Shown here piece by piece: positions 1-64,000 of a stretch of DNA of 64,000 nt. This DNA is from Tsuneonella deserti. Lineage in GTDB: Bacteria; Pseudomonadota; Alphaproteobacteria; Sphingomonadales; Sphingomonadaceae. Each line of letters begins with the position of its first letter. The first letter of the stretch is position 1. Below the pieces are notes generated by a model, which was not told where the DNA came from, ran no database searches, and was given only the letters and a program-made list of their open reading frames with translations. The stretch covers positions 1,251,001 through 1,315,000 of the forward strand of contig NZ_BMKL01000001.1 in assembly GCF_014644315.1 (NCBI RefSeq), written 5' to 3'. Both the position numbers and the translations under genes were made by a program.

Positions 1-1
1 G

Positions 2-601
2 CGCCATCCGGTGACGATAACCACGAAGTCGGATCGCGTATGCGATGACATGGATCTGCTTGTAGAACTTGCTGCGCTGGACCTGGTGGCGGTGGGCATC
101 TCGGTCACGACATTGGATGCAGGTCTGTCGGCGAAGCTGGAGCCTCGCGCGGCGTCGCCGGCCAAGCGGCTTGCCGCGCTTGGCAAGTTGGTGGAGGCGG
201 GTGTGCCGGCCCACTGCGCCGTCGCGCCCGTCATTCCTGCGATCACCGATAGCTTCATGGAAGAAATCGTAGCCCAGGCAGCCGGCTTGGGGGTACGCTC
301 GGTGGGCTGGATACCGCTGCGATTGCCGAATGAAGTGGCGCCCCTGTTTCGCGAATGGTTGTCTGTTCACTTTCCCGAACGCGGCGACAAGGTGATGTCG
401 ATAGTCCGCTCGATCCGCGGAGGGCGCGACAACGATCCGCGCTTTTTCACACGCATGAAACCGAGCGGAGTGTGGGCCGATCTTTTCAGGGCGCGATTTC
501 GCGTCGCGGCGGCACGGGCGGGAATCGGGAAGCAGCGCTTCGCGCTTGATTCCTCACGCTTTCGTCCGCCGACAGCCAACGGCCAACTGAGATTGCTCTA
601 A
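2..601 (+). CDS. Radical SAM protein, C-terminal part (PA0069/Rv2578c-like)
   Basis: The frame is open from the window edge and ends at TAA 599-601, so the start and the catalytic CxxxCxxC part lie upstream. The visible 199 codons begin with RHPVTITTKSDRV, a strand typical of this radical SAM family (compare HPV-x-ITTKS), followed by repeated references to helix/strand units such as AVAPVIPAITD and the C-terminal tail. The family is related to spore photoproduct lyase-type enzymes, but its substrate is not established. It is not obviously linked to the LOV kinase downstream, from which it is separated by about 125 bp. Confidence 0.75.
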   Translation, partial: RHPVTITTKSDRVCDDMDLLVELAALDLVAVGISVTTLDAGLSAKLEPRAASPAKRLAALGKLVEAGVPAHCAVAPVIPAITDSFMEEIVAQAAGLGVRSVGWIPLRLPNEVAPLFREWLSVHFPERGDKVMSIVRSIRGGRDNDPRFFTRMKPSGVWADLFRARFRVAAARAGIGKQRFALDSSRFRPPTANGQLRLL

Positions 602-642
602 ATTTTTCTTGCTTCGCCGGGCACTGAATGGGTTTCTGAGCA

Positions 643-655
643 TTAAGTGTCTTAA
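643..655. promoter_or_regulatory. Short inverted repeat upstream of the LOV kinase
   Basis: TTAAG-TGT-CTTAA is a perfect 5-bp inverted repeat with a 3-bp centre, about 70 bp before the chosen kinase start. It may be an operator. It does not fit the CtrA box TTAA-N7-TTAA, because the spacing between the TTAA cores is 5. No clear -35/-10 pair was found around it. Confidence 0.25.
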
Positions 656-727
656 GCGACCTGGTATGGCATTGCCGCGCCGTTGCGTCGGATCATACAA
701 AGCACTGCCGCGAGGTCGATAATCCCA

Positions 728-1801
728 ATGAAGGACGATAAGAGGATCGCGCAGGATCCGATCGACTTCGGCCATCCCCAATCCAGGCAAAAGTCCGCCA
801 AGCCCTACGAAAGCTTCGAGGGAGCGTCCGGCCTTCTGTTCGAACAGGCGATGGCGCAGACGCGGATGGCGGTGTGCCTTACCGATCCGAACCAGCCCGA
901 CGACCCAATCGTCTTCTGCAACGATGCCTTCGAACGCTTGACCGGCTATACCGCCGCCGAAATTATTGGTCGCAACTGCCGCTTTCTTCAGGGCGCCCAG
1001 TCCGATCCACGCCAGGTCGCCAAGATGCGACGCGCGATCGAGCAGGAAGATGTCGCGATCTTTGAAATCCTCAATTACCGAAAAGACGGGACGCCGTTCT
1101 GGAATGCGCTCCATCTCGGACCGATCTACGATAGCGATGGGCGTCTCAAGTACTTCTTCGGCAGCCAGTGGGACGTGACTGATATTCATCTTGCGCGCGC
1201 GGAAGAGCGCCACGCCAAGGAAATGGCGCGGGAGGTGTCACACCGCCTGAAAAACGTCTTCGCCGTGATTGCCGGGATCGTGAACATTACTGGCCGGTCG
1301 ATGCAGGCAAAACAGGTTTCAAAGAAGATCAACGAACGGATTCATGCCCTCGGGCGCTCGTACGAGCCCACGCTCGACGAAGCATTCCTCGGCACGACCG
1401 AGGTGGGTCAGTCGATCCGCGCCGTGCTGAGGCCGTACGATCCCGAGGGCGACCGGATCATCTGTGAGGGTGAGCATGTGCGTAGCGAGCCGAACGCGAT
1501 CTCCGCAGTCGGCCTCACACTTCACGAACTCGCCGCCAACGCATCGAAGTATGGCGCACTGTCGAACGAAACCGGCACGATCGACGTCACGTGGAAGCAC
1601 GTGTCTGACAAACACGGCCGCCAAGCGTTGGTGGTCAGTTGGAAAGAACGCGGCGGGCCTCCGATTTCCGGTGAACCGGAGATGACGGGTACCGGATTTA
1701 ACATCAGCAGTGCCCTATTGAGTCACTCTCGCGGGGTCATCGAACCGGTTTGGGAGGCCGACGGACTGCGGGTCGAAATCTCCCTCCCCCTTTCGCATTA
1801 G
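728..1801 (+). CDS. LOV-domain (blue-light) HWE-family sensor histidine kinase
   Basis: This 357-residue cytosolic kinase has no membrane segment. Residues about 35-155 form a PAS/LOV domain with the flavin-adduct motif GRNCRFLQG (Cys84), so it should bind FMN and sense blue light. A helical linker leads to the dimerisation/phosphoacceptor segment EVSHRLKNVFAVI (His172), typical of HWE/HisKA_2 kinases. The ATP-binding part contains LHELAANASKYGALS (N box), WKERGG (the W-x-E of HWE) and GTGF. ATG 728 is preferred because GAGG lies 12 bp upstream; an in-frame TTG at 683 would add 15 residues. The architecture resembles the Erythrobacter litoralis LOV kinases EL346/EL368. The next gene, a receiver-only regulator, is the likely partner. 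Confidence 0.93.
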   Translation: MKDDKRIAQDPIDFGHPQSRQKSAKPYESFEGASGLLFEQAMAQTRMAVCLTDPNQPDDPIVFCNDAFERLTGYTAAEIIGRNCRFLQGAQSDPRQVAKMRRAIEQEDVAIFEILNYRKDGTPFWNALHLGPIYDSDGRLKYFFGSQWDVTDIHLARAEERHAKEMAREVSHRLKNVFAVIAGIVNITGRSMQAKQVSKKINERIHALGRSYEPTLDEAFLGTTEVGQSIRAVLRPYDPEGDRIICEGEHVRSEPNAISAVGLTLHELAANASKYGALSNETGTIDVTWKHVSDKHGRQALVVSWKERGGPPISGEPEMTGTGFNISSALLSHSRGVIEPVWEADGLRVEISLPLSH

Positions 1802-1816
1802 CCAGGAAGACAAAAC

Positions 1817-2161
1817 ATGAAACGCTTCCTGGTACTCGAGGACGAGCCACTGATCGCGATGGATCTCAAGCATGCGTTCGAGGACGTTGGAGCGAGCGCG
1901 GTGATGGCAGCCACGAGCGAGCAGGCGATGGAAGCCATCGACGAGAACCGGTTCTCAGGAGCGATCCTGGACGTCAATCTTGGGCGCGGAGAGACTTGCG
2001 CGCGCGCTGCGGGCAGGCTGAAGAAACTCGGTATCCCGTTCGTCCTTCACACAGGGGACCTGGACCGCTCTGGAGAGTTCCTGCGTGATCTGGAAGCGCC
2101 GGTGCTTGCAAAGCCGCAAGCCGCGGATGACGTGGTGAGCTACCTGATGGGATTACTTTAG
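1817..2161 (+). CDS. Single-domain response regulator
   Basis: This 114-residue protein is a receiver domain with no output domain. Acidic pocket Glu8-Asp9, phosphoacceptor Asp52 (AILDVNLG), Thr79 (HTG) and Lys99 (LAKP) are all present. It starts 15 bp after the LOV kinase stop behind AGGAAG, so the two genes are almost certainly one transcript and a cognate pair. With no DNA-binding domain it must act by protein interaction or as a phosphate sink. In alphaproteobacteria HWE kinases often feed the PhyR/EcfG general stress pathway, but neither phyR nor nepR is visible here, so that link is inference. Confidence 0.9.
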   Translation: MKRFLVLEDEPLIAMDLKHAFEDVGASAVMAATSEQAMEAIDENRFSGAILDVNLGRGETCARAAGRLKKLGIPFVLHTGDLDRSGEFLRDLEAPVLAKPQAADDVVSYLMGLL

Positions 2162-2198
2162 CCCGAACTCGCGCACGTCTTCCGCTGCATCACTTCGC

Positions 2199-4004
2199 TC
2201 AAACCGCGGTGGCGAAGGCATCTTCCTCGAGCGCCATCACGGCCTCGGCGCCAGTCTCGATTTTCCGGCGCAGCGAGCCCGCGTCGGGCACGAAACGATC
2301 CATGAAATATCGCGCAGTGGTGAGCTTGGCCTGATAAAATGTGTCATCCCCGTCGCCGGCTGACAGTGCCGACGAGGCCACCTTGGCCATCCTGAGCCAC
2401 ATCAGACCCAGCGAAACGATCCCCATGATGTGCATGTAGTGGTGCGCGCCGGCGCCCAGATTGTTGGGATTGGCCATGGCGTTCTGCATGAACCACATCG
2501 TCGCCGCTTTCTGTTCGCCAAGGGCACGGTCGAGTGCATCGGCCAGGGGAGCAAGTGGGTCCTGCGCCCGGGCGGAAGCGATCTCTTCGTCACAAAGGGC
2601 GAAGAAGCGCTGAATACCCGCCCCGCCCTTCATGGCCAGCTTGCGGCCGCACAAGTCCATCGCCTGGATGCCGTTCGTGCCTTCGTAGATCATCGCGATA
2701 CGGCTATCGCGCACGAACTGCTCCATCCCCCATTCCGCGATGTAGCCGTGTCCGCCGAACACCTGCTGCATATTGACGGCGACATCGAAGCCCTTGTCGG
2801 TGCCGTAACCCTTCAAGACGGGCGTCAGCAGGCCGAGCAACATGTCAGCCTCCTCCCGTTCCTCGGGAGTCGCGGCCTTGTGCGAGAGGTCGACCAGCAA
2901 AGCTGCCCAGAGGTAGAGAGCACGCATGCCTTCGGTGTAGGCCTTGGCGTCCATCAGCATCCGGCGAACGTCCGGGTGCACCAAGATCGGATCGGCCTTC
3001 GCGGATGGGTCGGCCGGTCCGGTGAGCGCCCGACCCTGCCGCCGGTCGCGCGCGTAGGCGACGGCGTTCTGGTAGGCGATCTCGGCCTGCGCGAGCCCCT
3101 GGATGCCTACGCCGAGGCGGGCGGCGTTCATCATGATGAACATGGCGGAGAGTCCCTTCATCTCCTCGCCAACCAGCCAGCCCTTTGCGCCATCGTAATT
3201 CATCACGCAGGTGGCGTTGCCGTGAATACCCATCTTGTGTTCGAGCGAGCCACACTGAACCGCGTTGCGTTCGCCGAGCGATCCGTCGGGATTGACGAGG
3301 ATCTTCGGCACAATGAACAGGCTGATGCCCTTGCTGCTGTCCGGCGCACCCGGGGTTTTTGCCAGGACGAGATGGACGATGTTGTCGGTCAGGTCGTGCT
3401 CGCCCGCCGAAATGAAGATCTTGGTCCCCGTGACGGCGTAGCTGCCGTCAGCCTGCGGTTCGGCGCGCGTGCGGATCAGCCCCAGGTCGGTTCCGCACTG
3501 GGGCTCGGTCAGGTTCATGGTGCCGAGCCACTCGCTGGCGATCATCCTCGGAGCATAAAGTGCCTTCTGCTCGTCGCTTCCGGTTGCCAGGATCGCGCTC
3601 ACCGCACCGTTCGTCAGCCCGGGATACATGCCGAAGGAATGGTTGGCGGTGGAGACGAATTCCTCGAGCACGAAACCGAGCACGTGCGGCATTCCCTGGC
3701 CGCCGAACTCCGTCGGCTGAGACAGCGTGCTCCAACCTGCCTCGACGTACTGGTCGAACGCAGCCTTGAAGCCGGTCGGCGTGGTCACCGAGCCATCGGG
3801 GTGGCGCGTGCAGCCCTCGCGATCTCCCACCTGGTTCAGCGGATGAAGAACTTCGGATGCGAAGCGTCCACACCCGTCGATAACGGAATCGATCAGATCT
3901 GGAGTTGCACTCTCGAACCCGGGCAAGTTGCCATAGCCAGGCAGGTCGAGGACTTCCTTGACGATGAACTTCGCGTCGCGCGTGGGGGCGGTGTAACTGG
4001 GCAT
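2199..4004 (-). CDS. Acyl-CoA dehydrogenase, long DmdC/FadE-like form
   Basis: The 601-residue FAD enzyme oxidises an acyl-CoA to the enoyl-CoA. Its length and extra C-terminal domain (after about residue 465) match the DmdC-like group of roughly 600 residues rather than the 380-residue short-chain enzymes. Visible family blocks are MNLTEPQCGTDLG (FAD/substrate loop), KIFISAGEHDL, FGGHGYIAEWGMEQFVRD and YEGTNGIQAMDL with catalytic Glu441. AAGGA lies 8 bp before the ATG. The MerR-type gene immediately upstream on the same strand ends 14 bp before the start, suggesting an operon and a role in fatty-acid or branched-chain acyl-CoA breakdown. The true substrate cannot be read from sequence. Confidence 0.93.
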   Translation of the reverse strand: MPSYTAPTRDAKFIVKEVLDLPGYGNLPGFESATPDLIDSVIDGCGRFASEVLHPLNQVGDREGCTRHPDGSVTTPTGFKAAFDQYVEAGWSTLSQPTEFGGQGMPHVLGFVLEEFVSTANHSFGMYPGLTNGAVSAILATGSDEQKALYAPRMIASEWLGTMNLTEPQCGTDLGLIRTRAEPQADGSYAVTGTKIFISAGEHDLTDNIVHLVLAKTPGAPDSSKGISLFIVPKILVNPDGSLGERNAVQCGSLEHKMGIHGNATCVMNYDGAKGWLVGEEMKGLSAMFIMMNAARLGVGIQGLAQAEIAYQNAVAYARDRRQGRALTGPADPSAKADPILVHPDVRRMLMDAKAYTEGMRALYLWAALLVDLSHKAATPEEREEADMLLGLLTPVLKGYGTDKGFDVAVNMQQVFGGHGYIAEWGMEQFVRDSRIAMIYEGTNGIQAMDLCGRKLAMKGGAGIQRFFALCDEEIASARAQDPLAPLADALDRALGEQKAATMWFMQNAMANPNNLGAGAHHYMHIMGIVSLGLMWLRMAKVASSALSAGDGDDTFYQAKLTTARYFMDRFVPDAGSLRRKIETGAEAVMALEEDAFATAV

Positions 4005-4017
4005 CGGTCAGTCCTTG

Positions 4018-4461
4018 TTAGCCTTCGTCTGCGACGCGTTCGACGTGGGCGATGAATGCGGTGAGCTCGGCAATGGCGGAATCGATATCGGCCCGTTGCC
4101 GCTTGAGCTGTGCCACGTGCGTGCGGCACTTCTCGATCGTGACGCGGCGCTGCTCAACGCGGCCGTCGCCCAGATCGTAGAGGTCGATCATCTCGCGTAT
4201 TTCGCCAAGGCTGAACCCAACGTTCTTGGCGCGCATGATCCAGGCAAGGCGGGCACGGTCGCGCTTAGAGTAGATGCGGGCCAGTCCAACGCGGCGCGGC
4301 GCGATCAGCCCTTCGTCCTCATAAAACCGCAAGGCGCGTGCGGTGCAGCCGAATTCTTCCGTCAGGTCGGAGATGGAGAACTGTTCGCGTTCCAGGTGGT
4401 CGGGGCGATCGATGTGAGCACTGTGACCGGAAGATTGAGGTGTGCGCACTGGCTCGTCCAT
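4018..4461 (-). CDS. MerR-family transcriptional regulator (LiuR-like)
   Basis: The 147-residue protein has an N-terminal winged helix-turn-helix at about residues 28-95 (FSISDLTEEFGCTARALRFY, then GLIAPRR and the MRAKNVGFSLGEIREM wing) and a C-terminal coiled coil. There are no metal-binding cysteines of the MerR/CueR kind. This arrangement and the acyl-CoA dehydrogenase behind it resemble LiuR-type regulators of fatty-acid and branched-chain amino-acid degradation. Residues 1-27 are low-complexity and poorly conserved in appearance. The start ATG has no good ribosome-binding site, and the proposed promoter places transcription start at or near it, so a leaderless mRNA is possible. Confidence 0.85.
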   Translation of the reverse strand: MDEPVRTPQSSGHSAHIDRPDHLEREQFSISDLTEEFGCTARALRFYEDEGLIAPRRVGLARIYSKRDRARLAWIMRAKNVGFSLGEIREMIDLYDLGDGRVEQRRVTIEKCRTHVAQLKRQRADIDSAIAELTAFIAHVERVADEG

Positions 4462-4467
4462 TGCCCG

Positions 4468-4497
4468 CCAATAGTCGTTGGTTTACGTTTCCGTCAA
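4468..4497 (-). promoter_or_regulatory. Predicted promoter and MerR/LiuR-type operator
   Basis: On the minus strand TTGACG (4497-4492) is followed by GAAACGTAAAC and, 18 bp later, by TATTGG (4473-4468). TTGACGGAAACGTAAA is close to the TTGACGTTTACGTAAA-type box recognised by LiuR-like MerR proteins in proteobacteria. The long 18-19 bp spacer suits MerR-type control. The site overlaps the hisI stop codon and lies directly before the merR-like gene, so autoregulation of the regulator/acyl-CoA dehydrogenase pair is likely. Confidence 0.5.
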
Positions 4498-4856
4498 GTT
4501 GTGACGGAACGGAGAGCATCGTTATCGAGTTCTCTGAAGAAGCACGAGACGGCTCCGGTGTGGCAAGTGGGACCGTCCGGGCGGCATTCCAGCACCAGCG
4601 CATCCTGGTCACAATCGACGAGAATCTTCTCGACGTGGAGCACGTGACCGGAGCTCTCGCCCTTCTTCCAAAGCCGACCGCGAGAGCGCGAGCGGAAGTG
4701 TGCGAAGCCTGTTCTCCGCGTTTCCGCGAGCGCCTCGGCATCCATGAAGGCGACCATCAGGACAGCCCGCGTTGTCACGTCCACGACTACCGCGCTGAGA
4801 AGCCCCTGGCCGTCGAACTTCGGAGCGAAGAGGTCATCACTCTGCACGTTCATCAC
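4494..4856 (-). CDS. hisI: Phosphoribosyl-AMP cyclohydrolase
   Basis: HisI opens the adenine ring of PR-AMP in the third step of histidine synthesis. The 120-residue length is normal for the monofunctional enzyme. Diagnostic blocks are FMDAEAL (37-43), HFRSRSRGRLWKKGESSGH (53-71), DCDQDA (81-86) and GPTCHTG..SCF (95-106). Asp81, Asp83 and Asp85 fit the Mg site, and Cys82, Cys98 and Cys105 fit the zinc site with the family spacing 16 and 7. It stands apart from any other his gene here. There is no HisE fusion. Confidence 0.96.
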   Translation of the reverse strand: MMNVQSDDLFAPKFDGQGLLSAVVVDVTTRAVLMVAFMDAEALAETRRTGFAHFRSRSRGRLWKKGESSGHVLHVEKILVDCDQDALVLECRPDGPTCHTGAVSCFFRELDNDALRSVTT

Positions 4857-5158
4857 TTCCCAGACTTACGTCCTTCAAGAGCGGCCTTGTTGCAGGATAA
4901 CCACAGATCTCGGGCAAAAACAGTGACCTTACAAGTTGGTGCTTTGTCGAACAGATGTTCAATGAGACACCTGTAGGGCAGTCCGAGGGGGTTGCGAACT
5001 GGAATTCCGGTGCCGACAGAGCGCCAGGTTCAGGGACGACCGATACCAGTCGCAGGCGCGATCGGGTCGGCAGACGATTGAGGGATCGGATCCAGGTGGC
5101 CGAAGGGGGAGGCCACCGCAGCCTGAGGAGCAATCCACGGCGGATCCAGCGTATTTCG
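4857..5158. other. About 300 bp without a recognised gene
   Basis: No frame on either strand gives a protein I recognise, and the open stretches have arginine/serine-rich, shadow-like composition. The region contains a 7-bp stem (GGTGGCC 5095-5101 with GGCCACC 5111-5117) and leads on the plus strand into a strong GC hairpin with a T-rich tail at 5167-5198. It also must contain the hisI promoter on the minus strand. A plus-strand small RNA is possible, but it does not show signatures of 6S, SRP, RNase P or tmRNA. Confidence 0.4.
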
Positions 5159-5956
5159 TCACGGCACGCCCGGGGTTAACGCCCCGGGCGTTTCGTTTAG
5201 GGCTTTATCACCCTCCGCTTCATCGAGCACGCGGGCGAAGCAGGCAATGATGACTTTGGCGGCGCCGGCTGCCTTCAGCGCCTTCACGCAAGCCTCTGTC
5301 GTGGCCCCGCTGGTCAGCACGTCGTCTACCAGGATTATCTGCGCGGCCTTTATCTCGCCGAGGAGCCGCGGCCCCACTTCGAGTGCCCCCGCCAGTGCGC
5401 GAGCGCGCGCGGTGCGTCCCAGCCCGCCCAGCATTGGCGTTCGCTTGCGCCGGACCAGGCCGTCCACGACGAGCCTGGCGCCGCTGCGGCGAGCTACCTC
5501 CCTCGCCAGGAGCGCGGCCTGGTTGAAGCCGCGGGACCAGAGCCGCCATCGATGGAGGGGGACCGGCACCGCCAGCCATTCGCCCTCGAGCGCGGGAAGC
5601 CGAGCAACAATCAGCCGGGCCAGCATCGGCGCCATCGCGATCCGGCCGCCGTGCTTGAAGGCTAACACCAGCTTGCGCGAGCCCTCGCCATAGAGCGTGC
5701 CGGCGGCGATGCCGTCGTGACGGGGAGGATGACCCATGCAAGGTGCGCAGATTGCTCCGCCCTGCACTGCGAATTCTTCAAACGGGCGCTGGCACAAGCG
5801 ACAGGATGGATCGCCCGGGATGCGTAGCTCGCTCCAGCAGGGACCGCACAGGCCACCCTGCGCGCCGATCGCCGAACCACAAAGCGGACATCGCGGAGGA
5901 TAGACGAGGTCCACGAGGGGCGCGAGGCTGGCCTTCAGAGTTGTGGCGAACGTCAT
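5159..5956 (-). CDS. comF: ComF family phosphoribosyltransferase-like protein
   Basis: The 265-residue protein has an N-terminal double zinc ribbon (Cys23/26/37/40 and Cys52/55/70/73) followed by a type I phosphoribosyltransferase fold with VPVPLHRWRLWSRGFNQA and the PRPP loop IILVDDVLTSGATT. This is the ComF/GntX architecture, linked in other bacteria to DNA uptake. The last dozen residues (NETPGALTPGVP) run through a perfect GC hairpin in the DNA and look like a tail added after the usual ComF end. It is divergent from the methyltransferase at 6004. Confidence 0.88.
   Translation of the reverse strand: MTFATTLKASLAPLVDLVYPPRCPLCGSAIGAQGGLCGPCWSELRIPGDPSCRLCQRPFEEFAVQGGAICAPCMGHPPRHDGIAAGTLYGEGSRKLVLAFKHGGRIAMAPMLARLIVARLPALEGEWLAVPVPLHRWRLWSRGFNQAALLAREVARRSGARLVVDGLVRRKRTPMLGGLGRTARARALAGALEVGPRLLGEIKAAQIILVDDVLTSGATTEACVKALKAAGAAKVIIACFARVLDEAEGDKALNETPGALTPGVP
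5167..5198 (+). terminator. GC hairpin with T-rich tail on the plus strand
   Basis: CGCCCGGGG (5167-5175) pairs perfectly with CCCCGGGCG (5182-5190) around a 6-base loop and is followed by TTTCGTTT. This is terminator-like for plus-strand transcription, although the only plus-strand sequence before it is the unexplained 4857-5158 stretch. It lies inside the last codons of comF, which reads the other way. Confidence 0.45.
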
Positions 5957-6003
5957 CTAGATGCCACTTGCAACGCGGCGCGGGATGGTGCGTTGCTCGA
6001 CCA

Positions 6004-6762
6004 ATGGCCCAGCCCGCTCCCCCGCTCATTTTCAGTTCTTCCCGGAAGGCCGCTCGTGCGGCGCGGGCCATGGCCCTCGGGCAACGCAAGGGTGCGGCGG
6101 ACTGGCTGGCGGCGGCACTGATCGACGACGCTTTCGATCGGATCGAGTTCATGCGAGTGCAACCGGGCCGCGCGCTGGTTCTCGGCAGTGGCGCGGGAGA
6201 ACTCGGACGATTGCTCGAGCGCAAGGAATTCACGGTAACGGTCCTCGCACCCGATGAAATCGATCTCGAGCAGCCCATTCCGTCGGACGGATTCGCCCTC
6301 ATCGCGAGCCTCGCGGCGCTCGATACCGTCAACGACCTGCCCGGGGCGCTTATCCATCATCACGCAGCGCTGGCGCCCGGGGGCGTGATGCTGGCGAGCC
6401 TGGTGGGCGCCGGGAGTCTTCCGCGCCTGCGTTCGGCGCTTCTTGCGGCCGATGGAGAGCGGCCGGCTGCGCGGCTTCACCCAGCAGTCGATGCCCGGTC
6501 GGGCGCGGGCCTGCTTCAGCGCACAGGTTTCGCCCGTCAGGTTGCTGACGCCTGGACGCTCCGGTTGCGCTACCGCTCGTTCGACACGCTCATCACAGAC
6601 CTGCGCGATCAGGGGCTCACCAGCGTGCTGGCAGACGCGCCGCCGCCTCTCACGCGCGAAGGCCTCGACCGAGCGCGATCCGACTTCCTCGCGCAGGCCG
6701 ACGAGACTGGAAAGGTCGTCGAGACGATCGAGGTGCTGACCCTGACGGGCTGGCACGGCTAG
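6004..6762 (+). CDS. SAM-dependent methyltransferase-like protein (NDUFAF5/BioC type)
   Basis: The start was set at ATG 6004, which gives 252 residues; longer in-frame starts run into comF and have shadow-like composition. The N-terminus (SSSRKAARAARAMALGQRKG) matches the arginine-rich motif of the NDUFAF5/BioC-like group. A degenerate Rossmann motif VLGSGAGELGRLL follows at about residues 58-70, then LIASLAALDTVNDLPGAL and LAPGGVMLASLVG. The glycine-rich loop retains GSGAG, but the acidic end of strand 2 is unclear, so catalysis is not certain. It converges on ppdK with a 4-bp overlap of the ends. Confidence 0.75.
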   Translation: MAQPAPPLIFSSSRKAARAARAMALGQRKGAADWLAAALIDDAFDRIEFMRVQPGRALVLGSGAGELGRLLERKEFTVTVLAPDEIDLEQPIPSDGFALIASLAALDTVNDLPGALIHHHAALAPGGVMLASLVGAGSLPRLRSALLAADGERPAARLHPAVDARSGAGLLQRTGFARQVADAWTLRLRYRSFDTLITDLRDQGLTSVLADAPPPLTREGLDRARSDFLAQADETGKVVETIEVLTLTGWHG

Positions 6763-9422
6763 TCCCTGAGCACCGCCTGCGCCGCAGCGAGGCGGGCGAT
6801 TGGAACGCGATAAGGACTGGCGCTGACGTAATCGAGGCCGACCTTCTCGCAGAAGGCGATCGAGGCCGGATCACCGCCGTGTTCTCCGCAAATGCCCAGC
6901 TTGATGTCAGGCCGCGCGTTGCGGCCGCGCTCCGCTGCGATGCGGACGAGCTCGCCCACTCCATCGACGTCGAGACTGACGAAAGGGTCGCGCGCGAAAA
7001 TTCCACGCTCGACGTAGCTACCGAGGAACCGGCCCGCATCGTCACGACTGAGTCCCAGGGTCGTCTGCGTAAGGTCGTTGGTGCCGAACGAGAAGAAGCG
7101 GGCTTCGGCCGCGATATCGCCTGCCATCAGGGCCGCGCGCGGCAATTCGATCATCGTGCCCACGAGATAGTCGATCGTCCGCCCCTTCGCGGCAAAGACC
7201 TCGGCGGCGACGCGGTCGATCAGGGCACGCAGGATTTCCAGCTCGCGCCTGGTGGCGACCAGCGGAACCATCACTTCGGGCACGGGGGCGGCGCCGCTCT
7301 CTTCCGCGACCTCGCAAGCCGCTTCGAATATCGCGCGGGCCTGCATCTCGTAGATTTCGGGGTATGTGATGCCGAGACGGCACCCGCGGTGGCCCAGCAT
7401 CGGGTTGAATTCGTGCAGCTCGGCCGCGCGGCGCTTCAGGTGGTCGACGCCGAACCCGGTCGCATCGGCAAGTTCTTCGAAATCCGAGTCTTCCTGCGGC
7501 AGGAATTCGTGCAGCGGCGGGTCCAGCAGGCGAATGGTGCACGGCAGGCCTGCCATGACCTCGAAGATCTTTGCGAAGTCGCCGCGCTGTTCGGGCAGCA
7601 GGAGGTCGAGCGCCTTGCGCCGGCCGGCCTCGTCCTCCGCCAGGATCATCTGGCGCACCGCGCTGATCCGGTTGGCATCGAAGAACATGTGCTCGGTGCG
7701 GCACAAGCCGATTCCCTCCGCCCCGAACTGGCGAGCCATCGTGCAGTCGGCGGGGGTCTCCGCGTTCGCGCGAACCCTCATGCGGCGGTGACGGTCGGCC
7801 CATTCCATCAGTGTTCCGAAATCGCCTGCGAGGACGGGCTCGATCGTCTGGACCTCCCCGGCCATGACCTGTCCCGTTCCGCCATCCAGCGTCAGGGTAT
7901 CGCCTTCGGCCAGCTCGCGTCCCCCGATCCGCAAAGTGCGCGACTTGAGATCGATCGACACGCCGGCAGCGCCCGATACGCAGCACCGGCCCATCCCGCG
8001 CGCGACCACGGCAGCGTGACTGGTCATGCCGCCGCGAGCGGTGAGAATGCCTTGGGCAGCGTGCATCCCGTGGATATCCTCGGGGCTGGTTTCAACCCGC
8101 ACCAGAATGACTCTCTCGCCCCGCCCGGCCCACGTCTCCGCGGTATCGGCGTCGAGCACGATCTTGCCTGAAGCCGCACCGGGCGAGGCGGGGAGCCCCG
8201 TGGTCAGCACGTCGCGCGGTGCATCCGGGTCGAGCGTGGGATGAAGCAACTGGTCGAGCGCCATCGGATCGACGCGAAGGATTGCCGTCTTCTCGTCGAT
8301 CAGCCCTTCTCCCGCCATATCGACCGCCATCTTGAGGGCGGCCTTGGCGGTGCGCTTGCCGGTGCGGGTCTGGAGCATCCAGAGCTTGCCGCGTTCCACG
8401 GTAAACTCGATGTCCTGCATGTCCTTGTAATGCAGCTCGAGCAGGTCGAACACGCGGGCAAGCTCGCCGTACGCCTCGGGCATCGCCTCTTCCATGCTGA
8501 GCGGCTTGGCACCCGCCGCCTCGCGGGCCTTTTTCGTCAGGTACTGCGGGGTGCGAATGCCGGCGACGACGTCTTCGCCCTGGGCGTTGATCAGCCATTC
8601 GCCATAGTAGGCGCGCTCGCCGGTGGCGGGGTCGCGGGTAAAGGCAACTCCGGTGGCGCTGGTATCGCCCATGTTGCCGAACACCATCGCCTGGACGTTG
8701 ACCGCGGTGCCCCAGTCGCCCGGGATGTCGTTCAAGCGGCGGTAGACCTTGGCCCGGTCGCTGTCCCAACTGTCGAACACCGCACGGATGGCGCCCCAGA
8801 GCTGCTCGTTCACGTCTTGCGGGAATGGCTTGCCAAGCTGCTCCTCCACGATGACGCGATACTGCCCCACCAGCGTCTGCCAGTCTTCAGCGCCCATCTC
8901 GGTATCGGCGTAAAAGCCCTTGTCTTCCTTGGCGATTTCGAGCGCTTCCTCGAATGCGCCATGGTCGAGGCCGAGGACGACGTCCGAGTACATATGGATG
9001 AACCGGCGATAGCTGTCCCAGGCGAAACGGGCATCGCCGCTTGCCGAAGCGAGCCCTCGAACGGTTTCGTCGTTGAGTCCGAGGTTGAGGACGGTATCCA
9101 TCATGCCCGGCATAGATGCGCGGGCGCCGGAGCGGACGGACACGAGCAGGGGATCGGCCGGGTCTCCGAGCCTCTTTCCGACCGATTTTTCGATGTGCTG
9201 CAAAGCATTGGCAACCGCAGCTCGCAACTCCTCGGAGAAGTCGCCCCCTTCCGACAGGTAGCGAACGCACTCTTCGGTGGTGATGGTGAAGCCGGGAGGA
9301 ACGGGCAGGCCGATCGCGGCCATTTCGGCAAGGTTGGCGCCCTTGCCGCCGGTAACGGCCTTGTCCTTCTGGCGCGGGTCCGAATGGGGTGCGCCACCGC
9401 CGAATGGATAGACCGTCTGCAT
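6759..9422 (-). CDS. ppdK: Pyruvate, phosphate dikinase
   Basis: The 887-residue enzyme interconverts pyruvate + ATP + Pi with PEP + AMP + PPi. Length is standard. The N-terminal ATP-grasp domain starts with TGGKGANLAEMAAIGLPVPP. The swivelling phosphohistidine domain has GGMTSHAAVVARGMGRCCVSG with His469. The C-terminal TIM barrel carries FFSFGTNDLTQTTLG and the active-site LGICGEHGGDPAS with Cys845. It would supply PEP for gluconeogenesis, consistent with a heterotroph using acids or fatty acids. The gene lies behind glyQ-glyS on the same strand with a 121-bp gap, and its own promoter was not clear. Confidence 0.97.
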   Translation of the reverse strand: MQTVYPFGGGAPHSDPRQKDKAVTGGKGANLAEMAAIGLPVPPGFTITTEECVRYLSEGGDFSEELRAAVANALQHIEKSVGKRLGDPADPLLVSVRSGARASMPGMMDTVLNLGLNDETVRGLASASGDARFAWDSYRRFIHMYSDVVLGLDHGAFEEALEIAKEDKGFYADTEMGAEDWQTLVGQYRVIVEEQLGKPFPQDVNEQLWGAIRAVFDSWDSDRAKVYRRLNDIPGDWGTAVNVQAMVFGNMGDTSATGVAFTRDPATGERAYYGEWLINAQGEDVVAGIRTPQYLTKKAREAAGAKPLSMEEAMPEAYGELARVFDLLELHYKDMQDIEFTVERGKLWMLQTRTGKRTAKAALKMAVDMAGEGLIDEKTAILRVDPMALDQLLHPTLDPDAPRDVLTTGLPASPGAASGKIVLDADTAETWAGRGERVILVRVETSPEDIHGMHAAQGILTARGGMTSHAAVVARGMGRCCVSGAAGVSIDLKSRTLRIGGRELAEGDTLTLDGGTGQVMAGEVQTIEPVLAGDFGTLMEWADRHRRMRVRANAETPADCTMARQFGAEGIGLCRTEHMFFDANRISAVRQMILAEDEAGRRKALDLLLPEQRGDFAKIFEVMAGLPCTIRLLDPPLHEFLPQEDSDFEELADATGFGVDHLKRRAAELHEFNPMLGHRGCRLGITYPEIYEMQARAIFEAACEVAEESGAAPVPEVMVPLVATRRELEILRALIDRVAAEVFAAKGRTIDYLVGTMIELPRAALMAGDIAAEARFFSFGTNDLTQTTLGLSRDDAGRFLGSYVERGIFARDPFVSLDVDGVGELVRIAAERGRNARPDIKLGICGEHGGDPASIAFCEKVGLDYVSASPYRVPIARLAAAQAVLRD

Positions 9423-9543
9423 CAGTTTTCCCTTTCGCGTGGACCGCCGACCGGGGTCTCAATAAAAACTTCGGGCCTGCCTCAAGCGACTGTTTTCAGG
9501 ACCGATATCGTCAATTCCCGGCGTCCCGGTCGTCACCTTCCGC

Positions 9544-11736
9544 TCAGCCCTCGATCCGAGAGAAATCGGCGACCCGGTGAACCGCGTCGCGCAGGCGCGC
9601 GAGCAGGTCGAGGCGCGCGGCGCGCTTGCCGGCGTCGGGATCGTTCACGGTCACGCTGTCAAAGAACGCATCGATCGGCGCGCGCAGAGAAGCGAGCGCC
9701 GACATCGCGGCGCCGAAATCCTCCGCCTCGACCGCCGCGCTGGCAGTCGGCTCGGCGGCATCGAGCGCCTCGATGAGCGCCTTTTCCGCAGGTTCGGGCG
9801 TGTAGGAAAGCGCGTTCTCGCGCCGCTGCGCCATCTTGGCGGCGATCACCGGGGCGAGGTCGGGGTCGTCCACCAGCGCGAGCGGATCTTCCTCGCCCGT
9901 GCGCGCGATCTCGCCCTCATGCCCGCGCCAGTCTTCCTTCTTGAGGATGTTCGCCGCGCGCTTGTAGCCGGCGAGGAGGTTCGCGCCGTCCTCGGTCGCC
10001 ACGAACGCCTGCAGCGCCTTTACGCGGGCGAGCAAGCGGACGAGATCGTCCTCGAATCCAAGCGCGAACACCGCGTCGATCAGGTCGTGACGGACGCCCG
10101 CCTCGCGCTGCTGGACCTTGAGTCGGTCGGCGAAAAAATCGAGGAGCTCGCCTTGGGCGATCGGGAAACGGAGTCCATTTTCCTGGACGATCCGGATGAT
10201 GCCCAATGCCGCGCGCCGCAGGGCAAAAGGATCTTTCGAGCCTGTGGGTTTCTCGTCAATTTCAAAGAAGCCGCGAAGTGTATCAAGCTTGTCGGCCAGG
10301 CTCACCGCCACCGTGACCGGCGCGGTCGGCACGTCGTCGCCCTGCCCTACCGGCTTGTAGTGATCGCGAATGGCGTCAGCCACAGCATCGGGCAGCCCCT
10401 CGGCGCGGGCGTAATAACCGCCCATAAACCCCTGAAGTTCGGGAAATTCCCCGACCATCTCGGTAACGAGATCGGCCTTGGCGAGACGCGCGGCCTGTTC
10501 GGCCTGGTCGGCTAGGGCGGCAACCTCTTCGTCATTCCCGCGAAGGCGGGAATCCAGTCCGGCGTCGGCGGCTCCGATCTGGGCCCCCGCCTTCGCGGGG
10601 GTGACGGTGTATGGAGAAACGATCCCTTCCTCGACCAGCCAGCGCGCCAGCTTGGCGACCCGTTCCACCTTGTCGGCGACAGTGCCGAGCTTTTCGTGGA
10701 AGGTAATTCGCTCCAGCTTTTTCGCGTGTTCGGCGAGCGGGGTCTTGCGATCCTGCTCCCAGAAGAAGCGCGCGTCGGAAAGCCGGGCGGCGAGAACCTT
10801 GCGGTTGCCGTCGACGATCGCCGTGCCGCCATCCTCGGCATCGATGTTCGCGGTGCAGACGAACGCGTTGGCGAGCTTGCCCGCCCCATCGTTCGCCACG
10901 AAGTATTTCTGGTTGGTCCGCGCGGTAAGCTGGATCACCTCGGGCGGCACGTCGAGGAACGCCTCGTCGAACCGGCCGAGCAGCGGCACGGGCCACTCGG
11001 TGAGGCCGGCGTTCTCGATCACGAGCCCCTCATCCTCGACGAGCGAGAGCCCCGCATCGGCAGCGGCTTTCGCAGCGCCCGAGCGGATGAGATCCTGCCG
11101 CTCGGCGTGATCGACGATCACATGGCAGGCGCGCAGCTTCTCCTGGTAGTCGTACGCGCCGCCGATGGTGATCGGCCCGGCACCATGAAAGCGGTGGCCC
11201 AACGTCATGAACCCGCTGGCTACCCCGCCCACCTCGCACTCGACGAGCGCTTCGCCGAAGATGGCGACGATGCCGCTTAGCGGACGAACCCAACGAAGGC
11301 TCTCGGTGCTGAGAGAGGCGGCGCCCCAGCGCATCGACTTGGGCCAGGGGAACGCGCGGATGGTCGCCGGGATCGCCTCGGCCAAGACGTCGCGAGTGGC
11401 ACGTCCCTGTTTTTCGACCACGGCGTAAAACACGCCGTCTCGATCCTCGAGCTGGTCCTTCGTGAGGCCGGTCTTGCGCAGGAAGCCTTCGAGCGCTTGA
11501 TCGGGCGCGCTGGTGCGGGGGCCCCTGGTCTCTTCGCGCACGGCCTCGGTGGCGTCCGGCAGGTCGCGCGCGATCATGGCGAGGCGGCGCGGCGTCGACC
11601 ATACGGTGACGTCACCAAGTGAAACCCCGGCGGCGTCCATTTCCTTGCGGAACAGTTTTTCGAGGTCGGCCCGCGCGCCCGCCTGCATCCGTGCGGGGAT
11701 TTCCTCGCACCGGAGTTCGAGCAGGAAATCGGTCAC
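9544..11736 (-). CDS. glyS: Glycyl-tRNA synthetase beta subunit
   Basis: GlyS binds tRNA-Gly in the bacterial alpha2beta2 enzyme. The start was placed at GTG 11736, whose last bases overlap the glyQ stop as GTGA; this yields [17 protein letters not shown], the normal GlyS N-terminus, and 730 residues. Typical blocks follow: [33 protein letters not shown]-like [16 protein letters not shown], and [13 protein letters not shown]. The C-terminal anticodon-binding part ends [20 protein letters not shown]. Residues 378-402 are foreign to the family: they are encoded by a 75-bp palindromic repeat inserted in frame between [11 protein letters not shown] and the [16 protein letters not shown] helix. 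Confidence 0.96.
10531..10605. repeat. Palindromic repeat element inserted in frame in glyS
   Basis: Left end GTCATTCCCGCGAAGGCGGG (10531-10550) and right end CCCGCCTTCGCGGGGGTGAC (10586-10605) are inverted copies matching at 18 of 20 positions, enclosing a 35-bp centre. This is the widespread proteobacterial repeat whose translation reads VTPAKAGAQ...LRGND; it is usually intergenic. Here it spans exactly 25 codons, so glyS stays open. No second copy was noticed elsewhere in the window. Confidence 0.85.
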
Positions 11737-12644
11737 AGCGTCCACCCCGGGAATTTCGCCTGCCATTCCGGCGTCATCTTGGCGGCATAGGCCTCGCAAG
11801 CCGAGCGCGCGAGATCGCGCACGCGGCCCATGTAGCTGGCGCGTTCCTGCACGCTGATGATGCCGCGCGCCTGCAGCAGATTGAACACGTGGCTCGCCTC
11901 GACCGCCTGCTCGTAGGCTGCGATCGGGACGTCGGCGGAGAGTGCATTGCGGCACTCTGCCTCGGCCTTGGTGAAGAGGTCGAACAGGGCGTCGGTGTCC
12001 GCGACCTCGAAGTTCCACTTCGACATCTGCTTCTCGTTCTCGAGAAACACCTGGCCGTAGCTCACTCCGCGTCCGTCGAAGTCGAGATCATACACGTTGT
12101 CGACCCCCTGCAGGTACATCGCGAGGCGTTCGAGGCCGTAAGTGAGTTCGCCCGCGACCGGCTTGCAGTCGAACCCGCCCATCTGCTGGAAATAGGTGAA
12201 CTGGGTCACTTCCATCCCGTCGCACCAGACTTCCCAGCCCAGCCCCCAGGCTCCAAGAGTGGGGCTTTCCCAATCGTCTTCGACGAAGCGGATATCGTGC
12301 TTGAGCGGGTCGATGCCGATCGCCGTCAGGCTCTGCAGGTAAAGCTCCTGCAGGTCCGGCGGGCTCGGCTTCAGGATCACCTGGTACTGGTAGTAGTGCT
12401 GCAGCCGGTTGGGGTTTTCGCCATAGCGTCCGTCGGTCGGGCGGCGGCACGGCTGCACGAAGGCGGCGTTCCACGGCTCCGGACCCAGTGCGCGCAGGGT
12501 GGTGGCGGTGTGAAAGGTGCCCGCGCCCATGCGCATGTCGTAAGGCTGCAGTATCAGGCAGCCGTGCTCGCTCCAGAAATCGTGGAGCGTCAGGATCATG
12601 TCCTGAAAACTGCGCTTCGGGTCGCGGGAAGGTGCGGCTGTCAT
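11733..12644 (-). CDS. glyQ: Glycyl-tRNA synthetase alpha subunit
   Basis: GlyQ is the catalytic class II subunit that activates glycine and charges tRNA-Gly with GlyS. Signature blocks are [67 protein letters not shown] and [18 protein letters not shown] 12644 gives 303 residues, the usual length, and leaves 11 residues before SFQDMIL as in homologues. ATG 12671 and TTG 12674 are alternative upstream starts; none has a strong Shine-Dalgarno. The stop overlaps the glyS start by 4 bp, so the subunits are translationally coupled. Confidence 0.96.
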
Positions 12645-12738
12645 CGGCACGGCAAATGGCCGAGCGGCCATCAACCGTCAATGCTGCGGGAGCGAACGCC
12701 CGCGATGACAGGTTAGCCCAACAATATGTCAAGCATCG

Positions 12739-12769
12739 TTGACACCGTCGTACTCTCACGACATATAGT
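12739..12769 (+). promoter_or_regulatory. Promoter of the membrane protein/XRE pair
   Basis: TTGACA (12739-12744) is followed after 17 bp by CATATA (12762-12767) or after 19 bp by TATAGT (12764-12769). The -35 box is one arm of a perfect inverted repeat, TGTCAA-N6-TTGACA (12727-12744), so a repressor could bind over it. Confidence 0.6.
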
Positions 12770-12783
12770 CATGTATACATGAC
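12768..12783. promoter_or_regulatory. 16-bp perfect palindrome, likely XRE operator
   Basis: GTCATGTATACATGAC reads identically on both strands. It begins at the end of the -10 region and covers the expected transcription start. A compact, perfect palindrome here is typical of the site for a small dimeric XRE repressor, and such a regulator is encoded at 13183 in the same transcript, so negative autoregulation is the likely meaning. Confidence 0.65.
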
Positions 12784-12799
12784 ATGGAGACAATACCAC

Positions 12800-13186
12800 A
12801 TGACACCTGAAACTCGAGCCCACATGGTTATGATGGCGGCCTACATGGGCGCGTTCGGCACCGCGCTGATGGCGCTCTCCCTGCTTCTCCATTGGGACGA
12901 TATCACTCGCGGCGTGGGCGCAGGCATCATGATGGCCTGCCTCGTGATCCTGCTGGTCCGCAAGTTGCGTGACGAATACCTGCAGGAACTATGGTCTGCA
13001 GGAGCCTCGTGGGCGCTTCTTGCAACGATTGCGTGGAGCATCCTTGTCCCGCTTTACCAGGGGACATTCGAAGGCCGGGCCGGGGTTACGTGGTTGCCCG
13101 ATCTATCCGGCAACTGGACGATGATCGTCGCCATGGGCGCGTTCTTTGCCGGTTTTCACTTCCGCCGGCTGCGGGGTGCCGCATGA
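12800..13186 (+). CDS. Small four-helix membrane protein paired with an XRE regulator
   Basis: The protein has 128 residues from ATG 12800, chosen because GGAGA lies 10 bp upstream; ATG 12779 would add 7 residues but sits inside the palindrome. Four hydrophobic segments are visible: MVMMAAYMGAFGTALMALSLL, AGIMMACLVILLV, a long one beginning WALLATIAWSILVPLY, and WTMIVAMGAFFAGFHF, joined by short charged loops. I do not recognise a named family. It overlaps the following XRE regulator by 4 bp (ATGA). Such two-gene units of an integral membrane protein plus a YozG-like regulator recur in bacteria, but no function is established. Confidence 0.75.
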   Translation: MTPETRAHMVMMAAYMGAFGTALMALSLLLHWDDITRGVGAGIMMACLVILLVRKLRDEYLQELWSAGASWALLATIAWSILVPLYQGTFEGRAGVTWLPDLSGNWTMIVAMGAFFAGFHFRRLRGAA

Positions 13187-13380
13187 AGAACCAGCTCAAG
13201 GTACTGCGCGCGATGCGCAACTGGAGCCAGGCCGAACTCGCGGAGCGGCTTCAGGTCTCGCGACAGGCGGTCAACGCGATCGAGACAGGAAAGCATGATC
13301 CTTCCTTGCCGCTCGCCTTCCGGCTCGCCAGGTTGTTCGAACTGTCCATCGAAGAGATTTTCGATGATGGGGCGTCATAG
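13183..13380 (+). CDS. XRE-family HTH regulator, YozG-like
   Basis: The 65-residue protein is essentially only a helix-turn-helix: MKNQLKVLRAMRNWSQAELA, then LQVSRQAVNAIETGKHDPSL and FRLARLFELSIEEIF. The recognition helix is SRQAVNAIETG. It starts within the stop of the upstream membrane protein gene (ATGA), so the two are coupled. The perfect 16-bp palindrome and the second inverted repeat in the promoter are the obvious candidate operators. Confidence 0.88.
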   Translation: MKNQLKVLRAMRNWSQAELAERLQVSRQAVNAIETGKHDPSLPLAFRLARLFELSIEEIFDDGAS

Positions 13381-13483
13381 GCGGGCCCACCAAGGCGGCA
13401 TTCTTCAGCCGTTCTATTGCCTGAAGGGCACCGCGCCCCCAGTAACCGCTTTCCTCCAATGATCTTTTCGAGACTCCCTGATC

Positions 13484-14392
13484 ATGTCATTTCTTCGCAA
13501 GTTTACCCGGGGCCTTAGTGTCGCGGCTGCCTTATCCCTGTCGGGCGCCTGCGCTACTACTCCAGTAGACCCTGTCGCTCCCAAGGTCGCCGGGCCGGCC
13601 TTGTGGAAAGTGGCTGACGAGGACACGACGATATACTTGTTCGGCACGGTGCATGCGCTGCCCAAGGACGTGCCATGGATGCGCGGCGCGATTGGCCCGG
13701 CGCTTGCTGCTTCGGACACGCTGGTCACGGAAGTCGACCTCGGGTCGCAGAATTCGGCGGAGATGCAGAAGTTGATCCTCCAGAAGGGTATCCTCCCGCC
13801 TGAGGAGAACCTGCGGGGATTGCTAACGTCCGAACAGAAGGCGCAATACGAAGCCGGACTGAGCAAGCTCGGGATGCCGGTTGAATCGTTCGACCGGTTC
13901 GAACCATGGTACGCCTCGCTTATGTTCGCGCTGATCCCGCTCGCCAAGGCGGGGATCGTGGGTGACAACGGGGTCGAGAAGGGACTCGGTTCCGCTGCTG
14001 GCGCAGACAAGCGGCGCGCGGCGCTGGAGACTGCCGAATACCAGCTCTCCATCTTCGACAGCCTGCCCCGGGAAGCGCAGATCGACTACCTGATGAAGAC
14101 AATCGAGGGGAACGAGGACATCAAGGCCCTGCTCGAGGCGATGATGGCCGAATGGCTCGAGGGCGATGCCGATGCGCTTGCCCGGTTGATGAACGAGGAC
14201 ATGATGGGCGAGGAAGCGCTGATGGAGCGGCTCCTCTGGCAGCGCAACCGCGCCTGGGCCGATTGGGTGGTGAAGCGGCTCGACACTCCCGGCACGGTGT
14301 TCGTTGCGGTGGGCGCGGGTCATCTCGCAGGGGAGAAGAGCGTCCAGCAAGACCTCGCGGCCAAGGGCGTCAAAGTGATCCGCGTCCAGTGA
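13484..14392 (+). CDS. TraB/GumN family lipoprotein, first of two
   Basis: The 302-residue protein has a lipoprotein signal (SVAAALSLSGAC, lipobox L-S-G-A-C with Cys23). The mature part is a TraB/GumN domain, related to TIKI-type metalloproteases: the GTVHALP motif near residue 54 and VGAGHLAGE near the C-terminus hold the conserved His and acidic positions of the family. It should face the periplasm. Its stop overlaps the GTG start of a second family member. The biochemical role of bacterial GumN-like proteins is poorly known. Confidence 0.85.
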   Translation: MSFLRKFTRGLSVAAALSLSGACATTPVDPVAPKVAGPALWKVADEDTTIYLFGTVHALPKDVPWMRGAIGPALAASDTLVTEVDLGSQNSAEMQKLILQKGILPPEENLRGLLTSEQKAQYEAGLSKLGMPVESFDRFEPWYASLMFALIPLAKAGIVGDNGVEKGLGSAAGADKRRAALETAEYQLSIFDSLPREAQIDYLMKTIEGNEDIKALLEAMMAEWLEGDADALARLMNEDMMGEEALMERLLWQRNRAWADWVVKRLDTPGTVFVAVGAGHLAGEKSVQQDLAAKGVKVIRVQ

Positions 14393-15264
14393 TCCGGTCT
14401 GCTCTTGCGCTCCTGGCGGCTATGGCGCTTGCTTCGTGCGGCAAGGACGGACGCGCAGATATTCCTCCGCCCTCGCCCGCCCTGTGGCATGTGACCGCAC
14501 CGGACGGGCGCTCGGCCGGATGGCTGTTCGGCACCATCCATGCTCTGCCCGAAGACGCCAGATGGCGCACGCCGGCGATCGAGAAGGCGATCGTCGATGC
14601 GGACCTGCTCGTGGTCGAGGCGAAGGACCTCGAGGACACCGGCAAGCTTGCCGCCACCTTCACCCGTCTTTCGCATACGCCCGAGCAGCCCGCCCTGTCG
14701 GAGCGCGTGCCTGCTTCGTTGCAGGACCGGCTGCGCAGGCTTCTCGCCAAGGGAGGCTACCGCGAAGCCGACTTCAAGGCGATCGAGACTTGGGCCGCCG
14801 CAATCATGCTGGCGCAGCTGGCAGACGATTCGATCGGCGAGAACGGTGTGGATCGGGCGCTGCTAAAAGACTTCAAGGCTCGCCCGGTCGAGGAGCTTGA
14901 AGGGGTCGAGGGGCAGTTTCGGATCTTCGACACGCTTCCCGAAGCCGACCAGCGCGACCTTCTCGGGGCGGTGGTCGAGGAAGACACGATGGACGCAAGC
15001 GACAGCGCGCGGCTGGCGAAGCTGTGGCTCAAGGGCGATATGGACGCCATCGCGCGCGAGGGCGACGAGGGAATGCTTGCCGATCCCGAGCTCAAGCAGG
15101 CTCTGCTGATAAATCGCAACCGCCTGTGGGCGGACAAGCTGCTCGCGCTCTATGCGGCGGGCAAGCGCCCGCTGGTGGCAGTGGGTGCGGCGCATCTTGC
15201 TCCGCCTGAAGGGCTGCCGGAGCTGCTCGCGGCAAAGGGATATAGGGTCAGCCGCGTGCGCTGA
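14389..15264 (+). CDS. TraB/GumN family lipoprotein, second of two
   Basis: GTG 14389 overlaps the previous stop (GTGA) and gives 291 residues with lipobox LASC (VIRSALALLAAMALASCG). The domain repeats the family motifs GWLFGTIHALPEDARW and VAVGAAHLAPPEGLP. It aligns along its full length with the preceding protein (for example GENGVDRALL versus GDNGVEKGLG, and LLINRNRLWADKLL versus LLWQRNRAWADWVV), so the pair arose by tandem duplication and then diverged strongly. Confidence 0.85.
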   Translation: MIRSALALLAAMALASCGKDGRADIPPPSPALWHVTAPDGRSAGWLFGTIHALPEDARWRTPAIEKAIVDADLLVVEAKDLEDTGKLAATFTRLSHTPEQPALSERVPASLQDRLRRLLAKGGYREADFKAIETWAAAIMLAQLADDSIGENGVDRALLKDFKARPVEELEGVEGQFRIFDTLPEADQRDLLGAVVEEDTMDASDSARLAKLWLKGDMDAIAREGDEGMLADPELKQALLINRNRLWADKLLALYAAGKRPLVAVGAAHLAPPEGLPELLAAKGYRVSRVR

Positions 15265-15370
15265 GCTTGCCTTTTGGCTGGCCAGCGGCTAACGGCCCGC
15301 GCACCGGCGTCATGGTCATCCCTGGAGGCGTGGCGGACCGGTTACTCTACCGCATTCGAAAGGCAATACG

Positions 15371-16009
15371 ATGAGCGACGCTCTGACCCTGCCGGCCGAG
15401 GCGCGCGAGCGGGCTGGCAAGGGAGCCTCCCGTGTATTGCGCCGTGAAGGCCGTGTTCCCGCCGTGATCTACGGCGGCAAGGAAGAACCCACCCCGATCC
15501 ACGTCGAGGCGAAGGAACTGGTCCGCCAGCTCGGCACCGGCCACTTCATGAACTCGATCGTGATGATCGAAGTCGGCGGCAAGACCGTGCGCGCCCTGCC
15601 CAAGGACGTGGCGTTCGATCCCGTGAGCGATCGCCCGATCCACGTGGATTTCCTGCGTCTCGCCAAGGATTCCAAGATCCAGGTCGCCGTGCCGGTCGTG
15701 TTCGTCAACGAGGACGACAGCCCCGGCCTGAAGCGTGGCGGCGTGCTCAACGTCGTGCGTCACGAGCTGGAACTGGTCTGCGAATCGGACAAGATCCCCG
15801 ATGACATCACCATCGACGTCACTGGCAAGGATATCGGCGATTCGATCCACATCAGCGAAGTGACCCTCCCCGCCGGTGCGGAGAGCGCCATCACTGACCG
15901 CGATTTCACCATCGCGACACTGGTCGCCCCGTCGGCGCTCAAGCGCGCCGAAGGCGAAGCCGGCGAAGGCGAGGCTGAAGCGGCCGAAGGCGAGGAAGCC
16001 GGAGAGTAA
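15371..16009 (+). CDS. rplY: 50S ribosomal protein L25/general stress protein Ctc
   Basis: The 212-residue long (TL5/Ctc-type) form of L25 binds 5S rRNA. The N-terminal RNA-binding domain includes [23 protein letters not shown], and the C-terminal beta domain includes [25 protein letters not shown]. It ends in an acidic glutamate/alanine-rich tail, common in alphaproteobacteria. A terminator-like hairpin and then pth follow, the usual neighbour pair. Confidence 0.96.
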
Positions 16010-16040
16010 TCTTCCGCTCTTTCGTGATGAGACAAGCAAG

Positions 16041-16068
16041 CGCCGGTCCAGCAATGGGCCGGCGTTTT
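16041..16068 (+). terminator. Intrinsic terminator after rplY
   Basis: CGCCGGTCC (16041-16049) pairs with GGGCCGGCG (16056-16064), with one G-T wobble, around AGCAAT and is followed by TTTT. It lies 31 bp after the rplY stop and 33 bp before pth, so it should reduce read-through into pth. Confidence 0.7.
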
Positions 16069-16101
16069 GCGTTGGGCGGCCTGTTCGCCTAAGCGCGCGC
16101 C

Positions 16102-16671
16102 ATGCAAATCTGGACAGGTCTCGGCAATCCCAGGCCGCAATACGCGATGCACCGGCATAACGTGGGCTTCATGGCGATCGACGTGATTGCGGAGATGCAC
16201 GGCTTCGGCCCTGTGCAGAAGAAATTTTCCGGATGGGTCCAGGAAGGCCGCATCGGTAGCCACAAGGTGCTGCTTTTGAAGCCAGCCACTTACATGAACG
16301 AGAGCGGCCGCGCGGTCGGGGAGGCGCTGCGCTTCTACAAGCTCGGCACCGAGGCCTTGACCGTATTTCATGACGAGCTCGATCTCGCCCCGTTCAAGGT
16401 GAAGGTCCGCACGGGTGGCGGACTAGCAGGGCACAACGGGTTGCGGTCGATAGACCAGCACCTCGGTCCCGACTTTCGCCGCGTGCGCATCGGCATCGGA
16501 CACCCGGGGCATAAGGACCGGGTGACCGGTCACGTGCTAGGCAATTACGCCAAGGCCGAGATGGACGACCTGGCCGACATGCTGGCGGCGATCGGAGCGG
16601 AGGCTGGCTGGCTGGCGGACGGGAACGACGCCCGCTTCATGAGCGACGTCGCGCTGCGTCAGCAGGGTTGA
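16102..16671 (+). CDS. pth: Peptidyl-tRNA hydrolase
   Basis: The enzyme releases peptides from peptidyl-tRNA dropped by stalled ribosomes. The 189-residue length is standard. Conserved pieces are IWTGLGNPRPQYAMHRHNVGF with the catalytic His around residue 20, LLLKPATYMNESG, VFHDELDLAPFKVKVRTGGG with the catalytic Asp, and AGHNGLRSIDQHLG. It converges on a small lipoprotein gene only 4 bp away. Confidence 0.97.
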   Translation: MQIWTGLGNPRPQYAMHRHNVGFMAIDVIAEMHGFGPVQKKFSGWVQEGRIGSHKVLLLKPATYMNESGRAVGEALRFYKLGTEALTVFHDELDLAPFKVKVRTGGGLAGHNGLRSIDQHLGPDFRRVRIGIGHPGHKDRVTGHVLGNYAKAEMDDLADMLAAIGAEAGWLADGNDARFMSDVALRQQG

Positions 16672-16675
16672 AGGA

Positions 16676-16903
16676 TCAGAGGTCGATCGAAGCGCCGGGC
16701 TTGGGGGTCCAGCCGAGCGCCCGCATGCACCCCACGAAGAAGTCCCGCCGGTCCTCCTCCTTGGACACACTGCCAAGCAGGTCCTGGCAGGACCGCTCCG
16801 CCTGCTTGAACGGCGTGCCGGGGCCGCCGCTCCAGTCTGACGAATTGGTCGTCTCGCAGGCGGCCAACATGCAGAGGAGAATTAGCGGCGCGGCCCTGTT
16901 CAT
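16676..16903 (-). CDS. Small lipoprotein of unknown function
   Basis: The 75-residue precursor has a lipoprotein signal (MNRAAPLILLCMLAAC, lipobox L-A-A-C, Cys16). The mature 60 residues contain two further cysteines in ERSCQDLLGS and FFVGCMRALGW, which could form a disulfide. It begins 3 bp after the stop of the mgtE-like gene on the same strand, so it is probably co-transcribed. I do not recognise a named family. Confidence 0.7.
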   Translation of the reverse strand: MNRAAPLILLCMLAACETTNSSDWSGGPGTPFKQAERSCQDLLGSVSKEEDRRDFFVGCMRALGWTPKPGASIDL

Positions 16904-16906
16904 GCG

Positions 16907-17956
16907 CTAGAGCATTAGAGTGGCGAGGGTCAGGAAGATACCCATGCTGGCGACATCGCTCGCCGTGGTGAGGAAAATGCTCGAAGCGGTCGCCGGGTCC
17001 GCGCCGAGGCGCTTGAGGATCATCGGGATCATCGCCCCGGCTATCCCCGACACCGTGCAAGCGATCAGCATCGCCAGGAACACCACTCCTGCCATCGTCA
17101 GAGGCGAGGCTTCCCCCTGCATCCGGGCGTAAATGAACATGCCCGCCCCGGCTGTCACGCCGACGAGCCCGCCGTTGAGGAAGCCGAGCATGCCTTCCTT
17201 GCGGACCATTCCCGGCTCCGCACCCGGCTTCACGTCGCCCAGGGTCATGCCCCGAAGGGTGACCGCCAGCGCCTGGCAGCCGGTATTGCCGGTCTGCCCG
17301 GCCATCACCGGCAGGAAGACGGCGAGAATCACCAGGCGGCTCAGCGTATCCTCGAACACGCCGACGACCGCGGCGGCGACGAAGGCGGTCAGGAGGTTCA
17401 CTTGCAGCCATGGGTGGCGCAGCTTGAGGCTTCGAGTCAGCGAGGTGCCGAGACGCTCTTCCTTGTCGACACCGACCATGCTGCCCGACTGGCCCGAGAT
17501 CTCGATCGCCCGGTTGGCAAAGAGGTCCGATCCACGGACGAGGCCGACGAGCCGGTCCTGCGCATCGACAATGGGATATACGGGGAAATGCTTGTGCAAC
17601 GCTTGCTTGAGGGCTTCACCCAAGGGCAGGTCCGCCTTGAGCGCAAACGGATCGCGCAGCATGACGCTTTCGAGCGTGGCGTCAGGCTGTGCCAGAAGCA
17701 TTTCGCGCATCACGACGAGGCCGAGCAGCCTGTTGGCCGGATCGACCACGTAGAGATACGTGATGAAGGCGGTCTTGACCTGTTCGCGCAGTGCCTCGGT
17801 GGTTTCCCGCACCGTGGCCTGGGGGCCGAACACCCCCACCGGCGGAGTCATCAGGTCGGCGATCGTTTCCGCCCTGGCGGCGCCAACGGTAGTCTCTGCT
17901 CCCTGCGGAGGCTCATAGAGACCGTCCGGATTAGCGATGGCAACGGCAGTAGACAT
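16907..17956 (-). CDS. MgtE-type magnesium transporter lacking the N domain
   Basis: The 349-residue protein starts at ATG 17956 (a TTG five codons earlier is possible). It has a pair of CBS domains at about residues 30-155 (TIADLMTPPVGVFGPQATVRET, then FPVYPIVDAQDRLVGLVRGSDL) and a five-helix membrane domain after about 175. That domain carries the MgtE signature FLPVMAGQTGNTGCQALAVTLRG and AGAMIPMILKRLGADPATAS. Canonical MgtE is about 450 residues with an N domain before the CBS pair; that domain is absent. It is likely an inner-membrane Mg2+ channel, although gating may differ. Confidence 0.87.
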   Translation of the reverse strand: MSTAVAIANPDGLYEPPQGAETTVGAARAETIADLMTPPVGVFGPQATVRETTEALREQVKTAFITYLYVVDPANRLLGLVVMREMLLAQPDATLESVMLRDPFALKADLPLGEALKQALHKHFPVYPIVDAQDRLVGLVRGSDLFANRAIEISGQSGSMVGVDKEERLGTSLTRSLKLRHPWLQVNLLTAFVAAAVVGVFEDTLSRLVILAVFLPVMAGQTGNTGCQALAVTLRGMTLGDVKPGAEPGMVRKEGMLGFLNGGLVGVTAGAGMFIYARMQGEASPLTMAGVVFLAMLIACTVSGIAGAMIPMILKRLGADPATASSIFLTTASDVASMGIFLTLATLML

Positions 17957-18278
17957 CGAGGATTCCCCCAACAGATCTTCGACTCGCGCGCACCCGGGCT
18001 GTTTTCTCGAAGGCTAGACTACCGGGCGCAGCGGATAAACTAATTCCGTTGGCCCACCGCTAGGTTCTGCCATCTTGTTGAAATGTCGAAACCTTTCGAT
18101 CTTGCGAGCAAGCGTCTCTTTAGCTAGGCGCCCCTCTGTTCTCCCCAGTTACGGGTAGGCATGTCGAAATCTTGATCTCCCGATGGTCGCTTCCGAGGAT
18201 ACGAGTGCCGGGATTATCGACATCGTGAACCAACAAGCTGCTGACGGATAAAGCCGTCGGAAAACAGGGTCGATAATA
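17957..18278. other. Intergenic region between mgtE and a small ORF
   Basis: The region holds the upstream sequence of the mgtE-like gene (minus) and of a short plus-strand ORF. No riboswitch of the M-box type was recognised. A perfect 9-bp inverted repeat, ATTATCGAC (18213-18221) and GTCGATAAT (18269-18277), brackets the segment just before the small ORF start and might fold in its leader. The minus-strand open frame here looks like chance. Confidence 0.35.
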
Positions 18279-18437
18279 ATGCTCTCGAAATTGATGTGTG
18301 CGCTCGATCGCCACAAACCCCGCCGTTCGCGGGCAGCGTGGGACGGGTCTCATTTCCGGACGAGCTGCAAATCCTCCGGCGCCCAGGTGATCCGGATCGC
18401 GCGCAAGCGGTGGCGCCAGGCCGAACCTGAAGCCTGA
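18279..18437 (+). CDS. Small hypothetical protein, 52 residues
   Basis: ATG 18279 is preceded by AGGG nine bases upstream and the frame ends at TGA 18435. The product is strongly basic (MLSKLMCALDRHKPRRSR..., then AAWDGSHFRTSCKSSG and a C-terminal IRIARKRWRQAEPEA). The pattern basic head, W-D-G, a short Cys-containing turn and basic R-W end resembles small sphingomonad proteins that normally have a CxxC pair; here only one Cys remains (SCKSSG). Function is unknown, and it may be decaying. Confidence 0.5.
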   Translation: MLSKLMCALDRHKPRRSRAAWDGSHFRTSCKSSGAQVIRIARKRWRQAEPEA

Positions 18438-18532
18438 CCGGATTCGGCCACTCGCTCCTGCGCTGCCACCTTCCTTTCGCGCATGGGACCCGCTAAGGGG
18501 CGCGGCTTCATCCCCACCATCCGGAGTTACCG

Positions 18533-19633
18533 ATGGGTTTCCGCTGCGGAATCGTCGGCCTGCCCAACGTCGGCAAGTCGACGCTGTTCAACGCCCTTAC
18601 CGAAACGCAGGCCGCCCAGGCCGCGAACTATCCCTTCTGCACGATCGAACCGAATGTCGGACAGGTTTCGGTGCCTGACGAGCGGTTGGAGAAGATCGCC
18701 TCGATCGCGAAGTCGGCCAAGATCATCCCGACCCAACTCGCGTTCGTGGACATTGCCGGACTCGTCAAAGGCGCCAGCAAGGGCGAAGGGCTCGGCAACC
18801 AGTTCCTTGGCAACATTCGCGAGGTGGACGCGATCGTCCACGTTCTGCGGTGCTTCGAAGACGATGACATCCAGCACGTGGCCAACAAGGTCGATCCGAT
18901 CGCGGACGCCGAGGTGGTCGAGACCGAACTGATGCTGTCCGACCTCGAAAGCCTCGAAAAGCGGGTGCCCGCTGCCGCCAAGAAAGCCGCCGCCGGCGAC
19001 AAGGAATCGAAGGTCATGGCGAGCGTGCTCGGCCAGGCGCTCGAATTGCTGCGCGAAGGCAAGCCGGCACGGCTCACGGAGCCGCGGGACGAAGAGGAGG
19101 CGCGCGTGTTCGCCCAGGCACAGCTGCTCACCGCCAAGCCGGTGCTCTACGTCTGCAACGTGGGCGAAGAGGATGCCGCGGAAGGCAACGCGCTTTCCGC
19201 CACGGTATTCGAAAAGGCCAAGACGGAAGGCGCCGAGGCCGTAGTGGTGTCGGCCGCCATCGAGAGCGAGCTGGTGTCGATGCCGCCCGAGGAGCGCGGC
19301 GAATATCTCGACGCGCTTGGCCTCACCGAAAGCGGTCTCAGCCGCGTTATCCGTGCGGGCTACAAGCTCCTCGGCCTCAAGACGTTCTTCACCGCCGGCC
19401 CCAAGGAAGCACGTGCCTGGACCTGTCCGGCGGCGGCCAAGGCTCCGCAGGCGGCGGGCGAGATCCACTCCGACTTCGAACGCGGTTTCATTCGCGCCGA
19501 AACGATCGCGTTCGACGATTACGTAGCGCTGGGCGGCGAAGCGGGCGCCCGTGAGGCCGGAAAGCTGCGGCAGGAGGGCAAGGAGTACCTCGTGCAGGAT
19601 GGCGACGTAATGCTGTTCAAGTTCAACGTCTAG
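18533..19633 (+). CDS. ychF: Redox-regulated ATPase/GTPase YchF (OLA1)
   Basis: The 366-residue P-loop protein binds ATP and associates with ribosomes. Walker A is GLPNVGKSTLFNAL at residues 8-21, followed by the family-specific NYPFCTIEPNVG, the DIAGLV switch (DxxG) and a coiled-coil insert around residues 130-200. The C-terminal TGS domain includes TFFTAGPKEARAWT and ends with the typical QDGDVMLFKFNV. GGAG lies 6 bp before the ATG. Confidence 0.97.
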   Translation: MGFRCGIVGLPNVGKSTLFNALTETQAAQAANYPFCTIEPNVGQVSVPDERLEKIASIAKSAKIIPTQLAFVDIAGLVKGASKGEGLGNQFLGNIREVDAIVHVLRCFEDDDIQHVANKVDPIADAEVVETELMLSDLESLEKRVPAAAKKAAAGDKESKVMASVLGQALELLREGKPARLTEPRDEEEARVFAQAQLLTAKPVLYVCNVGEEDAAEGNALSATVFEKAKTEGAEAVVVSAAIESELVSMPPEERGEYLDALGLTESGLSRVIRAGYKLLGLKTFFTAGPKEARAWTCPAAAKAPQAAGEIHSDFERGFIRAETIAFDDYVALGGEAGAREAGKLRQEGKEYLVQDGDVMLFKFNV

Positions 19634-19670
19634 CGCTGGCACCAATCGGCGCGCCGTCCGTTGGCCGCGG

Positions 19671-20468
19671 ATGACAGTCGATAAATCGCAAGGGTTCATC
19701 ACCCTCGTTCGCCTCGGCTACGCTGCGCGTGGGCTCGTTTACATCCTTCTCGGTTACATCGCGGTGAGCACGGCCGGCGAGGCTCGTGCCGGAGCTTCAT
19801 CGGCCTTCGATTACCTCCAGGAAGTGCCCCTCGGTTCAGTCCTGCTGTGGGTAGTCGCTGTCGGACTGCTCGCCTACGCGCTGTTCAAGTTCATATCGGC
19901 GCTTGGCGACATCCAGCATCGCGGCAGCGAGCCCAAGGGCGTGGTCAAACGAGTGGGGGACTTCGCCAGCGGGGTGGCGCACCTTTTTCTCGCTTATGCG
20001 GCCTGGCAATTTGCCAGCGGCGCCACGCATTCCGCCGACGGCGGGCAGAGCCAGGAGATGGCCGGGTCGCTGCTTGACTGGCAGATTGGCGCACTGGCGC
20101 TTGGGCTGGTGGGCGTCGGCTTCCTGGTTGGAGCCTTCATGCAAGCCAAGAGCGCCATAACCGCGAGCTTCATGAACCATATCGATGGTCGCGCCCCGAC
20201 TGGTGTCGAAGCAGTCGGCCGGGCCGGCAGTGCCGCGCGGGCGATCGTGTTTGCGTTGATCGGATTGTCGCTCGTCCAGTCGGCGTGGCTGTCGCAATCG
20301 GGCAAAGTGAAGGGACTGGGCGAAGCGATAATGGCCTTGCGGGACAACGGCCCGCTCTACACGCTCGTGGCCATCGGGCTGATGTTGTTCGGCGCATTCA
20401 GCCTGGTCACCGCGCGATACCGGATCATTCCCGATTTCAGTCGCAAGGACCTCAAGCCCAAGCTCTGA
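19671..20468 (+). CDS. DUF1206 family membrane protein
   Basis: The 265-residue protein shows six hydrophobic segments arranged as three repeated two-helix units. Each unit opens with a similar motif: LVRLGYAARGLVYILLG, VKRVGDFASGVAHLFLAYAAW and VGRAGSAARAIVFALIGLSL. This threefold repeat is the DUF1206 architecture. It follows ychF by 37 bp on the same strand and may be co-transcribed. No function has been assigned to the family. Confidence 0.85.
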   Translation: MTVDKSQGFITLVRLGYAARGLVYILLGYIAVSTAGEARAGASSAFDYLQEVPLGSVLLWVVAVGLLAYALFKFISALGDIQHRGSEPKGVVKRVGDFASGVAHLFLAYAAWQFASGATHSADGGQSQEMAGSLLDWQIGALALGLVGVGFLVGAFMQAKSAITASFMNHIDGRAPTGVEAVGRAGSAARAIVFALIGLSLVQSAWLSQSGKVKGLGEAIMALRDNGPLYTLVAIGLMLFGAFSLVTARYRIIPDFSRKDLKPKL

Positions 20469-20549
20469 CTGACCGCGAGCACCTCCCCCTTACCTCTGGC
20501 GCACGATGCGCTACAGGCACTGGCGCACGATTCACCGCCGGAGAGGGTC

Positions 20550-21014
20550 ATGGATTATTTCGAAGACATCGAAGTTGGCCGCAAGGCAAGCTTCGGGAAC
20601 TATCACGTCACCCGCGAGGAAGTGATCGAGTTCGCCTCGAAGTACGATCCCCAGCCCTTCCACCTCGATGACGAAGCCGCCGCGCAAACGCACTTCGGAC
20701 GTCTTTCGGCCAGCGGTTGGCACACCTGCGCGATGATGATGTCGATGCTGGTCGAAAACATGAAGTCACACCGGCAGGCGGGCCTCGGTTCACCGGGAAT
20801 GGACAACCTTCGCTGGACCAAGCCGGTCTATCCCGGCGATACGCTGAGGGTCGAGAGCGAGGTCATCTCCAAGCGGCGCAGCGCGTCGCGGCCCGAAATG
20901 GGCTTGTTCAAATCCTACGTGAAGGTGTTCAACCAGGACGACGAAACCGTGCTGGAGATGACCTCCAACGGCCTTATCCGCGTGCGCAATCCGGAAGCTC
21001 CGATAGAGGCCTAG
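20550..21014 (+). CDS. MaoC-like (R)-specific enoyl-CoA hydratase
   Basis: The 154-residue single hotdog-fold protein carries the hydratase-2 motif YDPQPFHLDDEAA, with the catalytic Asp and His of the MaoC family, preceded by YFEDIEVGRKASFG. This group hydrates trans-2-enoyl-CoA or similar thioesters; the chain-length preference is unknown. It converges on the lipoprotein gene 7 bp away. Confidence 0.88.
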   Translation: MDYFEDIEVGRKASFGNYHVTREEVIEFASKYDPQPFHLDDEAAAQTHFGRLSASGWHTCAMMMSMLVENMKSHRQAGLGSPGMDNLRWTKPVYPGDTLRVESEVISKRRSASRPEMGLFKSYVKVFNQDDETVLEMTSNGLIRVRNPEAPIEA

Positions 21015-21021
21015 CTCACCG

Positions 21022-21537
21022 TCAGCTCCCGCATTGGGCGGTGCCGTCCTCCTGGTAGACGATCTGGTCATGATCGTTGCGCAGGACGAGCCGTGCCGGA
21101 TAGTTGACGGTTTCGATCCCCGACTGCTTGCCCTCCTCGCTCGCAAGATCGAGGATGAAGGACCACGCTCCGCCGGTATACTTGCCCTTGGCGCCGAGCG
21201 GCAGGTCGCCGCTGCCGGCGTCCGGGGCGAACACGACGATCTTGTTGTCGATCTTCATGAAACCCCGTTCCGCCTGGAGCAGGGCGACCGTCGCGATCCC
21301 CTTGCCCGGGGCGAAGCTGCAGCCGGCGCCGAACATGTCAAATTTTTCGATATCGGGCATCCCGATCGTGCCAGGTTGTACCGGCGTCGGTGGCGGGACC
21401 TGCGCGGCTTCGACCGCGGCCACGTCCGCCTCATCCATCCGCGCCCGCTCGGAAGGAGAAAGTTCTTCGTTCCCGCATGAGGCGACAAGGAGAGCCAGAC
21501 AGGAAATCGAGGGCAGGCGCATGAAGGACAGGTGCAT
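21022..21537 (-). CDS. Hypothetical lipoprotein, formerly coupled to mutL
   Basis: From ATG 21537 the precursor is 171 residues with a lipoprotein signal (LPSISCLALLVASC, lipobox V-A-S-C). GGAG lies 7 bp upstream, and the ATG overlaps the stop of the mutL remnant as TGATG, which supports this start over TTG 21540 and ATG 21522. The mature part has a proline-rich linker (VPPPTPVQPGT), then a compact domain with two cysteines (GAGCSFAPG and the C-terminal QCGS). It resembles uncharacterised sphingomonad lipoproteins that follow mutL. Function is unknown. Confidence 0.75.
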   Translation of the reverse strand: MHLSFMRLPSISCLALLVASCGNEELSPSERARMDEADVAAVEAAQVPPPTPVQPGTIGMPDIEKFDMFGAGCSFAPGKGIATVALLQAERGFMKIDNKIVVFAPDAGSGDLPLGAKGKYTGGAWSFILDLASEEGKQSGIETVNYPARLVLRNDHDQIVYQEDGTAQCGS

Positions 21538-21590
21538 CAATGTCTCCCGAACAGTTTTTCGACGTCTTCCATGCGCAGCTTAACCGATGT
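21537..21590 (-). pseudogene. mutL': Remnant of a mutL 3' end
   Basis: Read on the minus strand, 17 codons encode TSVKLRMEDVEKLFGRH followed by TGA. This matches the C-terminus of the intact MutL in this window (TWVKLPLEDVEKLFGRK) at 13 of 17 residues. At DNA level the last 48 bases agree at 34 positions, with most differences in third codon positions, so it is a diverged homologue and not a fresh duplication. No MutL similarity could be followed further upstream. Its stop overlaps the lipoprotein start (TGATG). Confidence 0.8.
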
Positions 21591-21712
21591 CCACGCCAAT
21601 AACCGCGTTCCGCTTCGGTCGTTTCTGGCAAGGCGTCAACATCTGGCAATGAGTGGAGAACGGACGGATGATGCTCTGGTATCCCACCTCCGATTAGGGC
21701 AGTAGCGATGCT

Positions 21713-22066
21713 ATGAAAAATGATGAGAAGATCGCGCCGGTGGCCGCTGTAGCAGGCTTTGGCGGACTATTTGCGGCAGCCGCCTGTTGCGTCCTTCCCC
21801 TCGCGCTTGCTGGCGTCGGGGTTGGTGCAAGCTCGCTTGCATCGCTTAGCCCGCTCCATGCCCCTCTTTCGGCCATTGCCCTGCTCGCGGTCATCGCTGG
21901 TTGGTATTTTTACGCGAAGAGAAGGCGGGCCTGTGCTGCCGACTCCAGTTGCGAGCAACCATCGCGAGCGACCGTCCCGCTCTTGGTTCTCGCAACCGTG
22001 CTCGTGACGATTTCAGGTATCTGGCCTTTCATCGAAGCGCCGTTAATGCGGGTGTTCCAACCGTGA
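21713..22066 (+). CDS. merT: MerT-like mercuric ion transporter
   Basis: The 117-residue inner-membrane protein has three hydrophobic helices. Helix 1 holds the vicinal pair AAACCVLPLALAG (Cys25-Cys26), and the cytoplasmic loop after helix 2 holds a second pair (RRACAADSSC, Cys74 and Cys80), as in MerT, which passes Hg2+ inward between cysteine pairs. The start ATG has only a weak ribosome-binding site. Codon use is less GC-biased than in the neighbours. It overlaps the GDCCVFC gene by 4 bp. No merA, merP, merR or merB is present, so Hg2+ import with nothing visible to reduce it is odd; another thiophilic ion may be the substrate. Confidence 0.85.
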   Translation: MKNDEKIAPVAAVAGFGGLFAAAACCVLPLALAGVGVGASSLASLSPLHAPLSAIALLAVIAGWYFYAKRRRACAADSSCEQPSRATVPLLVLATVLVTISGIWPFIEAPLMRVFQP

Positions 22067-22284
22067 TCGAACTGACCTCCACCCTCACTTGTCCTACCTG
22101 CGGAGGAGTTTCCTCCGAGGAAATGCCAACTAACGCGTGCTGGTTCTTCTACGACTGCGCGCATTGCTCTGCAAAGCTTCGCCCATTGGCTGGCGACTGC
22201 TGCGTTTTCTGTTCTTATGGTGATGTTCCGTGCCCTCCCATCCAAGAGGCGCGGGCGACAGGAACTTCTGCGAGTTGCTGCTGA
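22063..22284 (+). CDS. GDCCVxC-domain protein
   Basis: The GTG start overlaps the merT stop (GTGA). The 73-residue soluble protein has 11 cysteines: CPTC (10-13), a central DCAHC (31-35), the diagnostic GDCCVFCSYG (45-53) and a C-terminal SCC. This small family occurs beside mer-type and thiol-metabolism genes, and some members carry selenocysteine in the GDCC motif; here both are ordinary TGC codons. The cysteine pattern suggests metal binding or handing on of a metal from MerT. Function is unproven. Confidence 0.82.
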   Translation: MIELTSTLTCPTCGGVSSEEMPTNACWFFYDCAHCSAKLRPLAGDCCVFCSYGDVPCPPIQEARATGTSASCC

Positions 22285-22306
22285 AGGCTCTCAAGAACTA
22301 AGCGCT

Positions 22307-24094
22307 TCATTTCCTTCCAAAAAGCTTCTCAACATCCTCCAAGGGCAACTTAACCCACGTGGGGCGCCCGTGGTTGCACTGGCCCGATCGGGGCGTTCGC
22401 TCCATCTGACGGAGAAGGGCGTTCATTTCGGCGACCGACAAGGTCCGCCCCGCCCTGACAGAGCCGTGGCAAGCCATCGTAGCCAGTACCAGGTCGAGCT
22501 TTTCGCCTAACAACAGCGCCTCGCCATGCTGGGCGATGTCGTCGGCCAGATCCTGGAGCAGTTTCGCGGGATCGGCTTTCGCAAGCGCGTGGGGCAGGCT
22601 GCGAACCAGCATGGCTGCGGGACCGAACCGCTCCATGGCGAGGCCCATGGCAGCGAGCTTGCCGGCGGCAGCTTCGAGGCGGTCGCAATCGGTCTCGTCC
22701 AGTTCGACGACCTCCGGGATGAGCATGGCTTGTGCGCGGGCGGTGGCCTCCCCTGCCCCGGCGGCTCGCAGGCCTTCGAGAACGAGCCGCTCGTGCGCCG
22801 CGTGCTGGTCCACCAGAACCAGGCCGTCCGCGGCCTCGGCCACGATGTAGGTATTGGCGACTTGGCCACGGGCGATCCCGAGGGGGTAATGAGCAGCCTC
22901 CTCCCCGACGGGTGAGGCGGGCTCGGCCCGGCCCGCCGGGGCCGCCAGGCTTTCTTCGTAAGGAGCGCGCCAGGGCATTGCGGACTCCCGTACCGACATG
23001 GGCGCTTCGGACCATTCACGCTCGCCGAAAATCGAGCTGGTCGCGGGCGCGGGCTCGACCGTCCACCGCCCCATCGCTGACGCGTCCGGCGCCTGGGCAC
23101 TTCGCCGGTCGCCGCTGCCGAGCGCCTGCCGCAGGCCGGACACGATGAAGCCACGCACTGCTTGTGGATCGCGAAACCGCACTTCTGTCTTTGCGGGATG
23201 TACGTTCACGTCCACATCCTCGGGCGGCAAGTCGAGGAACAGCGCCAGTACGGCGTGACGGTCCCGCGCCAGCATATCGGCATAGGCACCGCGCACGGCG
23301 CCTACCAGCAGCCGGTCCTTCACAGGCCGCCGGTTGACGAACAGGTACTGGTGATCGGCTACGCCCCTGTTGTACGTGGGCAACCCGGCGATACCGCTCA
23401 GGCGCATCGTGCCACGCTGGACATCGATCCCGACCCCATTGTCCTTAAGCTCGCGCGCGACGATCTGAGCGACCCGGTCGACCGAATCCTGTCCGGCCTG
23501 GAGCGCAAGTATGCGACGCTCGCCGTGACCCAGCGTAAAGCCGATGTCCGGCCGGGCCAGCGCAAGGCGGCGAACGATATCGAGGCAGGCCGCGTACTCG
23601 CTGCGTGCGGAGCGCAGGAACTTGCGCCGCGCCGGGACTTTGCCGAACAACTGTTCGATGCGAACCCGCGTGCCAGGCGGCAATGCAGCCGGGCCCTGAC
23701 CGATCGTTTCCCCATGATCGAGGGTCACGCGCCAACCTTCGGCCGCCCCCCGCGAACGGCTTTCGAGGGTGAAGCGAGAGACGCTGGCGATGGAGGGCAA
23801 CGCTTCGCCCCTGAAGCCAAGCGTCGCGACCAGTTCGATGCTTTCGTCAGGCAGTTTGGATGTGGCATGCCGTTCCAGCGCGAGAGCCATTTCGGCCGGC
23901 GTCATTCCGCAGCCGTCGTCGGTTACCTCGACCACTGAAAGGCCTCCATCCGCGAGCAGGATGGAGATCCGGCTGGCGCCAGCGTCGATGGCGTTTTCGA
24001 CGAGCTCCTTGAGAGCAGCCGCCGGACGTTCCACCACTTCGCCGGCGGCGATGCGGTTGACGAGACTTTCGGGAAGGCGGCGAATTTCAGCCAT
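22307..24094 (-). CDS. mutL: DNA mismatch repair protein MutL
   Basis: MutL (595 residues) couples MutS recognition to strand processing. The N-terminal GHKL ATPase shows LPESLVNRIAAGEVVERP, ELVENAIDAGA, DDGCGM and ATSKL...TLGFRGEALPSI. The C-terminal dimerisation domain begins near residue 400 (PLGIARGQVANTYIV, then LVLVDQHAAHERL) and ends with MACHGSVRAGR and TPRSGQCNHGRPTW. The endonuclease motif DQHAAHERL is present. The final 14 codons use TTG, CTT, TTT, GGA, AGG and AAA, unlike the GC-rich rest of the gene, which supports replacement of the 3' tail. Confidence 0.97.
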   Translation of the reverse strand: MAEIRRLPESLVNRIAAGEVVERPAAALKELVENAIDAGASRISILLADGGLSVVEVTDDGCGMTPAEMALALERHATSKLPDESIELVATLGFRGEALPSIASVSRFTLESRSRGAAEGWRVTLDHGETIGQGPAALPPGTRVRIEQLFGKVPARRKFLRSARSEYAACLDIVRRLALARPDIGFTLGHGERRILALQAGQDSVDRVAQIVARELKDNGVGIDVQRGTMRLSGIAGLPTYNRGVADHQYLFVNRRPVKDRLLVGAVRGAYADMLARDRHAVLALFLDLPPEDVDVNVHPAKTEVRFRDPQAVRGFIVSGLRQALGSGDRRSAQAPDASAMGRWTVEPAPATSSIFGEREWSEAPMSVRESAMPWRAPYEESLAAPAGRAEPASPVGEEAAHYPLGIARGQVANTYIVAEAADGLVLVDQHAAHERLVLEGLRAAGAGEATARAQAMLIPEVVELDETDCDRLEAAAGKLAAMGLAMERFGPAAMLVRSLPHALAKADPAKLLQDLADDIAQHGEALLLGEKLDLVLATMACHGSVRAGRTLSVAEMNALLRQMERTPRSGQCNHGRPTWVKLPLEDVEKLFGRK

Positions 24095-24196
24095 CAGCCC
24101 GGCCTAGCGACCAACGGTCGGAATTTCGAGCCGACCCGTTCACTTTGCGGGGGAAGCGGGCACAATTTTTTGGCTTTCTAAAGCATGATTATCTAA

Positions 24197-25330
<1,134 letters not shown>

Positions 25331-25343
25331 GGGAAGAGTTGAG

Positions 25344-26234
25344 ATGGCGCCGACTTCGGCACGGCGCTCCGGGCATTCGCGCAGGGCGCAATATGGTTTG
25401 TTCACGGGCTACGTCCTCGCCGCTATCGGAGCGGCGGTGGGCGCGGTGCTGCTCGGCATTTCGCTGTGGCGGCCAAGCTCGTTCAACGGCTTTCGCAGCG
25501 CGGCGGCGGACACCGTCGTGCCCATCGGACAGGCAAGCGCGGCGACCCGCGCCGAAGGTCAGGGGCTGTTCGACAGCATTGCCGGCTACCTCGCCGCGGG
25601 CAGCCAGAACGCGGCCCTGAAAAAGGAAGTCGAACTCGCCCGCATCCGGCTCAAGGAAGCCGAGGCGGTCAAGCAGGAAAACGCCCGCCTGAAGGCGCTC
25701 CTCGGCTTCCGGGAGGGTGCAGTCAAACCCGTCGCTGTCGCGAGGCTCGTGGGCTCCAGCGCGGCAAGCACGCGGCGTTTCGCCTATCTTGGCGCCGGCC
25801 GAAACCAGGGCGTGGCTGTCGGCATGCCGGTGCGCTCGCCGCGCGGGATCGTCGGCCGCGTTCTCGAAGTCGGCGCCGACAGTTCGCGGGTGCTCCTACT
25901 GGCCGATAGCGAAAGCGTGATCCCGGTCCGCCGGTCGAGGGACGAGGTGGTCGCATTCGCCGAAGGACGGGGTGACGGGCGTCTGCGCATCCGCCTCATC
26001 AATCTCGGCATCAACCCGCTCAAGAAGGGCGACGTGTTCGTCACCAGCGGCGCGGGTGGCTACTATCATCCCGGCACCGCCGTCGCGATCCTGCAGGAAG
26101 TGACGGAGGACGGCGGCGTCGCTGCGGTAATCAGCGATCCCGCGGCAACCGACTTCGTGGCAGTGGAGCCGATCTGGCAGCCCGACGCGGTCAAGGCTGC
26201 CCAAACCCCCGTGGCCGAGCAGGTTACCCAATGA
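25344..26234 (+). CDS. mreC: Rod shape-determining protein MreC
   Basis: The 296-residue bitopic protein has one N-terminal membrane helix (about residues 20-42, GYVLAAIGAAVGAVLLGISLW), a coiled coil (KKEVELARIRLKEAEAVKQE, residues about 92-118) and a periplasmic beta-barrel pair containing GAGRNQGVAVGMPV and GSGIVGRV-like RGIVGRVLEVGADSS. It scaffolds PBP2 and RodA in the elongasome. The gene starts 13 bp after mreB. Confidence 0.95.
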   Translation: MAPTSARRSGHSRRAQYGLFTGYVLAAIGAAVGAVLLGISLWRPSSFNGFRSAAADTVVPIGQASAATRAEGQGLFDSIAGYLAAGSQNAALKKEVELARIRLKEAEAVKQENARLKALLGFREGAVKPVAVARLVGSSAASTRRFAYLGAGRNQGVAVGMPVRSPRGIVGRVLEVGADSSRVLLLADSESVIPVRRSRDEVVAFAEGRGDGRLRIRLINLGINPLKKGDVFVTSGAGGYYHPGTAVAILQEVTEDGGVAAVISDPAATDFVAVEPIWQPDAVKAAQTPVAEQVTQ

Positions 26235-26788
26235 TCGGCGAGCTTTCGTCCCGGGCGCGGCGCGATCGATATGGCAGCAAGATCAATCGCACGCATTCAC
26301 CGGTGCTGGCCCATGCCGTGCCGTGGGTCACCGTGATGCTCGCATCGCTCATCCCGCAGATCCCGATCGCGAGCGCCGTCCCGTTGATCCCGCCGCTCGG
26401 CTTCATGACGCTGCTCTCCTGGCGCCTCGTCCGCCCCGGCCTTCTGCCCGTGTGGGCCGGATTTCCACTCGGCGCATTCGATGACCTGTTCAGCGGGCAG
26501 CCGTTCGGCTGCGCGATTGTCCTCTGGTCGGTCACGATGATCGGCATCGAACTTGTCGAGGCGCGCTTTCCATGGCGCGGCTTCTTCCAGGACTGGGTCG
26601 TCGCCGCGGTTCTGGTTGCATGGTATCTCGTCATCGCGGCGCTCTTCTCCGGCGGCAGGTTCGGCGGGACGGCGCTGCTCATCCTCGTGCCGCAATTCCT
26701 TCTGGCGGTTGTCCTGATTCCCATCATGTCCCGGTTGGTGGCCGGCCTTGATCGTTTCCGCCTGAGCCGCGTGAAGGTGATCCTGTGA
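26231..26788 (+). CDS. mreD: Rod shape-determining protein MreD
   Basis: The 185-residue protein has about five membrane helices (for example PLIPPLGFMTLLSW, FLLAVVLIPIMSRLV) and the family motif GFPLGAFDDLFSGQPFG near residue 75. ATG 26231 overlaps the mreC stop by 4 bp (ATGA). It works with MreC at the inner membrane. Confidence 0.92.
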   Translation: MIGELSSRARRDRYGSKINRTHSPVLAHAVPWVTVMLASLIPQIPIASAVPLIPPLGFMTLLSWRLVRPGLLPVWAGFPLGAFDDLFSGQPFGCAIVLWSVTMIGIELVEARFPWRGFFQDWVVAAVLVAWYLVIAALFSGGRFGGTALLILVPQFLLAVVLIPIMSRLVAGLDRFRLSRVKVIL

Positions 26789-28863
26789 AGATTCGGCGCC
26801 GGCGCCGCAGGGCTCCTCGCGCGATCGTCAGTCCGGCGACACTTGCCAATACGTTCGAGCGGCGCAGCTTCGTGATCGGCGCCGTGCAAGGCGGACTGGG
26901 CCTGATCCTGGCTTCGCGCATGGCGTACCTGTCCATCTTCGAGAACGAGAAGTACCGGACCGAGGCCGAGAGCAATCGCGTCAACCTCTCGCTCATACCA
27001 CCGCGACGCGGGTGGATACTCGATCGCAACGGGGCGCCGCTGGCGTCGAACAAGGCGGACTTCCGCGTCGACATCATCCCCGAACGCCTGCGCGATCCCA
27101 AAGCGGAACTGGCCACCCTTGCCCCGATCCTCGGGCTCGATGCTGAAAAGATCCGCGACCTCCACGACAAGATCGACGATTCGAAGGGATTCCAGCCCAT
27201 CGAGGTGGCCAGCGGGCTGGATTACGAGCAGTTCGCGGCGGTCAGCGTGCGCCTGCCCGATCTGAACGGAGTCGTGCCGCAGCGCGGCTTCTCGCGCTTT
27301 TACCCTACCGGTCCCTCCGTCGGTCATCTCGTCGGCTATGTCGGTCCGGCAAGCGCCGAGGAATACGAGAAGGACCGCAACCCGATCCTGATCACGCCCG
27401 GCTACAAGATCGGCAAGGACGGGATCGAGAAGCAGTTCGAAAAGCGCCTGCGGGGTGTGCCGGGCGCTCGCAGGGTGGAGGTGACCGCTTCTGGCCGCCT
27501 AGTGCGCGACCTCGAGACGCGCGAGGACATTCAGGGCAAGCCCGTACAACTGACCATCGACGGCCCCTTGCAGGACTATGCCGCTCGACGGATCGGGCCG
27601 GAGTCCGGATCCGTGGTGGTGATCGACTGCCTGACCGGCGACTTGCTGTGCATGGCCTCGATGCCCAGCTTCGACCCCAACAGCTTTTCCGATGGCATCG
27701 GCCGCGTCGAATACGCGATGCTCAGCCAGGACGAGCGTGTTCCACTTCGCAACAAGATCCTCAAGGGTCTCTACCCCCCGGGCTCGACGGTGAAGCCGAT
27801 GGTGGCGATGAGCTTCCTGGAGGCCGGCCTCGATCCCAATGCCGCAACCAACTGCGCCGGTGGCCTGCGCGTCGGCAACCGGGTGTTCCACTGCTGGCAG
27901 CGCCGCGGACACGGGCATGTCGACATGGCCAAGGGCATCTACCAGTCGTGCGATGTCTATTTCTACCACTTCGCCCAGCAACTCGGCATGGATGTGATCG
28001 CGCCGATGGCCAAGCGCTTGGGAATGGGGCAGGAATTCCCACTTCCCGTCGCCAGCCAGTTCTATGGCACGGTGCCGGACCCGGCGTGGAAGATGAAGAA
28101 ATACGGCCAGCCCTGGCAGCCCTATGACACGGTCAATGCCACCATCGGCCAGGGATACATGCTCGCCAACCCGCTGCAGCTGGCGGTGATGGCGAGCCGC
28201 ATCGCGACCGGCAAGAAGCTGATGCCGCGGATGATCCTCGACCGCTCTCCGCCAAAGCCGGAATCGATGAACTTCCACGGCGATCACGTGCAGATCATCC
28301 AGAACGCGATGAGCGAGGTGGTCAATGGCCGGGGCACCGCGGGGCGCGCCAGGCTGCCGATCGATGACGTCCTCATGGCTGGGAAGACCGGCACCGCGCA
28401 GGTCGTCGGCCTCAACATCGGCAGCGGCAAGGGCGGCATCTGGAAGCACCGCGACCACGGGCATTTCATCTTCTTCGCGCCGTTCGACAATCCGCGTTAT
28501 GCGGGAGCAGTCACCATCGAGCACGGCGGTGGTTCCGGCGCGGCCTATCCGATCGCGCGCGACGTGATGACCTTCCTGTTTGATCCGACCAAGGCCATGG
28601 ACGCGCTTCATGCCCTCGAGAAACAATGGGGCGGGACCGCGCAGCAGCGGCTGGAGGCGAAGTACAACGCCTATGCCGCCGCCGCCGGGGAAGGCGTCGG
28701 CCGCGTACCCCGGCGCGATGAGGACATATTTGCGCGCGTCGATGCCGAAGCGCGCGCCGAGGCAAGCAAGCCGCAGCCGCTCGAAACCGGCGCCGTTACT
28801 CCGCCACCCGAACCGGTCGGCACATCGCCTTCTGGTCCTACCGATGGGCTCGAGCCGCGATGA
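26785..28863 (+). CDS. mrdA: Penicillin-binding protein 2 (elongasome transpeptidase)
   Basis: The 692-residue class B PBP cross-links lateral-wall peptidoglycan with RodA. A membrane anchor lies near residues 28-50, then the pedestal domain (LIPPRRGWILDRNG, GFSRFYPTGPSVGHLVGYVG) and the transpeptidase domain with YPPGSTVKP (Ser334 of SxxK), SCDVYFYHFA (SxN-like SCD) and GKTGTAQV (KTG). The C-terminal 60 residues are a proline-rich tail. GTG 26785 overlaps the mreD stop by 4 bp. Confidence 0.96.
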   Translation: MKIRRRRRRAPRAIVSPATLANTFERRSFVIGAVQGGLGLILASRMAYLSIFENEKYRTEAESNRVNLSLIPPRRGWILDRNGAPLASNKADFRVDIIPERLRDPKAELATLAPILGLDAEKIRDLHDKIDDSKGFQPIEVASGLDYEQFAAVSVRLPDLNGVVPQRGFSRFYPTGPSVGHLVGYVGPASAEEYEKDRNPILITPGYKIGKDGIEKQFEKRLRGVPGARRVEVTASGRLVRDLETREDIQGKPVQLTIDGPLQDYAARRIGPESGSVVVIDCLTGDLLCMASMPSFDPNSFSDGIGRVEYAMLSQDERVPLRNKILKGLYPPGSTVKPMVAMSFLEAGLDPNAATNCAGGLRVGNRVFHCWQRRGHGHVDMAKGIYQSCDVYFYHFAQQLGMDVIAPMAKRLGMGQEFPLPVASQFYGTVPDPAWKMKKYGQPWQPYDTVNATIGQGYMLANPLQLAVMASRIATGKKLMPRMILDRSPPKPESMNFHGDHVQIIQNAMSEVVNGRGTAGRARLPIDDVLMAGKTGTAQVVGLNIGSGKGGIWKHRDHGHFIFFAPFDNPRYAGAVTIEHGGGSGAAYPIARDVMTFLFDPTKAMDALHALEKQWGGTAQQRLEAKYNAYAAAAGEGVGRVPRRDEDIFARVDAEARAEASKPQPLETGAVTPPPEPVGTSPSGPTDGLEPR

Positions 28864-29975
28864 GCGCGATCGTCCCGGCACCGATTGCGCGGCAGCCGTG
28901 GCAGATGATCCTGCCGCTGACCCTGCTCGTGATATTCGGTTCGGCCGTCCTCTATTCGGCGGCCGGCGGCCACCTGCAGCCGTTTGCGCTGTCACACGTC
29001 ATTCGCTTCGCCATTTTCCTTGTGATGGCATGGGTCATGAGCCTGTTCGGCAAGGATCTGGTCCGGTTCGTGGCTTATCCGGCCTATGCCCTGATCCTGC
29101 TGCTCCTGCTGGCGGTGGAGTTGCTGGGCTTTGTCGGCGGCGGCAGCCAGCGGTGGATCGATCTCGGGTTTATCGTGCTGCAACCATCGGAATTGATGAA
29201 ACCCGCCATCGTGCTCGTCCTGGCGCGGTTCTATGCCGATCTCCCCTCGGGCATGGTTCACACCTGGCGTTCGATCGTCCCGGCCGGAATCCTCATCGGG
29301 ATGCCGGTCCTGCTGGTGCTGCTTCAGCCGGACCTCGGCACTGCTCTGGCAATCGCGTTCGGCGGGGTCGTGGTCATGTTCCTCGCCGGACTGCCGCTGC
29401 GCTGGTTCATGATGGGCGCAGGCGCGGGCGCGATAGCAGCGCCACTGGCGTTCTTCTTCCTGCTACACGATTACCAGAGGAACCGGGTGTTCACCTTCCT
29501 CGATCCCGAGAGCGACCCGCTGGGGACCGGCTATCACATCACCCAGTCGAAGATCGCGATCGGTTCGGGCGGCATTACCGGCAAGGGGTTCGGTGAAGGA
29601 TCCCAGAGCCATCTCAACTATCTGCCCGAGCCGCATACCGATTTCGTCTTTGCGACGATGGCCGAGGAATGGGGACTGATCGGCGGACTTTTCGTCCTCC
29701 TCGTGTTCTTCCTTGTCCTGCGATGGGGCTGGCGGGTGGCGCTGGCATCGGACGACCGGTTCGCACGGCTGCTGTCGGGCGGTATGGTCGCGACGGTGTT
29801 CTTCTACGTGGCGATCAACCTGTTGATGGTCATGGGGCTGGCGCCGGTGGTCGGAATCCCCCTCCCGTTCATGAGCCACGGTGGCAGTTCGATGATGACC
29901 AACATGATCTGCCTGGGCACGCTGATGATGGTCAACCGCTGGAACCGCCGCAGCGGCCGGCGTGGCCTGGCATAG
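28860..29975 (+). CDS. rodA: SEDS glycosyltransferase RodA
   Basis: The 371-residue SEDS protein has about ten membrane helices and polymerises glycan strands for cell elongation. Diagnostic stretches are QRWIDLGFIVLQPSELMKPA, QPDLGTALAIAFGG, GKGFGEGSQSHLNYLPEPHT (with the conserved acidic/phosphate-site region) and GIPLPFMSHGGSSMM. It overlaps mrdA by 4 bp (ATGA) and ends the operon. Confidence 0.97.
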   Translation: MSAIVPAPIARQPWQMILPLTLLVIFGSAVLYSAAGGHLQPFALSHVIRFAIFLVMAWVMSLFGKDLVRFVAYPAYALILLLLLAVELLGFVGGGSQRWIDLGFIVLQPSELMKPAIVLVLARFYADLPSGMVHTWRSIVPAGILIGMPVLLVLLQPDLGTALAIAFGGVVVMFLAGLPLRWFMMGAGAGAIAAPLAFFFLLHDYQRNRVFTFLDPESDPLGTGYHITQSKIAIGSGGITGKGFGEGSQSHLNYLPEPHTDFVFATMAEEWGLIGGLFVLLVFFLVLRWGWRVALASDDRFARLLSGGMVATVFFYVAINLLMVMGLAPVVGIPLPFMSHGGSSMMTNMICLGTLMMVNRWNRRSGRRGLA

Positions 29976-30001
29976 CTTTGCGACAAAACCGCCCCGCCCC
30001 C

Positions 30002-30029
30002 TTGGCATCCGCGCGCGGGCCGCTATATG
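30002..30029 (+). promoter_or_regulatory. Predicted promoter of tRNA-Lys
   Basis: TTGGCA (30002-30007) and TATATG (30024-30029) are separated by 16 bp, and the tRNA begins 52 bp after the -10 box. A GC-rich block follows the -10. This would allow a short 5' leader before RNase P cleavage. Confidence 0.45.
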
Positions 30030-30081
30030 CGGCGCTCCCGACGATTCGGGGCCGTCTCTAACGGCCAGCGGAACTCGGTGT

Positions 30082-30157
<76 letters not shown>

Positions 30158-30382
30158 TCATCTTCCACCGCCAGGACCTCATTCGTGCTCCGCGAATGCT
30201 CGTGCACGCGAGGGCCCGCGACGATCGATGATCCATGTCATCCGGGTTTCCGGACTCCTTGTTTAGGACTGACTCGGGCGACACCCTTGCAATTCAGGGT
30301 GCCCCCCGCGGGCGACCGGCGCATCCGGTCGTCGATCACTGGAGGTCGCCCAGGATCTCCGTCAGTAATTGAAGGATCCCAC

Positions 30383-31060
30383 ATGACCGATATCGCCACT
30401 CTCGAGCCGCTTTTCGCACGCAAGGTCGGTGAGATCGCCGCTACCGTACCGGGAGCAACCAGCGTGTTTCGGCGCTTCGGGATCGATTTCTGTTGCCACG
30501 GGGATGTCCGGCTGGACGAGGCTGCGCGTGGGCGCTCCGTCGATCTCGCCAGTCTCGAACACGCCCTCGGCGCTCTCGACGCCGATGAGACGCTGCCACC
30601 CGAGCAGGACAGCGCCGCGATGATCGACCATGTCCTTTCGCGCTACCACGAAGTCCACCGCAGCCAACTGCCCGAACTCATCCTTCTGGCGCGCAAGGTC
30701 GAGCAGGTTCATGCGGGCAAGCCCGGCGTCCCCGCGGGACTCGCGGACACCCTGCAAGCGGCGCTGGGCGAGCTGGAGGTGCACATGAAGAAGGAAGAGC
30801 TGATCCTCTTTCCCGCCATGCGCCGGAAGGGCGCGGGAGCGCTCGATGGACCGATCACCCAGCTTCGCCACGAGCATGTCGATCATGGCGAATTGGTCGA
30901 GCGGATCACCGAACTGACCGGCGATTTTACCGTCCCCGAAGGCGGCTGCGGAACCTGGCGTGCGCTTTACGCCGGTGCGGCCCAGTTCAAGGATGACCTG
31001 ATCGAGCACATCCACCTCGAAAACAACATCCTGTTTCCGCGCTTCGAAAGCTCACATTGA
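30383..31060 (+). CDS. Iron-sulfur cluster repair di-iron protein (RIC, YtfE/ScdA-like)
   Basis: The start ATG 30383 follows GAAGGA by 6 bp and gives 225 residues. The N-terminal DUF542/ScdA_N segment contains FGIDFCCHGDVRLDEAA (Cys37-Cys38). The hemerythrin-like four-helix domain provides the metal ligands in HEVHRSQLPEL, HMKKEELILFPAM, RHEHVDHGEL and EHIHLENNILFPRF. RIC proteins repair Fe-S clusters damaged by nitric oxide or oxidants. An Nfu scaffold gene follows 86 bp later, in keeping with Fe-S repair. No NsrR or FNR box was seen upstream. Confidence 0.93.
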   Translation: MTDIATLEPLFARKVGEIAATVPGATSVFRRFGIDFCCHGDVRLDEAARGRSVDLASLEHALGALDADETLPPEQDSAAMIDHVLSRYHEVHRSQLPELILLARKVEQVHAGKPGVPAGLADTLQAALGELEVHMKKEELILFPAMRRKGAGALDGPITQLRHEHVDHGELVERITELTGDFTVPEGGCGTWRALYAGAAQFKDDLIEHIHLENNILFPRFESSH

Positions 31061-31146
31061 TCGCCGCTGGAGGCGTGGCACCAGGACCGGTGTGTGCATC
31101 ACGTGCGCTCCCGGTCCGCGGGTGCGTTTGATAGCCAGGCAAGCCG

Positions 31147-31767
31147 ATGGCGTTCATCGAATTCGAACAAACCCCAAATCCCGACGCTCTGCGCGTGCAG
31201 ACCGGACAGGTGTTCACCACGGGTGCGGCGCTCGATTTCGACCGGTCGAGCGCCGCTGCCCCGCCCCTCGCCGCTGACTTGTTGGCCATCGGCGGCATTG
31301 AGCGAGTGATGATCGGACGCGATTTCGTATCGGTCATTCGTGCAGGGCCCACGGTGCCGTGGGATCTCTTGCGCCCGGACATCGCGCTGGTGCTGATGGA
31401 GCATGCAGACGCCGCCGCCATCCAGGGCCCGTCCCGGCCCGATACCCATCTTGGCGAAGTCGAGAGGCACATCGAGGAGGTTCTGGATCGATACGTTCGC
31501 CATCTCCTCGCGAAAGACGGGGGCGAAGCGACCCTGATCCGTTTCGACGCCGGCGACGGGACCGCGTGGGTGAGGATGGGCGGAGCCTGCGGAGGCTGTC
31601 CTTCCGGCATCACGACGCTCAAGCGGACGATCGAGCAGACTATCATGCACTGGGTCCCGGAGGTGAAACGTGTCCACGCCGAGGGCACGGCGCCGGGATC
31701 AGGAGAGGATCCCAAAGCCCGCTTTCGTCGGTGGGTCCAGGAAAAGTGGGGCAAGTCCGGTCGTTAG
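31147..31767 (+). CDS. NifU-family Fe-S scaffold/carrier (Nfu)
   Basis: The 206-residue protein has an Nfu N-terminal domain (FIEFEQTPNPDALRVQTGQV, residues 3-95) and a C-terminal NifU-like domain (about 105-180) with the cluster-binding motif GGACGGCPSG (Cys148, Cys151). This is the mitochondrial/alphaproteobacterial NFU1 arrangement. A 25-residue basic tail (EDPKARFRRWVQEKWGKS) follows the usual end. It delivers [4Fe-4S] clusters to targets such as lipoyl synthase and aconitase. It converges on nnrD with overlapping stops. Confidence 0.93.
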   Translation: MAFIEFEQTPNPDALRVQTGQVFTTGAALDFDRSSAAAPPLAADLLAIGGIERVMIGRDFVSVIRAGPTVPWDLLRPDIALVLMEHADAAAIQGPSRPDTHLGEVERHIEEVLDRYVRHLLAKDGGEATLIRFDAGDGTAWVRMGGACGGCPSGITTLKRTIEQTIMHWVPEVKRVHAEGTAPGSGEDPKARFRRWVQEKWGKSGR

Positions 31768-32657
31768 GCCGATACTCCCTGGCTAAACTCGGCCAGCAGT
31801 TTCGGTATAAACGGAACGAGATCGCGCGCGAGGTAGCCTATCTCGGCGATACGTTCCGCCGCACGCTCACCGGCAGTGCCGTGGATGAACACGCCCCATC
31901 CGGCGGCCGTCAGGCAGTTCGCTCCCCGCGCCGCCAGTCCGCCGACGATGCCGGCAAGAACGTCGCCCGAGCCGCTGGTCGCAAGGCCTGCGTTGCCGCC
32001 TTCGAACCGTGCGCACTGGCCGTCCGGCGAGGCGAGCACGGTGCTTCTGCTCTTGAGCGCTACCACGGCGTTGAATTGGCTCGCGATGCGCAGCGCGATC
32101 GCCTCCGGATCCCCGGCGATCGCCTCGACCGGCATCACCGCGAGGCTGCTCATCTCGCCGAAATGCGGGGTCATGATCACCCTGCCGCTTCGCCGGGCGA
32201 CCGCCTCGCGCAAGCCCTTTGCCGAAGTGAGCGCGGCGGCGTCGAGCACGATGGTGAGTTCAGCCGGCGCTTCGTCGAGTACCGCCGCCACCAGCTTGTC
32301 GGTCCTCTCTCCGCGCGACATGCCCGGGCCGAAAACAAGTGCGTCGCTTCTCCCGAGACGATCACGCAACTTGGCGGCCGCCTCGGGCGCGATCTCGCCC
32401 TGATCGTCTGCCGGCAGCGCGAACATCGAGGCTTCGGGGACGAGCACCGCGAGCGACATCGCCGCCGCCCGCACCGTGGCGAGCTGGAGCTTGCCTGCCC
32501 CGGCTCGCAGGGCTGCTTCTCCAGTCAGCCGGAGCGCGCCGGGGACGAGCTCCGCTCCCCCCACGACCAGCACCCGGCCGCGCGCGTTCTTGTCTCCTTC
32601 CGCTGACACCGGCGGGAGGGGATGGCTGCGGAGCCAGGCAGCATCGAGGCGGTCCAT
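31764..32657 (-). CDS. nnrD: ADP-dependent NAD(P)H-hydrate dehydratase (NnrD domain only)
   Basis: The 297-residue ribokinase-like enzyme dehydrates the S-form of hydrated NAD(P)H. Family motifs are GRVLVVGGAELVPGALRLTGEAALRAGAG, VFGPGM, MTPHFGEMS and GNAGLATSGSGDVLAG with the catalytic Asp near its end. There is no N-terminal epimerase (NnrE) domain, which in many bacteria is fused to it. Its ATG overlaps the stop of the phosphatase gene (ATGA). Confidence 0.92.
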   Translation of the reverse strand: MDRLDAAWLRSHPLPPVSAEGDKNARGRVLVVGGAELVPGALRLTGEAALRAGAGKLQLATVRAAAMSLAVLVPEASMFALPADDQGEIAPEAAAKLRDRLGRSDALVFGPGMSRGERTDKLVAAVLDEAPAELTIVLDAAALTSAKGLREAVARRSGRVIMTPHFGEMSSLAVMPVEAIAGDPEAIALRIASQFNAVVALKSRSTVLASPDGQCARFEGGNAGLATSGSGDVLAGIVGGLAARGANCLTAAGWGVFIHGTAGERAAERIAEIGYLARDLVPFIPKLLAEFSQGVSA

Positions 32658-33412
32658 CAGCCGCGCCGGCCCGCGATGGCGTCCGGCTCGCGGGTTACAG
32701 GCGTCTCCGCCTGTTCCATCGGCGCGGTGACGTTATACCGAGTGAGAGCAAGCTTCCCGCCATCACCAGGTTCCAAGCGAAATTCGGTGATCGAGCAATT
32801 CGCCACGTCCGCTTCGCGGTCGATCGCCAGGATGGCCGCCTCGTCCAGAGTCTCGATAATGTAGCGCAAGCACAGAACCACGACCTGGTGAGTGAAGATC
32901 ATCACCCGCTGGTTGCAGTGATGGAGCGAGATTGTATCGAGCACGGAGCGCAGCCGGAGGATGACGTCGCACCAGCTCTCTCCGCCGGGGGGCCGGTGGT
33001 AGAACTTTCCGAGCAGGCGCCGGAATTCTGCCTGGTCGGGAAAGACATTGGCGACGCCGGTGGTCGTCAGTCCGTCGAGGATGCCGAACTCCTTCTCGCG
33101 CAGGCGCTCGTCGAAGCAGATCGGCACGTCGCCGCCCGTTCCGCCCGCCGCGCGAAAGGTCTCGGCTGTCTGGAGCGCCCGGCGGTAGGGGGAGGACAGC
33201 AGCACTTCGGGCCGCTCGTGCTCCGGCATACCTGCAAACCACCGGCCGAGGGCCTTCGCCTGCTGGTATCCGAGCTCGCTAAGGGGAACGTCAGCATCGC
33301 GGTTATTAAGGGCAATGCGATCGGCGAGAGTTTCGTGCGCCTCGTCGCGGGCCACGTTTCCCGCGCTCTGACCGTGGCGCACGATGATGAGTTGGGAAGG
33401 CCAGTTCAACAA
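32657..33412 (-). CDS. Histidine phosphatase family protein
   Basis: The product is 251 residues from TTG 33412, chosen because GAGG lies 8 bp before it and because longer frames run through the small ORF at 33432. The phosphohistidine loop LIIVRHGQSAGN is near the start, followed by LSELGYQQAKALGRWF, SSPYRRALQTAETF and, later, MIFTHQVVVLCL with the second catalytic His. This is the phosphoglycerate mutase-like acid phosphatase fold, and the substrate cannot be named. It is probably in one transcript with the 53-residue ORF and nnrD. Confidence 0.87.
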   Translation of the reverse strand: MLNWPSQLIIVRHGQSAGNVARDEAHETLADRIALNNRDADVPLSELGYQQAKALGRWFAGMPEHERPEVLLSSPYRRALQTAETFRAAGGTGGDVPICFDERLREKEFGILDGLTTTGVANVFPDQAEFRRLLGKFYHRPPGGESWCDVILRLRSVLDTISLHHCNQRVMIFTHQVVVLCLRYIIETLDEAAILAIDREADVANCSITEFRLEPGDGGKLALTRYNVTAPMEQAETPVTREPDAIAGRRG

Positions 33413-33431
33413 CTGGATTTCCTCGTGCAGG

Positions 33432-33593
33432 TCAGGATCCTGCTTCCTGCTCGGGGATCGGCACGGCCTGGTCGGGCAGCCTGCCGCGCGGAGCGGCCGG
33501 CGGCGGCATCGGATTGCCCGAATGGCGGGCCTGAAACAGCTCGTAGCCGTCGTCTTCGCCAAGCTGCGGCCCGTCGGCGATCTCGTATTCCAT
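33432..33593 (-). CDS. Small acidic hypothetical protein, 53 residues
   Basis: GAGAGGAT precedes ATG 33593 by about 6 bp, a good ribosome-binding site. The product begins MEYEIADGPQLGEDDGYELF, continues with QARHSGNPMPPPAAPRGRLP and ends EQEAGS. It has an acidic N-terminal half and a proline-rich C-terminal half, and no known domain. It sits 81 bp after lpdA and 19 bp before the phosphatase start on the same strand, so it is part of the same run of genes. I do not recognise it. Confidence 0.55.
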   Translation of the reverse strand: MEYEIADGPQLGEDDGYELFQARHSGNPMPPPAAPRGRLPDQAVPIPEQEAGS

Positions 33594-33674
33594 CACAGCG
33601 ATCCTCTCGCTGCGACAACGGGTAGACGGGCGGGATGTTCCTGCCGATTTCGCGCCGGTTTGCAGGCACTTACG

Positions 33675-35090
33675 CTAGATGTGAAGCGCGCGCCCGTAAG
33701 CCGCGAGAACGCTTTCGTGCATCATCTCGGACAGAGTGGGATGCGGGAAGATCGAGTTCATCAGTTCGACCTCGGTCGTCTCCAGCGTCTTGCCCACGAC
33801 ATACCCCTGGATCAGTTCGGTTACTTCCGCGCCGATCATGTGGGCGCCGAGCAGTTCGCCGGTCTTCGCATCGAACACCGTCTTGACGAAGCCTTCCGCC
33901 TCTCCAAGCGCAATGGCCTTGCCGTTGCCGATGAAGGGGAACGTGCCCACCCTTACCTCGTGCCCGGCTTCCTTCGCCGTGGCTTCGGTCAAGCCGACGC
34001 TGGCGACCTGCGGATGGCAGTAGGTACAGCCCGGAATGTTGTTGCGGTCGAGCGGGTGCGGATGCGCGTCCTTGTTGCCGAGTTCCTGCGCGATCGCCTC
34101 GGCGGCGGTGACGCCTTCGTGGCTCGCCTTGTGGGCCAGCCACGGGCCGGGCGTGCAGTCCCCGATCGCCCACAGCCCCTTCGATTTCGTGCGGCCGTAG
34201 GGATCGATCTGGATGAAGCCGCGGTCGAGATCGGCCAGCTTCTCGATGCCAATGTTTTCCGTGTTCGGAACGATGCCCACGGCGACGATGACGTGGCTGA
34301 ACTCGCTTTCCGCGACCTTGCCGTCCTTGCCCTTGATCTTCGCCTTCACGCCTGCACCGGTAACGTCGAGCGCCTCGACCCCCGCCCCGGTCAGGATCGT
34401 CATGCCCTGCTTCTTCAGGCTCTTCTCGAGGAACGCCGACACATCCGCATCCTCCACCGGGACGATCCGGTCGAGCATTTCGACGATGGTAACTTCGGCT
34501 CCCATGTCGTTGTAGAAGCTTGCGAATTCGATCCCGATTGCACCCGATCCGATGACCAGCAGCTTGCTCGGCATCTCGGCCGGGGTCATCGCATGGCGAT
34601 AAGTCCACACGCGCTTGCCGTCGGACTTGGCGAAGGGGAGCTCGCGCGCGCGTGCGCCGGTGGCGACGATCACGTGCCGGGCGGTGAGTTTCTCCTCGCC
34701 CTTCTCACCCTTCACGGTGATCGAGGTCGGACCGGTCAGCGTGCCCTCCCCCATGTGCACCGCGATCTTGTTCTTCTTCATCAGGTGCGTGACGCCCTGG
34801 TTGAGCTGCTTCGCAACACCGCGGCTGCGCTTCACGACCGCCGCAAGATCGGCCTCGATCGCGCCTGCGACCTTCAGGCCATAGTCGGCGGCGTGATCCA
34901 TGTAGTGCTTGATCTCTGCCGAGCGCAGCAGCGCCTTGGTCGGGATGCAGCCCCAGTTGAGGCAGATACCGCCGAGCAGCTCACGCTCGACGATCGCGGT
35001 CTTGAAGCCGAGCTGCGCGCAGCGGATCGCCGCGACATAGCCACCCGGGCCGCTGCCGAGCACGATGACGTCGTATTGAGTGTCAGCCAT
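33675..35090 (-). CDS. lpdA: Dihydrolipoyl dehydrogenase (E3)
   Basis: The 471-residue flavoprotein reoxidises dihydrolipoamide of the 2-oxoacid dehydrogenase complexes with NAD+. The N-terminal FAD motif is IVLGSGPGGYVAAIRCAQLG, and the redox disulfide is GGICLNWGCIPTKALL (Cys43, Cys48). The NAD domain has VIGSGAIGIEFASFYNDMGAEV. The C-terminal dimer interface contains the active-site HPTLSEMMHE. pdhC lies upstream on the same strand with only a thioesterase gene between. Confidence 0.97.
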   Translation of the reverse strand: MADTQYDVIVLGSGPGGYVAAIRCAQLGFKTAIVERELLGGICLNWGCIPTKALLRSAEIKHYMDHAADYGLKVAGAIEADLAAVVKRSRGVAKQLNQGVTHLMKKNKIAVHMGEGTLTGPTSITVKGEKGEEKLTARHVIVATGARARELPFAKSDGKRVWTYRHAMTPAEMPSKLLVIGSGAIGIEFASFYNDMGAEVTIVEMLDRIVPVEDADVSAFLEKSLKKQGMTILTGAGVEALDVTGAGVKAKIKGKDGKVAESEFSHVIVAVGIVPNTENIGIEKLADLDRGFIQIDPYGRTKSKGLWAIGDCTPGPWLAHKASHEGVTAAEAIAQELGNKDAHPHPLDRNNIPGCTYCHPQVASVGLTEATAKEAGHEVRVGTFPFIGNGKAIALGEAEGFVKTVFDAKTGELLGAHMIGAEVTELIQGYVVGKTLETTEVELMNSIFPHPTLSEMMHESVLAAYGRALHI

Positions 35091-35254
35091 GAGCTAGATC
35101 CTGAGCCGATTTGTTGGAAGCGTGGACCGCATGGACCACTGTCCTGGAGAAGGAAAACCAGGGCCCGCAAAGGTGCTGCGGAACAAGGAATATGAAAGGG
35201 AACGCGCTGGTCACGGCGCGATCTTGGCACGAGCGCAGGCGTGTAGGACAGTGC

Positions 35255-35668
35255 TCACTGGCCGTGCGCTCTCAGCGCTTCTTCGCCCACCGGGCGGGGA
35301 CGGTTGTCCTCGTCGAGCAGCACGAACTTGAACGTGCCGCTGCAGACCCTGATGGTCGCCTCGCCATTACGCTCGCGCGCGATGCCTTCCGCGACGATGG
35401 TCAGCGAGGTGGTGCCGGTCGCCGCGACCTCGCAGTACACGCTGAGTTCGTCCCCTACTGCCATCGCGCCCGGAAAGGCGAAGTCGGTGGCGGAAACGAC
35501 CACCGCCTTGCCCTGTCCAACGCGGCTCGCCAGCGCGCCCGCGCCGAGCGCCATCTGACTCATCAGCCACCCGCCGAACACGCCGCCATAAGGGTTCGTG
35601 TCCGCCGGCATCGCGGTGACGCGGATGAGGGGATCGCGGCTGCTCAACACTGGTGCCTCAAGCCACAA
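35255..35668 (-). CDS. Hotdog-fold acyl-CoA thioesterase (YciA/BFIT-like)
   Basis: The 137-residue single-domain thioesterase contains [21 protein letters not shown], which includes the active-site Asp/Asn-GG helix, and [20 protein letters not shown] in the central beta sheet. It hydrolyses acyl-CoA esters, and chain length is unknown. The start overlaps the last codons of pdhC by 11 bp, so translation is probably coupled. Placement between the E2 and E3 genes of pyruvate dehydrogenase may mean it tunes acetyl- or acyl-CoA levels, which is inference. Confidence 0.85.
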
Positions 35669-36959
35669 GCCCCAGCGGCGCCTCCACCAGCGCCTTGAAC
35701 GCCTGCATCAGCTCGGCACCATCCGCTCCGTCGATGGCGCGGTGGTCGAAGCTGCCGGTGGCGCTCATCACCGTGGCTATCGCGAGCGCGTCGTCCACCA
35801 CGTGGGGACGCTTGTCGCCCGCGCCGACGGCCATGATCATGCCTTGAGGCGGGTTAATGACCGCTTCGAACTGCTTGATCCCGTACATGCCGAGGTTCGA
35901 CAGGCTGGCCGTGCCGCCCTGGTATTCGTGCGGCTGCAGCTTGCCCTCGCGTGCCTTGCCGGCAAGCTCCTTCATCTCGGTGGCGATGGTGCTGATCGAT
36001 TTCGACCCGGCATCGACGATGATCGGGGTGATCAGGCCGCTCGGGGCCGCCACCGCGACGGAAATGTCGGCCCGAGAGAACGAGCGCAGCACGTCGCCGC
36101 CGAAGCTGACATTGCACCTGGGCACCTGGATCAGCGCCTTGGCCAGCGCCTTGATGAGCAGGTCGTTGACCGACAGCTTCACTCCTTGCGCTTCGAGTGC
36201 GGCATTGAGTTCCGCGCGTAGCTTGAGCAGCGGATCGAGGCGCACGTCGATGGTGAGGTAATAATGCGGAACGGTCTGCTTGGATTCGGTCAGGCGCCGC
36301 GCGATGACCTTGCGCACGTTCGAGAGCTTCTCGTCCTCGTGCGGGATGCCGAAGTCTGGCAGCGTGGCCGGACCGGCAGGCGCGGCGGCGGCCTGGCCGG
36401 TAGCGGGTCCGGCCGCTTCCCGGCGCGGGACTGCCGATCCGGACTGCGCGCCTTCTACATCGGCCTTGACGATGCGCCCGTTCGGGCCGCTGCCCTTCAC
36501 GCTCGCGAGATCGACGCCCTTCTTCTCGGCGATCCGCCGGGCGAGCGGTGAAGCGATCGTGCGCGTCCCGGCAGAGGAAGCGGCCTTGGCCGGCGCGACG
36601 GTCGGCGCTGATGCTGGTGTCGGTTCGGGCGGTTCGCTGGCCGCCGGTTGAGCGCTTTCACTGCTTTCGGGTGCGGCGGCGGCAGCCGGCGCGGCGTCAA
36701 CGGTCCCCGCATCCTCGCCCTCGGCGCCCAGCAGCGCGATCACGGTGCCGACTTTCACGCCCTCGGTGCCGTCGGGCACCTCGATCTTCAGGACCGTGCC
36801 CTCGTCGACCGCCTCGAACTCCATCGTCGCCTTGTCGGTCTCGATCTCGGCCATGATGTCGCCGGAAGAGACCGTGTCGCCTTCCTTGATCAACCAGCGC
36901 GCGAGCGTGCCTTCCTCCATCGTCGGGGAAAGCGCGGGCATCTTGATCGGGGTCGGCAT
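35658..36959 (-). CDS. pdhC: Pyruvate dehydrogenase E2, dihydrolipoamide acetyltransferase
   Basis: The 433-residue protein has one lipoyl domain (1-80; modified Lys43 in EIETDKATM), an alanine/proline linker (about 82-130), a peripheral subunit-binding domain (about 133-170, [16 protein letters not shown] and GRIVKADVE) and a catalytic domain with [12 protein letters not shown] (His406, Asp410). It transfers acetyl groups to CoA. E1 genes are not adjacent here. Confidence 0.96.
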
Positions 36960-37082
36960 AGCGGTCCTTCACTGGGGAGTGATCGGCGCCCGCTTTGGCA
37001 AAGCCGTAGCGTCCGGGCAAGCCGCTTGCCCTGATTGCCGAATAAGCCGATATTCCCGCGCCTTCGCGAAGGGTGGGGAACG

Positions 37083-37535
37083 ATGCGCGTCTATCTGGTG
37101 ATTATCGACGAGACGGAGGAAGCCGCGCGCGCGCTGCGCTTCGCCTCGCGCCGTGCGATGAAGACGGGCGGCGCGGTCCACATCCTCGCGCTGGTGCCGC
37201 GCGAAAGCTTCAACGCATTCGGAGCGGTGCAGGCAACGATCGAGCAGGAGGCGCTCGATCGGGCCGAGATGGTCGCCAGCAGCGCGGCCGGTTCGATATT
37301 CGCCGAAAGCGGCAAGATGCCGGTCATCACGGTTCGCGCAGGCGACGCGCAGGGCGTGATCAGGGACTACCTCGCCGAGCATCCGGAAGTCGGCGCGCTG
37401 GTGCTGGGCGCCGCGGGCGAAGGTTCCCCCGGTCCGCTGGTGACGCACTTCTCCTCGCACGTGGGCGCCTTGCCCTGCCCTCTGTTCATCGTGCCGGGCG
37501 GCCTCAGCGACGAGGATATCGACCGGGTCAGCTAA
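37083..37535 (+). CDS. Universal stress protein family
   Basis: ATG 37083 gives 150 residues after GGGGAACG. A UspA-like alpha/beta fold is suggested by MRVYLVIIDETEEAARALRFA, GGAVHILALVPRE and the nucleotide-site-like LVLGAAGEGSPGPLVTHFSS, with FIVPGGL at the end. The G-x2-G-x9-G(S/T) signature is close to but not exactly the ATP-binding form. Its stop overlaps the rnr stop from the other strand. Confidence 0.85.
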   Translation: MRVYLVIIDETEEAARALRFASRRAMKTGGAVHILALVPRESFNAFGAVQATIEQEALDRAEMVASSAAGSIFAESGKMPVITVRAGDAQGVIRDYLAEHPEVGALVLGAAGEGSPGPLVTHFSSHVGALPCPLFIVPGGLSDEDIDRVS

Positions 37536-39823
37536 CGCTTGCGGCCCTGGTGCCGGATGTTGCCCGGCCGGCCCCGCTTGCCTTGCATGTGCTTGCCGCC
37601 ATCGGGGCGCGGTCGCTTGCGACGGGAATCGGGCCGGTTGCCGCGCGGTTCGATGCGTCCGCCGCCCTCCGGCAGTTCGAATTTGAGCGCGCCGGTGAGC
37701 GGATTGGCTTCGGCGAGGCGCAGTTCGAGCCGGTCGCCGGGCGCGTAGGTCGTCCCGCTGTCGTCTCCCACCAGTCGCTGCGCGGCCTCCTCCCAGCGAA
37801 AATGCTCGCGGCCCAGCGTCGAGACCGGGACCAGGCCATCGCCGCCGACCCCCAGGATGGTGGCGAAGAACCCGAAGCTCTGAACCCCCGTGATGCGGGT
37901 TTCGAACACCTCGCCGACCCGGCTCGCGAGCCAGGCAGCGACGTAGCGGTCTATCGTGTCGCGCTCGGCCTCCATTGCGCGGCGCTCGGTCTTGCTGATG
38001 GCTTCGGAGATTTTCGACAGGTCGTCACGATCGCGATCGCTCAGGCCGCTGTGCGCTGGCAGACCCTTGGGCTCGGGCTGCTCGAGCTTGTAGGCATCGA
38101 CCAGCGCGCGGTGGACCAGCAGGTCTGAGTAGCGCCGGATGGGCGAGGTGAAGTGCGCGTAGGAACCGAGCGCGAGGCCGAAGTGCCCGGCGTTCTCGGG
38201 CCCGTAGTAGGCCTGCGTCTGACTGCGCAGGACCGCTTCCATGACCTGCGCCTTCTCGCTCTCGTCGACGATATCCTTGATCATGCGGTTGAACAGGCCC
38301 GGCGTGATCACCTGGCCGAGCGCGAGGCTGTGGCCGAAGGTCTTCATGTAGTCCCTGAGCGCGACGAGCTTCTCGCGCCCCGGCGCTTCGTGGACGCGGT
38401 AGACCACCGGCGCGGTGCGCGCCTCCAGCGCCTTGGCTGCAGCGACGTTGGCGGCGATCATGAAGTCTTCCACCACCCGGTGCGCATCGAGCCGTTCGCG
38501 CACGGCGATCTCGGTGATCCTGCCTTCCGCATCGAGGCGGACCTGCCGTTCGGGCAATTCCAGTTCGAGCGGATCGCGCGCCGCGCGTGCAGCGGCGAGC
38601 AGCTTCCACGCGCCCCAGAGGTGCTGGAGGTGCTCGGGCGCGCGCTCCTCGTCGATGGCGGCCTGCGCGTCTTCGTAGGCGATGTTGTGCGCGATACGAA
38701 CGAGCGCGCGAGTAAAGCGCCACTTGGTAACTTTACCGTCTGGCGAGATACGCAGGTGGCACGCCATCGCGGCGCGGTCCTCGCCTTCCTTCAGGCTGCA
38801 GACGTCGGCGCTCAGCACCTCGGGCAGCATCGGCACGACGCGGTCCGGGAAATACACGGAGTTACCGCGCTTCCTCGCCTCGCGGTCCACTTCGCTCGTC
38901 GGACGGACGTAGAAGCTGACATCCGCAATCGCGACGAGCGCACGGTAGCCGCCCTCCCCGTCGGGCTCGGCCCATATGGCGTCATCGTGGTCGCGGGCGT
39001 CGGCCGGGTCGATGGCGACAATGGGCAAGTCGCGCAGGTCTTCGCGGTGCTCGTGCGACAGCGGGATCCTCGCCGCGCGCTGCGCCTCTTCCAGGGCTGC
39101 CTCGGGGAAGACGTGGGGGATGCCGTGCTTGGCGATGGCGATGAGGCTGAAGCTGCGCGGCTCGAGCGGATCGCCGATCACCTCCGTGACCTTCACGCCC
39201 GAGCGTGGCGACTTGCCCGCCGGTTCCGCGACGACGAGCTGGCCCGCCTCCGCCCCGCCAAGGTCGGCAATGGGGGAGGACGAGCGAACCCGCTTGTCCA
39301 CCGGGGCGAGCCAGCCCTTGCCGCTGGCATCGATCTCCACCACGCCCATCAGGCCTTCGGTACGCGCCGGCAGCTTCTTCATCGGATAGGCGAGCCAGCC
39401 CCGCCCGGATTCCTCGGTACGGGCGAGCACCCGGTCCCCGACCTTCAGCGCCGGCTGCTTGCTGTTACGCGCCTTCTTGCCCTCGACGATCCGCAGGCGC
39501 GGGGGCGGTGTCGCGTCGTCCGGGCTCCAGGCGTCGGGGATGGCGTAAGGCTCGCCGTCGTCTATCTCCAGAACGCGCAGCACGGTGACCTTGGGAACCC
39601 CGCCCATCCGGTGATAGGCGGTCTTCTTGCCGTCGATCAGGCCTTCCTCGGCCATGTCCTTGAGCAAGGCCTTGAGGGCGATCTTCTCTTGCCCCTTGAG
39701 CCCGAACGCCTTGGCGATCTCGCGCTTGCCGGCGATCTGGTCGCTGGTCTGGAGAAATTCGAGAATCTGCGCCCGCGAGGGCATTCCGGGCTGTTTGCTG
39801 GCGGGCGGTTTTCTGGCGGGCAT
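37532..39823 (-). CDS. rnr: Ribonuclease R
   Basis: From ATG 39823 the exoribonuclease is 763 residues. Order: winged-helix N-terminus (PSRAQILEFLQTSDQIAGKREIAKAF, 14-40), cold-shock domains, the RNB catalytic domain with IDPADARDHDDAIWAE (metal-binding aspartates) and HFTSPIRRYSDLLVHRAL, then an S1 domain (VGEVFETRITGVQSFGFFATI). The C-terminus is a basic tail of arginine, lysine and glycine. It degrades structured RNA 3' to 5' and supports trans-translation. Confidence 0.96.
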   Translation of the reverse strand: MPARKPPASKQPGMPSRAQILEFLQTSDQIAGKREIAKAFGLKGQEKIALKALLKDMAEEGLIDGKKTAYHRMGGVPKVTVLRVLEIDDGEPYAIPDAWSPDDATPPPRLRIVEGKKARNSKQPALKVGDRVLARTEESGRGWLAYPMKKLPARTEGLMGVVEIDASGKGWLAPVDKRVRSSSPIADLGGAEAGQLVVAEPAGKSPRSGVKVTEVIGDPLEPRSFSLIAIAKHGIPHVFPEAALEEAQRAARIPLSHEHREDLRDLPIVAIDPADARDHDDAIWAEPDGEGGYRALVAIADVSFYVRPTSEVDREARKRGNSVYFPDRVVPMLPEVLSADVCSLKEGEDRAAMACHLRISPDGKVTKWRFTRALVRIAHNIAYEDAQAAIDEERAPEHLQHLWGAWKLLAAARAARDPLELELPERQVRLDAEGRITEIAVRERLDAHRVVEDFMIAANVAAAKALEARTAPVVYRVHEAPGREKLVALRDYMKTFGHSLALGQVITPGLFNRMIKDIVDESEKAQVMEAVLRSQTQAYYGPENAGHFGLALGSYAHFTSPIRRYSDLLVHRALVDAYKLEQPEPKGLPAHSGLSDRDRDDLSKISEAISKTERRAMEAERDTIDRYVAAWLASRVGEVFETRITGVQSFGFFATILGVGGDGLVPVSTLGREHFRWEEAAQRLVGDDSGTTYAPGDRLELRLAEANPLTGALKFELPEGGGRIEPRGNRPDSRRKRPRPDGGKHMQGKRGRPGNIRHQGRKR

Positions 39824-39845
39824 GGCGCGCGATATGGGGCCGCGC

Positions 39846-41186
39846 CTAGTTCTTGTCACCCTGCTGCTGTGCGAGCGGCGCGAACCCGCCACCCGGCACC
39901 GCGCTCGCCACCGGGCTGCACGCCCCATCCGCGGCGCAGGCGCTGACGCCGAATACCCAGTCGTCGCCCCGCACGCCTTCCAGCTTGGCGCTGGTGGCGA
40001 CGACGTTGGCGATCACCGGCTTTTCCCACCAGTCCGCCTCGTTGGTGGCGCGCTGCCACAGCGTGTATCCGACCGCGCCCGGCACCTCGTCCCACTTGAC
40101 GGTGGTGAACGTCTGGACCGCAGCCTCGGCGGTGGGCACGGGCGGCATGGGGGCCCGGGCGAGGCGGTCGAGCATCCGCACATTGAGGGCGGTCACCCGG
40201 GCGAGGTAGGGAAAGTCCATCGCCTCGACCGTGTCGCCGTAATGCACGCCGTTCTCGGTGCGCAGGTCCTGGTGCTGCTTGTCGTAATTCTCGACCCCGA
40301 CGGAGAAGCGGATCGCCGGATAGCCTTTCTCCAGATAAGGGAGATGGTCCCCGCCCCGCCCCATCCGGTCGGCGCGCCAGATGGGCCGCACCTGCAGCGA
40401 CGCGTCATCGAGATCTGCCACGAAGCGCGAGAGATTCCGGCTGGGACTGTCGTTCTCACCCCCGTCTCGGCGCTGCGCGGCGCGAGCCTTCTCGTCCAGG
40501 TCCGCGCGCGGCCCTTCCGAGAACACCCGCACGTGATCGGGAACGCAATAGCCGTCCGAGCTGCAGGAGTTGCCCACGATGTCGTTGTTCAGCACCGCCT
40601 TGACCTGCCAGCCCTGCCCGGCCGCGTAATCGGCCAGCAACTGCCCGCCAAACAGGCCCTGCTCCTCTCCCGAGAGAAGAGCGTACACGATCGTCGTCGG
40701 GTACGTGTGCTGCGAGAGCACGCGCGCGGCTTCGAGCACAAGGGCGGTGCCGCTGCCGTCGTCATTCGCGCCGGGCGCGTCGGAGGTTGCGTCCATCACG
40801 TCGGTCACGCGGCTGTCGATGTGACCCTGCACGATCACCACCTCGTTGGGCCGCTCGGTCCCGCGCTGGATGGCGACCACGTCCACGAGACGCGTGGGCC
40901 TGGGGATGCGCGCACCTTGCACCATGCGTTCGGGCAGCACGATGGTGAGGCATCCGCCGCATGCCTTTCCGGTCTTGCGGAACTCCGCCTCGCCCCACCG
41001 CCGCGCGGCGCCGATGCCACGCTTTTTGCTAACCTGATCGGACAGCGTATGCCGCGTACCGAACGAGACGAGCTTTTCGACATCGGCACGGAGCCGCTGC
41101 TGCGACACATCGGCCGATGGATCGTCCCCGGCCGTGAGCGGAGCGGCAGATAGAAGGGCGGCGGCAAAAAGGGGAAGCTTGCGCAT
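39846..41186 (-). CDS. Secreted M28-family zinc peptidase with a C-terminal FnIII-like domain
   Basis: From ATG 41186 (AAGGG nearby) the precursor is 446 residues with a signal peptide (MRKLPLFAAALLSAAPLTAG). The M28 zinc site is visible as VIVQGHIDSR, GANDDGSGTALVLEAAR, LLSGEEQGLFGG and the late HQDLRTENGVHYGDTV. Residues after about 350 (TTVKWDEVPGAVGYTLWQRA) look like a fibronectin type III domain, as seen in some secreted M28 aminopeptidases. Periplasmic or extracellular peptide degradation is the likely role. Confidence 0.9.
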   Translation of the reverse strand: MRKLPLFAAALLSAAPLTAGDDPSADVSQQRLRADVEKLVSFGTRHTLSDQVSKKRGIGAARRWGEAEFRKTGKACGGCLTIVLPERMVQGARIPRPTRLVDVVAIQRGTERPNEVVIVQGHIDSRVTDVMDATSDAPGANDDGSGTALVLEAARVLSQHTYPTTIVYALLSGEEQGLFGGQLLADYAAGQGWQVKAVLNNDIVGNSCSSDGYCVPDHVRVFSEGPRADLDEKARAAQRRDGGENDSPSRNLSRFVADLDDASLQVRPIWRADRMGRGGDHLPYLEKGYPAIRFSVGVENYDKQHQDLRTENGVHYGDTVEAMDFPYLARVTALNVRMLDRLARAPMPPVPTAEAAVQTFTTVKWDEVPGAVGYTLWQRATNEADWWEKPVIANVVATSAKLEGVRGDDWVFGVSACAADGACSPVASAVPGGGFAPLAQQQGDKN

Positions 41187-41239
41187 AACACCCTTTCGGA
41201 CAGCGACTTGCGCTTGGCAAGCGCCCTCCGATCGGGTGC

Positions 41240-42781
41240 TCAATAGGCGCGTGCGACCAGCACGCGTTCGACCGCCGCCTCACCGGTGAAGATGCAAACG
41301 CCGTCCGCTGGCTCCGCATCGATGGGGACGTTGCGCAAGGTGAGCTTGAGCGCCTTGAGTTGGTCCACGACCTGTTCGAGCGCCTGGCCGGTCGGCTTGG
41401 CCCACTGCACTTCCAGCCAGCCCGGATTGTCCACGCCATCGGCAAACGCGGCTTGAAGCTCCGGCAATGCCGTCACGCCGCGCGAGATCCGTGCATCGCG
41501 AACATCCCGCGCCGATGCCAGCATGGAAGCCTGGATCGTTTCGAGCATGCCGGGAATCGCTTGCGCCGCCTCGTCAAGCGAAGGCGCCTGGAACGCGGGC
41601 TTGCCGTTTTCCGCCCACAGTGCATCGCGCCGCAGAAGGCTGACCTTGCCCTCGGCCATGTCGCGCTGGCCAACCTCGACGATGAGCGGGGCGCCCTTGC
41701 GCACCCAGTCCCAACGCTTTGCGGCAGCCTTGCCCGGCTTGGTATCGAGCAGCACGCGGACCGGTTCCCGCAGCGCATCTTCGGATGCGAGCGAGGCGCG
41801 CAGCCGCTCGCAGTATTCGACAAGCGCCGCGTCGCCTTCGTCCTCGCGGAGCATCGGCACGATCACGACCTGCCACGGCGCGATGGCCGGGGGAACCTTG
41901 AGCCCGTCGTCATCGCCATGGACCATGATCACGCCGCCGATCATGCGGGTCGAGACGCCCCAGCTCGTGGTGTGCGCGAGCTGCTGCCCCCCTTCACGAT
42001 CCTGGAAGCGGATGCCGCTCGCCTGCGCGAAATTGGTGCCAAGGTAATGGCTGGTGCCTGCCTGGAGCGCCTTGCCATCCTGCATCATCGCCTCGATCGA
42101 CCAGGTTTCGACCGCGCCGGGGAAGCGTTCGTTCTCGGGCTTTTCGCCGGCGATCACCGGCAGCGCGAGATCCTCCTCCGCGCAGGCGCGATAGACTTCG
42201 AGCATGCGGAGCGTGTGCTCTTTCGCTTCGCCCGCGGTCTCGTGGGCGGTGTGTCCTTCCTGCCAGAGGAACTCACTGGTGCGCAGGAACATGCGCGTGC
42301 GCATTTCCCAGCGCATGACGTTGGCCCACTGGTTGAGCTTGAGCGGCAGGTCGCGCCATGATTGGACCCAGCGCGCCATCGCGTCCCCGATGATGGTTTC
42401 GGACGTGGGGCGGATAACCAGCGGTTCTTCCAGCTTCGCTTCGGGATCGGGGATCAGGCCGCCCTTTCCGTCAGCGATCAGGCGGTGGTGCGTGACGACC
42501 GCCATTTCCTTGGCGAAGCCTTCGACGTGCTCGGCCTCGCGCTCGAAGTTGCGCAGGGGGATGAGCAACGGGAAATACGCGTTATCGTGCCCCGTCGCCT
42601 TGATCCGGTTATCGAGCAGGCGCTGGATACGCTCCCAGATGCCGTAGCCCCATGGCTTGATCACCATGCAGCCGCGCACGCCGGATTCCTCGGCCATGTC
42701 GGCGGCCGAGATGACCTCCTGGTACCACTGGGCGAAATCGTCGGCGCGCTTGACCGAGAGGGCGTGGCGTATCTGGGACAC
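41240..42781 (-). CDS. proS: Prolyl-tRNA synthetase, archaeal/eukaryotic-type
   Basis: GTG 42781 starts a 513-residue class II synthetase (MSQIRHALSVKRADDFAQWY). Type-defining pieces are ESGVRGCMVIKPWGYGIWERI, PLLIPLRNFEREAEHVEGF, EPLVIRPTSETIIGDAMARW (motif 2 region) and the C-terminal zinc-type extension. There is no YbaK editing insertion. This is the type 3 ProRS of archaea and eukaryotes, which some bacteria including sphingomonads use instead of the long bacterial enzyme. No strong ribosome-binding site was seen. Confidence 0.94.
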   Translation of the reverse strand: MSQIRHALSVKRADDFAQWYQEVISAADMAEESGVRGCMVIKPWGYGIWERIQRLLDNRIKATGHDNAYFPLLIPLRNFEREAEHVEGFAKEMAVVTHHRLIADGKGGLIPDPEAKLEEPLVIRPTSETIIGDAMARWVQSWRDLPLKLNQWANVMRWEMRTRMFLRTSEFLWQEGHTAHETAGEAKEHTLRMLEVYRACAEEDLALPVIAGEKPENERFPGAVETWSIEAMMQDGKALQAGTSHYLGTNFAQASGIRFQDREGGQQLAHTTSWGVSTRMIGGVIMVHGDDDGLKVPPAIAPWQVVIVPMLREDEGDAALVEYCERLRASLASEDALREPVRVLLDTKPGKAAAKRWDWVRKGAPLIVEVGQRDMAEGKVSLLRRDALWAENGKPAFQAPSLDEAAQAIPGMLETIQASMLASARDVRDARISRGVTALPELQAAFADGVDNPGWLEVQWAKPTGQALEQVVDQLKALKLTLRNVPIDAEPADGVCIFTGEAAVERVLVARAY

Positions 42782-42837
42782 TGATGGGGTGCTTTCGCAG
42801 GAATTGGAACAGTGCGCGCCCCTAGCGGCGGGGGCGG

Positions 42838-43404
42838 CTACTTGCCAAGCTCGTCGAGCTTCTTCTGCATCGCGGCCATCTGCGCGCGCAGCTCGGCGAA
42901 GTCGTCGGCCTTGTTCGGCGCCGGTTGATCGGCCGCCCGCGGCGGGTCGGCACGCTGCGGCATGAGCGCATCGGCAGCGGCGCGCATCATGGCGAGGTTC
43001 GTCTCGGCCATCTTCGCGAACGGATTGGCACCGGCGCGGGCATGCAGCGCCTCGGCGACCTTGGCCTGGTTGTCGCGAAAGTTTTCCATCATCGCGTCGA
43101 GGTAGGCGGGCATCATCGCCTGCATCGAATTGCCGTACATACCGATGAGCTGGCGCAGGAAGCTGATTGGGAGCATCTGCTCCCCCCGGCTCGATTCCGC
43201 GTCCATGATGATCTGGGTCAGGATCGTGTGAGTGATGTCCTCGCCCGACTTGGCGTCGATGACCTTGAAGTCGACCCCCTCCCGGGTCATCCGCGCGAGG
43301 TCGTCCAGCGTGATGTAGCTGGAAGACGCGGTATTGTAGAGGCGCCGGTTGGCGTACTTCTTGATGATGGTGGCACCATCGCCGCTGTCGTTTCGCCTCG
43401 TCAT
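42838..43404 (-). CDS. phaR: Polyhydroxyalkanoate synthesis repressor PhaR
   Basis: The 188-residue protein has the PHB/PHA accumulation regulator DNA-binding domain (KKYANRRLYNTASSSYITLDD, 15-35; EGVDFKVIDAKSGEDITHTI) and a second conserved block (SRGEQMLPISFLRQLIGMYG). The C-terminal 80 residues are helical, ending in a coiled coil (AELRAQMAAMQKKLDELGK). PhaR represses phasin and its own gene when no PHA is present. A TGC/GCA-rich inverted repeat lies just upstream. Confidence 0.95.
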   Translation of the reverse strand: MTRRNDSGDGATIIKKYANRRLYNTASSSYITLDDLARMTREGVDFKVIDAKSGEDITHTILTQIIMDAESSRGEQMLPISFLRQLIGMYGNSMQAMMPAYLDAMMENFRDNQAKVAEALHARAGANPFAKMAETNLAMMRAAADALMPQRADPPRAADQPAPNKADDFAELRAQMAAMQKKLDELGK

Positions 43405-43443
43405 GTATGCGCCCTCGCGTTCGGTTGCCTACGCTTAGCACTT

Positions 43444-43471
43444 GCAGCATTTGCGGTGCAATAAATGCTGC
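43444..43471. promoter_or_regulatory. Inverted repeat upstream of phaR, likely PhaR operator
   Basis: GCAGCATTT (43444-43452) and AAATGCTGC (43463-43471) are perfect inverted arms around GCGGTGCAAT, with a further TGCGCAGCAA to the right. PhaR sites are TGC/GCA-rich (CTGC-N3-4-GCAG type), so self-repression is plausible. A run of seven T follows on the plus strand, but no plus-strand gene ends there, so a terminator is less likely. Confidence 0.5.
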
Positions 43472-43492
43472 GTTTTTTTGTGCGCAGCAAAT

Positions 43493-44536
43493 TCAGCGGC
43501 GGAAGCGTCGTCCGAGAACTGTCAGCAGCTCGTACTGCGTCAGCCCGGTGAGGGCCGAAGCCTCAGGCAGCGCGTACGGCACATCGAGCCAGTCCCCTTC
43601 ACGCAACCCGGGACACTGCCTCGCGTCCACGACCACCATGTCCATCGACACTTTGCCGAGCAAGGGAACTTCCGCTCCGTCATGGTGCAGCGAACCGGCA
43701 CCCTCCCCCCAGCAGCGCAGGAAGCCATCGGCATAACCCAGCGAGGCGACTGCCACGCGCATCGGGGCGGGCGCGACGAAGCTGGCGTTATAGCCGATGC
43801 CTTCGCCCGCCTCGACGTCCCGCACCTGCAGCACGGCTGCGCGCAGATGCGCGACCTGGCGTATGTCGCCCGCCATTTCAGGGCGCGGCACGCCGCCGTA
43901 AAGCGCGAGCCCTGGGCGCGTCACATCGAAGGCAAAGCGCGGTCCCAGCGCGATTCCGGCGCTGTTGGCGAGGCTCTGGCGCCGGGCGGGAACCCGGTTG
44001 CATGCTTCCCGAAAGCGGGCGAGCTGGAGATCGTTCTGGTCCGTGTCTTCATCCGCCGAGGCCAGGTGCGACAGCAAGGTCTCGACCTTCAGGTCAGCCA
44101 GGACGGGATCGCCAAGTGCCGACAGGGGCAATCCCAGGCGATTGATCCCCGTATCGACCATCAAGTCGCAGGAGCCGCCGCCGCTCGCCTGCCAACGCGC
44201 TACCTGTCCGAGCGAGTTGAGAACCGGGCGAACCCCGCTTGCCTGGGCAAAAGCGCAGTCTTCATCCGACAGCGGGCCGTGGAGGACAGACACCTGCCCG
44301 GCCGGCACATGCGCGATGATGTCCGGCACCTCGCTCCAGTGGGCGACGAAGAAGTCCCGCGCGCCCGCTTTCGCCAGGATCGGGACCACCTTACCCGCGC
44401 CCAGGCCGTAGCCGTCGGCCTTGACCGCCGCTCCCGCCCGTGCTGCCCCGGACAGCCGGTCAAGCGCACGCCAGTTGCTCGCGAGCGCTTCCGCATCCAG
44501 GTCGAGCCGCAGTGTCGGCGGCGGGAGTCCGCTCAT
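43493..44536 (-). CDS. alr: Alanine racemase
   Basis: The 347-residue PLP enzyme makes D-alanine for peptidoglycan. The PLP lysine is Lys39 in AAVKADGYGLGAGKV, and the substrate-side Tyr lies in GIGYNASFVAP. Other blocks are DTGINRLGLP and RPGLALYG. The ATG overlaps the stop of the transporter gene upstream (ATGA). Confidence 0.96.
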   Translation of the reverse strand: MSGLPPPTLRLDLDAEALASNWRALDRLSGAARAGAAVKADGYGLGAGKVVPILAKAGARDFFVAHWSEVPDIIAHVPAGQVSVLHGPLSDEDCAFAQASGVRPVLNSLGQVARWQASGGGSCDLMVDTGINRLGLPLSALGDPVLADLKVETLLSHLASADEDTDQNDLQLARFREACNRVPARRQSLANSAGIALGPRFAFDVTRPGLALYGGVPRPEMAGDIRQVAHLRAAVLQVRDVEAGEGIGYNASFVAPAPMRVAVASLGYADGFLRCWGEGAGSLHHDGAEVPLLGKVSMDMVVVDARQCPGLREGDWLDVPYALPEASALTGLTQYELLTVLGRRFRR

Positions 44537-46188
44537 GGGTTGGCCGGCGAAACCGGCAAATCATGTTCCGAAGCTTCGAAATCGCGCGGCGGGCCAGGAG
44601 GGATGCCCCACCACGCCACCAACAGCCCGAACGCCACCACCGCCCACGTGTACCACAGGCCGGAATAGGGATTGCCGGTCGTCGCCACGATGTAGCCCGC
44701 AATGAGCGGCAGGAACCCGCCGAGATAGCCGGCGCCGATGTGGTAGGGGATCGACATCGAGCTGTAGCGGATCTGCGGCGGGAACATCTCGGCCAGCAGG
44801 GCAGCAACCGAGCCATAGGTCAGCGCGGACAGCAGCCCGAGCGCGCACAGCAACCCGACTATGCCGGCAAGGCTCGCGAGCGGCGGTTTCTGCTTGGCGA
44901 AGTCGTAGCCTTTCGCTTCGAGCGCGGATTGCAGCGAAGCCTTGCGGCCGGCGTCGTCCGCCGGGTCAATGGCCAGCGGTTCACCCCCGACGCTGACGTG
45001 AGGCGCGCCCTCGGGGTCGCCCACGGAATAGCTGACCCCGAGCGAGGTGAGATCGGCCAGCACCCGCCCGCATTCGGTCGCCTGCTTGCTGGCGAAGGCA
45101 TCGTATTCGCAACCGCTGCCGCTCACGATCACGGGCGCCGCACGCGCGCTGGCGGCGAGGCCGGGGTTGGCCAGTGAGCCCATGCCCCAGAATATCGGGA
45201 ACAGCAGGACCAGCGTCGCGATCGCCCCGATGATGATCGGACGTTTGCGCCCGACCCGGTCAGACCATTTGCCGACGAGCAGGTAGAACCCCATCGAGAT
45301 GGCGCCGGACACCAGCATGACGATCTCGACCGTCGCCTCGTCCATCCGCATCGGGCCCCGCAGGAAGCTCATTCCCGAAAAGAACGCGGTGTACCAGATC
45401 GTCGTCAACACGCCTGTGATGCCGAACAGCGCGACGAACAGGCGCTTCGGGTTGCCGGGATAAGTCATGCTCTCGACGAAAGGATTCTTCACCATCTCGC
45501 CCGCTTGTTTCATCGCCTTGAACACCGGACTTTCGGATAGCTTCAGGCGCATCCACAGGCTGACTGCCAGCAGGATCAGGCTGAGCAGGAAGGGCACCCG
45601 CCAGCCCCAGGCCTCGAAAGCATCGGCCGGTATGAACGCACGACAGCCGATCACCACGATGATCGAGAGAACGAACCCGCCAACCACGCTGGACTGGATG
45701 AAGCTGGTATAGAAGCCGCGCTTTTCGGGCGGCGCATGCTCGGCAACATAAACCGCCGCGCCTCCGTACTCACCGCCGAGCGCCAGGCCCTGGAGAATGC
45801 GGAGAAGTATCACGATCGCCGGGGCGGCAAGTCCGATCGACACGGCGCCCGGCACCAGTCCGACCCCGGCGGTCGCCACGCCCATGAGAGTGACGGTGAC
45901 GAGGAAAGTGTATTTTCTCCCCAGCCTGTCGCCCAGATAACCGAACAGGATCGCCCCCAGCGGCCGGAACCCGAACCCGACCGCGAACCCCGCCCACACC
46001 AGGAGGAGTTGCAGTGTCTCGTTGTCGGCCGGGAAAAACGCCTTGCCGATCAGCGCGGCGAGCGTGCCGTAAATGAAGAAATCATACCACTCGAACACCG
46101 TGCCGACCGAGGAAGCTGCGATGACGAGGCGAATTTCCTTCGCGCTCGGCTCATGGCCCGGCGCTGCGGCGGCGGCGGTTGCGCTCAT
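44533..46188 (-). CDS. MHS-family MFS transporter with a periplasmic insertion
   Basis: From ATG 46188 the protein is 551 residues with 12 predicted helices. MHS (ProP-like metabolite:H+ symporter) signatures are IAASSVGTVFEWYDFFIYGT, FGYLGDRLGRKYT, GLALGGEYGGAAVYVAEHAP and GFYTSFIQSS. The second half has GKWSDRVGRKRP. Unusually, residues about 340-436, in the loop between helices 9 and 10, form a roughly 97-residue hydrophilic insertion with two cysteines (Cys360, Cys373); canonical members have only a short loop there. The substrate is probably an organic acid or betaine-like compound. It overlaps alr by 4 bp. Confidence 0.9.
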   Translation of the reverse strand: MSATAAAAAPGHEPSAKEIRLVIAASSVGTVFEWYDFFIYGTLAALIGKAFFPADNETLQLLLVWAGFAVGFGFRPLGAILFGYLGDRLGRKYTFLVTVTLMGVATAGVGLVPGAVSIGLAAPAIVILLRILQGLALGGEYGGAAVYVAEHAPPEKRGFYTSFIQSSVVGGFVLSIIVVIGCRAFIPADAFEAWGWRVPFLLSLILLAVSLWMRLKLSESPVFKAMKQAGEMVKNPFVESMTYPGNPKRLFVALFGITGVLTTIWYTAFFSGMSFLRGPMRMDEATVEIVMLVSGAISMGFYLLVGKWSDRVGRKRPIIIGAIATLVLLFPIFWGMGSLANPGLAASARAAPVIVSGSGCEYDAFASKQATECGRVLADLTSLGVSYSVGDPEGAPHVSVGGEPLAIDPADDAGRKASLQSALEAKGYDFAKQKPPLASLAGIVGLLCALGLLSALTYGSVAALLAEMFPPQIRYSSMSIPYHIGAGYLGGFLPLIAGYIVATTGNPYSGLWYTWAVVAFGLLVAWWGIPPGPPRDFEASEHDLPVSPANP

Positions 46189-46241
46189 GACGGCGGCGAT
46201 GCTCCCCTTCCCTTGCTGCAGCGGCTCTAGCCGCAGCGCAT

Positions 46242-46679
46242 CTACTTGGGAAGCGCGGCCAGCGCGGCATTCCAGGCGAGCAGGACAGCGCCGTGCCGGG
46301 CCGGATAAGCGCGCGCTGCTTCGATGTTTTCGAGACCGGGCCATTCCGGTCGCTCGCCCTCACCGGAAAGCCATTCAGCTATCGCGTCCCGCGAAAGTTC
46401 GATCGCGCGCCGATCGCGCCCGCCGACAGCATCGAGAAACAGCGCAGCGGCGGCCTGCCCGACCGCGCAGGCCGTTACTCGCATCCCTGGATTCCGGACG
46501 CGCCCCTCCGCATCGACATCGCAACCGAAGGCGATGGTGCTGCCGCAAGTTGGCGAGCGAGCTTCCGACAGGAATGGCGAGCGGGGATCAAGTGGCCTGC
46601 TCGCAAGCGAAACTGCCAGCCCGAGTAATTCCGGAGTATAAAGCGGCGACCCGCCCCGAGCGCTTTCCCGCCTCGTCAC
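46242..46679 (-). CDS. IscU-like Fe-S scaffold-family protein, divergent
   Basis: From GTG 46679 the protein is 145 residues. The IscU/NifU_N fold is suggested by SPLYTPELLGLAVSLASR, SPTCGSTIAFGCDVD (Cys45) and MRVTACAVGQAAAALFL (Cys71). The third cluster ligand of IscU, the HC in its C-terminal helix, appears as HG here (ARHGAVLLAW). It therefore probably does not assemble clusters as IscU does. The gene starts 5 bp after cvpA on the same strand. The GTG start is the only reasonable one. Confidence 0.75.
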   Translation of the reverse strand: MTRRESARGGSPLYTPELLGLAVSLASRPLDPRSPFLSEARSPTCGSTIAFGCDVDAEGRVRNPGMRVTACAVGQAAAALFLDAVGGRDRRAIELSRDAIAEWLSGEGERPEWPGLENIEAARAYPARHGAVLLAWNAALAALPK

Positions 46680-46684
46680 CGGGC

Positions 46685-47218
46685 CTAGGCCCTGTCGAGC
46701 TTGACCGCCCGATCACCCTGTTCGACTTCACTGCTGCGGGTGTTGATGAGATCGACAAGCGCGTCGGCGCTGGCGTTGACGAGCGGATATGTCCGCGCCT
46801 GCTTGATCCAGTCGGGCCGGCCCGCCACCCCCCAGGTCGCATCGTAGCCCAGCACGAGTATGGCAAAGGCGCAGACGACAATGATCGCGCCCTTGACCGC
46901 TCCGAAACCGAAGCCGAGCACGCGGTCGATCGGCTTCAGCATCGAAGTGCGAGCCTTGCCGCCGAACCGCCCGGCGATCAGCCTCATGGACATGATCGGG
47001 ACCACCAGCAGCATGGCGAAAGCCAGCGTGGCAGCTCCGGGCCCGTTTCCGATCTTCATCACCAGCCATCCGTATAGCGGGGTGTGAAGTTCGTGAATCA
47101 CGGCCAGCGTGAAGATCCACCCGATGAGCGAGAGTATCTCCTGCACGAAACCGCGCATGAAGCCGCCGGACGCCGCAACCGCGACGATGAGCAGTACAAT
47201 GATGTCAAAAACCGTCAT
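46685..47218 (-). CDS. cvpA: CvpA family inner-membrane protein
   Basis: From ATG 47218 the protein is 177 residues with four hydrophobic helices (FDIIVLLIVAVAASGGFMRGF, IGWIFTLAVIH, TLAFAMLLVVPIMSMRLIAG, VKGAIIVVCAFAILVLG). FMRGFVQEILSLIGW and LKPIDRVLGFGFGAVKG are family hallmarks. In E. coli CvpA is needed for colicin V production; elsewhere it is linked to envelope stress. It lies 16 bp behind radA. Confidence 0.93.
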   Translation of the reverse strand: MTVFDIIVLLIVAVAASGGFMRGFVQEILSLIGWIFTLAVIHELHTPLYGWLVMKIGNGPGAATLAFAMLLVVPIMSMRLIAGRFGGKARTSMLKPIDRVLGFGFGAVKGAIIVVCAFAILVLGYDATWGVAGRPDWIKQARTYPLVNASADALVDLINTRSSEVEQGDRAVKLDRA

Positions 47219-47234
47219 GCGATCTAGGAGGCGA

Positions 47235-48602
47235 CTATTCCTCTGCGACAACCCGGTCAACGAGGTTGGCCAGTCTCCTAAGACCGCGATAGTTAAGTCC
47301 GGGTGAATCCGGCTCCGCTTCAACCGGCCCGTATCCCATCCCGAAACCGAGCTTGGCCGCTTCGCGAAGGCGCAGGCCCGCGTGTGCGACAGGCCGTATC
47401 TCGCCCGCCAGCGACACCTCTCCAAACCATACCGCGTGGGTCGCGAGGGGTTTGTCCGCGAGCGCCGAAACCAGCGCCGCGGCAACCGCCAGATCGGCGG
47501 CCGGGTCCGACAGCCGGTAACCTCCAGCGACATTGAGATAGACTTCAGCCGAGCTGAAATTGAGTCCGCAGCGCGATTCGAGGACCGCGAGCAGCATCGC
47601 GAGCCGGCCCGAATCCCACCCCACCACCGCCCGCCGGGGCGTGGCGCCCGATTGCAGCTTCACGATCAGGGCCTGGATTTCCACCAGCACCGGCCTCGTG
47701 CCCTCCAGCGCGGGAAATACCGCACTACCGGCGAGCGGCTCCTCACGACCCGAAAGGAACAGCAACGACGGGTTGGCGACCTCCTCCAGCCCTGCCCCGG
47801 CCATCGCGAACACCCCGATCTCGTCGATCGCGCCGAAGCGGTTTTTCAGCGCGCGCAGGATGCGGTACTGGTGGCTGCGCTCGCCTTCGAAGCTCATTAC
47901 CACGTCGACCATGTGTTCGAGCACGCGCGGGCCCGCGATCGACCCGTCCTTGGTCACGTGGCCGACAAGAACGAGCGCAACGCCGTTCTCCTTGGCATAG
48001 CGGATCAACTCGAATGCACAGCCGCGCACCTGGCTGACGGTGCCGGGCGCGCCTTCTATCGTGTCCGAGTGCATCGTCTGGATCGAATCGATGATCAGCA
48101 AGGCGGGCGGCGCGCCCTGCCCCAGCGTGGTCAGGATATCGCGCACCCCGGTGGCGGCCGCGAGCTTGATCGGGGCGTCGGCCAAGCCCAGCCGCCCTGC
48201 ACGCATCCGCACCTGCCCGGCCGCTTCCTCGCCGCTGACATAGACAACGCTCGCCCCTGCGCGCGCGACCGCGCCGGCGGTTTGCAGCAGCAGGGTGGAT
48301 TTGCCGATGCCCGGATCGCCGCCCATCAGGATGGCCGACCCTGGCACAAGTCCGCCGCCGAGCGCGCGGTCGAATTCCGCCAGGCCGGAGGGCAGGCGAA
48401 CCAGCGGATCTGACGGCGCGTCGAGCGCCTCGAAGGTGATCGCCCGCCCGCCGCTCGAAAGATCGTGCTTGAGGGAGAACACGGTCGCGGGAGCGTCTTC
48501 GGCAAGGGTGTTCCACTCGGCGCAATCGGGGCATTGTCCCTGCCATCGATGGGTGACCGAGCCGCAGGCCTGGCACACGTAGCGGCGTTTCGTCTTCACC
48601 AT
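47235..48602 (-). CDS. radA: DNA repair protein RadA
   Basis: The 455-residue protein from ATG 48602 has an N-terminal zinc finger (CQACGSVTHRWQGQCPDC, Cys10/13/24/27), a RecA-like ATPase with Walker A GGDPGIGKSTLLLQ, the RadA-specific KNRFG motif in LKNRFGAIDEIGVF, and a C-terminal Lon-protease-like domain (PRRAVVGWDSGRLAMLLAVL). It drives branch migration in recombination. It is divergent from the patatin gene. Confidence 0.97.
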   Translation of the reverse strand: MVKTKRRYVCQACGSVTHRWQGQCPDCAEWNTLAEDAPATVFSLKHDLSSGGRAITFEALDAPSDPLVRLPSGLAEFDRALGGGLVPGSAILMGGDPGIGKSTLLLQTAGAVARAGASVVYVSGEEAAGQVRMRAGRLGLADAPIKLAAATGVRDILTTLGQGAPPALLIIDSIQTMHSDTIEGAPGTVSQVRGCAFELIRYAKENGVALVLVGHVTKDGSIAGPRVLEHMVDVVMSFEGERSHQYRILRALKNRFGAIDEIGVFAMAGAGLEEVANPSLLFLSGREEPLAGSAVFPALEGTRPVLVEIQALIVKLQSGATPRRAVVGWDSGRLAMLLAVLESRCGLNFSSAEVYLNVAGGYRLSDPAADLAVAAALVSALADKPLATHAVWFGEVSLAGEIRPVAHAGLRLREAAKLGFGMGYGPVEAEPDSPGLNYRGLRRLANLVDRVVAEE

Positions 48603-48674
48603 GACCGGGGACCTAATCGGAACATTGGGAGAACGCAATTGCCAAGCCGCCCCCGCTGCGGTTAGCACCCGGTC

Positions 48675-50993
48675 ATGCGCCAGAAGGAACTTCGCATCGC
48701 GCTGGTCTGCTACGGCGGGGTGAGCCTGGCGGTCTACATGCACGGCGTCACCAAGGAAGTGTGGCACCTGGCCCGCGCGAGCCGCGACTTTCACACGGAG
48801 GGAGAGCCGGCAAGCGGCGTGGGCGCGGTATACCGCGAACTGCTTGAGCTGGTCGAACGCCAGCACGGACTGCGGTTGCGGGTGTTGCCCGACATCGTCA
48901 CCGGGGCGAGCGCGGGAGGCATCAACGCGGTGTTCCTCGCCCAGGCAATCCATTCAGGCCACAGCCTCGAGCCGCTGACGGAGCTATGGCTCGCCAACGC
49001 CGACGTGGACCGGCTGCTGGATCCCGATGCGCGGCCGTGGTCCCGCGCAGCCAAGCTGTGGGCCATGCCGCTGGTCTGGTGGCTGCTGCGCCGCCCCGGG
49101 AATGTGGTGAGCGAGAGCGTCGCTCCGGAAACCCGTTCCGAAGTGCGCCGCAAGGTCTCGCACTTTATCCGGGGCCGCTGGTTTGAGCCGCCGTTCTCCG
49201 GGCTCGGGTTTTCCTCGCTGCTGTTCGATGCTCTGAAAGCGATGGGATCGTCCGAGACAAGCGGGCCGCTGCTTCCGCCAGGGCATCCGCTCGACCTGAT
49301 GGTCACCGCGACAGACTTTCGCGGGTTCCTGTCACTCCTGCGCCTCCACAGTCCGCAGACGGTAGAGGAAAGCGAGCACCGGCTGCCGATCGCCTTTCGC
49401 AGCAAGACACCGGGGGTCGGGGGGCAGGGCCTTGCCGAGCCGCTCGAGCTGACCATGGCCGCGCGGGCCACGGCCAGCTTCCCAGGTGCCTTTCCACCCT
49501 TGCGGCTGGAGGAAATCGACAAGCTTGCCACCGCGCGCGGCAGGCAATGGAGCGGCCGTAGCGCGTTTCTCGAACGGATCATGCCGGTTCACGTGCGACA
49601 GGGGAACGAGGCGCACGTCTCGCTCATCGATGGTTCGGTCCTGATCAACGCGCCCTTCGCCGCTGCGCGCGCCGCCCTGCCATCGCGTCCGGCGCAGCGC
49701 GAGGTGGACCGCCGTTTCGTCTATATCGACCCGCGTCCCGACCGGTTTGGCGCCCTGGAACAGTCGATCGACCGCCCGGTGGGCTTTTTCGCCGCGATCC
49801 TCGGGTCACTATCCACCATCCCGCGCGAACAGCCGATCCGCGACAACCTCGAGGCGCTCGAGCGGCAATCGCGCGAGGCGGTGCGGCTTGCGCGGATCGC
49901 CGCCGCCCTTCGGCCCGAGGTAGAGACGGCTGTTGAAAAGCTGTTCGGCCTCACCCTGTTCCTCGACCGGCCGACGCCCAAGCGCCTGGCGGCATGGCGC
50001 AACAAGGCCCAGCAGGCGGCTGCCGAGCGTGCGGGCTATGCTTTCCAGCCTTATGCCCAGGCGAAAGTCGCCGGCATTCTAGAGACCCTTGCCGAAATCG
50101 TCATTAAATCCGCGCCTGGCCTGATGTTGCCCGATGCCGAGCCTGTGCTGGAACGCCTGCGGCAGGAACTGGACGAACGCGGGCTGCTTTCGCTCAGCAA
50201 TGCGGGCGGCGGGATGAGCGACGCGGCAATCTCGTTCCTGCGCGCGCACGACCTTGCTTTCCGCATTCGCCGGCTGCGGCTGATCGCCCGCCGCCTGTCG
50301 CGCGAATGGGAAGCCGACGAAACGATTCCCGACGATGCTCTCGATGCCGCGCGCGACGCGATTTATCGCATCCTGGCCCTTTACTTCGCGCAGGAAGGTG
50401 GAATCTCACTGGGAGACGATTTTGCCGTGCTGGCGGGCAAGGTCATGGAAGATCCCGGCGCCGTGCTCGACGCGCTCGCCGCGCGCCGCCTGCTGCCCGA
50501 AGTGGACGCACAGGCGGAGGAAATGCTTGCAGCCGCGCTCGAGGAAATGCCGAAGGAACTGCGCCGCCGCGTGCTGCTCGCATACCTCGGCTTCCCGTTC
50601 TACGATGCGGCCACCTTGCCTCTGCTGCAGAATGAAGGGTTGACGGAGTTCGACGCGGTCAAGGTGGACCGCATCAGCCCGGAAGACGCGCGATCCATCC
50701 GGGCCGGCGGCACGCGCGCGACCTTGCGAGGCACCGAGTTCTACAATTTCGGAGCGTTCTTCAGCCGGGGATACCGCGAAAACGATTATCTATGGGGCCG
50801 TCTGCACGGCGCGGAACGGATGATCGACCTCGTCGCATCCACGCTGGAGGATTTCGATGAGGGCGATCTGCGAGCGCTCAAGCGCAAGGCTTTCATCGCC
50901 GTGCTCGACGAGGAAGAGGGACGTCTAACCGCCGATCGCGAGCTTGTGGCGCAAATCCGCCGCGAGGTTCTGGAAATCCCCGCGCCGGATTAG
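48675..50993 (+). CDS. Patatin-like phospholipase, long form (DUF3376)
   Basis: The 772-residue protein starts RIALVCYGGVSLAVYMHGVTK, which carries the oxyanion-hole CYGGVSLA motif. The catalytic Ser79 is in GASAGGINAVF, and Asp319 is in LIDGSVLINAPF. The remaining 450 residues are a helical region of the DUF3376 patatin-related group, with no membrane helix. Such proteins are predicted acyl hydrolases on lipids; the native substrate is not known. Confidence 0.9.
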   Translation: MRQKELRIALVCYGGVSLAVYMHGVTKEVWHLARASRDFHTEGEPASGVGAVYRELLELVERQHGLRLRVLPDIVTGASAGGINAVFLAQAIHSGHSLEPLTELWLANADVDRLLDPDARPWSRAAKLWAMPLVWWLLRRPGNVVSESVAPETRSEVRRKVSHFIRGRWFEPPFSGLGFSSLLFDALKAMGSSETSGPLLPPGHPLDLMVTATDFRGFLSLLRLHSPQTVEESEHRLPIAFRSKTPGVGGQGLAEPLELTMAARATASFPGAFPPLRLEEIDKLATARGRQWSGRSAFLERIMPVHVRQGNEAHVSLIDGSVLINAPFAAARAALPSRPAQREVDRRFVYIDPRPDRFGALEQSIDRPVGFFAAILGSLSTIPREQPIRDNLEALERQSREAVRLARIAAALRPEVETAVEKLFGLTLFLDRPTPKRLAAWRNKAQQAAAERAGYAFQPYAQAKVAGILETLAEIVIKSAPGLMLPDAEPVLERLRQELDERGLLSLSNAGGGMSDAAISFLRAHDLAFRIRRLRLIARRLSREWEADETIPDDALDAARDAIYRILALYFAQEGGISLGDDFAVLAGKVMEDPGAVLDALAARRLLPEVDAQAEEMLAAALEEMPKELRRRVLLAYLGFPFYDAATLPLLQNEGLTEFDAVKVDRISPEDARSIRAGGTRATLRGTEFYNFGAFFSRGYRENDYLWGRLHGAERMIDLVASTLEDFDEGDLRALKRKAFIAVLDEEEGRLTADRELVAQIRREVLEIPAPD

Positions 50994-50996
50994 AAC

Positions 50997-52112
50997 TCAG
51001 GTTCCGAAAGCGCTTTTCAGCTTGTCGAAGAAGCCCCGGCTTTCCGGGCATTCCTCGCCCGTTTCCGTTTCGCGGAATTCGCGCAAGAGTTCCTTCTGCC
51101 TGGCGCTGAGCCTGGTCGGAGTTTCAACCACGATCTCGACCACGAGGTCGCCCCGCCCGCGGCCCTGAAGAACGGGCATCCCTGCCCCGCGCACGCGCAG
51201 TTGCTTGCCGGACTGGATGCCGGCCGGGATCGTCACTTCGTGGCTTTCGCCGCCGAGGTCGGGGATCTTCACGCTGTCACCCAGCGCGGCGATGGTAAAG
51301 CTGACGGGCACGCGCGTGAGCAGCGTGGTGCCCTCGCGCTGGAAGACCGGGTGCGGCGCGACGTGCACGAAAATGTACAGGTCGCCCGGAGGCGCCCCGC
51401 GCGGCCCCGCCTCGCCCCTTCCGGCCAGGCGGATGCGCGTGCCGGTATCGACGCCCGGCGGGATGTCCACCTCGATCCGCTGGGGACGGTCGCTCCGCCC
51501 TTCCCCGCCACAAGAGCGGCAGGGACTCTCGATCACTTCGCCCATGCCATGACAGTTGGGGCACGGCCGTTCGACCACGAAGAACCCCTGCTTGGCGCGC
51601 ACCTTGCCGTGGCCGGAACACAGATTGCATCGACGCACCCCGGTTCCCGGAGTGGCGCCTGATCCGTGGCAGCTATCGCAGGCCTGGCTGACCTCGATCT
51701 CGATCTCGCGGCTCTCGCCGTGAAACGCTTCGTCGAGAGTAATTTCCATGTCGTAGCGCAAGTCGGCCCCGCGGCGCGCCTGCTGGCGCCCTCCTGCACC
51801 GAAAGCACTGCCGAAAATTGTTTCGAAGATATCCCCGATGTCACCGAAGTCCGCGCCCGGATGACCGCCGCCCATCCCGTTCTGGAACGCCGCGTGGCCA
51901 TATCGGTCGTAAGCGGCTCTCTTCTGCGGATCCTTGAGGCAATCGTAGGCGACCGAGATCGCCTTGAACTTCGCTTCGTTCTCCTTGCACCCGCCGTTCC
52001 GGTCCGGGTGAAATTCCATCGCGAGCTTGCGATAGGCGGCCTTGATCGTGCGATCGTCGGCCGTCCGCTCGACCCCGAGCAGTTCGTAGTAATCGGTTTC
52101 GGTCGTCGACAT
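50997..52112 (-). CDS. dnaJ: Chaperone protein DnaJ
   Basis: The 371-residue type I J-protein has the J domain (residues 1-70, with the HPD motif in AYRKLAMEFHPDRNGG), a Gly/Phe-rich linker (HAAFQNGMGGGHPGADFGDIG), four CxxCxGxG-type zinc repeats (CDSCHGSG, CNLCSGHG, CPNCHGMG, CRSCGGEG) and a C-terminal beta-barrel domain. It stimulates the ATPase of DnaK and lies downstream of dnaK. Confidence 0.97.
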   Translation of the reverse strand: MSTTETDYYELLGVERTADDRTIKAAYRKLAMEFHPDRNGGCKENEAKFKAISVAYDCLKDPQKRAAYDRYGHAAFQNGMGGGHPGADFGDIGDIFETIFGSAFGAGGRQQARRGADLRYDMEITLDEAFHGESREIEIEVSQACDSCHGSGATPGTGVRRCNLCSGHGKVRAKQGFFVVERPCPNCHGMGEVIESPCRSCGGEGRSDRPQRIEVDIPPGVDTGTRIRLAGRGEAGPRGAPPGDLYIFVHVAPHPVFQREGTTLLTRVPVSFTIAALGDSVKIPDLGGESHEVTIPAGIQSGKQLRVRGAGMPVLQGRGRGDLVVEIVVETPTRLSARQKELLREFRETETGEECPESRGFFDKLKSAFGT

Positions 52113-52136
52113 GTTTACCCCGCCCCTGAAAGCCTA

Positions 52137-52169
52137 GCCGCCACCGGCGCGGAAAGCACCGGTGGCGGC
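52137..52169. other. Perfect 11-bp stem-loop between dnaK and dnaJ
   Basis: GCCGCCACCGG (52137-52147) pairs perfectly with CCGGTGGCGGC (52159-52169) around an 11-base loop. On the minus strand it lacks a T-run, so it is more likely an mRNA-processing or attenuation structure that lowers dnaJ relative to dnaK than a full terminator. Confidence 0.6.
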
Positions 52170-52188
52170 ACAGGTTTTCATCGGCTCA

Positions 52189-54120
52189 TCAGCTCTTGGC
52201 GTCTTCGTCGACTTCCGAGAACTCGGCGTCGACCACATCTTCGTTCGGGCCGCTCTCGCCGCCACTGGTCGCGCTTTCGCCCGCGCCGTCGGCGCCCGCG
52301 GCCTGTTCCTGGCTGTAGATCGCCTGGCCCATCTTCATCGCGACGTCGGTCAGCGCCTGCGCCTTGGAGTTGATGGCATCCACGTCGTCGCCTTCGAGCG
52401 CGGTCTTGGTTTCCGCGATCGCGGCTTCGACCTGGCCCTTGAGATCGGAGTCGATCTTGTCGCCGTGTTCCTGAAGCTGCTTCTCGGTGGCGTGCACCAG
52501 GCTATCGGCCTGGTTGCGCGCTTCGGCAGAGGCGCGCCGCTTCTTGTCCTCTTCGGCGAACTTCTCGGCGTCCTGCACCATCTGTTCGATATCGCTGTCG
52601 CTGAGACCGCCCGAGGCCTGGATGCGGATCTGCTGCTCCTTGCCGGTGCCCTTGTCCTTGGCCGACACGTTCACGATGCCGTTGGCGTCGATGTCGAACG
52701 TCACCTCGATCTGCGGCACGCCGCGTGGCGCGGGCGGGATGCCGACGAGGTCGAACTGGCCGAGCAGCTTGTTGTCCGCCGCCATTTCGCGCTCGCCCTG
52801 GAAGACCCGGATCGTCACCGCGTTCTGGTTGTCCTCGGCGGTCGAGTATGTCTGGCTCTTCTTGGTCGGGATCGTCGTGTTGCGGTCGATCATGCGGGTC
52901 ATGATGCCGCCGAGCGTCTCGATGCCCAGCGACAGCGGCGTCACGTCGAGGAGGAGCACGTCCTTGACGTCGCCCTGCAGCACGCCCGCCTGGATCGCCG
53001 CGCCCATGGCGACGACTTCATCCGGGTTCACGCCGGTGTGCGGTTCCTTGCCGAAGAACTCCTTCACGAACTCGCGCACGCGCGGCATGCGGGTCATGCC
53101 GCCGACGAGCACGACGTCGTCGATGTCGCTGGCCTTGAGGCCGGCATCGGCGAGCGCCTTCTTCATCGGCTCCTTGGTCCGCTCGATCAGGGGCGCGACC
53201 AGCTTTTCGAGGTCGGCGCGGGTGATCGTCTCGACGAGGTGCAGCGGGGTCGTGCTGCCACCCTCCATGCGCGCGGTGATGAAGGGCAGGTTGATCTCGG
53301 TGGTCTGGGCGCTCGACAGCTCGATCTTCGCCTTCTCGGCGGCTTCCTTCAGCCGCTGCAGCGCAAGCTTGTCGGTCCGGAGATCCATGTTCTCCTTCTT
53401 CTTGAACTGGTCGGCCAGGTACTCGACCACGGCGGTATCGAAGTCTTCACCGCCGAGGAACGTATCGCCGTTGGTGCTCTTCACCTCGAACACGCCGTCG
53501 CCGATCTCGAGGATCGAGACGTCGAAGGTGCCGCCGCCAAGGTCGTACACGGCGATGGTCTTGCCGTCGTTCTTCTCGAGGCCGTAGGCGAGCGCGGCGG
53601 CGGTCGGCTCGTTGATGATGCGCAGCACTTCAAGACCCGCGATCTGCCCTGCGTCCTTGGTCGCCTGGCGCTGCGCGTCATTGAAGTATGCAGGCACGGT
53701 GATGACGGCCTGCGTGACCTTCTCGCCCAGGAAGCTCTCGGCGGTTTCCTTCATCTTCTGAAGGGTGAAGGCGGAAATCTGGCTGGGCGAGTAATCCTCG
53801 CCGCCCGCCTGAACCCAGGCGTCGCCGTTCTTTCCCTTGACGATGTGATAGGGGACCAGCTCGGTGTCCTTCTTGGTCACCGGATCGTCGAACCGGCGGC
53901 CGATCAGGCGCTTGACCGCGAAGATGGTGTTATCGCCATTGGTGACCGCCTGGCGCTTGGCCGGCTGGCCGATAAGGCGCTCGCCAACCTTGGTGAAGGC
54001 GACGATCGAAGGCGTGGTGCGCGCGCCTTCCGAATTCTCGATCACCTTGGGCTTGCCACCCTCCATGACAGCGACGCACGAGTTGGTGGTGCCGAGGTCG
54101 ATACCGATAACTTTGGCCAT
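52189..54120 (-). CDS. dnaK: Chaperone protein DnaK (Hsp70)
   Basis: The 643-residue Hsp70 has the nucleotide-binding domain ([18 protein letters not shown] at the start, [47 protein letters not shown]), the linker [13 protein letters not shown], the substrate-binding domain and an acidic, glycine-rich tail ending in [13 protein letters not shown] strong RpoH-type promoter is upstream. GrpE and HrcA genes lie about 4 kb further on. Confidence 0.98.
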
Positions 54121-54212
54121 GGTTTCCCTATTCGTTTTCTTGCACGTTGGACACCGCCGGTCCGGCCTCCCGCAACTGCGGCAAAGCCATTTCGCGGCTC
54201 GATTGATGCGGG

Positions 54213-54242
54213 CGATATAGGTGCGCTTTTTGTTGGCACAAG
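54213..54242 (-). promoter_or_regulatory. RpoH (heat-shock sigma) promoter of dnaK
   Basis: On the minus strand CTTG (54242-54239) is followed after 17 bp by CCTATATCG (54221-54213), a close match to the alphaproteobacterial RpoH consensus CTTG-N17/18-CYTATNTNNG. It lies 93 bp upstream of the dnaK ATG. Confidence 0.8.
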
Positions 54243-54292
54243 AGAACCTCCGCGCTACCCCAAGCGCATCAATTCAAGGGGGAAGACCGCAC

Positions 54293-54772
54293 ATGAAACG
54301 CCACCTGATCTGCGCTGCGCTGCTGGGCGCCACGCTCATGCTGACCGGATGCGGCGAGAGCCCCGAACAGCCCGCGACCGAAGAGGCGGTTGGCATTCCG
54401 GGGATGAAGATCAGCAACGCCCGCATGGTGCTGGCGCCGGTCCCCGGCAATCCCGCAGCCATCTACTTCGATCTGGATTACGAGGGAGACCGCAACGTCG
54501 CTCTCAGCCGGGCGGAGGTGAAGGGCGCCAAGAGCGCGATGTTCCACGACTATGGGGACTACAACGGCAAGAAGCAGATGATGGAAATGCTGCCCGTGCC
54601 GCTCAAGAAAGGTGACAAGATCCAGTTCGCCCCTGGCGGCAAGCATCTGATGGCCATGGACGTTTCTCCAAATCTCAAGCCGGGCGGCACGACCGAGGCC
54701 TCGATAATAGTGTCCGGCGGCAAGAAGCAGGCCTTCGAGGTGCCAATCCGCGCCGCGGGGGATGAGCGCTGA
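54293..54772 (+). CDS. Copper chaperone PCu(A)C-family lipoprotein
   Basis: From ATG 54293 (AGGGGGA upstream) the precursor is 159 residues with lipobox LTGC (MKRHLICAALLGATLMLTGC). The DUF461/PCu(A)C copper motif H-x-M/M...M...H-x-M appears as AMFHDYGDYNGKKQMMEM and GGKHLMAMD. PCu(A)C delivers Cu(I) to cytochrome oxidase. The residue after MFH differs from the classical HTM/HKM form, so metal affinity could be altered. Confidence 0.85.
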   Translation: MKRHLICAALLGATLMLTGCGESPEQPATEEAVGIPGMKISNARMVLAPVPGNPAAIYFDLDYEGDRNVALSRAEVKGAKSAMFHDYGDYNGKKQMMEMLPVPLKKGDKIQFAPGGKHLMAMDVSPNLKPGGTTEASIIVSGGKKQAFEVPIRAAGDER

Positions 54773-54852
54773 AAGAAGCGACCGACGCGCTCGGAATTGA
54801 AAGCCACCAGGAACGGGTCGCTCCCTCCTGCGCAATCGGCGGCGAACGACGT

Positions 54853-55305
54853 TTGACCGAGGGCGAGACGGCGCTTGCGCGCAGCGTTTTCGGTACTGCC
54901 ATAGACTATGCGCGGGTGACCATCAGGCGCCGCAAGTTCTTTCCTTTCCAACCGCGACACACGACGATGGCGCCGCGCGGGCACCTGCACTTTCACCCGC
55001 GCGGCAAAGCCTACTGCGACGATTTCTCCGCCGCCGGACGGATTGCGCAGGGCCTCTTCATCCACGAGATGACGCATGTGTGGCAGACGCAAGCCCGCGG
55101 CGAATGGTACCTGCTGCTCCACCGCCACCCGTTCTGCCGCTACGATTACAGCCTGAAGCCCGGCTGGAGCCTGGAACGCTATGGCATCGAACAGCAGGCG
55201 CAGATCGTGAAGCACGCGTTCTGGCTCCGCAATGGCGTGCAGATCGCAGGGGTCGCCGATCCCGGGGCCTACGACTTGTTGGTGCGCTTCCCGGGGACAG
55301 GTTGA
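54853..55305 (+). CDS. Zn-motif protein annotated in relatives as vgr-related
   Basis: The 150-residue protein (TTG 54853; the start is uncertain, an open frame continues upstream to CTG 54769 without ATG or GTG) contains LTEGETALARSVFGTAIDYARV at its start and FIHEMTHVWQTQ, an HExxH zinc-binding motif (His71, Glu72, His75). A third ligand is not obvious; Glu in GWSLERYGIEQQAQIVKH is a candidate. Similar short proteins are called vgr-related in sphingomonad genomes without evidence of a type VI secretion role. It may be a metallopeptidase. Confidence 0.65.
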   Translation: MTEGETALARSVFGTAIDYARVTIRRRKFFPFQPRHTTMAPRGHLHFHPRGKAYCDDFSAAGRIAQGLFIHEMTHVWQTQARGEWYLLLHRHPFCRYDYSLKPGWSLERYGIEQQAQIVKHAFWLRNGVQIAGVADPGAYDLLVRFPGTG

Positions 55306-55381
55306 CGCTACGGCTTGAGGCAACCGGTTGCGCTTGATACCACTTCGAGCGTTCCGGGCGGCCCAACCCGCGCCCGGCCGA

Positions 55382-56554
55382 ATGGTCCCACAAATGGAGC
55401 TTTCCGATTATGGCATGTCGCGGGAACGCGGCTTCCTTTCGCATTATGAGATCGACGAGATCGCCCTCCCCTCGCTTTTCGCCGAGGTGAAGCAGGCCGC
55501 GGGCAATCTTTCCGGCCTGCTGTCCACCGGCCGGGTGCGTCACTGGCTCGATCAGCTCGCCGACCCGGGCCTCGAAGAGTGGGCACGCGAAGCGGCCGAG
55601 GAAGAAGTCCGCACCGCGATGGTGCACTACAGCTTCCTGGTCCAGGCCTATGTCTGGGGCGAGCTTGCCCCTCCGGCACGTCTGCCAGCAAATCTGGCCC
55701 GGCCGATGGTGGCGATCGCCGACCGGCTGGGCCAGGCTCCGCTGCTGCCATACTCCGCCTATGTGCTCGACAACTGGTCGCGGCTCGACAAGTCGGGGCC
55801 CATCACCCTCGACAACATCTACATGGTGCAGAACTTTCTCGGCGGCGACGACGAGAACTGGTTCGTGATGATCCACGTCGCGATCGAGGCAGAGGCCGGC
55901 GTACTGCTCGACAATGCGGCCCGACTGATCACGGTCGCGAAACAGGGTGACGAAGTCGAAGCCGAGCGCCTGCTCATCGAGATGCACGAGGCATGGGAAC
56001 GGATCTACGCGCACTTTGCCCGCATGGGCGAACGCTGCGATCCCTACATCTACTTCAATCGGGTGCGGCCCTATATCCACGGCTGGGCGAACAATCCCGC
56101 TCTGGGCGAAGGACTGGTCTACGATGGCATCGATCGTTTCGAGGGCCGTCCGCAGGCTTATCGTGGACAGACCGGTTCGCAATCCAGCATCGTCCCTACG
56201 ATGGACGCGCTGTTTCAGGTCGGCCACTCTGACGATCCGCTGAAGTCCTTCCTCGACGAGCTCCACCATTATCGCCCGGTGCCGCATCGCCGCTTCATCG
56301 AGGATGTCGGCGCGCAATCGACGCTGCGCGAGTTCGTGAGCCAGTCGGGTGTGCAATCGCTGAAAGACGCATTCAACGCCTGCCTCGAACAGACTGCGCG
56401 CTTCCGTACCCGCCACCTCGAGTACGCGGCGAGCTACATCAACAAACAGGCTGGCAAGATCCCGGGCAATGACCCCGATGTTGGCACCGGCGGCACGCCG
56501 TTCATGAAGTACCTCAAGAAGCACCGCGACGAGAACCGGGCGCAGTTGGTCTGA
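55382..56554 (+). CDS. Indoleamine 2,3-dioxygenase homologue
   Basis: From ATG 55382 the protein is 390 residues; ATG 55394 is also possible, and neither has a strong ribosome-binding site. The all-helical heme dioxygenase fold is indicated by ELSDYGMSRERGFLSH, PLLPYSAYVLDNWSRLD, RVRPYIHGWANNP and QTGSQSSIVPTMDALF. The proximal heme His is in FRTRHLEYAASYI (about residue 345), and the C-terminal substrate loop is VGTGGTPFMKYLKKHRD. IDO opens the indole ring of tryptophan to N-formylkynurenine. No kynurenine genes are nearby, so the substrate is uncertain. Confidence 0.85.
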   Translation: MVPQMELSDYGMSRERGFLSHYEIDEIALPSLFAEVKQAAGNLSGLLSTGRVRHWLDQLADPGLEEWAREAAEEEVRTAMVHYSFLVQAYVWGELAPPARLPANLARPMVAIADRLGQAPLLPYSAYVLDNWSRLDKSGPITLDNIYMVQNFLGGDDENWFVMIHVAIEAEAGVLLDNAARLITVAKQGDEVEAERLLIEMHEAWERIYAHFARMGERCDPYIYFNRVRPYIHGWANNPALGEGLVYDGIDRFEGRPQAYRGQTGSQSSIVPTMDALFQVGHSDDPLKSFLDELHHYRPVPHRRFIEDVGAQSTLREFVSQSGVQSLKDAFNACLEQTARFRTRHLEYAASYINKQAGKIPGNDPDVGTGGTPFMKYLKKHRDENRAQLV

Positions 56555-56592
56555 TTTAGTATTCGGCAGGGATTTTCGCCTAGCGATATCGC

Positions 56593-57060
56593 ATGAGCGC
56601 GATCGTCCCTGCCGTTGTATTCGAACTGCACATTGCCCGTAGCAAGTTCGTCGATGCCTACAATGCGGCCGACTCGGCAGTCCGCGCCCGCCTCCAGGCA
56701 TTCTCCCTTCCTGAGAAGACGACGATGGGAGACAATCTCGCGTCACTCCTAAAGGTCGCTGCAGGTCCGCAATATGCGAAGAGCGCGAAAAAGCGGATCG
56801 ATGCGCTCGTGCTGGAAATCCGCGATTTCCAGCCGCTTCGGTGCGATGTCGTCCATGGCAGGATGTCCGTCATGTCCATCGACGGCGTCGTTACGGCGAT
56901 GTTCGCCAACGTCCAGAAAAGCTCGAAAATAGGGCGCTATGGCCTGATGCTCACACTTGATGAGATCCAGCGCAGCACCGACCGGATGAATGCCATCGCA
57001 GACGAGCTTAAGAAGATTAAGATATCCGTCAGCATCGAGCCGCCTGCAACGCAGGGATAG
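56593..57060 (+). CDS. Hypothetical protein, 155 residues
   Basis: Soluble and mostly helical, without signal peptide or known motif. It begins MSAIVPAVVFELHIARSKFV, has a central basic stretch (AAGPQYAKSAKKRID) and a C-terminal helix (IQRSTDRMNAIADELKKI). The coding looks genuine, but I do not recognise a family. The sequence is less GC-biased than its neighbours, consistent with an accessory gene. Confidence 0.55.
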   Translation: MSAIVPAVVFELHIARSKFVDAYNAADSAVRARLQAFSLPEKTTMGDNLASLLKVAAGPQYAKSAKKRIDALVLEIRDFQPLRCDVVHGRMSVMSIDGVVTAMFANVQKSSKIGRYGLMLTLDEIQRSTDRMNAIADELKKIKISVSIEPPATQG

Positions 57061-57101
57061 GCGACCCGGACCCACTACAGGCCTTCGCGCATTGGGAGGC
57101 C

Positions 57102-58064
57102 ATGGCATCCGGCAGCAAGCTCGTTCTCTACGCCGCGCTCGCGGGTAATCTCGCGATCGCGGTAACCAAGTTCGCCGCAGCGGCGATCGCCGGCAGTTCC
57201 GCAATGCTGACCGAAGGCATCCACTCGCTGGTCGATACCTGCAACCAGGGTCTCTTGCTTTACGGACGCAACCGGTCGGAGATGCCGCCGGACGAAAAGC
57301 ACCCGCTCGGACACGGACGAGAGCTCTATTTCTGGGCTTTCGTGGTGGCGTTGCTCATCTTCACCACCGGCGCAGGCGCTTCCGTTTACGAAGGCATTGT
57401 CCACATCCAGTCTCCCGAGCAGATCGAGAAACCGTGGATCAACTTCGTCGTGCTCGGCCTGGCGTTCGTCTTCGAAGGATCCTCGCTCTACATCGCTGTG
57501 CGCGAGTTCAGGCAGACGAAGGACCCCGCCGTGGGTTATTGGCGGGCCCTGCGCGACAGCAAGGACCCGGCAATCTTCGTCGTCCTGATGGAGGACAGCG
57601 CCGCGCTGGCGGGCCTGGTCGTCGCAGCCGTCTTCATCGGATTGGCAGTTTGGACCGGAAACCCGGTGTGGGACGGGATTGGGTCGATCGTGATCGGCAT
57701 TCTGCTGATCGGGGTGGCAATCATGCTCGCGAGCGAATCCAAGAAGCTCTTAATTGGCGAGCGCGCGCGGCCTGAGGTGCAGCGCTACCTGGCCGAGGTC
57801 GCGAAAGGCACGATGGGCGTGTGCCTCGTCAACGAAGTGATCACGGTGCACATGTCGCCCGAGGATGTCATCGCGACGATCAGCCTCGATTTCCAGGATG
57901 ACCTGCCGCTGAGCGAGGTCGAGAAGGCGGCCGACTCGATCGAGGCGAAAGTGAAGGCACGCTATCCCGAGGTGCGCCGCCTGTTCATCCGGCCCCAGTC
58001 GCGCGTCGCGGCAGTGGAGGAGCGCGCTGCGCTCCAGTTCCCTGCCGCGACCGCGGACTTCTAG
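57102..58064 (+). CDS. Cation diffusion facilitator transporter
   Basis: The 320-residue CDF protein has six membrane helices (KLVLYAALAGNLAIAVTKFAAA, ELYFWAFVVALLIFT, FVVLGLAFVFEGSSLY, LAGLVVAAVFIGLAVW, VIGILLIGVAIMLA). The helix 2 metal motif appears as HSLVDTCNQ and helix 5 as MEDSAALAG, giving the paired histidine/aspartate pattern with H-xxx-D on helix 2. The cytoplasmic C-terminal domain starts near 210. It exports Zn2+, Fe2+ or Co2+ in exchange for protons; the metal is not certain. Confidence 0.88.
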   Translation: MASGSKLVLYAALAGNLAIAVTKFAAAAIAGSSAMLTEGIHSLVDTCNQGLLLYGRNRSEMPPDEKHPLGHGRELYFWAFVVALLIFTTGAGASVYEGIVHIQSPEQIEKPWINFVVLGLAFVFEGSSLYIAVREFRQTKDPAVGYWRALRDSKDPAIFVVLMEDSAALAGLVVAAVFIGLAVWTGNPVWDGIGSIVIGILLIGVAIMLASESKKLLIGERARPEVQRYLAEVAKGTMGVCLVNEVITVHMSPEDVIATISLDFQDDLPLSEVEKAADSIEAKVKARYPEVRRLFIRPQSRVAAVEERAALQFPAATADF

Positions 58065-58071
58065 ACTAGCC

Positions 58072-58656
58072 TTAAGGCTTCTTCGCCACCGCCACCATCG
58101 AGGGGCGCAGGAGCCGATCCTTGATCATCCAGCCCGACTGCATCTCCTGCACCACTGTCCCGGGCTCTGCCGTGTCGCTCGGCACTTCCAGCATCGCCTG
58201 GTGCTGATTGGGATCGAGCGGAAGGCCCATCGAAGCGATACGGCTGATACCGTGCTGGGCAAAAACCTTTTCCACCTCGCGCTGGGTCGCCTCGATGCCC
58301 GTGACGAGCGCCTTCATGCGGGGATCATCGTGCAGGTCGGCGGGGATCGCCTCGATTGCGCGGACGAGGTTGTCATAGACCGACAGGATGTCACGGGCGA
58401 AAGCGGTGGCTGCATAAGCGCGCGCGTCGGCGACGTCCTTTTCCATCCGCCGGCGCACGTTCTGCGTTTCGGCCTTGGCGTAGAGGGTTTCCTGTTTCGC
58501 CGATTCGAGATCGTTCTTCAGCGCCGCTAGCGCTTCGGAGAAATCCCCGCTCTCGTTCACAGCGGCGTCCTGCGCCTCGTCGATCATGTCGGCCGGCACG
58601 CCGTCGAGTTCCTTCGCCACGGCCTCGTCAGCCGCCTGCTTTCCGTCTTCGATCAT
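58072..58656 (-). CDS. grpE: Nucleotide exchange factor GrpE
   Basis: From ATG 58656 the protein is 194 residues: an acidic start, a long coiled coil (LKNDLESAKQETLYAKAETQ, then RRRMEKDVADARAYAATAFA), the four-helix core (DILSVYDNLVRAIEAIP) and the beta domain (PNQHQAMLEVPSD, GTVVQEMQSGWMIKDRLLRPSMVAV). It releases ADP from DnaK. It follows hrcA by 13 bp. Confidence 0.97.
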   Translation of the reverse strand: MIEDGKQAADEAVAKELDGVPADMIDEAQDAAVNESGDFSEALAALKNDLESAKQETLYAKAETQNVRRRMEKDVADARAYAATAFARDILSVYDNLVRAIEAIPADLHDDPRMKALVTGIEATQREVEKVFAQHGISRIASMGLPLDPNQHQAMLEVPSDTAEPGTVVQEMQSGWMIKDRLLRPSMVAVAKKP

Positions 58657-58669
58657 TGGTTTTTGTCGC

Positions 58670-59731
58670 TCATCCGATGCGTTTGCCCAGCGCCCCCAGT
58701 CTAGAGAGCGTCTGCGCGGTGAAATCCACCATGGGGACAACACGCGCGTAATTCAACCGCGTGGGACCGATGACCCCGACCACGCCGACCACCCTGCCCT
58801 CGCGATCGCGATACGGCGAGGCGATGACCGAGGAACCCGACAGCGCGAACAGGCGGTTCTCGCTGCCGATGAATATGCGGGTGGCCTGTGCCTCGCGGGC
58901 GGCATCGAGCAGTCCGGTAACTTCCTGCTTGCTCTCCAGCTCGTCCAGTAGTTGGCGAACGCGGTCGATATCTGCCAGCGCCGCCTCGTCGAGCAGGTTG
59001 GCTGCCCCGCGGACGATCAGCACGGGCCGGCGGGCCGCATCCTCGCTCCAGACTGCAAGCCCGCGCTCCACGAGATCGCGACTGGCCTGATCGAGCTGCG
59101 AGCGGCCTTGCGCAAGGTCCGCGCGCATCGCGGCGGCTGCCTCGGCAAGCGTTCGGCCTGCCAGACGGGCGGTGATGAAGTTCCCCGCCTGTTCGAGCGC
59201 GGCGGCACTTGCTGGCGCGTCAAGTTCGATCACCCGGTTCTCGACGCCCCCGTCCTCTCCCACCAGCACAGCGAGCGCGCGGGGGCCACCAAGAGGGACG
59301 AGGGTAAGCTGCGCAAGGCGCGGCTCGCGCGGAGGCACCATGACCATCCCCGCCGCACCTGAAATGTCGGACAGCAGCGCGCTGGTCGCCTCGAGCGCTG
59401 CCTCGATGGGGCCCGGGGCTGCGAGCCTCTTCTCGATCGCGCGGCGCTCCTGCGCGCTCGGCTCAGCCACCTGCATCATGCCATCCACGAACAGCCGCAG
59501 GCCGGTTTCGGTGGGCATCCTCCCCGCGCTGGTATGCGGGGCGGCGAGCAGGCCAAGCCCCTCCAGCTCCGCCAGCACCGAGCGAATCGACGCTGGCGAA
59601 AGGTTCAGCCCGCGCTCACTCGCGAGTGTCTTCGATCCGACGGGCTGGCCGCTGGCAAGGTAGCCCTCCACCACCAGACGAAAGATGTCACGCGCTCTCG
59701 AAGTCAATTCTGAAACGGGAGGACTGGACAT
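58670..59731 (-). CDS. hrcA: Heat-inducible transcription repressor HrcA
   Basis: The 353-residue repressor has an N-terminal winged helix (ARDIFRLVVEGYLASGQPVG, SERGLNLSPASIRSVLAELE), a central GAF-like domain and a C-terminal region with FIGSENRLFALSGSSVIASPY and GVIGPTRLNYARVVPMVDF. HrcA normally binds CIRCE (TTAGCACTC-N9-GAGTGCTAA); none is visible before hrcA or dnaK, which instead have RpoH promoters, so its targets must lie elsewhere (often groESL). Confidence 0.96.
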   Translation of the reverse strand: MSSPPVSELTSRARDIFRLVVEGYLASGQPVGSKTLASERGLNLSPASIRSVLAELEGLGLLAAPHTSAGRMPTETGLRLFVDGMMQVAEPSAQERRAIEKRLAAPGPIEAALEATSALLSDISGAAGMVMVPPREPRLAQLTLVPLGGPRALAVLVGEDGGVENRVIELDAPASAAALEQAGNFITARLAGRTLAEAAAAMRADLAQGRSQLDQASRDLVERGLAVWSEDAARRPVLIVRGAANLLDEAALADIDRVRQLLDELESKQEVTGLLDAAREAQATRIFIGSENRLFALSGSSVIASPYRDREGRVVGVVGVIGPTRLNYARVVPMVDFTAQTLSRLGALGKRIG

Positions 59732-59741
59732 CGTGGCTGCA

Positions 59742-59769
59742 ATCTAGGGCATGAGCCCGTTCCCACAAG
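59742..59769 (-). promoter_or_regulatory. RpoH-type promoter of hrcA-grpE
   Basis: On the minus strand CTTG (59769-59766) is followed after exactly 17 bp by CCTAGAT (59748-59742), one mismatch from CYTATNT. The spacing equals that of the dnaK promoter. It lies about 11 bp upstream of the hrcA ATG, so the mRNA would be nearly leaderless. Confidence 0.6.
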
Positions 59770-59828
59770 CCTTGCAGGCACGGGCGCGGAGGGACTAACG
59801 CGCTCGCCTACCCAGCAAAGGAATCAGA

Positions 59829-60545
59829 ATGCGACCTTCAGGCCGCGCGCCGGACGAAATGCGCGCCATCACCATCGACACCGGGTTCACGATGCATGCC
59901 GAAGGTTCGTGCCTCGTCAGCTTTGGCGATACCAAGGTGATCTGCACCGCCAGCGTCGAGGAACGGGTGCCGCCCTTTCTGCGTGGCAAGGGCCAGGGTT
60001 GGGTCACGGCCGAATATTCGATGCTTCCGCGCGCCACGCACACCCGCGGCCAGCGTGAAGCGGCCAAGGGCAAGCAGAGCGGGCGCACGCAGGAAATCCA
60101 GCGCCTGATCGGCCGCTCGCTTCGTTCCGTAGTCAACCTGAACAAGCTCGGCGAACGGCAGATCGTGCTCGATTGCGATGTGATCCAGGCCGATGGCGGC
60201 ACGCGCACGGCATCGATCAGCGGCGCCTGGGTCGCGCTGCGGCTGGCGGTCGATACCCTCATGAAGAAGGGCGCGCTCACCGAAGACCCGATCGACGCGA
60301 AGATCGCGGCGATCAGTTGCGGCATTCACCAGGGCACCCCGGTGCTCGACCTGGATTACGTGGAAGACAGCTCCGCCGATGCCGATGCAAATTTTGTGCT
60401 GATCGAAGGTGGCCGCATTGCCGAGGTGCAGGCGACCGCCGAAGGCGCGACATACGACGAGGAAGGTCTTCTGCGCCTCCTCCGGCTCGCACAGATCGGC
60501 TGCGCCCGGATCTTCAAGGCGCAGGAAGAAGCGACTCGCAGATGA
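59829..60545 (+). CDS. rph: Ribonuclease PH
   Basis: The 238-residue phosphorolytic exoribonuclease trims tRNA 3' ends. Conserved blocks are [75 protein letters not shown] and [25 protein letters not shown] lies 6 bp before the ATG. It overlaps rdgB by 4 bp (ATGA) and heads the rph-rdgB-hemW-xerC run. Confidence 0.98.
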
Positions 60546-61168
60546 TCCGCCGCATCGGCTCGGGCACGCTGGTGATCGCGACGCACAATGCCGGCAAGCT
60601 GAAGGAAATCGGCGCGCTTCTCGCTCCCTACGGCGTGAAGTGCATTTCCGCCGGCTCGCTGGGCCTCCCCGAGCCGGCGGAAACCGGGACGACTTTTGCC
60701 CAGAACGCGATGATAAAGGCGCGCGCGGCGGCCGAGGCATCGGGCCTCACCGCCCTGGCGGATGATAGCGGCCTGTCGGTCACGGCGCTCGACGGACGGC
60801 CCGGCGTGTATACCGCCGACTGGGCGGAGCGTCAGTGGTTCGAGGGCGATCCGGGGCGCGACTGGTACATGGCGATGGGCAAGGTCGAAGGAATGCTGCA
60901 GGCCCAGGGATCCGACGCGCCGCGCGATGCGTGGTTCACTTGCGTCCTCGCCATCGCCTGGCCGGATGGCGAGAGCGCCTTGTACGAAGGACGCGTGGAT
61001 GGCACGCTCACTTGGCCGCCGCGCGGCACACTGGGGTTCGGCTACGACCCGGTATTCGTCCCGGAGGGGCGCGATGTGACTTTCGCCGAGCTCGACCCAG
61101 AAGAGAAACACCGCATCAGCCACCGCGCGGATGCCTTCGCCAGGCTCGTCGCCGAACAGTTCGGCTAG
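60542..61168 (+). CDS. rdgB: dITP/XTP pyrophosphatase
   Basis: The 208-residue house-cleaning enzyme removes non-canonical purine nucleoside triphosphates. Blocks are [53 protein letters not shown] and [11 protein letters not shown], ending [13 protein letters not shown] 60542 overlaps the rph stop (ATGA). Confidence 0.97.
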
Positions 61169-61223
61169 GGATCCCTGCCGACAGGGGGTATGGCGGACGC
61201 CCGCGAGCCGCTAAGGAACACCG

Positions 61224-62375
61224 ATGGCGCGCGCACTCTACATCCACTGGCCCTTCTGCGCGCGCAAATGTCCTTATTGCGACTTCAACAGTCACGTGCG
61301 CGCCAGCGTCGATCACGCTGCCTGGCAGGAAGCGCTAATCGCCGACATGCGGCACGAAGCCAGGCTGGCAGGCGGAGAGCCTTTAGCCTCGATCTTCTTC
61401 GGCGGTGGAACCCCGAGCCTGATGCCACCCGCCCTGGTGGCGGTGCTGCTGGCCGAGGCGGAACGGCTATGGGGCTTCGCGCCCGGCATCGAGATCACGC
61501 TCGAGGCCAACCCGTCCTCGGTCGAGGCGGAGCGCTTCGCGGGCCTCGCCGCGGCCGGGGTCAACCGCGTCTCGCTTGGGCTGCAGTCGCTTGACGACGA
61601 GGCGCTCAAGTTTCTTGGCCGGCTCCACGATGTCGCCGAGGGACTGGAGGCTTTCAGGACCGCTACTCGCGTATTCGAGAGGGTCAACGCGGACCTGATA
61701 TATGCTCGTCCCGGACAGACCATGGCGGGCTGGCGAGAGGAACTGTCGCGGGCGATAGACCTGGGGGCCGGACACCTGTCGCTGTACCAGCTCACCATCG
61801 AGGCGGGCACACGCTTTGCAACCGACGTGCGAACCGGCGCTTTCACCCCGCTCGACGATGATCCGGCAGCGGACCTTTTCGCGCTCACTCGCGAACTGAC
61901 CGCTGACGCGGGGCTTCCCGCCTACGAGATATCCAACCATGCCCGCCCGGGCGATGAGAGCCGCCACAACCTGACCTACTGGCGCTATCAGGATTACGCC
62001 GGGATCGGACCAGGCGCTCACGGCCGGCGCGGCGGCAGGGCCACCGTCCGTCACCGCAAACCCGAGAACTGGCTCGCCGCGGTGGCAGGGCACGGGAATG
62101 GAATCGCCGAGGAGCGAGCACTCGCCGTGAGCGAACAGGCTGCCGAGGCATTGCTGATGGGTCTGCGGCTCGCCGAAGGCGTCGATCTTGCGGCGTTATC
62201 GGAACGCTTCCATATCCCTGCCAACCAGTTGATCGACCGCGAAAGGCTGCGCTTCCACCAATCGCTTGGGCTCGTGCGGTTCGAGGGCGCTCGCATCACC
62301 GTCACACACTCGGGGATGCCGCTGCTCGATGCACTTCTGGGTGAGCTCGTACCCGGGGAGCTCGTTGCCGCGTGA
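61224..62375 (+). CDS. hemW: HemW, radical SAM heme chaperone
   Basis: The 383-residue protein has the radical SAM motif YIHWPFCARKCPYCDFNSH (CxxxCxxC), FFGGGTPSLM, ITLEANPSSVEAERF and RVSLGLQSLDDEALKFLGR. The C-terminal HemW domain includes NLTYWRYQDYAGIGPGAHG. The third residue before the last cluster Cys is Tyr and the following C-D is retained; the extra Cys found in HemN is absent, which favours HemW over a coproporphyrinogen dehydrogenase. Confidence 0.93.
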   Translation: MARALYIHWPFCARKCPYCDFNSHVRASVDHAAWQEALIADMRHEARLAGGEPLASIFFGGGTPSLMPPALVAVLLAEAERLWGFAPGIEITLEANPSSVEAERFAGLAAAGVNRVSLGLQSLDDEALKFLGRLHDVAEGLEAFRTATRVFERVNADLIYARPGQTMAGWREELSRAIDLGAGHLSLYQLTIEAGTRFATDVRTGAFTPLDDDPAADLFALTRELTADAGLPAYEISNHARPGDESRHNLTYWRYQDYAGIGPGAHGRRGGRATVRHRKPENWLAAVAGHGNGIAEERALAVSEQAAEALLMGLRLAEGVDLAALSERFHIPANQLIDRERLRFHQSLGLVRFEGARITVTHSGMPLLDALLGELVPGELVAA

Positions 62376-63262
62376 CCAGCGCCGATCTGCTGGAGGCGTG
62401 GGGCAATCACTTGCGCGATGGCCGAAGGCGTTCTCATCATACGGTCCGGGCCTATCTGGCGGCAGCCGATCGGCTGCTATCCGCCGTCCGGATCGAGGGT
62501 TGGGAGCAAGCCGCCGACATCGACGGACAGACGATACGCCGGCAACTGGCGCTGCGGAGGTCCCAAGGACTTTCCAACGCGTCGGCGGCGCGAGAGCTGT
62601 CCGCGCTCAAAGGGTTTGTCGCATTCGCTCGCAGTCAGACGGGGCGCGATGCCGTAGCTCCCCGTCTCCGCGGTCCGCGTATCAAGAAAGGGCTCCCCCG
62701 CCCCGTCACGCCCGACGAAGCGGTCAACCTCGCTGAAATGGTCGGTGGCAGCGCCAGCGACGACTGGATCGGCGCGCGCGACCGGGCCGTGCTGATCCTG
62801 ATGTACGGCGCGGGCCTGCGGATTGCCGAAGCCCTGTCGCTGACAGGTGCCGACCTGCCGCTTGGCGAAACGCTGCGAGTGACCGGCAAGGGCGGCAAGC
62901 AACGCGTCGTCCCGCTGATCCCGATCGTGCGCGCCTCGGTCGAGGATTATCTCTCGCGCTGCCCATGGCCGGTAACGAAGACGGTGCCAGTCTTTCGCGG
63001 CGCCAAGGGGGGGCCGCTAGGCCAGGGCATGGTTCAGAAGGCGATGGCGCGGGCGCGCATCGCGCTTGGCTTGCCAGCCACAGCCACGCCGCATGCTCTT
63101 CGGCACAGCTTTGCAACGCACCTTCTGGGCGCGGGGGCCGACCTCCGATCGCTTCAGGAACTTCTCGGTCATGCCAGCCTCGGCTCGACCCAGATTTATA
63201 CGAGAGTCGATGCGGCTACTTTGCTCGATACCTATCGCAGCGCGCATCCCCGGGGCCGCTAG
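62372..63262 (+). CDS. xerC: Tyrosine recombinase XerC
   Basis: The 296-residue protein has an N-terminal core-binding domain (SHHTVRAYLAAADRLL; LSALKGFVAFARSQTG) and a catalytic domain with Arg in YGAGLRIAEALSL, Lys in VTGKGGKQRVVPL, HALRHSFATHLL, LGHASLGSTQIYTRV and nucleophile Tyr276. XerC resolves chromosome dimers at dif with XerD. GTG 62372 overlaps the hemW stop. No mobile element is attached. Confidence 0.95.
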   Translation: MTSADLLEAWGNHLRDGRRRSHHTVRAYLAAADRLLSAVRIEGWEQAADIDGQTIRRQLALRRSQGLSNASAARELSALKGFVAFARSQTGRDAVAPRLRGPRIKKGLPRPVTPDEAVNLAEMVGGSASDDWIGARDRAVLILMYGAGLRIAEALSLTGADLPLGETLRVTGKGGKQRVVPLIPIVRASVEDYLSRCPWPVTKTVPVFRGAKGGPLGQGMVQKAMARARIALGLPATATPHALRHSFATHLLGAGADLRSLQELLGHASLGSTQIYTRVDAATLLDTYRSAHPRGR

Positions 63263-63864
63263 TCGGCTTGGCGGGGCTTCCACGTGACCACGCGATAGAT
63301 GTATCCCGCTATCGCCAGGGCGATCAGGCCTGCGATGGCCCAGCCCATGATCGTCTCATACTCTGCGAGATAACGCGCCAGCACGGTGCCGCCGTAAATC
63401 AGCAGCGCATTCCAGATCGCGGATCCGGCAGTGGTGAAGAGCAGGAAACGCCAAAGCTTCATGTGCGCAAGACCCGCGGGCAGCGAGATCAGGGTTCGCA
63501 TGAACGGGCTGAAACGGAGGAAGAAGACCACCCACTGGCCATGGCTCTGGAAGAAGCGTGAGGCGGCCTCCATGTGTTCGAAGTCGATCGTCAGCCAGCG
63601 GCCCCAGCGGTCGATGAAAGGTCGAGTGCGCTCATAACCCCAGCGGTCGCCCACCCAGTACCAGGCATAATTGCCCGTCACGGTGCCGAGTGTGCCCCAG
63701 ATCATCAGCGGCCAGAACGCCATTTCGCCGCGTGCGACCAGCACCCCGCCGATGCCCATGATCACTTCGGACGGGATCGGGGGGAAGATGTTTTCAAGCG
63801 CCATCAGCACGAAGATGCCGAAGTACCCTCCGCGCGCGATCGCTTCGATGATGAGGCTGTGCAT
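63259..63864 (-). CDS. DedA family (SNARE-associated) inner-membrane protein
   Basis: The 201-residue protein has the DedA motifs ENIFPPIPSEVIMGIGG (with the conserved E and PxPSE) and FFLRFSPFMRTLISLPAGLAHM (the F-x-R-x-x-P-x-R motif), plus several membrane helices. DedA proteins act in lipid scrambling and membrane homeostasis. It converges on xerC with overlapping stops. Confidence 0.93.
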   Translation of the reverse strand: MHSLIIEAIARGGYFGIFVLMALENIFPPIPSEVIMGIGGVLVARGEMAFWPLMIWGTLGTVTGNYAWYWVGDRWGYERTRPFIDRWGRWLTIDFEHMEAASRFFQSHGQWVVFFLRFSPFMRTLISLPAGLAHMKLWRFLLFTTAGSAIWNALLIYGGTVLARYLAEYETIMGWAIAGLIALAIAGYIYRVVTWKPRQAD

Positions 63865-63895
63865 GGGCGCTTAAACGGCTTGTGTCGCGGTTGGT

Positions 63896-64000
63896 TCAGC
63901 TCGCGTGCCGCGTCTCTATCGCATCCCAGATGCGGCCCGCCGTGTCGGTGCCGTTGAAGCGGTCGATTGCCACGATGCCCGTCGGGCTGGTCACGTTGAT
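63896..64000 (-). CDS. gshB: Glutathione synthetase, C-terminal end (partial)
   Basis: The last 34 codons run from the window edge to TGA at 63896-63898. They read [15 protein letters not shown], then [19 protein letters not shown], matching the GshB end (NVTSPTG...WDAIE). GshB adds glycine to gamma-glutamylcysteine. Confidence 0.85.

What the first reader, a model, noticed from the sequence alone, without database searches (positions are those of the whole stretch)
21537..22400. Two mutL 3' ends flank a merT-GDCCVFC cassette: a cassette inserted at the end of mutL
Seen: the minus strand at 21537-21590 encodes TSVKLRMEDVEKLFGRH-stop, nearly the same as the end of the intact MutL 0.8 kb away (TWVKLPLEDVEKLFGRK). 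Its TGA overlaps the lipoprotein ATG as TGATG, as expected of an old mutL-lipoprotein operon. The intact mutL ends in a less GC-rich codon set than its body. The two tails agree at 34 of 48 bases, mostly differing at synonymous sites. Inference: an incoming segment carrying merT, the GDCCVFC gene and a foreign mutL tail recombined at the conserved GRPT region. This left the resident tail behind and cut the operon.
Basis: partly seen in the sequence, partly recalled or inferred. Interest (0 to 1): 0.78.

Follow-up and report, generated by a model that had tools for sequence, protein, structure and literature searches.

The report
Mobile cassette swapping the mutL tail
A small piece of foreign DNA with two metal-handling-like genes sits in the last codons of the DNA-repair gene mutL and brought its own replacement gene end, and the same spot in related bacteria has repeatedly taken in other small cassettes and, in two genomes, elements that encode a likely integrating enzyme.

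Summary
A displaced mutL tail (21537-21585, minus strand) abuts the lipoprotein ATG as TGATG, and a 770-bp insert (MerT-like and GDCCVxC genes) carries a new mutL tail. The uninterrupted mutL-lipoprotein junction is common in relatives: 7 of 11 genomes of the genus, 85 of 120 family genomes in which it was sought.

The insertion is not unique. 23 Sphingomonadales genomes carry 24 inserts at the same codons; 19 of the 21 read in full are 0.49-1.5 kb. Cargo differs. The junctions place the crossover at GGT (end of Trp, start of Val), and the element-side flank carries a motif at fixed register. This argues against homologous recombination and a typical tyrosine recombinase, and fits a large serine integrase with a 2-bp overlap.

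Two genomes supply such an enzyme: in SKS3.bin69 and G881 a large serine recombinase gene begins 45 and 11 bp after the mutL stop. G881 has a 25-kb prophage-like island ending in the native tail; SKS3.bin69 has a 4.5-kb element in tandem with a 0.58-kb cassette.

Whether the small cassettes move in trans or are deletion relics is open.

The parts
21022..21537 (-). small lipoprotein gene of the ancestral mutL-lipoprotein operon, now separated from mutL
   Evidence: ORF; homologue within 150 nt of the mutL stop in 85 of 120 genomes in which it was sought; no Pfam family at E 0.1
21537..21585 (-). displaced native mutL tail (B' half of attR); its stop overlaps the lipoprotein ATG (TGATG)
   Evidence: translation and comparison with empty-site relatives
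21583..21585 (-). right crossover triplet GGT (attR)
   Evidence: junction alignment, coordinates; in the window pair alone the shared stretch is 7 bp, GGTTAAG
21586..21610 (-). element-side arm (P arm) with the motif shared by unrelated inserts
   Evidence: column information over 20 inserts
21586..22355 (.). the 770-bp insert, 57% G+C, no recombinase gene recognised
21713..22066 (+). MerT-like membrane protein gene, 117 aa
   Evidence: weak MerT models; nearest relative 86% identical besides its own 99% entry
22063..22284 (+). GDCCVxC (here GDCCVFC) protein gene, 73 aa, overlapping the MerT-like gene
   Evidence: NF041374 99.9 bits
22307..22355 (-). replacement mutL tail brought by the insert (P' half of attL), 41% G+C, AAGCTTTTTGG type
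22353..22355 (-). left crossover triplet GGT (attL)
   Evidence: junction alignment, coordinates
22307..24094 (-). mutL, 595 codons, hybrid: native body plus imported tail

Best explanation
The insert is an integrase-less integrative element at a chromosomal attachment site inside the last 16 codons of mutL. A large serine recombinase cut attB in mutL (around Trp-Val, TGGGTN) and attP of a circular element, exchanged strands over a 2-bp overlap (GG or GT), and left attL (mutL rebuilt with the element's own tail) and attR (element P arm plus the native tail, still overlapping the lipoprotein start). The element's attP doubles as a coding replacement for MutL residues VKL..FGR(K/H), so MutL stays whole. 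Shown: empty site, tail replacement, crossover at GGT, shared P-arm motif, recurrent inserts with different cargo, and large serine recombinase genes at this site in two genomes. Inferred: that this recombinase clade made the window insert, either acting in trans on small circles or by inserting a larger element that later lost its integrase.
For: Empty sites: 7 of 11 genomes of the genus and 85 of 120 family genomes in which the lipoprotein was sought. Insert plus displaced tail in 7 of 124 genomes read from an evenly drawn family sample and 4 of 56 others read; 11 more genomes came from tail patterns and G881 from the recombinase. Crossover: over 19 left/right pairs Val base 1 is identical in 19, Trp base 3 and Val base 2 in 17 each, but Trp base 2 in 7 and Val base 3 in 14. 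P-arm columns, not used to select the loci: G at -9 in 18 of 20, A at -3 in 19 of 20, T at -15 to -12 in 12-13 of 20. Inserts match each other only in their first 46-67 nt, the tail, apart from one 109-nt left-end match and two overlapping contig ends (E 1e-3, over 45 nt). SKS3.bin69: mutL, 45 bp, 565-aa recombinase (PF00239 3.5e-17, PF07508 2.1e-8; phrog_95 integrase 2.2e-56), cargo, tail, 0.58-kb cassette, native tail. G881: a 42%-identical recombinase 11 bp after mutL (start taken as ATG of MQKAIIYIRFS), native tail 25 kb further with a P arm close to that of the SKS3 cassette, phage lysozyme (PF00959 1.7e-34) just inside the right end. No other match reached E 1e-80 in 396 family and 94 genus genomes searched, so both members of this clade found sit at mutL.
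Against: No recombinase gene was recognised in the window insert or the other small inserts. Two genomes with the enzyme do not prove that it made the small inserts, and the enzymes' own left tails (WVKLDLKSVEK, WVKLDLSAVAK) are not the AAGCTTTTTGG type. Four of 19 pairs do not share all of GGT (S. turrisvirgatae and Sphingorhabdus at Trp base 3, Leaf412 and G347 at Val base 2), so either choice of dinucleotide needs later mutations in two pairs; the right-hand bound rests on the 5 pairs that differ at Val base 3, and remnants drift. In the window itself the shared core is 7 bp, which alone would fit a tyrosine recombinase. G104 and G126 remnants are decayed; those of G347 and G386 lie on other contigs. 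G104, G126, G386 and G881 are in neither alignment, and G016 only in the P-arm one. The family-wide recombinase search scored only up to 3 or 7 candidates per genome, so absence elsewhere is not firm. No circle or excision was observed.
Confidence: 0.83

Rival explanations
1. Homologous or illegitimate recombination with donor DNA from another species: incoming DNA with a foreign mutL tail and its downstream gene recombined in the conserved end of mutL.
For: The new tail is foreign in composition (41% versus 67% G+C) and mutL ends are conserved enough to pair.
Against: The native tail is left on the far side, so it is an insertion at one point, not a replacement. The point is GGT in inserts with different cargo. 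The P-arm motif is shared by those inserts.
Confidence: 0.06
2. Integration by a tyrosine recombinase or integron integrase (GTTAAGY looks like the integron consensus GTTRRRY, recalled).
For: Window and G239 junctions share GGTTAAG. A P4-type tyrosine integrase-like ORF (named by eye) lies about 2.5 kb downstream of mutL in G094, whose mutL tail is unusual (DARNLAKLFGRE), though no displaced tail was found there.
Against: Other inserts use GGTGAAG, GGTCAAG, GGTAAAG, and left and right differ at Val base 3 in 5 of 19 pairs, so a 6-8 bp identical overlap is lacking there. No common attC-like hairpin was apparent in the ends of 7 inserts folded. A weak phmmer screen with ORFs of the six own-genome tyrosine-recombinase loci gave only two spurious-looking hits in loci L002-L134; the later loci were not screened so.
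Confidence: 0.06
3. Sub-question inside the best explanation: the small inserts are deletion relics of larger serine-recombinase elements, frozen in place, and not mobile units in their own right.
For: Known fate of such islands (CIMEs, PMC5704250, passages). Some sites hold larger or IS-bearing inserts (G126 7.3 kb, G386). Decayed remnants exist.
Against: 19 of 21 fully read inserts are 0.49-1.5 kb, those listed having one or two ORFs of 80 aa or more that do not overlap much, with precise ends. One such cassette sits in tandem beside an integrase-bearing element. Searches with large serine recombinases found them in the held mutL loci only in L234/L264 (with L277) and L290, plus one weak hit far from mutL in L175. 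7 small inserts were also scanned with Pfam without recombinase hits; the rest were not.
Confidence: 0.45

Closest known systems
Cis-mobilizable elements (CIMEs) and tandem accretion in a target-gene end (PMC5704250, passages)
   Same: Element without integrase flanked by attL and attR at a gene end; tandem of integrase-bearing and integrase-less elements (SKS3.bin69)
   Different: Serine recombinase at the site; most inserts are only 0.5-1.5 kb; no ICE or IME remains recognised in those scanned
Staphylococcal SCC elements and Dehalococcoides ssrA islands (PMC3146451, passages)
   Same: Serine recombinase element at the end of a single-copy gene; a second small serine recombinase gene in SKS3.bin69; tandem copies; integrase-less pseudo-SCC copies (recalled)
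   Different: Target is mutL; homology to CcrA/CcrB or DsiB not tested; inserts mostly one or two ORFs
SpyCI islands of Streptococcus pyogenes at mutL (PMC3430984, PMC4129442: start of abstracts in a listing; PMC4701971: passage)
   Same: mutL as integration target
   Different: 5' end of mutL, whose expression is disrupted; here 3' end and the MutL coding sequence is restored
Integron gene cassettes (recalled)
   Same: Small units with varied, often unknown or defence cargo at one chromosomal site
   Different: No IntI or attC hairpin seen; crossover core not conserved as GTTRRRY

Membership tests
Large-serine-recombinase integrative element | Encodes a large serine recombinase | tested here: not met
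   None in the window insert; met in SKS3.bin69 and G881 at the same site
Large-serine-recombinase integrative element | attL/attR with exchange over about 2 bp at a fixed site | tested here: met
   GGT over 19 pairs, 15 of them sharing all three bases; 7 bp in the window pair alone
Large-serine-recombinase integrative element | Recombinase catalyses attP x attB | not testable with these tools
   needs a plasmid assay
CIME | attL and attR kept, no integrase or transfer genes | tested here: met
   two genes only, neither of these kinds; junctions
CIME | Derived from or mobilised by an integrase-bearing element with the same specificity | tested here: inconclusive
   such elements exist at mutL in two other genomes and one tandem, none found in the window genome; its two nearest recombinases are 33% identical and about 0.9 Mb away
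SCC | rlmH 3' end as target | tested here: not met
   target is mutL
SCC | CcrA/CcrB-type recombinases | not tested
   no comparison with Ccr proteins was made
Integron cassette | attC site with crossover G^TTRRRY | tested here: not met

The most novel reading that the evidence does not exclude
Sphingomonadales host an integron-like traffic in small gene cassettes run by a serine integrase: small circles, each with an attP that also encodes a spare MutL C-terminus, are inserted in trans at the end of mutL and can stack up, carrying metal-handling, immunity, defence and unknown genes.
Probability: 0.35. Interest if true: 0.85.

Novelty: new variant of a known kind. Interest (0 to 1): 0.65.

Why it matters
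It defines a recurrent integration site in a widespread repair gene, with an attachment site that is at the same time a protein-coding replacement part. It gives a simple signature (displaced mutL tail) for small mobile cassettes without an integrase gene, and it points to a serine recombinase clade whose natural target is known to a few bases. Cargo includes an Abi_alpha phage-defence gene and a WapI-like immunity gene, so the site may feed such genes into sphingomonads.

Tried and rejected
Homologous recombination at GRPT: rejected on the fixed crossover and the displaced tail left behind.

Integron/attC and tyrosine recombinase: considered because the window core GTTAAGC fits the recalled GTTRRRY; disfavoured because other cores do not and no common hairpin was apparent. 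The screen covered only L002-L134; a P4-type integrase-like ORF near mutL in G094 was noticed late.

FGRK versus FGRH as a mark of insertion: among the 30 nearest loci 26 end FGRH and 4 FGRK. Of the 4, the window and G013 have a full displaced tail in the 1.5 kb held, G126 a decayed one found later, and G039 a lipoprotein match 173 nt away without one. FGRK is native elsewhere in the family, and several inserts end FGRH, so it is not diagnostic.

G039, G148, G191 and G268 have longer mutL-lipoprotein gaps; no displaced tail was detected in the last three, G039 was not put through that test; none is counted.

REP-like hairpins: one pattern scan, one locus hit; no role assigned.

attP in phages: pattern scan of viral contigs 0 hits. 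Relatives of the SKS3 recombinase: none confirmed in viral contigs, no plasmid match at E 1e-60.

An early tail count, CTTTTTGG in 5 of 14 insert loci against 0 of 158, is partly biased: many of the 158 were picked with a pattern excluding CTT, identical tails were merged, and tails not fitting the expression (G126, the SKS3 recombinase element) dropped out. In the unselected sample it is 2 of 7 against 0 of 117, p 0.003; the looser CTTTTYGG gives 3 of 7 against 10 of 117, p 0.025. The genome-contig scan also returned Sphingomonadales loci with that tail and no second tail in the stretch held (L202, L210, L220, L243).

No structure prediction was run.
Full report
Observation. The window's genus is Tsuneonella by inference: the same-genus genome G386 holds a contig of 21275 bases, as does the record of T. 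suprasediminis Ery12, and five 60-nt probes of it lie in that record in order. On the minus strand the intact mutL (22307-24094) ends GRPTWVKLPLEDVEKLFGRK; 0.77 kb further the reading TSVKLRMEDVEKLFGRH-stop overlaps the lipoprotein start as TGATG. Between them, on the plus strand, lie a 117-aa MerT-like gene and an overlapping 73-aa GDCCVxC gene. The tails share 33 of 48 bases.

Empty site. mutL 3' ends with flanks were read in 180 family genomes. The lipoprotein was sought in 120 of them: in 85 it starts within 150 nt of the mutL stop, in 11 farther away, in 24 it was not found. In the 60 others, mostly the distant half, it was not sought. In the genus 7 of 11 species are empty and 4 carry inserts: the window, G126, G347 and G386.

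Recurrence. The evenly drawn family sample had 149 genomes, 142 with a mutL match; 124 were read and 7 have an insert plus displaced tail: the window, G013, G016, G048, G091, G104, G126. Of 56 others read, chosen by genus or by tail pattern, 4 do: G239, G305, G347, G386 (junctions). G104 and G126 tails are decayed but score 24.5 and 26.5 against shuffle maxima of 12 and 16.5. G347 and G386 have the two tails on different contigs. Pattern searches added G155, G249, G287 and G370, and a scan of named genomes added Sphingomonas turrisvirgatae, Sphingomonas sp. Leaf412, S. beigongshangi, an Altererythrobacter MAG, Sphingorhabdus sp. EL138, an Erythrobacter MAG and SKS3.bin69. That scan returned 43 loci, many of them other taxa or without a second tail. 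G881 came last. Total: 23 genomes, 24 inserts, since SKS3.bin69 has two. Of 21 inserts read in full 19 are 0.49-1.5 kb; SKS3's integrase element is 4.5 kb and G126's about 7.3 kb. G881's, about 25 kb, was read only at its ends. Cargo shows no nucleotide similarity between the inserts compared; recognised are Abi_alpha (PF14337 3.9e-12, G239) and a WapI-like immunity gene (PF24716 4.2e-30, SKS3).

Junctions. In 19 aligned left/right pairs the first Val base is shared in 19, the last Trp base in 17, the second Val base in 17, but the middle Trp base in 7 and the third Val base in 14. The exchange therefore lies at GGT in the consensus; four pairs miss one of its bases, two at each end. To the right, similarity is expected anyway because both copies encode the same peptide. 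On the element side of the right junction nothing was selected for, yet 20 inserts share T(-15)TTT.TG(-9)..T(-6)..AC at fixed distance, G(-9) in 18 and A(-3) in 19. A serine integrase reads an attP arm of about 25 bp, with its zinc domain on base pairs 16-24 from the centre (PMC3783163, passages). Inserts resemble each other only in their first 46-67 nt, the replacement tail, apart from a 109-nt match of left ends (G013, G287) and the two contig ends of G347.

Composition. The imported tail is poorer in G+C than the rest of mutL. In the unselected sample the drop is 0.19 with inserts (7) and 0.11 without (117), p 0.004; the window's drop is reached by 1 of 117. The run CTTTTTGG occurs in 2 of 7 against 0 of 117.

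The enzyme. In SKS3.bin69 a 565-aa large serine recombinase starts 45 bp after a mutL with the tail WVKLDLKSVEKLFGRK. A second, small serine recombinase and other ORFs follow, then a tail, a 127-aa ORF, and the native tail. In G881 a recombinase 42% identical starts 11 bp after a mutL ending WVKLDLSAVAKLFGRH, and the native tail with the P arm is about 25 kb downstream, with a phage lysozyme gene just inside. In 396 family genomes and 94 genomes of the same genus as SKS3.bin69 no third match reached E 1e-80; the next ones are 26-34% identical, and the 1.5-kb flanks held for those given loci show no mutL end. Few candidates per genome were scored. The protein collection lists 21 proteins at 51-97% identity, context unknown.

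Mechanism. Best reading: serine-integrase insertion of a circular element into attB inside mutL, with MutL restored by the coding attP arm. The small inserts are either passengers inserted in trans or trimmed relics; the tandem in SKS3.bin69 shows that both kinds share a site but does not say which.

Effects. mutL coding is kept. The lipoprotein has lost its place behind mutL, but the displaced tail keeps a purine-rich GGGAG before its start, which may be why remnants persist (inference, untested).

Prior reports. In the listings I saw SpyCI at the 5' end of mutL but no 3'-end mutL element in sphingomonads (one search found no paper with all four terms). The library omits most subscription papers, and only the top rows of the listings were seen.

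Change on checking: the lipoprotein count now has its true denominator (120), four junction pairs that miss a base of GGT are told, and confidence in the mechanism went from 0.85 to 0.83.

Noticed in passing
window 62762-63214: Core of a 305-aa tyrosine recombinase ORF (Xer-sized) lies in the window; unrelated to the insert.
   Followed up: no
L269 and L276 (own genome, C1:377464-381488): Two divergent large serine recombinase genes lie close together in the window's own genome, about 33% identical to the mutL-associated enzyme; their target is unknown.
   Followed up: partly
L175 (G094), about 2.5 kb downstream of mutL: A P4-type tyrosine integrase-like ORF (by eye) near a mutL with the unusual tail DARNLAKLFGRE; no displaced tail found.
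   Followed up: partly
L046, 109-137 nt after the mutL stop: The G013 insert holds a hairpin AATGTCTGC..GCAGACATT; similar stretches are visible by eye in other inserts and may be an interspersed repeat.
   Followed up: partly
L042 (1555-2783 of its reverse complement) and L043: The G386 insert also carries transposase-like ORFs of insertion sequences (by eye) and breaks the assembly.
   Followed up: no
L041 and L249: The two G347 contig ends share 1179 identical bases, so either the contigs overlap or the cargo gene is duplicated.
   Followed up: no
L290-L291 (G881 C1 about 1321149-1346600): A 25-kb prophage-like island at mutL; only its two ends were read.
   Followed up: partly
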